A stretch of 26,940 bases of DNA from a virus. Every line of letters begins with the position of its first letter. Positions within the stretch are counted from its first letter, which is position 1. The notes under the pieces are model-generated. The model was not told the origin of the DNA, did no database searches, and saw nothing but the letters and a program-made list of their open reading frames with translations. Positions 1-26,940 of this stretch are shown here, one piece after another. The stretch covers positions 1-26,940 of the IMG/VR virus record IMGVR_UViG_3300028394_000273. One strand, given 5' to 3'. The translations under genes and the position numbers were made by a program.

Positions 1-24
1 CGCACCAAAGCCAAAGGATTTTGA
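1..24 (+). CDS. 3' end of an upstream gene (partial)
   Basis: Frame 1 is open from the window edge and reads seven codons (RTKAKGF) to a TGA at 22-24. That stop shares its last base with the ATG of the next gene (TGATG). The following + strand genes are joined by the same kind of overlap, so this is probably the tail of the preceding gene in the same operon. Seven residues are too few to identify it. Confidence 0.35.
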   Translation, partial: RTKAKGF

Positions 25-338
25 TGACACTATCGACTTTTGATCACCCAAGAGTAAGAAATAGCGACCCAATGACAAGTTGGGTGGCTGCGGGGTCTGC
101 CAAAGACCTTGCCAAAGCCCACGCCACCAAGATCATCCAATGCCTTAAAGATCACGGGAGTCTAGGCAAAGATGGTATTGCTCACCATACTGGTTTGGAG
201 TCCATGCAAGTCGCTAGGCGGTTGCATGAGTTGGAGAGAGAGGGAGAAATCTGCTTGACGGGGAATGTGGTTAAGTCAAAATCTAACCGCTTAGAACGCG
301 AGTGGAAGATAACCCCAATCCAGAGGGAATTGCTGTGA
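24..338 (+). CDS. winged-helix DNA-binding protein
   Basis: A 104-residue protein. Residues about 15-95 look like a winged helix-turn-helix: a Asp-Pro-Met-Thr-Ser lead-in, a helical stretch, then GIAHHTGLESMQVARRLHEL as the likely turn and recognition helix, and a beta wing ending in LEREWKI. Many phages encode such small wHTH proteins near replication genes, where they act as regulators or replication accessory proteins; which one applies here is not visible. I chose the ATG at 24 because AAGGA (14-18) sits five bases upstream; a TTG at 21 is in frame but less likely. The stop overlaps the next start (GTGA). Confidence 0.7.
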   Translation: MTLSTFDHPRVRNSDPMTSWVAAGSAKDLAKAHATKIIQCLKDHGSLGKDGIAHHTGLESMQVARRLHELEREGEICLTGNVVKSKSNRLEREWKITPIQRELL

Positions 339-529
339 TTACAGAAAGCATTACCAAAGAAATCTATGATCTGCCCGAGCATAAGCAGCTTAGAGAAGAT
401 GTAAGAAACTTTATTGTTAAACAAGAAATCTTACAAACCATTCAAAACTGTCCCATGTGCGCCCAACACCGAGAGGCTAAAAACCTTTGGAGAAAAGTGG
501 CACTTGATCTTTTTACGAGGCAAAAATGA
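335..529 (+). CDS. small conserved phage protein, unknown function
   Basis: A 64-residue mostly helical, charged protein with one CPMC pair near residue 38 that might bind metal or form a disulfide, but there is no second Cys pair. The frame is open from a GTG at 302, yet the GTG at 335 fits better: it overlaps the stop of the wHTH gene as GTGA and has AGAGGG about eight bases upstream. The stop overlaps the next ATG as ATGA. I do not recognise a family. Confidence 0.6.
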   Translation: MITESITKEIYDLPEHKQLREDVRNFIVKQEILQTIQNCPMCAQHREAKNLWRKVALDLFTRQK

Positions 530-729
530 CACCAGAAGATGAAGAATTTGAACGAATCTCGCGTGAAATCAGACGCAATGCTGCTGAAGATGACGATATT
601 CAAGAATACAAACGCCCTTGGGTTTGGCTAACTGAAGAAGAAATAAACAATTTTGAATGGGAAGAGGGTCAAAGTATGTACGATATTGCCCGTTTTGTAG
701 AGGCTAAAGTTAAATGGAAAAACACATGA
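526..729 (+). CDS. small acidic phage protein, unknown function
   Basis: A 67-residue protein with a strongly acidic N-terminus (MTPEDEEFERI) and a central WVWLTEEEINNF segment. The pattern of an acidic helix, then W-x-x-LT-x-E-E, then a charged C-terminal helix recurs in small proteins encoded in phage early regions; I know no function for it. GAGG (516-519) lies upstream of the ATG, which overlaps the preceding stop as ATGA. Its own stop TGA (727-729) overlaps the ATG of the next, even smaller gene. Confidence 0.6.
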   Translation: MTPEDEEFERISREIRRNAAEDDDIQEYKRPWVWLTEEEINNFEWEEGQSMYDIARFVEAKVKWKNT

Positions 730-848
730 ACGCCTTTCACAAAGACTTTATGAAAACCTTTTACCCTCATTTTTGGTCAGCACCTAAAATACAGCCTAAA
801 AGGGATATTAGGGTTCGCCAGTTCCATGTATTTGCGAGGGCAAGATGA
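726..848 (+). CDS. 40-residue basic protein, unknown function
   Basis: A short reading frame that fills what would otherwise be a 115-base gap. Its ATG at 726 overlaps the preceding stop (ATGA) and its TGA at 846-848 overlaps the ATG of the 208-aa gene, so it is stitched into the operon at both ends. The product starts MNAFHKDFMKTFYPHF and is rich in Lys, Arg, Phe and His. A similar run is seen at the C-terminal ends of some phage early proteins, but no domain is recognisable. No strong ribosome site is evident, which suggests translational coupling. The evidence is entirely architectural. Confidence 0.5.
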   Translation: MNAFHKDFMKTFYPHFWSAPKIQPKRDIRVRQFHVFARAR

Positions 849-1471
849 GTTATCTAGTAGGCTCTCTGCCACCTTTAAAATGCTTTATACGCAAAGAATT
901 CCTGTATGACCACCACAAGGGTCATGGAGAGTTAGAACCCTGTATCTGGGTGTCTCTCAAAGCCATACGAGGGCAAGTCTTTAGGATTGAGTCTCTCTTA
1001 CCTAGATATGGGGCTTTGTACGACAAACTACCCATCCACGCTTACTGTTGGAAAGATGGCGGTGACTTGCCCTTAGACGCTCTCCAGTTGTGGGATTGTC
1101 TAGGGTATCGGTTTACCATCATTGAAAAGGTTTTACTCAGGAATCTAAGTGTCAAGGTCTTTGGAAAAGACCGCCAATGGCACTTTGGTACTTATATGTT
1201 TACTGTGGACTTTTGTGCTGACCAGACCGATATTGATACGGGTTTTTCTGAGACCGCAGAGGAACACAAATCCTTTAATTTCATTAAACTCGACAACGGA
1301 CAGTTTGCTTGCCAACCCAACAATCGGTGTATCTGGTACGATCAAAGTCTAGTCTCAGGAACACTAACTCCAGACTTTAATGTTGCCACCCAGACCTACT
1401 CGGTGGACGGGTCACGCAAGTGGGTTGCCTCAGATGATTGGTTTTACGATATAAGGAGTCGAGATGCTTAG
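845..1471 (+). CDS. conserved phage protein, unknown function (208 aa)
   Basis: A soluble 208-residue protein rich in aromatic residues, with no signal peptide or TM segment. It has several Cys residues (for example around positions 13, 33, 68 and 84), a basic LPRYGALYDKLP stretch near residue 55 and a Trp-rich C-terminus (WVASDDWFYDI). It resembles uncharacterised proteins found in early regions of aquatic phages, but I cannot name a family. GAGGG lies just upstream of the ATG, which overlaps the preceding stop as ATGA. The last codons overlap the start of a 33-aa membrane protein by 8 bases. Confidence 0.65.
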   Translation: MSYLVGSLPPLKCFIRKEFLYDHHKGHGELEPCIWVSLKAIRGQVFRIESLLPRYGALYDKLPIHAYCWKDGGDLPLDALQLWDCLGYRFTIIEKVLLRNLSVKVFGKDRQWHFGTYMFTVDFCADQTDIDTGFSETAEEHKSFNFIKLDNGQFACQPNNRCIWYDQSLVSGTLTPDFNVATQTYSVDGSRKWVASDDWFYDIRSRDA

Positions 1472-1565
1472 CAGTATTCTTACCATTATTGTTGTGCTAC
1501 TTATTGGCGCGTTTGTCGGTGTTGGCATCCTAGTGGCAGTTCTTTGTATGAGTGTAGAGGATTAG
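1464..1565 (+). CDS. 33-residue single-TM microprotein
   Basis: The ATG at 1464 is preceded by a strong Shine-Dalgarno AAGGAG (1453-1458, five-base spacing), which is better than most sites in this unit. The 33-residue product is one hydrophobic helix (about residues 5-29, SILTIIVVLLIGAFVGVG and onward) with a short acidic tail (SVED). It overlaps the 208-aa gene by 8 bases and ends with TAG at 1563-1565, overlapping the stop of the convergent endolysin gene by 4 bases. A regulator of membrane or lysis events, or a small toxin-like membrane peptide, is possible; no function is shown by the sequence. Confidence 0.55.
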   Translation: MLSSILTIIVVLLIGAFVGVGILVAVLCMSVED

Positions 1566-2008
1566 CCATATACCCTAACCCCTTGTTTATCAATAATAAG
1601 GGCTTGCTTACGGGGAGAGTCAAATAACTTGTTGGGTATAGAGACATGAGTCCACCCACCACCTTTAACGGGGTCAGAAAACTCCCTGATCACTTGGTCA
1701 TAGCCAATCCCAGACGCAATGATTGCTTTCACCACCTCATCAGGGGTCAAGCCAGGCACTCTCAGATCGGCAGCGCACCCTACCCTATGCTGAGAGGTAT
1801 CTTTTGAGCCTACCGCGTCATTAACCGCTTTACTGCGGAACGCAGAGTTAACCATGATTGGCTTACCGCCAAGCACAGTTTTGACTGTTTCAAGGAATTC
1901 AGCCAATCTTTTAAGGTTTGCAAGTTCAATTTCATTTGGTATGTTCTCCAGTTCCCGATGCTCGGTGTGTGTTAACTCTTCAAGTGTGAAATGCTCTGTA
2001 AGGTTCAT
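1562..2008 (-). CDS. endolysin, M15-family peptidase (peptidoglycan hydrolase)
   Basis: A 148-residue zinc peptidase of the Peptidase_M15 group. The zinc site is visible: SQHRVGCAADL supplies His74 and Asp81 (the S-x-H-x-x-G-x-A-x-D signature), and WTHVS supplies His121. The N-terminal NLTEHFTLEELTHTEH is the usual short lead segment of these single-domain enzymes. The family cleaves D-Ala or L-Ala peptide bonds in peptidoglycan crosslinks, which releases progeny virions at lysis. There is no signal peptide, so export depends on the holin encoded directly upstream, whose stop overlaps this ATG as ATGA. It is the last gene of the late unit. Confidence 0.9.
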   Translation of the reverse strand: MNLTEHFTLEELTHTEHRELENIPNEIELANLKRLAEFLETVKTVLGGKPIMVNSAFRSKAVNDAVGSKDTSQHRVGCAADLRVPGLTPDEVVKAIIASGIGYDQVIREFSDPVKGGGWTHVSIPNKLFDSPRKQALIIDKQGVRVYG

Positions 2009-2457
2009 TTTTTCACCTTATCTGCTATTTTTTCCATTGTTCTACCACCAAAGTAAAACGACATTACTAACATTCCCCATTGCCCAAGTAGTTCCACATA
2101 AGCCCCCCTAGTTTCCCATCCAAAGATTGAGGCTACTGCAAAACCGCTATACGCCAACAAAAGGAATATAAGGGTCGCTGGGCGTATGTTCTTGGACAAC
2201 CAAGAGTCAGATGCCATATCTGCTTTGAGGCGGTCTGTGAGGTTGTTTTGCTCTATTTTGTAATATTCAAGTTCCATTTCAGCAAGTTTTTGAGCAGCTT
2301 GTGGGTCACTCGCAATAGCCTTTGCAACAGCATCAATGGAATCAGAAACACCAAATTTACTAGCCAAAGCGGTAACAGCAGCACCACCCAGAGGGCCAGC
2401 CACAGCAGTTGCCAATGTGGGTGCGATACCCTTGAGAATATTGAATAGTTCATTCAT
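2005..2457 (-). CDS. holin (GTA-type 3-TM holin)
   Basis: A 150-residue membrane protein. Hydrophobic stretches lie at about residues 11-34 (Gly/Ala rich), 92-113 (RPATLIFLLLAYSGFAVAS) and 119-138. The SWLSKNIRP lead-in and the FYFGGRTMEKIADK ending match what I know of the GTA_holin_3TM family, where the FGGR...EK motif is characteristic. A charged helical segment (about 55-80) separates the first hydrophobic region from the pair. Such holins permeabilise the inner membrane so the cytoplasmic endolysin can reach the wall. The gene overlaps the spanin-like gene upstream and the endolysin gene downstream, both as ATGA. Confidence 0.85.
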   Translation of the reverse strand: MNELFNILKGIAPTLATAVAGPLGGAAVTALASKFGVSDSIDAVAKAIASDPQAAQKLAEMELEYYKIEQNNLTDRLKADMASDSWLSKNIRPATLIFLLLAYSGFAVASIFGWETRGAYVELLGQWGMLVMSFYFGGRTMEKIADKVKK

Positions 2458-2621
2458 TTACTTTCCTTGAGTTCTCGTTTAAGTTTGCGTAGTTCCCTGA
2501 TTTCTTGCTTAAGTTGGGCTTTCATATACAGCGTTTCAATGTAGGCAATGGAGGTCGTAGCAACGATCAGGCACAACGCTACCGCGCTTAAAACCCACCC
2601 GATAAGACGCGCAGTTGCCAC
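2454..2621 (-). CDS. spanin-like small membrane protein (Rz-like i-spanin candidate)
   Basis: The apparent gap between the holin and the next gene is open in one frame that ends in a TGA overlapping the holin ATG (ATGA at 2454-2457). The only plausible start is a GTG at 2621, preceded by GGGTGGG, giving about 55 residues. The product has a hydrophobic helix (LIGWVLSAVALCLIVATTSI) followed by a Lys/Glu/Leu coiled coil (QLKQEIRELRKLKRELKESK). An N-terminal membrane anchor plus a periplasmic coiled coil is the layout of an inner-membrane spanin, though it is short for an Rz. No partner outer-membrane lipoprotein was found. It overlaps the 3' end of the upstream gene by 34 bases out of frame. Confidence 0.6.
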   Translation of the reverse strand: MATARLIGWVLSAVALCLIVATTSIAYIETLYMKAQLKQEIRELRKLKRELKESK

Positions 2622-3289
2622 ATTACCCACCCAAAAAGTGATGATATAAATACCACAGCAATTACTCCACTAGTTAACTCAATAGCCCTGATCTCTTCCT
2701 GTTCCTTTTGCCACCGCAATAGTCTCATTTTCTTGACTTCTTCTGCCCTAGCCCATTCCTGTTCTTGTTGAATTCTTGCATACATCTTCAAAAATCTGGT
2801 GTATATCGCTTTGAGTTCTGCTGGTGCATATACAGTCATTTGCTCACGAATCTGGGCATCCAAATTTTCCATTTGGAGTTCAACTAGACTTCGCTCTATC
2901 GCTTTTTTTGAGGTGTTTTGCGTAGGGTCGTAGCGTTCCTTAGATTCTGCTTCCAGCGATGCGTAGTAGTTTTTTAACTGCGCTTGTATTTCAAAGAAAT
3001 TGCCCAGTTGCACACCCACATCGTTAATGACTTGCAACTCCATAGATTCATAGGATTGGTCTTTTTTGAGGGCTTTCTTTTGCGCCACAGGCTTGGTTTC
3101 GGCAGGCTTGCTAAACAAACCAATAAACCAATCCCACAGACCTTTAATTGCTTTAATGTCTGCTTGTACGCCTTGAATGGTGGATTTTGCACCCTCCAAT
3201 TCCATACGACCTTCGTGCAACATCGAGCAACCTTGTTTAATTGCACTATAAGCAGATTGAGCCAAAAGTAACAACGAAAAAGGGTCAAT
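2588..3289 (-). CDS. C-terminally membrane-anchored coiled-coil protein, unknown (probable ATT start)
   Basis: Largely helical, with a Lys/Glu-rich central coiled coil (LVELQMENLDAQIREQ, QQEQEWARAEEVKK) and one hydrophobic helix close to the C-terminus (LTSGVIAVVFISSLFGWVMW). No ATG or GTG is in frame at the 5' end. The first usual codon is a TTG at 3274 with no ribosome site. An ATT at 3287-3289 lies six bases after GGAG (3296-3299), two bases downstream of the upstream gene's TGA, and would add MDPFS, giving 233 residues; I prefer this start. Sitting in the lysis block, it could be a lysis accessory or a virion or membrane protein; I recognise no family with certainty. Confidence 0.65.
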   Translation of the reverse strand: MDPFSLLLLAQSAYSAIKQGCSMLHEGRMELEGAKSTIQGVQADIKAIKGLWDWFIGLFSKPAETKPVAQKKALKKDQSYESMELQVINDVGVQLGNFFEIQAQLKNYYASLEAESKERYDPTQNTSKKAIERSLVELQMENLDAQIREQMTVYAPAELKAIYTRFLKMYARIQQEQEWARAEEVKKMRLLRWQKEQEEIRAIELTSGVIAVVFISSLFGWVMWQLRVLSGGF

Positions 3290-3290
3290 G

Positions 3291-3488
3291 TCACACTCCG
3301 ATCATTTTCTTGACAAACTCTGCCGCCACGCCAGGCCCGAGCAACACGACCAAGATCACCGCATACAGCAAATACTCAATCTTTGCCATGCGCTTTTCAC
3401 CCGTGGACAAAGACTCGTCTATCCGCTTGTATCTCTCAGCGCACAGAACTTCGTGAATCGCTAGGCGTGTCTCAGTATCCTCAAGCAT
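3291..3488 (-). CDS. small XhlA/holin-like membrane protein
   Basis: A 65-residue protein with an amphipathic, charged N-terminal half (ETRLAIHEVLCAERYKRIDE and a RMAKIE segment) followed by one TM helix (YLLYAVILVVLLGPGVAAEF) and a short basic tail. Coiled coil then C-terminal helix is the layout of XhlA-type haemolysin/holin accessory proteins, which attach to the inner membrane. An in-frame TTG at 3494 exists, but the ATG at 3488 forms a TAATG overlap with the stop of the upstream DUF7936 gene and has GGAG a short way upstream. A second holin or antiholin role is my inference. Confidence 0.6.
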   Translation of the reverse strand: MLEDTETRLAIHEVLCAERYKRIDESLSTGEKRMAKIEYLLYAVILVVLLGPGVAAEFVKKMIGV

Positions 3489-3778
3489 TACCAAGGCACT
3501 CCAGTAGCACTTACAGGATTCTTCTTAGCATCAATCTGCGCTTGCAGACTAGCCTCTACCGCCTTTTTGTCTACTCCATTAGCCCATATCCAATCTAATA
3601 CAGTTGCTTGCGTTAAGTCAGCATAGGGAGTTGTGGGTGTTCCATCAGCCCATGAACTTGTTGAGTATGTAGATGCGGAGTAATCTCCATCTACTGCGCT
3701 TGCAGTCCAATGTGCAGTTGTTACAAACCCATTAGAGGTTTGGCGGTCTAGTTGTGTAATTGTCCAAGTAGTAGCCAT
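3488..3778 (-). CDS. DUF7936-like phage protein
   Basis: A 96-residue protein beginning MATTWTITQLDRQTSNGFV and continuing with TTAHWTASAVDGDYSA. This pattern (a T-W-x-I-x-x-L-D-R lead, an AHW triad and a D-G-x-Y turn) is what I associate with DUF7936, a small protein repeatedly found beside tail-fibre genes in aquatic phages. The C-terminal half is helical (VEASLQAQIDAKK). Its function is unknown; the position right after a tail fibre suggests a fibre accessory or assembly role. Start and stop both form TAATG junctions with neighbours. Confidence 0.7.
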   Translation of the reverse strand: MATTWTITQLDRQTSNGFVTTAHWTASAVDGDYSASTYSTSSWADGTPTTPYADLTQATVLDWIWANGVDKKAVEASLQAQIDAKKNPVSATGVPW

Positions 3779-5184
3779 TATTTGCTCTCCAAAGCCACGA
3801 TTCGGGCGGTTAGTGCGTTGATTGTTTCGGCTTGTGTGTCGTTAATCGCTTTTAGTTCTTTTATGGATGCCACAAGCAATGGAATTACATCTGTGTATGC
3901 AAGCCCAAGAGTGCCAATTTCATCATTCAAAGTATTTACTGCTTCTGGAAATACTGCTTTGACATCTTGAGCAATTAGGAAAGAACGACTTGTTCCCTCT
4001 TCATCAGTTTTAAACCTACCAGTTACAGAACGCAATGAATTAACTTTTTGCAATCCGTTTGTAATAGGAATTAAATCTGTTTTTAATCGCTCGTCAGAAG
4101 TGCCTGTCCATGATGTTCCGCCATTGGTTACATAGACACCAGTACCAGAAGCATTAAATACGCAATAGTTACCAGAACCATCTGGACCAAATGACCACTT
4201 AACAGAACCATTGGTAATAGCCATTTTTAAGCCATTAACGGGTGCGGCTGTTCCATTAACTAATAATTCACCAGCAGAGGTTAGCATCATTTGTGAGCCA
4301 TTAAATTTCATGGCTACTTGTGCGCTACCAGCATCATTCTCAGCAGATAGGTTTAATGTTCCACTTGAATCAGTTACTCTTAAATTAGCATTTGTGGCAA
4401 CTCTGACATAAAGTTTTGCATTAGGCGATGTAGTGTTAATCCCCACATTACCAGAGGAGTCGATACGCAAAGCCTCATTGCCTGCGTAATATGCACGTAA
4501 ATAAGTAGAAGCATCGCTTTGCCAACTCCATGCACCAGCGTTATCCCACATAACATACTGACCCGCACTAACAAATACATTACCAGCAACTTGCAGTTTC
4601 TGCGTTGGAGAGGCAGTACCAATCCCCACATTCTGTGAAGTCGAAACAGTAATCGCAGTAGTGCCAGCAGACTGCAAAGTTAGCGCAGTAGCTGCGGCAC
4701 TCGAGAGTGAACTGATAGTTGGAGTTGTAATGGTTGGAGAGGTAGCCAATACATTGTTACCAGTACCCGTGTTAGTAACGCTTACCAAACCCTTAGAGGC
4801 ATCCGTAGCAACCGCGCTAGATGCTGTCAAACTAGAGAAGATCGGTTGTGCGCTAAAGGTTGCTATACCGCCAAGCGTCACAGCACCCGCCACATTAGCC
4901 GTTGTACCCACATACAAAGCCTTGGCTATACCTACACCACCACCAGTAATGATCGAGCCTGTGGAGATGCTAGAAGAGTCCGTTACTAGGCTAGAAGTAA
5001 CTCCTTGGGCAAAGGTAATCCGAGCCGTTGTGGTAGTTTGTCCGTCCTTGGTGATGGCGGTTGTCAGTCCTGTGGCTAGGTCAGTAGTCAACGCATTAAA
5101 CGCTGAAGACGATATGACTGTGCCTGCTACTACTGGTTGACCAGTAGAGTTGATGTTAAATGTTCCACTTCCGTTGTAACTCAT
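3778..5184 (-). CDS. tail fibre/spike with C-terminal S74 intramolecular chaperone
   Basis: A 468-residue fibre protein. Residues 1-150 are a low-complexity Thr/Ser/Gly/Ala region typical of fibre shafts; the middle contains two copies of a shaft motif (VGIGTASPTQKLQV and VGINTTSPNAKLYV). From residue 363 there is a Peptidase_S74 domain: TSDERLKTDL, FLIAQDVKAVFPEAV, YTDVIPLLVASIKEL, then a coiled-coil tail. In this family the C-terminal domain trimerises, helps the fibre fold, then cuts itself off at the Ser of the S-D-x-R-L-K motif (Ser363 here). It should provide host recognition. It follows the ejection-protein genes and precedes the lysis block. Confidence 0.88.
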   Translation of the reverse strand: MSYNGSGTFNINSTGQPVVAGTVISSSAFNALTTDLATGLTTAITKDGQTTTTARITFAQGVTSSLVTDSSSISTGSIITGGGVGIAKALYVGTTANVAGAVTLGGIATFSAQPIFSSLTASSAVATDASKGLVSVTNTGTGNNVLATSPTITTPTISSLSSAAATALTLQSAGTTAITVSTSQNVGIGTASPTQKLQVAGNVFVSAGQYVMWDNAGAWSWQSDASTYLRAYYAGNEALRIDSSGNVGINTTSPNAKLYVRVATNANLRVTDSSGTLNLSAENDAGSAQVAMKFNGSQMMLTSAGELLVNGTAAPVNGLKMAITNGSVKWSFGPDGSGNYCVFNASGTGVYVTNGGTSWTGTSDERLKTDLIPITNGLQKVNSLRSVTGRFKTDEEGTSRSFLIAQDVKAVFPEAVNTLNDEIGTLGLAYTDVIPLLVASIKELKAINDTQAETINALTARIVALESK

Positions 5185-5189
5185 TTGTA

Positions 5190-7259
5190 TTACCTCTGAG
5201 GTTGTTGTGCTAGTGCGTTAGCCATAGCTGCTTGTCTTGCTAACTGTTCATTGTATTGACGAACTCGCTCGGGCAATTCACGAACTGTATTTTGAGCAAC
5301 ATTGCCCTTTTGAAGTAAAAGTTTGGCAATTTCGTTGCGTGTTGTTTCTGGGGTACTTGCTTGGCTAAGAAGTTTTGTAAGAGTTCCAATTGCGGGAAGT
5401 GGATTACCTTGAGATGCTGAACTTACCGCTTGACCCGCTTGGGCTGTATTTCTCAAAGCATCTTCATTGATTCCAGATAATCTTGCTGCAGTCTGTGACC
5501 CTCTGCCTACGCTTTCAATCTCTTTTAATCGAGCCTCACGCGCCACATCAGACGCGAATTTGCGGTAATCATTGCCAAATATCTCTTTTAGTTTGTCGCT
5601 TGTAGCAGGCTCTTTCCACATTTTCAAAAGGGAAGTTTGACCGCCTTCAGTACCCACTTTGTCTTTCAAAGACTGTAAAACACCGATTCTGTAAGCCTCA
5701 ATCTCACTTTTACTCATGCCCTGAGTAGCATCTGCAACCTTGATTGCGTCCTCTTTCATGGCATTGCGACCAGCCTTAACCGCGCCCTCTAACTGAGACG
5801 GGCCTGCAAACGCATCCCTAGCCTCTTTGTAGATGCTACCCAATGGGTTTGTGTCGCTCTTCAACGCTTTGTCTTTAGGACTCATATCGTCCATCTTGTT
5901 TGTCAGACGAACCCGTAAGTCGTTGTAAGCATTACTGAGTGCAGTTGGCTTGCCAAACTCACCCTTAGAATTTTCTGCCAAATCAAACAAAGCCTGTTTA
6001 ACCTTGTCCAAGGTATCAAAGGGAATATCGTCACCCACCTTGATTTTGGACACATCAATTGGCGTTGTGCTTTTAAGTTCTGCCAACAATTCAGCACCAC
6101 CATGAGCCGTTTTAGACGCTTGGATTAGTTTGGATAGGTCATCATCAACCCGTACAGAAACACCCTCTAATTGCTTGTATAAAGGCGCGGAGACTGTTTG
6201 TTTTTCAGCAATCAATCCGCTTAGTGTTCCTGTGTAAGTCTTGCCAGCAGTACCTAAAGCCTCATCTGCCGCGGTTACTAACCGCTTTGCTCTGGTGGCT
6301 TGTTGGTTGCGAATGAACTGCTCTACCAAGTCCTTCGCTTGACCAGGCAAAGTAGCCATCAAGTCCAAATAACTCTTAGAGGTTTGTCCTCCAGCCCCTG
6401 CAATCGTTGCCTCTGGACCTTGCGTCATCAATTTAGCCTCAACTTGTGCCAATGGGTCACCACCGCCACCTTGGAAGTAATTTCCTCGACCACTTCTTGA
6501 CAACAAATCTGCCAATTTCAATTTAGCCGCGTCCATAGCGGTAGATTCGCTAATACGCTCTCCAATGTTCCTAATTACGCCACCACCCATGCGTCCAACA
6601 GTAGCCCCGACAGGGCCTAATACTGTGCCTGCAACGGCTTGACCTTGTTTAAACGCAGGGTAGGAGGCTTGTTCTCCCATAGTGACCGCAGGGGTTAATT
6701 GGCTTGATGCGCCACCCACAATGGCAGAAGTTCCCAACAAGCGAGGAATTGTGCTGACCGCTTTGGCAGGGATTAAAGCAGAAGTAGCTGCGGCAGTTGG
6801 CAAGATATTGCCTACCATTCGGTTGACATCAAAGCCCTCATCCCCTACTTGTTGGCGTAGGGCTTGGTAGGCTTCTTCTCTATCTCTGATTTCTTTGTCA
6901 ATAGCCTCTGGTCTTGGGTTTGCCAACAAAGCATTAGCCAACTTAGACACTATTGGGATATTGCTTGCCCGTAATTGGGCGGGGATTACATCAATTGCCT
7001 CATTTATTGAGGGTGGGACATTTCTTGCTATGAACTGTGCGCCAGCATTGATTGGGTCTTTTATGCCCATCAAGATGCCTTGACCAGAAATATCTCTTGG
7101 CTCTGGTGCTTGTTGGGGGGCTTGTTGCGGTGCTTGTTGAGGCGGTGGTGCTAAAGGCTGTGCGCCATGCGCTTGATTAGCCAATTTCCAAGCAGTTTTT
7201 TCATCAGCCGCGTCTACCTCATAAGTAGCATTGCCAATATCAACTTGAAAAGTAGCCAT
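5190..7259 (-). CDS. large internal virion/ejection-type protein
   Basis: A 689-residue protein with an N-terminal module (ATFQVDIGNATYEVDAADE) of the kind found at the start of internal virion proteins in many aquatic podovirus-like phages. It continues with a Pro/Gln tandem repeat (QQAP three times, residues about 40-52), a Gly/Ala-rich weakly hydrophobic stretch (about 150-235, e.g. VGNILPTAAATSALIPAK) that could insert into a membrane, and a long helical C-terminal half. These features fit a DNA-ejection protein that leaves the capsid at infection. There is no lytic transglycosylase signature. Function is inferred from position and composition. Confidence 0.65.
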   Translation of the reverse strand: MATFQVDIGNATYEVDAADEKTAWKLANQAHGAQPLAPPPQQAPQQAPQQAPEPRDISGQGILMGIKDPINAGAQFIARNVPPSINEAIDVIPAQLRASNIPIVSKLANALLANPRPEAIDKEIRDREEAYQALRQQVGDEGFDVNRMVGNILPTAAATSALIPAKAVSTIPRLLGTSAIVGGASSQLTPAVTMGEQASYPAFKQGQAVAGTVLGPVGATVGRMGGGVIRNIGERISESTAMDAAKLKLADLLSRSGRGNYFQGGGGDPLAQVEAKLMTQGPEATIAGAGGQTSKSYLDLMATLPGQAKDLVEQFIRNQQATRAKRLVTAADEALGTAGKTYTGTLSGLIAEKQTVSAPLYKQLEGVSVRVDDDLSKLIQASKTAHGGAELLAELKSTTPIDVSKIKVGDDIPFDTLDKVKQALFDLAENSKGEFGKPTALSNAYNDLRVRLTNKMDDMSPKDKALKSDTNPLGSIYKEARDAFAGPSQLEGAVKAGRNAMKEDAIKVADATQGMSKSEIEAYRIGVLQSLKDKVGTEGGQTSLLKMWKEPATSDKLKEIFGNDYRKFASDVAREARLKEIESVGRGSQTAARLSGINEDALRNTAQAGQAVSSASQGNPLPAIGTLTKLLSQASTPETTRNEIAKLLLQKGNVAQNTVRELPERVRQYNEQLARQAAMANALAQQPQR

Positions 7260-8824
7260 TATTTAATCCTCCGAACCGCACCTACTGGTGGTTCTTCGCT
7301 AGGTGTAGTAATAGCGGGTGGCATTGCAGGGCCTTGGTAATAAGTGGCAAGTGATGAAGTTGTTGGGTTTTTCAACATTTCTTGATATTTTCTTTCGTGC
7401 TCTGCATACGCAAACCGAGCCGCCCGTTCACTTGCTAGGGCAAGTTGTTTAATCTCAGGAATTGTCAAATCTTCAATTTTTCCAGAATTTGCCCGTTCAG
7501 CAAGCAATCCTTCGCTCTCGGTAATTGCGCCTTGACCCTTCATTTGTGAACGACCTTGTAGCGTCATTTCTGCAAGTCCACGGATTACATCGCGTGTGTT
7601 TGCCAATTGTTGTTTAGCATCTGCACCGCCAACGCCCAAGGCTTGACCCATTTGAGCCAAAGTGACGCGACCGCCCGCAAATGGGCCTGCAATGATTTTG
7701 CCCGAGTCAATAGCACCAACAACACGCTTTGCCGCGTCCACTTGTTTAACAGCACCAGTTGCAATGTCTACCGAATCCTTCATCATTGGGCCAATCTGAG
7801 CCGCAATGCCTTCACCCATCTTGTTCTCAATTTTTACATTTGTTCCCAATGGATGAGAGGTTTGTTTCGCAATCAAATTGCGATACATATTCTTACCTTC
7901 TGGACTTGTTGGCTCTACGCCTGCGGCTTTAATTGCCAATGTAACGCTTCTATTAAGTTCTGGTTCTTTTTCGTATGGTGTGGCACTTAATGGGCGATCA
8001 ATTATTTCGCCTTTTTTGCCATAAACTCTTTCAAATAAAGTGCCATCAGCCTTTTGTAATACTTGAGGAGTTGTTCCATATTCTGGTTGTCCTTTTTGGA
8101 TAAATTCAGCCAATTTTTGAGCCTGTGGATTAGCACTCATTGCCAATATATAGGGATTTAAATTAGGCGCGTTACCAGTAGGCGCACCAACCATAGTTGC
8201 ACCGCCCGCATTAGGCGCACCACCCACCGATGTGGCAGGCGCACCACCCATAGGTGCGCTAGGCGCGTTGCCCATGCCTGCACTTCTTAGAATATTTTGG
8301 AAATCTTGGTTTTCTATGTTTTTGCTTAACAGAGCACTAGCCATTGCCGAGGTTAGAGGATTTCTCATGCCTTGACCTAAATAGGCTTGCTGTTCTTCTT
8401 GGGTTCTTGCTCTTGTTGGAACACCCATTTGCGCGGGTTCTACCGCCATTCCTTGAGGATTAACTTGCAAATCCTTGCCCATCATTCCCATTTCACGATA
8501 GTCTGCCTCACTAGGCTTATAAGTCTGCTCTGGAGTATTTGGAGTGCCTTTTATGCCACCATAGTTAGCAATCCAATCAGTAGCCTCAGTTCCCACTCGA
8601 TTAACTAAATTTCTTTGATCTTCACGGGCAGCTTTCTCCTCTGAGCCTGCCATATAGCCTTGCAACATCTTTGCCAATCCCATGTAAGGAGAGGCACGAA
8701 CCCCCGCTTGCTGTGGGACTTCTACGGGTTGTAATGCCTGTTGTCCAAGCAATTGAGCCATTTGCAGTCTGCGCTGTATCGCTGCGCTTTCTGCTGTGTA
8801 GGGGTTTAGGTTAATGTCAGGCAT
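7259..8824 (-). CDS. internal virion/ejection-type protein with Gly-Ala-Pro repeats
   Basis: A 521-residue protein. The N-terminal part is helical with Gln/Ala-rich stretches (RRLQMAQLLGQQALQP). Residues about 182-220 are a degenerate GGAP/GNAP repeat, and the C-terminal 200 residues form a conserved-looking domain (GKIIAGPFAGGRVTLAQMGQ, LTIPEIKQLALASERAARFA). I have seen related C-terminal regions in proteins encoded just before the tail fibre in short-tailed phages, where they are presumed ejection proteins. The start overlaps the upstream gene by 8 bases, and the stop meets the next ATG as TAATG. No enzymatic motif was seen. Confidence 0.6.
   Translation of the reverse strand: MPDINLNPYTAESAAIQRRLQMAQLLGQQALQPVEVPQQAGVRASPYMGLAKMLQGYMAGSEEKAAREDQRNLVNRVGTEATDWIANYGGIKGTPNTPEQTYKPSEADYREMGMMGKDLQVNPQGMAVEPAQMGVPTRARTQEEQQAYLGQGMRNPLTSAMASALLSKNIENQDFQNILRSAGMGNAPSAPMGGAPATSVGGAPNAGGATMVGAPTGNAPNLNPYILAMSANPQAQKLAEFIQKGQPEYGTTPQVLQKADGTLFERVYGKKGEIIDRPLSATPYEKEPELNRSVTLAIKAAGVEPTSPEGKNMYRNLIAKQTSHPLGTNVKIENKMGEGIAAQIGPMMKDSVDIATGAVKQVDAAKRVVGAIDSGKIIAGPFAGGRVTLAQMGQALGVGGADAKQQLANTRDVIRGLAEMTLQGRSQMKGQGAITESEGLLAERANSGKIEDLTIPEIKQLALASERAARFAYAEHERKYQEMLKNPTTSSLATYYQGPAMPPAITTPSEEPPVGAVRRIK
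8160..8280 (-). repeat. degenerate Gly-Ala-Pro coding repeat
   Basis: Imperfect repeats of roughly 20-30 bases built around GGCGCACC (on the + strand), encoding successive GGAP, VGAP and GNAP steps in the 521-residue ejection-type protein. It is a low-complexity linker, possibly variable in copy number between related phages. Confidence 0.5.
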
Positions 8825-9929
8825 TTATCCTCCCATAATTAACCATCATGTATCCATCTGCGTGATGGATAACTGCTTGTGGCATTACTTGCTCAACTTC
8901 TTGAGCCATCACACCAATTTCGTGTCTGCCTTCAATGTCGTATTCGTAAATGCCAATTCCTAACTTATGTGTACCAATACGCACAATATTAGATTTCAGT
9001 CTGCGGTCAGATTTAGCGTAACCATAAGACGCTGCACCACCTAACGAATACAGACCCGCTAAGTTTTGGTTATATGTGCCTGTGTTTTGGTTAAAGGTGT
9101 TTTGGTCAAATTGACCTTGCAAGGTAGCTGCGTTAGCAATCGGTGGGGGCGCAACATTAGCACCCGTGTATTGCTGAAACTGAGGATTCTGTATCTGAGA
9201 GCCTTCCACCAACGCATTGACCTCATTAAGAGGCATTTGACGCTGTTGAATGGCTTGTCCCAACGCTTGTTGTTGGGCAGTATTGGCAAATTGACCGCTT
9301 TGCAAGGCTTGGTTAAAGCCTTGGGTGTTTGCGCTTATATCTAAGCCTAGACCTTGTAAAACCGCTTGTGTTCTTGCGTCATTCTCTTGTTCACCAAGTA
9401 ATTTGATAGCGTTGTCATACGCCTCTGTGCCTGGTCGCAAGCCCTGATTGATCAATTGAGTCTCTGTGCTCACTCGGTTTTTTGCCATGCTAGGCTCTAA
9501 ACGAGACATGATCGCCTCTTGACCCGTAGTGCCTGCGTTTACAGGCATTCTGGCTACTCCAGAAGTATCTAATCCAGTTTGTACGCTTGGCCCACCAAAC
9601 GAGAAAGGCGTTCCCATTGTTTTATCAACCGCAGAAAACCCTCTACCCGCCAAGTCTGTCAGTCTGTAACCTAGTGCTTGTTGTTGCTCTAAGGTGCGTT
9701 GCGCGTCTGGGGTTAGCGTTTGTCTTACAGTAGGAATATCACCATCATAAGTAACTGTTTGATTTCCATACGGAGAGTAAACATTAGGATTACTTAGTTT
9801 GGCAGTAGCCCGAGCCGACTCCAAGTTAGCTGCGCCCTGTGCCACGGCTGCCCCCGTATAGTCTGGGGCTGCGGGGGCTGATGGGGGTTTACCCACAATC
9901 ACTTTTGTTAATTCGTTGAGCCAACCCAT
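8817..9929 (-). CDS. virion-associated protein with short C-terminal S74-like domain
   Basis: A 370-residue protein. Residues 1-300 are Gln/Asn/Gly-rich and partly helical (TGAAVAQGAANLESARATAK; QQQALGQAIQQRQMP) and end with Asn/Gln runs (QFDQNTFNQNTGTYNQN). Residues 307-370 resemble the Peptidase_S74 chaperone: SDRRLKSNIVRIG, EIGVMAQEVEQVMPQAV, MMVNYGRI. At 64 residues it is shorter than the 106-residue S74 domain of the tail fibre gene and lacks the trailing coiled coil. The gene lies between the gp10-like protein and the ejection-type proteins, so it is probably part of the tail or ejection apparatus. Confidence 0.65.
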   Translation of the reverse strand: MGWLNELTKVIVGKPPSAPAAPDYTGAAVAQGAANLESARATAKLSNPNVYSPYGNQTVTYDGDIPTVRQTLTPDAQRTLEQQQALGYRLTDLAGRGFSAVDKTMGTPFSFGGPSVQTGLDTSGVARMPVNAGTTGQEAIMSRLEPSMAKNRVSTETQLINQGLRPGTEAYDNAIKLLGEQENDARTQAVLQGLGLDISANTQGFNQALQSGQFANTAQQQALGQAIQQRQMPLNEVNALVEGSQIQNPQFQQYTGANVAPPPIANAATLQGQFDQNTFNQNTGTYNQNLAGLYSLGGAASYGYAKSDRRLKSNIVRIGTHKLGIGIYEYDIEGRHEIGVMAQEVEQVMPQAVIHHADGYMMVNYGRINA

Positions 9930-9937
9930 ATATTCTC

Positions 9938-11491
9938 CTAAAGAGTACCGCCACTAGCAAACACTAAGTCACTAGCGACCCATTGCAATTGTATGCCTTG
10001 GGAGGCACTTTTTATCAGGGGTGCAAACGAATAACCAATCTCAGTTACCCCTTGCCAAGTAGCGTTTGGAACTAATCCATCACCCCAAACCCCTGCATCC
10101 CACAAAGATGTATCCCAAACCGCATAGGTCTCAACAGTAAAGTCTAGTGAAACACTCTCATCTAGTATGTTGTAGTCCACATTTACATTTCCGTAGACTT
10201 GTGGCGTTCCATTGGTAAACAAGTGGTAGCGAATCATCTCGCATTGCTTTTGGTTGGCTCTGCCATAGGTCTGAAACGATTGCAAGCCAAATGAGGCTAT
10301 ATCATTCCCTGCGTCTGCATTGGTGTTCCACGCCTGACCCACATATCCATCACCCCCAAAATAAGGGTTATCTTGGTATAGCACCCAACAATTAGCCGCC
10401 CAACCCGTGAAGTTACACCAAGACTTAGTGATGTTGTTCATCACATATTGCTGTTGTGCGCCTGTCGAAATAGGCACATTCATAATCAATTGGTTTTCTT
10501 TAGGGAAATACAGCAAACACCACCCAAAATTAGATGAATAGTTTGATATTGCCGAACTCATGGCATATTGGATTTTGTTAGTAATCGACACCCTTGGGTC
10601 TAGCCTAGAACTCTGCAAAGCCCCCGACATCGGAACTACCCCGTCCTGAGTAATGATCAATAGGTCACCACCAAACTTAACCCAACACCTTGAACCGATA
10701 GGCGCACCGACTGTATAAACACCGATTAAAGAGATGCCTGTGGGAGTGGTGGGGTCAGTTAACCTCCACACCATAACCTCGCCCCTAGAGGTAATAAACG
10801 CCAAATAGTCATCCATGCCATAGCCAGCGTCTAGCGTCCATGTCATGCCTGCTACTAAGTAGCCACCCATTTGAACTAGGGAAGACATATCCAAGGCAAC
10901 AGCCGCGCCAGCAATGGCGTTAATCGGCAAATACCATGCTTTTAGCGTTTGGTCTTGGATTAACCAAATGCGGTTTTTAAATAGGTTGATGTTTGAGCAC
11001 AGGGCGGTATTGACTCCCGTGATGTCATACCCTGCCCCATCTCCGTCTTTGTGCCAAGCAGAACCATCGTAACTGCGTAGTTTGTCAGCACCATTGACCA
11101 TCATCAGGTATGAACCGCCCGTACTGGTGAAGTTCACAGACTGCCATTTGGCATTGGTAAGCCCTGACAAGTCGGCTGCACCCACCGCGCCTGAGTTAGT
11201 CACATTGTAAATATACTGCCCCACAGCAGCGAACAGTTTGTCAGACGAACCAGAGGCGTAAGTCATTACAGACTCAACTTGACCCGTCATGCCTGTGGCG
11301 TGTTGGGTGTAGCCGTTTCTCAGGATGACCGAGTTCGTGCCAGGCCACCAATTCGTCAGCGTCACCGCATCCTCAATCGCCATTGACCCTAGCGAATCCC
11401 GAGCATTCCACCCACCAATCGGGGCAGGCACAGTTATCGTGGTTGCGCTTTGGGTCTTTAACTTAGCGTATTTGGCGTATTGTTTGAGCAT
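9938..11491 (-). CDS. tail accessory/DNA stabilisation protein (P22 gp10-like)
   Basis: A 517-residue mainly beta-strand protein with regularly spaced Trp/Gly strands (VPAPIGGWNARDSLGSM near the N-terminus; LTNWWPGTNSVILRNGYTQH; LYQDNPYFGGDGYVGQAW late). The opening P-x-GGWN-x-R-D and the NWWPG turn are features I associate with the phage stabilisation or tail-hub proteins grouped with P22 gp10, which plug the tail and keep packaged DNA in. Gene order (portal, adaptor, this gene, ejection genes) supports a short-tail component. The alternative is a non-homologous beta-propeller tail protein. Confidence 0.65.
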   Translation of the reverse strand: MLKQYAKYAKLKTQSATTITVPAPIGGWNARDSLGSMAIEDAVTLTNWWPGTNSVILRNGYTQHATGMTGQVESVMTYASGSSDKLFAAVGQYIYNVTNSGAVGAADLSGLTNAKWQSVNFTSTGGSYLMMVNGADKLRSYDGSAWHKDGDGAGYDITGVNTALCSNINLFKNRIWLIQDQTLKAWYLPINAIAGAAVALDMSSLVQMGGYLVAGMTWTLDAGYGMDDYLAFITSRGEVMVWRLTDPTTPTGISLIGVYTVGAPIGSRCWVKFGGDLLIITQDGVVPMSGALQSSRLDPRVSITNKIQYAMSSAISNYSSNFGWCLLYFPKENQLIMNVPISTGAQQQYVMNNITKSWCNFTGWAANCWVLYQDNPYFGGDGYVGQAWNTNADAGNDIASFGLQSFQTYGRANQKQCEMIRYHLFTNGTPQVYGNVNVDYNILDESVSLDFTVETYAVWDTSLWDAGVWGDGLVPNATWQGVTEIGYSFAPLIKSASQGIQLQWVASDLVFASGGTL

Positions 11492-11778
11492 TATTTTTTA
11501 TTTCTTTCAGAGATTGCTCTGGCTTTTGCTCTTGCATCTTCCTTGGACGAAGCCCCCCATGCCTTTAGCGAAAGTGCTAATCGGGTGGGTTCTCCGTTCT
11601 TTTCCATTGGCCCAGGCATTGCGCCCATACGCGCTAGGAAAGACGCTCTACGAGGGTTATCGCCACTCTTTACAGGAGGCTTGAGGTTCATGCCTTCTGC
11701 CTTTGCAGAGGCGCGTCCCTTGGCGTTTAAACCGCCCTCGGGGTTCTTACCCTCTTTGCGTTGCCAAGCCGCGCTCAT
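11491..11778 (-). CDS. DUF6321-like protein
   Basis: A 95-residue basic protein starting SAAWQRKEGKNPEGGLNAKG, then PRRASFLARMGAMPGPM and GEPTRLALSLKAWG. The W-Q-R-K-E-G-K-N-P-x-G-G-L-N-x-K-G lead, the R-x-S-F-x-A-R-M core and the P-T-R-x-A-L ending match my memory of DUF6321, widespread in phages of aquatic bacteria. Its function is unknown; the strongly basic, Gly-rich sequence would suit nucleic-acid contact, which is an inference only. It is coupled to the upstream 52-aa gene (ATGA) and the downstream gp10-like gene (TAATG). Confidence 0.75.
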   Translation of the reverse strand: MSAAWQRKEGKNPEGGLNAKGRASAKAEGMNLKPPVKSGDNPRRASFLARMGAMPGPMEKNGEPTRLALSLKAWGASSKEDARAKARAISERNKK

Positions 11779-11933
11779 TTCTTCTTCTCAGGCTTTGCAG
11801 TCTTAGCAGCTTGCTTGAAGTCTTTAGCGGTAGGTGCGCCCTCTGTGCCAGGCTTTCTCATCCTCTCGCCCGAGCCTGCGGCTATCCTCTCCCTCTTTGC
11901 TTGGATATTTGCATAAAGTCCGTCTAATTTCAT
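11775..11933 (-). CDS. 52-residue basic protein, unknown function
   Basis: The frame extends up to 11981, but the ATG at 11931-11933 is the better start because a perfect AGGAGG (11938-11943) lies four bases upstream, in the short gap after the adaptor gene. The product (MKLDGLYANIQAKRERIAAG then SGERMRKPGTEGAPTAKDF and a Lys/Ala-rich tail) resembles a small phage family with an AKxxRIxxGSGExMRKPG core found near head-tail genes. Function unknown. The strong ribosome site suggests high expression. Confidence 0.65.
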   Translation of the reverse strand: MKLDGLYANIQAKRERIAAGSGERMRKPGTEGAPTAKDFKQAAKTAKPEKKK

Positions 11934-11937
11934 AACG

Positions 11938-11943
11938 CCTCCT
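11938..11943 (-). promoter_or_regulatory. strong ribosome binding site AGGAGG
   Basis: On the - strand this reads AGGAGG followed by CGTT and the ATG at 11933. It is the only perfect six-base Shine-Dalgarno noticed in the late unit and decides the start of the 52-residue protein. Confidence 0.6.
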
Positions 11944-11944
11944 G

Positions 11945-12862
11945 TTAAACGCTTGGCCAGTTGCCGTCTTGCACAGACCAAGGCCCGACCAATTGGTTCA
12001 TGCCTACTGGTGCTAAAGACATGGATGGAACTGGTACATCTTGAGCCTTGTTGTAACTCAATGCCCGTGTGAATTCACCCAACTCAATGCCGTAATCAAG
12101 TTTCTTGGCTTTTAGGAAGTAGAACTTTAGCCCTGCCATCATCAGGTCATCAGGGAATACAGAAGTGTCGGTGTCGGCTGTGAACTCGGCTTTTGTGCCT
12201 TCGGAAGAACCCGTAGCGCACACCCAGTAGTTTGACACATACTCAAAAGAGAAGTTGTAAACAGTCGTAAGGGCTTGGAATATGCGGAATTTGCCGTTGT
12301 AGATACGATAACGCTCACGAGGGCCAATAGAGATAATGCCACCTTGTAAGAACTGCCAATCTTGGCTAGATTTTGTTCCAATGTTGCGCCAATGGTCTGT
12401 TCTGTCCCAGTTGGTGTCTGAAATCATGCGGTCATACCCCGCAGGCAAGTCGTAATCCTGTTTGGCAAAGGTCATAGAGACCGATGCGGTAGAGGTCGTT
12501 ACAGGCGCGTTTAGCGTTACCTGAGTGCTACTGTCAATCGTAAGAATCTCAGCGTAGGGGGTTTGTCCTGTCCCCGTGATCACATTCCCGACTTGTAAGT
12601 TTGCCGTACTAGGGATGTTTGTGATGATCTTAGAGTTTGCGGTAATTGTTCCCGTTGTGGAAACCGCATTTTGTGTTTGCCAGATGTAGGCTTTTACTAA
12701 CTTTTGCCATTCAAAGTCCCTTACAAGGTCTTTTCCGAGACGCTGTGCAAGGGCTAAAAGTTGGATGGTTTGGTTGTTCGTAGACCCTATTACTAGAGGC
12801 GGTTGGGTTAGTCCAAGTTCGCCTGAGACCTGATCAACCAACTCCAGTAGGGTGTAGGACAT
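11945..12862 (-). CDS. head-tail adaptor (SU10 adaptor-like)
   Basis: A 305-residue protein with an N-terminal helical part (LLELVDQVSGELGL; IQLLALAQRLGKDLVRDFEW), an inserted beta-rich section (about 70-130), then DLPAGYDRMISDTNWDRTDH, WQFLQGGI, RIYNGKFRIF and a helical C-terminus (DDLMMAGLKFYFLKAKKLDY). The order of an all-helical start with E-W-Q-K-L, a Y-D-L-P-x-D/G-Y-D-R-M core and a closing helix is that of the phage adaptor protein family typified by phage SU10, which binds beneath the portal. Position between capsid and tail genes agrees. Confidence 0.75.
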   Translation of the reverse strand: MSYTLLELVDQVSGELGLTQPPLVIGSTNNQTIQLLALAQRLGKDLVRDFEWQKLVKAYIWQTQNAVSTTGTITANSKIITNIPSTANLQVGNVITGTGQTPYAEILTIDSSTQVTLNAPVTTSTASVSMTFAKQDYDLPAGYDRMISDTNWDRTDHWRNIGTKSSQDWQFLQGGIISIGPRERYRIYNGKFRIFQALTTVYNFSFEYVSNYWVCATGSSEGTKAEFTADTDTSVFPDDLMMAGLKFYFLKAKKLDYGIELGEFTRALSYNKAQDVPVPSMSLAPVGMNQLVGPWSVQDGNWPSV

Positions 12863-13444
12863 TTATTCCACCAATTCTTTTTTAGGTCTGCCAGATTTCT
12901 TAGCAGTTAACTGATTAACCAATTCCCTCAATTGTGCCATTTCTTCCTCTTGTTGTGCGAGTTTGGCATCGGTTTCAGCACGAATTTTATCGAATACTGC
13001 GGAATCCTTGGCTGCGGCTATGAACGCCCGAGCCTTATCCCGTAGGTCGTTAAAGCCCATGATCTTGTTGCCCACGCTGTCTGCAAGTTGTGCAAACTGG
13101 TCAATTGTGAAGATATGCAAAGCCTTAAATTCAGCCTTTTGGGTCTCGCTAATTGCTGACCACACATCAATTGGAGTGCCTGATACCCGTTGTTCTTTCT
13201 TTTGCTCAAAACGCGCCCACTCAATTGGAAATTCGTCAATGTCTTGTTCGCGCATAGGACGATCTACCACCAAAGTGGAGTCACCAGGCACTAATTTCTT
13301 CAAAAATATCTTTTCTTCAAAGATCGGACGCTTTTCGGTCATTGTCTTGAAGTTGTTTTGCACTTGCACAGTATGGAAAAACACCGCCATCTTGCCTCGG
13401 TTGTCTTCCATAAAACTATCATTTGTCCAGTTTGCGTCTTGCAT
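12863..13444 (-). CDS. conserved phage protein with C-terminal coiled coil, unknown
   Basis: A 193-residue protein. The N-terminal half (KMAVFFHTVQVQNNFKTMTE, then PGDSTLVVDRPMREQDIDEF) looks beta-rich. A helical segment follows (FKALHIFTIDQFAQLADSVG, then GFNDLRDKARAFIAAAKDS), which reads like a helix-hairpin-helix style repeat. It ends with a coiled coil (AKLAQQEEEMAQLRELVNQL) and a basic GRPKK tail. Related proteins sit just upstream of adaptor genes in short-tailed phages; I know no experimentally defined role. A connector assembly or virion-internal function is possible. It begins one base after the DUF115 gene ends. Confidence 0.6.
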   Translation of the reverse strand: MQDANWTNDSFMEDNRGKMAVFFHTVQVQNNFKTMTEKRPIFEEKIFLKKLVPGDSTLVVDRPMREQDIDEFPIEWARFEQKKEQRVSGTPIDVWSAISETQKAEFKALHIFTIDQFAQLADSVGNKIMGFNDLRDKARAFIAAAKDSAVFDKIRAETDAKLAQQEEEMAQLRELVNQLTAKKSGRPKKELVE

Positions 13445-13445
13445 A

Positions 13446-14168
13446 TTAAGTCCTTTGTTTAAGAATTTTGGCAGTTTCCTGCATCAGCCCGTCACCATGA
13501 AATATAACCTCTGCGTCTTGAGTCTCCAAGAACTTTTCCATCTCTATCGCAGCTTGCACCATTTGCTTAGTGGTTTGGAATGTCCTCTCACCCGCTTGGA
13601 CTAGGATTTTTTCCTGTTCCTTGCCCAAATGTTCCCCCGCGTGTCTGCTCTCTGTAAAACTGTTATCCATACCAAAGATATGGAACTTTCTGTACCCAAG
13701 AGCTGCGCTCACATTCATCGCCCTCATACCTACTGATGACCCACCACCGATCAGGCTCTCCATCCCCTCTGGATGTTTGTCTGCTACCCACGCCACAGTC
13801 TCAAAGTCATCCCCGTTGACCAGATGCCATATCTTGACCTGATGCCTCTTTAAAGCCTCAAAATAGGTCGGATGGCATACAGATGCCAATAGGTACTTTG
13901 TAGCCTTCTGGGGCTTCTTTAGCATCCTAGCCTTATGTTCTCTAGGGTCGCAGTCAATGTGCCAATCAGGTGTTATCCCCTTGTCCACTAAGAAGTCGTG
14001 CGCCCCTGATACTGTGACCATTGGGCGTTTGATGGTTTTCCAAGTGTCTTTTAGGGATGGGCCATAACAGACGATAGACACCCACCGATCATTGAATTTG
14101 TCTCGCTTTTTCAACAATGGGAGGTGTAGCGACTTCTCCATCTGCTTATGCCTTTCGGCATTGGTCAT
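13446..14168 (-). CDS. DUF115 / MptE-like protein (second copy)
   Basis: A 240-residue protein with the motifs of the DUF115 (MptE-like) fold: CYGPSLKDTW, IDCDPREHKARM, LIGGGSSVGMRAMNVSAALG and HIFGMDNSF. These line up with the motifs of the N-terminal domain of the fused protein encoded at 14611-16233, so the two are paralogous domains. Known members include archaeal MptE (a pterin pyrophosphokinase) and the Maf flagellin glycosylation factors of bacteria; the phage proteins may act on sugar nucleotides or glycans. I moved the start from 14183 to the ATG at 14168, which overlaps the methyltransferase stop as ATGA and has AAGG upstream. Confidence 0.75.
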   Translation of the reverse strand: MTNAERHKQMEKSLHLPLLKKRDKFNDRWVSIVCYGPSLKDTWKTIKRPMVTVSGAHDFLVDKGITPDWHIDCDPREHKARMLKKPQKATKYLLASVCHPTYFEALKRHQVKIWHLVNGDDFETVAWVADKHPEGMESLIGGGSSVGMRAMNVSAALGYRKFHIFGMDNSFTESRHAGEHLGKEQEKILVQAGERTFQTTKQMVQAAIEMEKFLETQDAEVIFHGDGLMQETAKILKQRT

Positions 14169-14767
14169 AACGCCTTTAAGCATTCAACCCTCATATCTCT
14201 AAATGGGAAATGGTAGTTTGGCTCACAGAACTTGATCTCTGTCATGCCTACCGATTCAAGCATATTTCTTAATGGATTTTGAAACCAACCCCATTTGTGG
14301 CACATTGCCTCGCTTTTGTGCTTGGGGTCACCATATAACGCCCACATGGTCATAAAGGGCTGTAATGGCTCTTTGCTATGGACGCAGTTGGTTACATAGG
14401 CAAACACCTTATCCATGCAAGGCATTTCGAGAATCATCTTACCGCCTGGCTTTAGGATTCGTTTCCACTCTGTCAGCACATCAGCGACTTCCCACTCGTA
14501 GAAGTGCTCTAGCACATGGATAGCTGCCACCGCATCCGCGCTGTCTGAGGCAATTTCTAGTTTTCTAAGGTCGCACTTGATGTCGGAAATATCTGAGTGC
14601 AGATCGACATTTATCCATCCGTCCCATTTTTTATTACCGCATCCGAGGTTGTACGCAGTTTCGTAAGTGTCTTCCACTTGTCGATCAGTATTCTTGGCGT
14701 AAATTCGTCCGTTACGAACTTCTGCGCCTTGGATATTAGGGAGTTGATGTCCTGTGTCTGTGTCCAT
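14165..14767 (-). CDS. class I SAM-dependent methyltransferase
   Basis: A 200-residue enzyme of the Methyltransf_11 type. Motif I is YNLGCGNKKWDGWINVD (Leu41-Gly44 start the SAM loop), an acidic residue follows at the end of strand 2 (Asp55), then AAIHVLEHFYEWE and WKRILKPGGKMILEMP (motifs II/III). L-G-C-G-x-x-x-x-x-G-W-x-N-x-D is common in enzymes of polysaccharide and glycan clusters. The start at 14767 has AAGGA five bases upstream, and the SAM loop itself lies inside the region shared with the glycosyltransferase gene, so the 157-base overlap is real. Substrate unknown; a glycan is likely given the neighbours. Confidence 0.85.
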   Translation of the reverse strand: MDTDTGHQLPNIQGAEVRNGRIYAKNTDRQVEDTYETAYNLGCGNKKWDGWINVDLHSDISDIKCDLRKLEIASDSADAVAAIHVLEHFYEWEVADVLTEWKRILKPGGKMILEMPCMDKVFAYVTNCVHSKEPLQPFMTMWALYGDPKHKSEAMCHKWGWFQNPLRNMLESVGMTEIKFCEPNYHFPFRDMRVECLKAL

Positions 14768-16233
14768 TTAATTCCTTCTAAGATGTTGCCTACATAAATA
14801 TGGGGTATTCCAAGGTCTCTCTCGCTGACCACAAAACACCCTTGTCGGATTGCCTCTACTGCCCTGTTGGGACTCTTATATTCTGCGGTTGCAGGCATTA
14901 AGACAATATCTGCTCTCGCAAATTCTTTTAGCATGGTCTCATGCGACCAAGGAATAGCACCGCCAAAGTTGGACACCACCCGTAAGTTGTAGCCCTCTAG
15001 GTCTGGCAATATGCGCTCTAAACTGTGTTTGTTGACTGCGTGACCATACCAAAGGAGGTTTAGCCCGTTGTAGTGCGGTTTGGCTTCTGGGTACTCGTAA
15101 GGGTCACCAATCACAGTAGCGTCCCTTCCGTGTTCCTTGATGATCTTTGCCATTGTCTCTGTTGGGCAAGTCACAGCATCCGCAAGTCTCAATGCCTCTT
15201 TGTAGTGAACCCAATCAAAATGGTCATCACAGAAATCCACGATCACCCATGCACCTCGAGCCTTGGCTCTCGCCATCTCCATCAGTTCATTGGCTTGTGG
15301 TTTGGCAAATATGAGGGTATCGGCAGTAAAGTCGTTGAGGCTTGCCCACCCTTCGCTCACGATCTTGGCTCTGTACCGCCAACTAGCGGAAGTTTTGTCA
15401 CCAAAGTGGATAAATGAAACCCTGTCGTTTGGCTCTTGTTTGTTGTCAATCAAGGCTTGCAGCTCGATTCCGTTCTGCTCTCTCTTCTTGATGATCGCTT
15501 GAATCAGCCCATGCCCAAACCCGTAGTAGTGGGAATCAGGTAGGTAGTCGTAGTAAGTTTGGAAGTGTTCGGCTTGCAGAGCCATAGCTGCGTTGCAGTA
15601 GAAAGTCTCTCCGTCTTGCTCTATTCTGACCTCAGTCAGTTGATCGCCCTCTTTAAGACCCGAGCCATTGATTCTTAGCGTATCGCCTGTTAAACAAGAA
15701 TCAAACCCAAATAGAGCAAAGTGTCTCCATCCGAGCACATAGAAAAGGGAAATAGCCCGTAATCCCGAGGTAGTCCCTCCCCCGATCAGTAGACTGTTTT
15801 TAGGTCTGTCTTGACCCTTCATCACATAGGGATGCCAGATCGTGACTTTATGCCCCTTTAGGTTGTCAAACATAGCCTTGTGGCATTGAGAGGCAATCAT
15901 GTATTCCACGCCTACATTGGGCTTGTGGAACGATATTCTGTGCTCTTGGGGGTCTATTGCTAGGGCGTAGTCTGGTATCACCCCGTTGTCTATCAACCAA
16001 TCGTGTGCGTCTTTAATTGCAACGATTAGAGTTGTTTTGGACATCTCTCTAATGACATCTATTTGCCCCGCCACGCTCGGCCCACTCGCCACTAGCATGA
16101 TCACCCCGTTTTTGGGGGATTCCTGTTTCGTCACTTGGGGGTAGCCACGCGCTACCGCACTCTCCATGTTTTGAAACAAAGTCTCATCGTCAGCAACACA
16201 CTTACCGACAATCTTTAGGGGAACAAATGTCAT
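14611..16233 (-). CDS. fusion of DUF115/MptE-like domain and GT-B glycosyltransferase
   Basis: A 540-residue two-domain protein. Residues about 40-260 are DUF115-like: VASGPSVAG (48-56), AIDPQEHRISF, LLIGGGTTSGLRA (148-160) and FGFDSC (175-180). Residues about 270-525 form a GT-B-like domain: VSFIHFGDKTSASWRY, LLWYGHAVNKHSLERI (393-408), then ADIVLMPAT and SPNRAVEAIRQGCFVVSE (454-471), the usual donor-binding segment of GT4-type enzymes, and FTPRILIDKW near the end. It probably builds or transfers a sugar; acceptor unknown. Its last 157 bases also encode the start of the methyltransferase. A hairpin covers the region of its ribosome site. Confidence 0.8.
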   Translation of the reverse strand: MTFVPLKIVGKCVADDETLFQNMESAVARGYPQVTKQESPKNGVIMLVASGPSVAGQIDVIREMSKTTLIVAIKDAHDWLIDNGVIPDYALAIDPQEHRISFHKPNVGVEYMIASQCHKAMFDNLKGHKVTIWHPYVMKGQDRPKNSLLIGGGTTSGLRAISLFYVLGWRHFALFGFDSCLTGDTLRINGSGLKEGDQLTEVRIEQDGETFYCNAAMALQAEHFQTYYDYLPDSHYYGFGHGLIQAIIKKREQNGIELQALIDNKQEPNDRVSFIHFGDKTSASWRYRAKIVSEGWASLNDFTADTLIFAKPQANELMEMARAKARGAWVIVDFCDDHFDWVHYKEALRLADAVTCPTETMAKIIKEHGRDATVIGDPYEYPEAKPHYNGLNLLWYGHAVNKHSLERILPDLEGYNLRVVSNFGGAIPWSHETMLKEFARADIVLMPATAEYKSPNRAVEAIRQGCFVVSERDLGIPHIYVGNILEGIKWTQTQDINSLISKAQKFVTDEFTPRILIDKWKTLTKLRTTSDAVIKNGTDG

Positions 16234-16242
16234 TAGAAAGCC

Positions 16243-16261
16243 CTCTCCTTTTTGGGGAGAG
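16243..16261 (-). promoter_or_regulatory. hairpin overlapping the ribosome site of the DUF115-GT gene
   Basis: The 39-base gap 16234-16272 is the largest noncoding stretch in the late unit. On the - strand it reads CTCTCC, a seven-base CCAAAAA loop, then GGAGAG. The GGAG that could serve as Shine-Dalgarno for the ATG at 16233 is in the 3' arm; an alternative GAGGG partly outside the stem also exists. There is no U-run after the stem on either strand, so it is not a classical terminator. It could reduce translation of the enzyme gene relative to the capsid genes or stabilise the upstream mRNA end. Confidence 0.4.
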
Positions 16262-16272
16262 AGCGTCCGCTT

Positions 16273-16806
16273 TTAGACTGGGTTAGAAGTCATCAAGCCT
16301 GCATTGTTTACTACGCAGAAAGGCGCAGATGCAGAAGTGGCAGATGTATTAGCCACGATACCTTGGATGTAACCAGCCGACACAGTTGCATCGTCCAATT
16401 TACCCGCAGTAGCGGTGGTATACAAAGGCACTTTAGGTTGGCAAGCAATCAACAAGTTAACTTGCAACACTCCGTTAATACCAATCCAACCATAGTAGGA
16501 AGAAGCGATAGCGGTTTGTGCAAAGCCAACCATGTTGTAACCCAATGCCGCAGCGTTGGTCGTTGTGACAGGCACAGCGCGGAGAACAGGAGTCAAACTC
16601 GCTGAATCTGCGTATGTGCTCATGATCACAGCGTCAAACTGGTTAATGGTGGACTCTGCGCGAGCAAAGACATAGACACCATTGTTGGTTGTGTTTACGC
16701 GAGTGCCTGGTGTGACAGGAAATAGCGTAGTAGAGCCTGCGGAGGTTGACGCATAGGTTGCGGTCAAGTCAACGCCAATTTTTCCATCGGTGATGTAATC
16801 AGCCAT
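16273..16806 (-). CDS. capsid-associated (decoration-like) protein
   Basis: A 177-residue beta-rich protein with many Thr/Ser/Ala residues, for example TTLFPVTPGTRVNTTNNGVY and SSYYGWIGINGVLQVNLL, and no helix-rich region. It begins five bases after the major capsid gene and has a composition typical of head decoration or fibre proteins encoded directly downstream of capsid genes; the V-x-A-R-A-E-S-x-I-x-x-F-D-A-V turn resembles DUF2190-type decoration proteins only loosely. It is probably a structural protein bound to the shell. Confidence 0.55.
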   Translation of the reverse strand: MADYITDGKIGVDLTATYASTSAGSTTLFPVTPGTRVNTTNNGVYVFARAESTINQFDAVIMSTYADSASLTPVLRAVPVTTTNAAALGYNMVGFAQTAIASSYYGWIGINGVLQVNLLIACQPKVPLYTTATAGKLDDATVSAGYIQGIVANTSATSASAPFCVVNNAGLMTSNPV

Positions 16807-16811
16807 GATTT

Positions 16812-17792
16812 TTACTCCGTCATAATGCCTTGGAACTGGAGTCCCGAGGCTGTCATGTTACCCGCCCATCCAATCAAGCGCACAATCGCGTCTTGGTTGG
16901 TACTCATACGCTCATCGCCTATTGGGACGAAGTTGCGGTTTGCGTGAGGACGGAAGAAGATGTATTTCGTGTTAAGGAAATAACCAGTAGATGCGGGGAT
17001 ATTTCCACCGATACCACCATCAAGAACCACATCTGCGTTCATATACTTAGAGGCAACAAAGCCGAGTTCGGCCATTTTGCTTGAGCCAGGGAAACGCTGA
17101 ATGTTCTGTAAAGAAGCCATGAAGAATGACCACAAGTTGTTATCCAACAAGATCAAGTCCACAACATCTGAACCGCGAGAGGTCTTGGCATACAAACGAT
17201 TGAAACCAGTTTGAATGTTAGACGCGCTTGCGCTTACACCGAGGTCGCTAGAGAAGTCAAAGGTCTGGTTTTGCCAGAAAGACCAAGTAGCACGATCAAT
17301 ACCGCCAACAACACCAGTAGATGGTGATGCGACAACCATTGCCTGCAAGCCTGTGATCTGCTTACCATTGTTCGCTGTTCCGTCCGAGTAAATACCCGTA
17401 GAGATCAAGTTCTCAATAGAAGCCTCTGCTACATCTAAACGGGCATCAAACAAATCAATGATCTGCTCTTCGCCTGAGTTTTGCAACATCTCAAGTCCGT
17501 TAATGGTAACTGCCACGGCAGCTTGCTTAATCGGGAACTGAGCCGCGCTGATCACATCCGCAGGGGATATGTTCAACACTTCAGCACCAGAGTAATACAT
17601 GGCTGTGGAGTTTGCTTGGAATGACAATTCTTGCAGAATAGTCGAACCACCCGTGAAAGGCTTGTAACGGCCTTTCTCTCTCAGACGGGTTAACAACGCA
17701 TTGTTTTTAGTCACGTTGTCGGCAACGATGCCAGAACGCGACTCAATGGTGGTTGCTAATACATCTGAGTAATTACTATTGGCGTATGCCAT
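16812..17792 (-). CDS. major capsid protein
   Basis: A 326-residue protein directly downstream of the scaffold gene. The N-terminal part contains VADNVTKNNALLTRLREKGR and PFTGGSTILQELSF, followed by a helical spine-like region (EEQIIDLFDARLDVAEASIE) and a C-terminal beta region (KYIFFRPHANRNFVPIGDER, ending SGLQFQGIMTE). Tracts of this sort are found in HK97-fold coat proteins of short-tailed phages. Ribosome site AAGGGGAA lies just upstream of the ATG. Several hundred copies would form the shell. Size and place fit; there is no N-terminal prodomain of the HK97 gp5 type. Confidence 0.82.
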   Translation of the reverse strand: MAYANSNYSDVLATTIESRSGIVADNVTKNNALLTRLREKGRYKPFTGGSTILQELSFQANSTAMYYSGAEVLNISPADVISAAQFPIKQAAVAVTINGLEMLQNSGEEQIIDLFDARLDVAEASIENLISTGIYSDGTANNGKQITGLQAMVVASPSTGVVGGIDRATWSFWQNQTFDFSSDLGVSASASNIQTGFNRLYAKTSRGSDVVDLILLDNNLWSFFMASLQNIQRFPGSSKMAELGFVASKYMNADVVLDGGIGGNIPASTGYFLNTKYIFFRPHANRNFVPIGDERMSTNQDAIVRLIGWAGNMTASGLQFQGIMTE

Positions 17793-17803
17793 AAGAATTC
17801 CCC

Positions 17804-18844
17804 TTAATAATTTGCAGTTCGTAATGCGTTAGCAATTACAGCCCTGCGGTCAGTTTGATTTAATGCGGTAGTCAAACCCGCGCTTGGTGCGCCTTTGATC
17901 TGAACTGCCGCAGCTTTTGCTCTCTGGGCTTGATTCTGGGCTTGCAAGTTTTGTTGCTGTTGAGCAAACATCTGTTGCGAAATCGCAGGGTCTAACCGAA
18001 TGGCCGTGTCATATGCTAATTGCAATTTCTCGCGCTCAGACATAAGACTCGTGTCCCCGAGAATGTGCGGTGCTTGGAGAAGCGACAACATTCTGTCTTG
18101 GACTGCCTCGAAATGTGCATTCGCAGGGTCAGCCGCGAACTGCTGGATTACCGAGAGTGCTCGGCTTTCATTCTGTTTCTGCGCCTCATACTGGCTCTGC
18201 GTGATGTGCTGAGTCAGTTGTTGAACTTGTTGCGCGAGTTGATTGTAGTGATTATCTTGTGGTTGTGGTTGCCCGTTAAAGTGGGATGCGACCTGATCTA
18301 GCGGTATTTGGAACTGCTGAATCATCTGCGCCACGGCTTGAGACTTCTGTTGTGGCGTTCCTGTGCGTAGGAGGGCTGCGGTCTGTAAGAGTGGCGCAAT
18401 AGCCGTTGCAGGCGTTGCGTTCTCGTTTCTTAGCATCCACTCATAGGGTTGGAAAAGGTCTGTAATCTGCTTTGCCTCGGCATCCCGACTTTTGTATGTG
18501 TTGATGCCACGCTCAAAGTCTGCCTCTCTCTGTGCTATTGCTTGGCGTAACTCGGGAGGGGCTTTCTCCCAATGTGCCTTCATCTCTAACTTGAGAGACT
18601 TTGGCATATCAGGGGCTTGAACAGCAGGCTTATCAGTCTGCTTGCTCTCAGGTGTAGGGAATTTGGGGGCTTTCTCTGCCCTAGCCTCTTTAGGCTCTTT
18701 GGTGTCTTTTTTGAGTGCCTCGCGGATTACCTCTGCTCGACTGAGAGGCTCTGCCTTGGTCTCAACCGCTACCGATTCGGTCTTAATTTCTGCTTCTGGG
18801 GGAGTTGGGTCAATCGTGTCGGGTGCGACAACTTCGTTTTCCAT
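17804..18844 (-). CDS. capsid scaffolding protein
   Basis: A 346-residue protein with an acidic, Pro/Glu-rich disordered N-terminus (ENEVVAPDTIDPTPPEAEIK), a helical middle with a conserved-looking HWEKAPPELRQAIAQREADF element, and Gln-rich coiled coils toward the end (LAQQVQQLTQHITQSQYEAQ; QQMFAQQQQNLQAQNQAQRA). Low complexity, high charge and Gln content and placement just before the capsid gene are the hallmarks of phage scaffolds, which guide procapsid assembly and then leave or are degraded. No protease domain was seen. Confidence 0.78.
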   Translation of the reverse strand: MENEVVAPDTIDPTPPEAEIKTESVAVETKAEPLSRAEVIREALKKDTKEPKEARAEKAPKFPTPESKQTDKPAVQAPDMPKSLKLEMKAHWEKAPPELRQAIAQREADFERGINTYKSRDAEAKQITDLFQPYEWMLRNENATPATAIAPLLQTAALLRTGTPQQKSQAVAQMIQQFQIPLDQVASHFNGQPQPQDNHYNQLAQQVQQLTQHITQSQYEAQKQNESRALSVIQQFAADPANAHFEAVQDRMLSLLQAPHILGDTSLMSEREKLQLAYDTAIRLDPAISQQMFAQQQQNLQAQNQAQRAKAAAVQIKGAPSAGLTTALNQTDRRAVIANALRTANY

Positions 18845-19267
18845 TTATCTCATCCTTTTCATTTGGTCTAAAGTCAACTTAATCATTTCTTTGCGCTCTG
18901 GCATGGGTCGATTATGCAACCGATTCGCCATCTCTACATTTAGGTTAGACATTTTCATGGGTGCTATCGGTGCGCCTGGTCGGTCAAACTCTTGCACCAT
19001 CGCCACTTGCCCACGAAGACGCTCGTTGTGAGCCGCCTTCTTTTTGTTCCACTCTTGTTGAGCATATTTGACATCAGAATGCCCCATCTCGATGGAGTCT
19101 GTGCGCTTTAGGTGCTCACGCCATTGGGCGCGTCCCTCAATCATCACCCCGTCAGGAGACATGAAAGGGGCTATATCGCCCATTACAGAATATCGCTCAT
19201 TAGGTGGGCCGAGGTGCTTTTCGTAAGGCTCTGACCCGTCAGATGGAAATACCCAAGTTTGTCTCAC
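18845..19267 (-). CDS. conserved phage protein near portal, unknown (140 aa)
   Basis: A 140-residue protein that opens MRQTWVFPSDGSEPYEKHLG, then VMGDIAPFMSPDGVMIEGRA and QWREHLKRTDSIEMGH, followed by a basic helical half. This arrangement (a T-W-V-x-P-S-D-G lead, a MGDIxPF turn, a G-R-A/S-x-x-R-E-H-L-K core) recurs in small proteins encoded beside the portal gene in many podovirus-type phages. Its role is not known to me. It overlaps the upstream gene as ATGA and abuts the scaffold gene. Confidence 0.65.
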   Translation of the reverse strand: MRQTWVFPSDGSEPYEKHLGPPNERYSVMGDIAPFMSPDGVMIEGRAQWREHLKRTDSIEMGHSDVKYAQQEWNKKKAAHNERLRGQVAMVQEFDRPGAPIAPMKMSNLNVEMANRLHNRPMPERKEMIKLTLDQMKRMR

Positions 19268-19626
19268 ATCATCTCCAATATCATTGCAATGTCTTCTTCA
19301 TCTCGCTTAAGTCTAACCTTATTTTCTAAGTTTTTGACCTTTTGCATCAAAGAATCATAATCAATTTGTTTTCTGACTGCAATATTTATTGTTTGCTCGG
19401 GCGCAGATGTAATCTCTTCCCTCACCTCTGGCGGTAAACCAAACAAAGCCTCTTTGAGTTTCTGCTTTCTCTGAGCCTCTAGTTTGCGGTCTTTTGCCCA
19501 CTCAGCATCGCGCTTTTTCTCGTCAAATCCAAAGTGTCCACCAATCGGTAGTGCTGTTGGAATAGGTGTAGCTGCGCTTGGAACGCTTGCAAATGGCGTT
19601 TGACTAAATGCCGATATGCCAAACAT
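19264..19626 (-). CDS. conserved phage protein, unknown (120 aa)
   Basis: Starts MFGISAFSQTPFASV, a hydrophobic, Pro/Ser-rich lead without a typical signal-peptide charge pattern, and continues with a basic helix (RDAEWAKDRKLEAQRKQKLK) and a C-terminal coiled coil (DSLMQKVKNLENKVRLKRDE). A GTG at 19629 is in frame, but the ATG at 19626 overlaps the preceding stop as TGATG, so I prefer it. Proteins with the MFGISAFSQ-type start occur in the structural regions of aquatic phages. Function unknown; probably a minor virion or assembly protein. Confidence 0.6.
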   Translation of the reverse strand: MFGISAFSQTPFASVPSAATPIPTALPIGGHFGFDEKKRDAEWAKDRKLEAQRKQKLKEALFGLPPEVREEITSAPEQTINIAVRKQIDYDSLMQKVKNLENKVRLKRDEEDIAMILEMM

Positions 19627-20339
19627 CACTCACCCCACTTAGCTGCTAGTCCGTCTGCGTAGGTCTTGTTAACAATATCAGTCCCACCGCTAGGGGCTGT
19701 TGATACTGTTCCTGTCGTTGCGCTTATGTTTAAAAAAGTGCCGTTTCTAGCCGTTGTTGCACCTATCGTCATGTTGTTGATCGTTCCTACATTTGTAGGG
19801 GCAACCTCGATTGAGCCCGTACCAGTAGGCTTGATGTGGACATGACCCGTACCCGTAGGGCTAATGTCAATTTGAGCATTAGAGCCGTTTAGGTTGGTCG
19901 ATACATTTAGAGAGATGTTGTCACCACCGCCCCCACCCATGCTGATCTGGGTTGTGCCTGCGGAGTTCTTGAGGGATAAACCGCCCGAGTTAGTGGCTTG
20001 GACTGTCGGTGTAGTAAGTTTGGTTAAGGTTACATCTGTGCCACTTGTTACCGCAACGCTTGCAGGCAAGGTTACAAATACATCCTTAGTTCCTGTCGCA
20101 AGATCAAGTTTTGAGCCTGTGGAGGAGGAAATTACAGTAGTTCTCGCTAGAGTTCCCCCGTAATAAGTCCCAATCCCTACCTCCCATTGAGCACCGCCTG
20201 CAATCGTGTAATAGGTCGTGTTGTTGTTACCAATGACCTCAAATGACTGATAACCCTCTACCGACCCGTCTAGAGTGATTGTTCCCGTTCCTGTGGAAGT
20301 GGTGGTTTGTCTTACCCGATCAGCAAGGACTAGGCTCAT
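19626..20339 (-). CDS. fibre-like structural protein next to portal
   Basis: A 237-residue beta-rich protein (LVLADRVRQTTTSTGTGTIT; SFEVIGNNNTTYYTIAGGAQ), then a Thr/Gly/Ser-rich shaft with repeated PTGTG steps (SPTGTGHVHIKPTGTGSIEV) and a final INNMTIGATTARNGTF segment of the type seen in fibre trimers, ending with a short NKTYADGLAAKWGE helix. It looks like a small fibre or a fibre adaptor. There is no S74 domain. Its location between portal and scaffold, far from the main tail-fibre gene, is unusual; it may be a head fibre or neck protein. It overlaps the portal gene as ATGA. Confidence 0.65.
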   Translation of the reverse strand: MSLVLADRVRQTTTSTGTGTITLDGSVEGYQSFEVIGNNNTTYYTIAGGAQWEVGIGTYYGGTLARTTVISSSTGSKLDLATGTKDVFVTLPASVAVTSGTDVTLTKLTTPTVQATNSGGLSLKNSAGTTQISMGGGGGDNISLNVSTNLNGSNAQIDISPTGTGHVHIKPTGTGSIEVAPTNVGTINNMTIGATTARNGTFLNISATTGTVSTAPSGGTDIVNKTYADGLAAKWGE

Positions 20340-22645
20340 GCTGTTTCTACTCCAATGACTAGACCATCAGCACCCCTCACAACCTTCTTAGGCGCGTTGA
20401 GTTTCTGCATCGCCTCGCCAATGTTTTGCATGGTCTGTCCGTGTAGGTTAGCCATTTGGTCGTGCATGAGTGCCATCTTGTCCATTGCTTGAACGATAGT
20501 CCCACCGAGTTCATTGGTGATCTGAGCAGAGGCAGCCTCAATAACGGGTAGGTCAACGCCAGGGTTACTTCCAATCCTTGCCACCATGATCTTGGTCGCA
20601 GCATCGAGTTCGGCTTTCCAACGCTCGTATTCCTCTTTGCCTTGCATTTCCCGAGCCTTGACTTGTAACTCGTTGTTGGCAAGTTGTTGGGCAAACTGCT
20701 CTTTCATCTGCTCTCTCTGCATATCCACTTGCGCTTGCGCTTGCAACATCTGCATCTCAAAATCTGCCTTGACTTGTTCAAGTTGAGCCGTTGCCTGCAT
20801 CTTCATCTGCTCGGTCTGGGCTTGGGCTTGCATACGCATCTGCTCGGCTTGCTGTTCAGCCTGTAACTTGAGCATCTCGGGGTCTTGTTGAGGCGGTTGC
20901 TGTTGCGCCATCTGTGCTTTTTGCTGTAAGGCTTGCATGGCTTGCTCAATAGACGATTCAAGACTGCGACCAGCCCTAAATCTGCGTACTGTAAACAAGA
21001 GCATCTCACCAAACAAGGGCAACATCTCAGGGGCTTGTTGCACCATAGGTAAGCCGTTTTGCAAAAACCCTGTAATAGCCTCAATTGCCTCAACCGCGCT
21101 TTGTTTCTCGGCTTGTTCGTCAATTTGGGCTAATGTGTCTGCCTCAACTTGGATGTGGAAGTCACGAATTGTGCTGTTTGAAAGCATCTGCACCGCAGCT
21201 TGCAACAATTGCGGATTCTGACCCTCTGGCGTGTTCATCACCCCAGACATCTCAACAATTAACTCAGGTGGGTAGAACTTACAGACGATCTGCGCCTTGA
21301 TGCGGAACAGATCAGTAGCAAACCTTGCCACATCGCCCTGAGTAGCCCTCAGTCTCAGGCTACCAAAGTTGGCTTTGAGTTGTTGAGCACCGAGTGTCTC
21401 GTTTGCGTTGCTTGCACCACGAATAATGTCCGATATTCCACAGATTTCGTAGATGGATTGCTTAACAACCTCTCTAGATTGATAAAGTTGCTGTAAGGTC
21501 TTGATGATGGCACTCGTGTCCATCATGTCTATTGCGCCTTTTAGCCCGCCTTTCTCCGACATCGCTGCCCATGCGGTCACGGGGAACAGTTTGTTGTCTA
21601 CGCCCTCTGTAAATAACCGCCCAAGTTCCTTGAACTCAGCGTTAAACACACCGACCGCTTTACAAGCCTTCACCAATAGGTAAATTCTTTGTGTAAGGTT
21701 GTCTAGTTCTTGGGCTTGGTCTTCATATTCGCAGTAATCTGGTACTGGAATCATTGACCCGTTGGTTGTTGTAGCCAATAACGGCTTTGGACAAGGGAAA
21801 AACCCTTCTAATTCGAGAGGGTCATCGCGCTCGTCAAGTGCTTGGGGGTAACCCTTGGCAACCCAACAAACCTTCTTTGTGCGTTTGTTCCATATCTCAG
21901 CGACTTTAGCCTTCTTCCCGTAAGTGGCTTTGGCGGTCATTGGATTCTTGGAGTCTACATCGTCATTCTGGTCGTGCAAAGGTACATTCTTGAACACATC
22001 ACCAAAACGCTCGATACCCTCTTCGGGTGTCATGTAGACCCAACGGCTTACCCACCACACCTCATCCCATGTTCGGGCGGGTGAATGGAGAAAGTCTGTC
22101 CAATAGACATAATCCACAGGGCTGTGCGCTGAATCTACGCGCTCGATTTCCTCTGTGTTGGTGATCTCTAAGCCTTCGTCTGGGTTAAGTTCTGGCATTC
22201 CCGTTAGTTCGGGCTGCTCGTTAACAATGATTGGCTCGTAACGCACCCACGCTGTACCGCGACCAGGCAATAGGCGGTCTTGCACCACGCCTTGCATAGC
22301 AGAGTCAAAGTCACCAAACTGGGTTACCTCATACTCGATTACGCGCTCTAGCATCGTAGAGGCTAATCTTCCTACGGGGTCTTGGTCGCTGTATCTACGG
22401 CTTACCTCTGGCTTTGCCATGCGTCCGTAGAGTGCAGGGAATAAGACAGAGATGTTTGACCACAGGATGTTGAACTTCATCCTTGGCATCTCAATGGCAT
22501 CGCGCTCGTCTCGGTAGCGTCTTACTACCTTCTTACCGCGCTTTTCCCACTTGTCAAAGACCTTGGCAGCTTTGTCTAGTTGGTCGTGCCAGAACGGGCC
22601 TTGATCTTCCTCATAAGCCCCATCATCGTAGGCGTTCTCGTACAT
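20336..22645 (-). CDS. portal protein (P22-like)
   Basis: A 769-residue portal, the length expected of P22-type portals with a long C-terminal barrel. The N-terminal half holds the usual core: KFNILWSNISVLFPALYGRM, RVIEYEVTQFGDFDSAMQGV, LLPGRGTAWVRYEP, DFLHSPARTWDEVWWVSRW. Then ELDNLTQRIYLLVKACKAVG and YEICGISDIIRGASNANETL. Residues about 565-682 are a Gln/Met/Ala-rich coiled coil (MQAQAQTEQMKMQATAQLEQ), the barrel or crown extension. Twelve copies would form the DNA channel at one capsid vertex. It follows the terminase and a 90-aa gene. Confidence 0.92.
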   Translation of the reverse strand: MYENAYDDGAYEEDQGPFWHDQLDKAAKVFDKWEKRGKKVVRRYRDERDAIEMPRMKFNILWSNISVLFPALYGRMAKPEVSRRYSDQDPVGRLASTMLERVIEYEVTQFGDFDSAMQGVVQDRLLPGRGTAWVRYEPIIVNEQPELTGMPELNPDEGLEITNTEEIERVDSAHSPVDYVYWTDFLHSPARTWDEVWWVSRWVYMTPEEGIERFGDVFKNVPLHDQNDDVDSKNPMTAKATYGKKAKVAEIWNKRTKKVCWVAKGYPQALDERDDPLELEGFFPCPKPLLATTTNGSMIPVPDYCEYEDQAQELDNLTQRIYLLVKACKAVGVFNAEFKELGRLFTEGVDNKLFPVTAWAAMSEKGGLKGAIDMMDTSAIIKTLQQLYQSREVVKQSIYEICGISDIIRGASNANETLGAQQLKANFGSLRLRATQGDVARFATDLFRIKAQIVCKFYPPELIVEMSGVMNTPEGQNPQLLQAAVQMLSNSTIRDFHIQVEADTLAQIDEQAEKQSAVEAIEAITGFLQNGLPMVQQAPEMLPLFGEMLLFTVRRFRAGRSLESSIEQAMQALQQKAQMAQQQPPQQDPEMLKLQAEQQAEQMRMQAQAQTEQMKMQATAQLEQVKADFEMQMLQAQAQVDMQREQMKEQFAQQLANNELQVKAREMQGKEEYERWKAELDAATKIMVARIGSNPGVDLPVIEAASAQITNELGGTIVQAMDKMALMHDQMANLHGQTMQNIGEAMQKLNAPKKVVRGADGLVIGVETA

Positions 22646-22646
22646 A

Positions 22647-22919
22647 TTAAGCCGCGTAGAAGAATGTCACATTCAATGCAGTTCCAGCGATAGTCGCATA
22701 GAGGCTTGTTCCTACATTGGCAGGGAATCGGTGAAACCCTATGGCTGGTGTGATAGTTCCAGACATCGCTGTACCGCCTGCGCCACCATCTGTAAGAACT
22801 AATGTGCCTGCGTTAGTGCTATTCACATAGAACCCAATAAGTTGACAAGCCCCTGTCGAGACCGCCCCCGTTGCTGTGATGTTCTTGTATCCACCGACTT
22901 CTGCTACTGGTGCACTCAT
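22647..22919 (-). CDS. small beta-rich structural protein, unknown (90 aa)
   Basis: A 90-residue protein of alternating hydrophobic and Gly/Thr residues (ATGAVSTGACQLIGFYVNST; AGTLVLTDGGAGGTAMSGTI; FHRFPANVGTSLYATIAGTA), ending in a strand (LNVTFFYAA). Such compact beta-sandwich-like proteins sit between terminase and portal genes in related phages and are presumed minor capsid or decoration proteins. No enzymatic motif. It overlaps terL as ATGA and ends one base before the portal gene begins. Confidence 0.55.
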   Translation of the reverse strand: MSAPVAEVGGYKNITATGAVSTGACQLIGFYVNSTNAGTLVLTDGGAGGTAMSGTITPAIGFHRFPANVGTSLYATIAGTALNVTFFYAA

Positions 22920-24235
22920 ATGCGTTCCTCTTTATGTGTAGTTTCAAAATCCCACAATTCGTCTAGCGTAATCGTCTGTAAAGTCTTCCCTTTGGGTTGG
23001 GGTTCGTTTGACTTGTCCTGACGATACGCGACTGCAAGCATTCTAAACGCATCTGCGGGGTGTGAACACCAATCATGCCTTGGAGTTTGACGAAAAGTTT
23101 TCTTGTCCTCATCATATTCTCTTTGGTACTGTCTGAGTGCCTCTAGCCCCTCATCACAGATCGGGTCAAAGTAGCACTTCGGCAGAATCATCCGCACCGC
23201 CTGTATGCCGTCTTGCACCCCGATCTCAGGCACTATGGCTAGTTTGCCAATCCCTCCAAGGTGACTAGCAAGTTGTTCAAGGATTGACTTGCCTCCAGAT
23301 GCAAGGGTCTTGGCTCTAGCGTCATGCGGTAGGTAGTGCTTGGTGTACCGATAGCCCTTAGAGTTCACAACATTGGCTATTTCCTCGATGGATGCGCCTG
23401 AGACTGCGTAGTAGTCCATCACATGAATCTCACCCCTGACTACCTGATACCACCAGATCGCGGTGTCATCTCGATAGCCTAAGTCCCACGCTGTGAATAC
23501 TGGTGCATCAGGGTCAAACTTGAGGTCTTGGATTCTGCCATCTGCGTCTAGTTGGCGCATCTCCACCCCGTAGAACGCCCCGAGGATAGCTGCCTCAAAC
23601 GAGCACTCATACTCTTGGTCGTACTGGTCTTGACTCAATTGGTCTTTGGCAGCCCTCAGTTCCGAGTCAGGCAGTATCTTAGAGACTGTGGCTGGTAGGC
23701 GTAGCAAGAACCAATCTGGGGTTGCCTGGCTAACCCTGTATATGTCGTGAAACTGATTCTTTCCCTTTGGAGTACCCCCAAAGACTGCCCAACCCAAGGT
23801 GCTAGACAAAGTGGGTCTTATGACATTACCCCACACACTAGGTTTAAAGTCTCCATACTCGTCTAGGTATACCCCATTGAATCCTAGTCCACGCATAGCA
23901 TCTGCGTTGTCTGAGCCAAATAGTCTGATCTTTGCCCCGTTAACCAGTTCGACTGTTAGATCGCTCTCATTGGTGCTTTTACTTACGGGTTGGGCGTAGA
24001 ACTTTAGGTAATCCCACGCCACAGACTTGGCTTGACTTCTGAACGGGGCTATATAGGCATACTGTGCTCTCACCCCACCCTCGGTCAATGCTCTGCGTAT
24101 CAGATCGTTGATAGCTGCGACTGTCTTCCCCGCCCTTCGGTGTGCCACCAGACAAGACCATCTCTCCGTCCTTTGGTGAAAGGGCATGAACGCCTCTCTC
24201 GGAGAGTAGGGGATGATTACTTCGCGCCTTCCCAC
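22916..24235 (-). CDS. terL: terminase large subunit
   Basis: A 439-residue packaging motor and nuclease. The ATPase has a Walker A of the HRRAGKT form (residues 32-38), a Walker B VYLDE (122-126, with Asp125 and catalytic Glu126) and a coupling segment FGGTPKG (152-158). The nuclease begins with TAWDLGYRDDTAIWW (Asp251 as the first metal ligand), with further acidic residues downstream. The apparent start is a GTG at 24235, 19 bases inside the TerS-like gene; the following residues YSPREAFMPFHQRTERW are typical of TerL N-termini, so the early start is plausible. Confidence 0.95.
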   Translation of the reverse strand: MGRREVIIPYSPREAFMPFHQRTERWSCLVAHRRAGKTVAAINDLIRRALTEGGVRAQYAYIAPFRSQAKSVAWDYLKFYAQPVSKSTNESDLTVELVNGAKIRLFGSDNADAMRGLGFNGVYLDEYGDFKPSVWGNVIRPTLSSTLGWAVFGGTPKGKNQFHDIYRVSQATPDWFLLRLPATVSKILPDSELRAAKDQLSQDQYDQEYECSFEAAILGAFYGVEMRQLDADGRIQDLKFDPDAPVFTAWDLGYRDDTAIWWYQVVRGEIHVMDYYAVSGASIEEIANVVNSKGYRYTKHYLPHDARAKTLASGGKSILEQLASHLGGIGKLAIVPEIGVQDGIQAVRMILPKCYFDPICDEGLEALRQYQREYDEDKKTFRQTPRHDWCSHPADAFRMLAVAYRQDKSNEPQPKGKTLQTITLDELWDFETTHKEERI

Positions 24236-24528
24236 TTGACCACCATTTCGATTGCGCCTTCATCTGCGCCCGTTATCTCTGTCCTAGCAAGTTTAGGCAC
24301 ATGGTATTCCACTACGCTTTGGAATAACTCAAATGCCTTTGCAGGGTTGGGTTTTATATCTGCCTCAGGAATGCCATCTGCGACCTTATCTAGCCACTCT
24401 GCTAATCTGTGTGCATTACCATCAACAAACAAAGCAATCGCCTCCCTTGCCTGTTGTGTGGTCTTGTTGGGCGTTCCTGATGTACGCCCTCCCGCCTTCT
24501 TCCTACTTTTAACTACTTTAGTTTCCAT
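24217..24528 (-). CDS. terminase small subunit-like DNA-binding protein
   Basis: A 103-residue protein beginning with a basic lead (METKVVKSRKKAGGRTSGTP), then NKTTQQAREAIALFVDGNAH and a helical C-terminal half (AFELFQSVVEYHVPKLARTE). The G-R-x-x-G-T-P-N-K-T start followed by helices is what I associate with small terminase-like proteins that recognise packaging DNA; the E-Y-x-x-P-K-L-A-R-T-E segment is also a recurring feature. Placement directly before terL supports it. No convincing Shine-Dalgarno precedes the ATG; the sequence there is very AT-rich and the gene overlaps its upstream neighbour by 11 bases. Confidence 0.75.
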   Translation of the reverse strand: METKVVKSRKKAGGRTSGTPNKTTQQAREAIALFVDGNAHRLAEWLDKVADGIPEADIKPNPAKAFELFQSVVEYHVPKLARTEITGADEGAIEMVVKWEGAK

Positions 24529-25846
24529 TATAAGTATTTTTAATTATAAGTTTTTCTTTGGGTACATCATAAGATTCATAAGGAAACTTAGCCCGTCTTT
24601 CTGTATCCGTCATATTTAAGCGTTCTTGGACTGCTCTAGCCTCTGCTTCGCCAGCCAAACGGAAATATGATTCCATTGGGTTATCAGAAAGTCTAGCCGC
24701 TTCCACAGCCTTATCTAATTTGTCACCAGTTCCTACTCTTTCAAGTGCGGCAAATGCCCCTGCGCTTGGTTTTCGTTGAAATACTGATTCAAACCTTTGC
24801 TGTGCTTCTAATTGACTTAAGTTTGCACCACGCATCATTTTGTCAATAATTGCCGAATCTTCTAATGCTTGCGTAGTAAACACATCATGTGGCTTAAACA
24901 TTTTTGGGTTACCGCCAGGATGAAACCCCTCTTTGGCTTGCACAGCGTGTTGCAGTTCATGGGCATATACATCTATCGGTGTTGGCTCATTGGTTGGAAC
25001 GCGAATAGTTCCACCTTCCCCTAATTGCCAATCTAATTCCCTCTTTGGGGCTTCGTAGGATGCCATTTGCTCATATTCTGGTGTTGGCACTACTTTTACG
25101 CCTCTAGGCAATTGCTCATAAGAGGCTTGCAGTTCTGGGTGCTTGATCACCAATGCGCCACCCGTGTTCCTAAAATCTTGTATACCAAGGTTTTGGTCGC
25201 TTATCTCTTGTCTCCACTTACCTTCTGGGCCACGGAATGTGCCTGTTTCTGTCCAAATCTCTTCTGGTGTTGCGCCTTTCTTCTCCATTGCTTGCGCTCT
25301 AACAGCATCTACTTTGTCCCAAGTCTTTGCGTTTTCACCAATAAATATCTGTAAAGGCTTGGGTGTCATCTGCCCAATAACCGATCTGGTCGGCTGTCCC
25401 GTCATCCCTGCGTTGATCTCGTTACCCAATAAACTGAGGTAGCCTTTTACCGCAGGCATTGGGTTAATTGGCGCAAAGCTGCCCATTCTTCCCGCAACAT
25501 CACCAATTGGTGTGTTTGACTTTAATGGCATTGTTTCTAAATAATGTTCCGTATCAGGGTACTTTTGCTGTCCTGTAAACGCTTGGCTAAGAAGTTGTAG
25601 CGGTCTGACCATTGGTATTGGTTGGTTTACTACATCGCCAAATAAACCCCGTGTGCCAGCAATACGCCCTCTTAGCACATCCACAGGCACATTGGCACTT
25701 GCCGTTATGTCTTGCTCAGACCGATAAGGTTTCATCTGCGGAAATACACCAAAGGCGGGGCTTTGCAATGCTGCCATGCGCTCAATCTCTTGTGGGGTTG
25801 GTTGCGATGTACCCAAGGCTTGGGCTAATGCTCTGTAATCAGGCAT
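24518..25846 (-). CDS. LPD23-like polyvalent protein with HExxH metallopeptidase motif
   Basis: A 442-residue protein (start at the ATG 25846, overlapping the previous stop as TGATG). Residues about 165-215 contain NAKTWDKVD, ATPEEIWTETGTFRGPEGKW and RQEISD; residues 292-312 contain VYAHELQHAVQAKEGFHPGG, which includes HELQH (296-300), an HExxH zinc-protease signature; a LAGEAEARAVQERL segment (398-411) could supply the third ligand Glu. This matches my memory of the LPD23 associated domain of large polyvalent proteins, which phages and plasmids deliver into the recipient. Protease activity is an inference; no substrate is indicated. Confidence 0.7.
   Translation of the reverse strand: MPDYRALAQALGTSQPTPQEIERMAALQSPAFGVFPQMKPYRSEQDITASANVPVDVLRGRIAGTRGLFGDVVNQPIPMVRPLQLLSQAFTGQQKYPDTEHYLETMPLKSNTPIGDVAGRMGSFAPINPMPAVKGYLSLLGNEINAGMTGQPTRSVIGQMTPKPLQIFIGENAKTWDKVDAVRAQAMEKKGATPEEIWTETGTFRGPEGKWRQEISDQNLGIQDFRNTGGALVIKHPELQASYEQLPRGVKVVPTPEYEQMASYEAPKRELDWQLGEGGTIRVPTNEPTPIDVYAHELQHAVQAKEGFHPGGNPKMFKPHDVFTTQALEDSAIIDKMMRGANLSQLEAQQRFESVFQRKPSAGAFAALERVGTGDKLDKAVEAARLSDNPMESYFRLAGEAEARAVQERLNMTDTERRAKFPYESYDVPKEKLIIKNTYNGN
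24527..24548 (-). promoter_or_regulatory. paired TATAAT boxes at the start of the TerS-like gene (weak promoter candidate)
   Basis: On the - strand two TATAAT hexamers lie at 24548-24543 and 24532-24527, the second running into the ATG of the TerS-like gene, within a stretch far richer in A and T than its surroundings. Neither has a recognisable TTGACA at 16-18 bases. It may be a weak internal promoter for the packaging/head genes or simply the AT-rich codons of the preceding gene (KEKLIIKNTYN). Confidence 0.2.
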
Positions 25847-26211
25847 CAATATCTCTTAGAGTAATTGAGCATAAATCTTGGCGGTGGGGCTTGTAACCTT
25901 CCATGTGGGTCAGTCATAGGGATAGGAGGTGGTCTGTTGTAACGCATTCCATAAGTCTCATCACCCTTTTGATACGCCAAATCCATGCCCTGTGCTTTTA
26001 ATTCTTGAAAATTGGGCGTTTGTACCCCAGACATACTTAAACCAGCGTTTATTGATTCATTGTTTGACAATGGAATATTTGCGCCAATTCGACCCCCGCC
26101 AGCAAAGCCTTTTGGTATTGCGATAATATTGCCAGATGCGTCATAGCGAACTGGTGATGACAACGCTTTAGCCAATTGACTGTAAATTTCTTCATCACTA
26201 TATTCAGGCAT
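25846..26211 (-). CDS. small protein paired with the polyvalent gene, unknown (121 aa)
   Basis: A 121-residue protein. A helical acidic start (MPEYSDEEIYSQLAKAL) leads to YDASGNIIAIPKGFAGGGRI and then alternating strand-like residues (GANIPLSNNESINAGLSMSG; MDLAYQKGDETYGMRYN) that read like beta-hairpins of a small barrel. The C-terminus is Pro-rich (NRPPPIPMTDPHGRLQAPPP). I cannot name a family. It overlaps the glycosyltransferase gene upstream by 8 bases and the polyvalent gene downstream by the TGATG, so the three are presumably co-translated. Confidence 0.5.
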   Translation of the reverse strand: MPEYSDEEIYSQLAKALSSPVRYDASGNIIAIPKGFAGGGRIGANIPLSNNESINAGLSMSGVQTPNFQELKAQGMDLAYQKGDETYGMRYNRPPPIPMTDPHGRLQAPPPRFMLNYSKRY

Positions 26212-26881
26212 GAGCGTTTTCCTTCATGTTTATCAGCCCGTTAAGCATTCTTGACTTGGTTTTGTGCCATTCCTGAGAATACGCGCAATTCTTGTAATGC
26301 TCAAACTCTGGTATTCCAAGAGTGTAATGCGCTATCTTGGCGTTGTGTTGATCTTCACCCACCAAAACATTCCACTCTTCTGGTAACTCACCTATCTGAT
26401 CGTCTTTTAGCCACTCAAACCGATGTAGTTCACTTCCTGTATGGTCATCCACAAAATCAGGGTCTAACACCTTGTTGTCAGGATGCTCACAGTTCCACAG
26501 TATCAGGCTCGACCAGTTCTTTCTCGGATAGTTCTCGTTCTTGGTCTCCATCGCTGTGCCAATGTATTTCCTTTTGTGTTTGGTAAAGTAATTGTGCTTA
26601 ACTACTTGCACCGCCTTGGTGGGGTCAAATAACTTGTCCAGTTCGGCTATGTCGGCAAGCATCAGCATATCGCTTGCATCCATAAATATCGCCCTACCTC
26701 TAAACCCTGTGAAGTAAGGCACTAAGAATCTTTGGTAGATAAATGTGTTCGACCCGTCTCTTTGCTTGCCAAAAAAAGGCGTGATCGCCACCGCTTCTGA
26801 GGTGCGCTCAATCAAGGATTGGGTAAAAACATGATACCCAATAGCCTCCCGAGGGTCGTAGCCTGCAAAGATTCTGATCAT
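26204..26881 (-). CDS. GT-A (GT8-like) glycosyltransferase
   Basis: A 225-residue enzyme. MIRIFAGYDPREAIGYHVFT opens the Rossmann-like fold, GSNTFIYQRFLVPYF follows, and IFMDASDMLML (66-74) gives the metal-binding D-x-x-D equivalent (Asp68/Asp71). Further typical segments are NWSSLILWNC (122-131), VGEDQH and HYTLGIPEF (185-193). This type of single-domain transferase is common in phages and is normally thought to move a hexose onto a glycan, lipid or virion protein. The start overlaps the stop of the partial gene at the right edge (ATGA). Confidence 0.75.
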   Translation of the reverse strand: MIRIFAGYDPREAIGYHVFTQSLIERTSEAVAITPFFGKQRDGSNTFIYQRFLVPYFTGFRGRAIFMDASDMLMLADIAELDKLFDPTKAVQVVKHNYFTKHKRKYIGTAMETKNENYPRKNWSSLILWNCEHPDNKVLDPDFVDDHTGSELHRFEWLKDDQIGELPEEWNVLVGEDQHNAKIAHYTLGIPEFEHYKNCAYSQEWHKTKSRMLNGLINMKENAHA

Positions 26882-26940
26882 TGCAACCCTAAACGATAGA
26901 TCGTCCTGTCAATCAATTCCGCTATTTCGTCAACAATGTT
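26878..26940 (-). CDS. 3' end of an unidentified gene (partial, runs off the right edge)
   Basis: The frame is open from the window edge and ends in a TGA that overlaps the glycosyltransferase ATG (ATGA at 26878-26881). The visible C-terminus reads NIVDEIAELIDRTIYRLGLQ, an amphipathic helix. The overlap and open frame make it very likely a real gene of the same late unit, but 20 residues are not enough to identify it. Confidence 0.55.
   Translation of the reverse strand, partial: NIVDEIAELIDRTIYRLGLQ

Follow-up and report, generated by a model that had tools for sequence, protein, structure and literature searches.

A conserved capsid-side cassette of Maf-like, glycosyltransferase and methyltransferase genes in uncultured phages, a putative module for sugar modification of the particle

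Described systems and how the locus compares

Enzymes of the Maf/PseD type move nonulosonic acid onto Ser or Thr residues of proteins. Maf glycosylates flagellin directly, in the cytoplasm (PMC4065374). FlmG, the flagellin glycosyltransferase of Caulobacter, has a TPR and a GT-B domain (PMC7591256). In mycobacteriophages, capsid and tail subunits carry glycans (Freeman et al., 2023, as cited in PMC12619734). A literature search returned nothing linking DUF115 or MptE-like proteins to phage particles, in agreement with the first-pass annotation, which knew of no characterised phage system of this composition; none is described in the literature searched.

The cassette lies in a viral DNA of 26,940 nt (here called the window; positions 1–26,940 of IMG/VR record IMGVR_UViG_3300028394_000273). 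Its two DUF115 proteins share with Maf/PseD (Magnetospirillum Maf, 5mu5; Aeromonas Maf1) the predicted fold of the central DUF115 domain and GPS, G-T-V and FGxD-type motifs. Unlike Maf/PseD, the window has the central domain alone, fused to a GT-B domain or free-standing, and its genes are found in the phage late-gene region.

In coliphage P1, PmgO and PmgP match a phage DUF115 profile (28–29 bits; PF01973 is below cut-off), and PmgQ matches the GT-A partner profile with 142 bits; the PmgQ family is fused to DUF115 elsewhere. The P1 order pmgO-pmgP-ppp-pmgQ (L513, 650–3208) differs from that of the window by the phosphatase gene in between. The similarity is remote, no methyltransferase is recognised in the stretch viewed, and the P1 genes, unlike the cassette, do not adjoin the major head gene. 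All three pmg genes were scored non-essential for lytic growth (PMC10695390), and they look like distant, tractable relatives of the cassette. Podovirus MW202512 has genes for a TPR protein, a methyltransferase and a GT-A enzyme between its capsid and stabilization genes, the GT-A being a homologue of the window gene at 26204–26881, and no DUF115 was seen in this stretch. This set of genes is reminiscent of FlmG; the C-terminus of the TPR protein was judged a glycosyltransferase by eye rather than by profile match.

The cassette and its predicted enzymes

Three tightly packed ORFs occupy positions 13446–16233 on the minus strand, a DUF115–GT-B fusion, a SAM methyltransferase and a second DUF115 protein, all three where the first-pass annotation had placed them as an overlapping set among capsid, decoration-like, 193-aa and adaptor genes. 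The PHROG matches agree with that setting. Upstream are the major capsid protein (16812–17792, minus strand; phrog_9953, major head protein, 5.3e-104), a candidate acceptor also used as anchor of the surveys, and a virion protein in the decoration position (16273–16806, minus strand; phrog_29386, virion structural protein, 3.5e-6), a second candidate acceptor with 21.5% Ser+Thr. Downstream, the cargo site is bounded by a 193-aa protein (12863–13444, minus strand; phrog_20268), a conserved neighbour in relatives, and the connector side includes an SU10-type adaptor/tail protein (PHROG, 4e-44) and the portal (1.6e-178). A tRNA search found none.

The fusion (14611–16233, minus strand) has 540 aa. 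Its N-terminal part matches PF01973 at 2.7e-18, above the curated Pfam cut-off, and in the AF2 model (pLDDT 77.7) residues 11–250 (15484–16203, minus strand) match Maf glycosyltransferase 5mu5 with Z 18.6 over 221 residues. Residues 268–531 (14641–15432, minus strand) match SenB (Z 21.0), BshA (20.7) and PimA (20.5), so that the model gives a clear two-Rossmann GT-B fold of the GT4 type; Pfam GT-B families stay sub-threshold for this half (0.0023; 18.6 bits vs. cut-off 27). The second DUF115 protein, of 245 aa (13446–14183, minus strand), matches PF01973 at 1.3e-16, again above the curated cut-off, and its model (pLDDT 71.3) matches Maf 5mu5 first, followed by MptE/HPPK 8sd5 and the GT42 sialyltransferases CstI/II (Z 9.7). 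Both models, built on alignments of 11–14 sequences, are of moderate confidence. Predicted structures thus bear out the DUF115 (Maf-like) fold in both proteins and the GT-B fold in the fusion.

The DUF115 family had been linked on first pass to Maf factors of flagellin glycosylation and to MptE. The tie to Maf holds by fold, profile and NCBIfam; that to MptE is the weaker, with Z 11.3 vs. 16.1 for Maf in the 245-aa protein, which passes the PF01973 cut-off and does not have MptE as its nearest solved fold. A profile built from nine phage DUF115 domains finds Maf 5mu5 at 1.6e-12 and MptE at 1e-4, and the best NCBIfam match of both DUF115 proteins is flagellin modification protein PseD (4.9e-7). 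Full-length Maf architecture is absent (28.7 and 20.7 bits vs. the NF050051 cut-off of 670), and the detectable homology is confined to the central domain. In the models, both DUF115 domains are closest to the Maf flagellin glycosyltransferase, with the pterin kinase MptE behind it. The two genes form separate, well-supported clades with a weakly supported sister relation, and their origin by a recent duplication was rejected.

The protein of 200 aa (14165–14767, minus strand) matches Methyltransf_11 at 6.2e-10 (40 bits vs. a Pfam cut-off of 21.2), has an invariant motif I, NLGCG, and classifies by sequence as a class I SAM-dependent methyltransferase. Its best NCBIfam match is the mycofactocin oligosaccharide methyltransferase MftM (4e-7), whose equivalog cut-off it misses (29.6 bits vs. 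200). The methyltransferase gene overlaps the fusion gene out of frame by 157 nt (14611–14767, minus strand), with both frames open in 34 non-redundant loci and the SAM motif (14636–14650) encoded inside the overlap, and it overlaps the gene of the 245-aa protein by 19 nt (14165–14183).

A probable fourth enzyme, missed on first pass, is a GT-A-like nucleotide-diphospho-sugar transferase of 225 aa (26204–26881, minus strand). The protein itself has no Pfam match. A 78% identical homologue has a weak Glyco_transf_8 match (5.9e-4), and phages of Pelagibacter, Synechococcus, Stenotrophomonas and Caulobacter have homologues with glycosyltransferase or nucleotide-diphospho-sugar transferase annotations. 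All 10 long relatives have the gene. In the capsid-side cassette of another phage locus (L405) a homologue of it follows a DXD-bearing ORF of 221 aa and an MT-DUF115 fusion, and the GT-A-like protein probably belongs to the same system as the cassette. The DUF115 half of the L405 fusion is 34% identical to the 245-aa protein; the window methyltransferase was considered as an unfused form of the L405 methyltransferase domain and rejected, there being no detectable similarity outside the DUF115 half.

The start codon of the cassette is closely preceded by a terminator-like hairpin with a T-rich tail (16240–16264, minus strand), likewise missed on first pass, whose 3' arm contains a Shine-Dalgarno-like AAGGAG. 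All 29 distinct upstream sequences have a hairpin and T-rich stretch in the gap from the decoration stop to the start of the cassette; the bases of the hairpin change among these variants, yet a stem remains. A sigma-70 promoter scan of the region gave fewer sites than in shuffles. The hairpin could keep cassette expression below that of the coat genes, or hide the ribosome site. The first-pass suggestion that the cassette is expressed together with the coat protein is called into question, equal co-expression being doubtful because this conserved structure separates the two sets of genes.

Conservation and rebuilding of the capsid-side site

IMG/VR contains 113 relatives of the fusion, 80 of which were retrieved (61–96% identical). 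Complete, unbroken copies in IMG/VR relatives number 74 for the fusion, 71 for the methyltransferase and 65 for the 245-aa DUF115 protein, and pairwise dN/dS, where defined, is about 0.04–0.17, many comparisons being saturated at silent sites. Given these copies and the low dN/dS, the ORFs are evidently not chance. Since selection of loci by a cassette gene would be circular, relatives were also retrieved by the capsid protein, using only loci with enough downstream sequence; in these the fusion is present in 63/63, the methyltransferase in 50/50 and the second DUF115 gene in 49/49. The cassette is fixed in the clade of the window. Every far-reaching locus has the order capsid, decoration, fusion, methyltransferase, DUF115, 193-aa, adaptor, and the downstream gene g521 varies strongly among relatives while the cassette stays fixed. 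As expected of a virion-glycosylation cassette, glycosyltransferase genes adjoin the capsid genes and are conserved there. A search of 50,697 phage records matched neither the fusion nor the 245-aa protein, and a GTDB genome scan found no relative of the fusion.

Among wider capsid relatives the same site is often without DUF115, or has another DUF115 gene. BUCT555, ppBjS10J-1, Mx8 and RHph_I3_18, cultured phages with a related capsid, have no gene annotated as DUF115, glycosyltransferase or methyltransferase in the interval from capsid to connector, where BUCT555 has lysis-type genes. In the closed intervals of two capsid-anchored surveys, DUF115 occurs in 1/67 and 26/66 (five of the 26 belong to the window clade), and DUF115-anchored searches add many more loci at the same site. 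In a capsid scan, 6 of 73 closed intervals came with DUF115, every one of these six contigs belonging to a metagenome-assembled genome. Throughout the capsid family studied, the site follows the capsid and decoration genes and extends to the 193-aa gene or the adaptor.

The partners of DUF115 at this site are diverse. Glycosyltransferases include GT-A with a DLDT-type motif (a cluster of 19), GT2 (L203), GT8 (L228) and GT-B (the window clade); methyltransferases are of the Methyltransf_11/25, FkbM or Methyltransf_24 type. Fused forms comprise DUF115-MT (L102, L166 and L187) besides the MT-DUF115 of L405. Of 43 dereplicated DUF115-bearing intervals, 27 have both a glycosyltransferase and a methyltransferase, 7 a glycosyltransferase only, 1 a methyltransferase only and 8 neither; either enzyme occurs in 0 of 85 DUF115-less intervals, a contrast that is inflated, just as 43:85 is no population frequency, because DUF115-bearing loci served to train the GT and MT profiles and some of the loci had been collected by the DUF115 search. 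This neighbourhood survey supports the grouping of the three kinds of gene made on first pass. A 338-aa protein of one relative was considered as another glycosyltransferase and found no support. On the capsid tree, the DUF115 label needs 16 state changes, 8 of them forced by well-supported branches, which implies repeated gain or loss of the module. The comparisons describe a real, conserved, repeatedly rebuilt capsid-side module with predicted sugar-modifying enzymes.

The capsid-connector site accepts different cargo: unrelated large, unannotated proteins fill the interval in place of DUF115 in L086 (2733–4964), L087 (7833–11375) and L116 (7716–11987). Placement also varies: a marine lineage has DUF115 genes, including DUF115-MT fusions, among apparent tail-region genes, and L193 and L275 have DUF115 beside the terminase, so that position alone does not name the acceptor. 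One of the six contigs of the capsid scan (L506), 649 kb long and from the bin of an uncultured Isosphaeraceae, has a DUF115-methyltransferase fusion beside a related capsid gene, possibly in a prophage.

Proposed function and competing explanations

Glycosylation and methyl-capping of a virion protein, in line with the first-pass suggestion, is the best reading of the locus, and we hold it at slightly better than even chances. Because the same kind of set recurs at the site, the particle itself is probably where the virus builds and caps a sugar. The cassette, inserted between the genes for decoration and connector proteins, would glycosylate protein in the cytoplasm. In the order of steps that we infer, one Maf-like domain, that of the fusion or of the 245-aa protein, would act before the head is assembled or while it is, placing a first sugar on Ser/Thr of a structural protein of the virion in the way that Maf modifies flagellin; the decoration or the major capsid protein would be the likeliest acceptor. 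The GT-B domain would extend the sugar, probably with the GT-A-like protein and the other Maf-like protein, and the methyltransferase would cap the glycan by O-methylation. The donor would be an activated sugar of the host, because 10 long relatives yielded no epimerase-type sugar-nucleotide gene. The benefit may lie in shielding, adhesion or particle stability. The three cassette proteins lack the hydrophobic stretches typical of membrane enzymes, and the cytoplasmic action of Maf (PMC4065374) fits soluble cassette enzymes. Capsid and decoration proteins of DUF115-bearing phages are significantly enriched in Ser/Thr in the raw comparison, an enrichment that loses its significance with independent pairs, in which phylogeny is allowed for and which had little power.

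The enzymes might instead have a tail, neck or fibre protein as their substrate and serve adsorption tuning or connector assembly. The cassette does border the connector genes, marine DUF115-MT fusions sit in an apparent tail region, and a tail fibre candidate has 25% Ser+Thr; we nevertheless regard this as rather unlikely, as the site invariably comes after the capsid and decoration genes within this capsid family, and the cassette is fixed where g521 is strongly variable. An altered host surface glycan, made late in infection as the first-pass annotation had alternatively suggested, could hide the receptor and so keep phage from superinfecting the cell or re-adsorbing to debris. Some phage glycosyltransferases are known to change the serotype of the host (noted in PMC12619734) and late expression would fit, but the proteins lack membrane segments, no lipid-carrier glycosyltransferase or flippase was recognised among the genes examined, and DUF115 groups with a protein glycosyltransferase. 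Lysogenic conversion is likewise not seen, as no integrase occurs in 10 relatives of 34–36 kb, and such a host target is judged improbable.

Still lower is the chance that the phage DNA is hypermodified with a methylated sugar, which we take to be very unlikely even though DNA-modifying phage glycosyltransferases are known (Pyle et al., 2024, as cited in PMC12619734). The 10 long relatives have no thymidylate-synthase-type gene, and the nearest relative of the DUF115 domains is Maf. DNA-modifying phage enzymes are, moreover, usually encoded by early genes. That the DUF115 proteins are pterin kinases of the MptE type, making the cassette the source of a small molecule, is suggested by the name of the Pfam family and by the match to 8sd5; it seems hardly credible, given that Maf is the better match in both proteins, that DUF115 is fused to or lies beside glycosyltransferases and methyltransferases, and that no pterin-pathway gene was found among the genes scanned.

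Returning to modification of the particle, a Maf-type domain is repeatedly joined at one genomic site to glycosyltransferases and methyltransferases of unrelated families, which suggests that in uncultured phages the surface chemistry of the particle is under strong and varying selection. The wider proposal, that a widespread group of such phages has turned a Maf-type system into a rebuilt capsid-side cassette for glycan building and methyl-capping, with P1 pmgO, pmgP and pmgQ as a distant member, is given a little less than an even chance. It makes a testable prediction for these three P1 genes, annotated mainly as of "putative morphogenetic function".

Two other genes of the window may be mentioned. 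A gene on the opposite strand (845–1471, plus strand) encodes a 208-aa protein matching PHROG 3704, "ferredoxin", at 3e-78, and having no Pfam match. A 443-aa protein with an LPD23 polyvalent-protein domain (24518–25849, minus strand) is 36% identical to its counterpart in the record of a relative (L002), though the terminases of the two are 97% identical.
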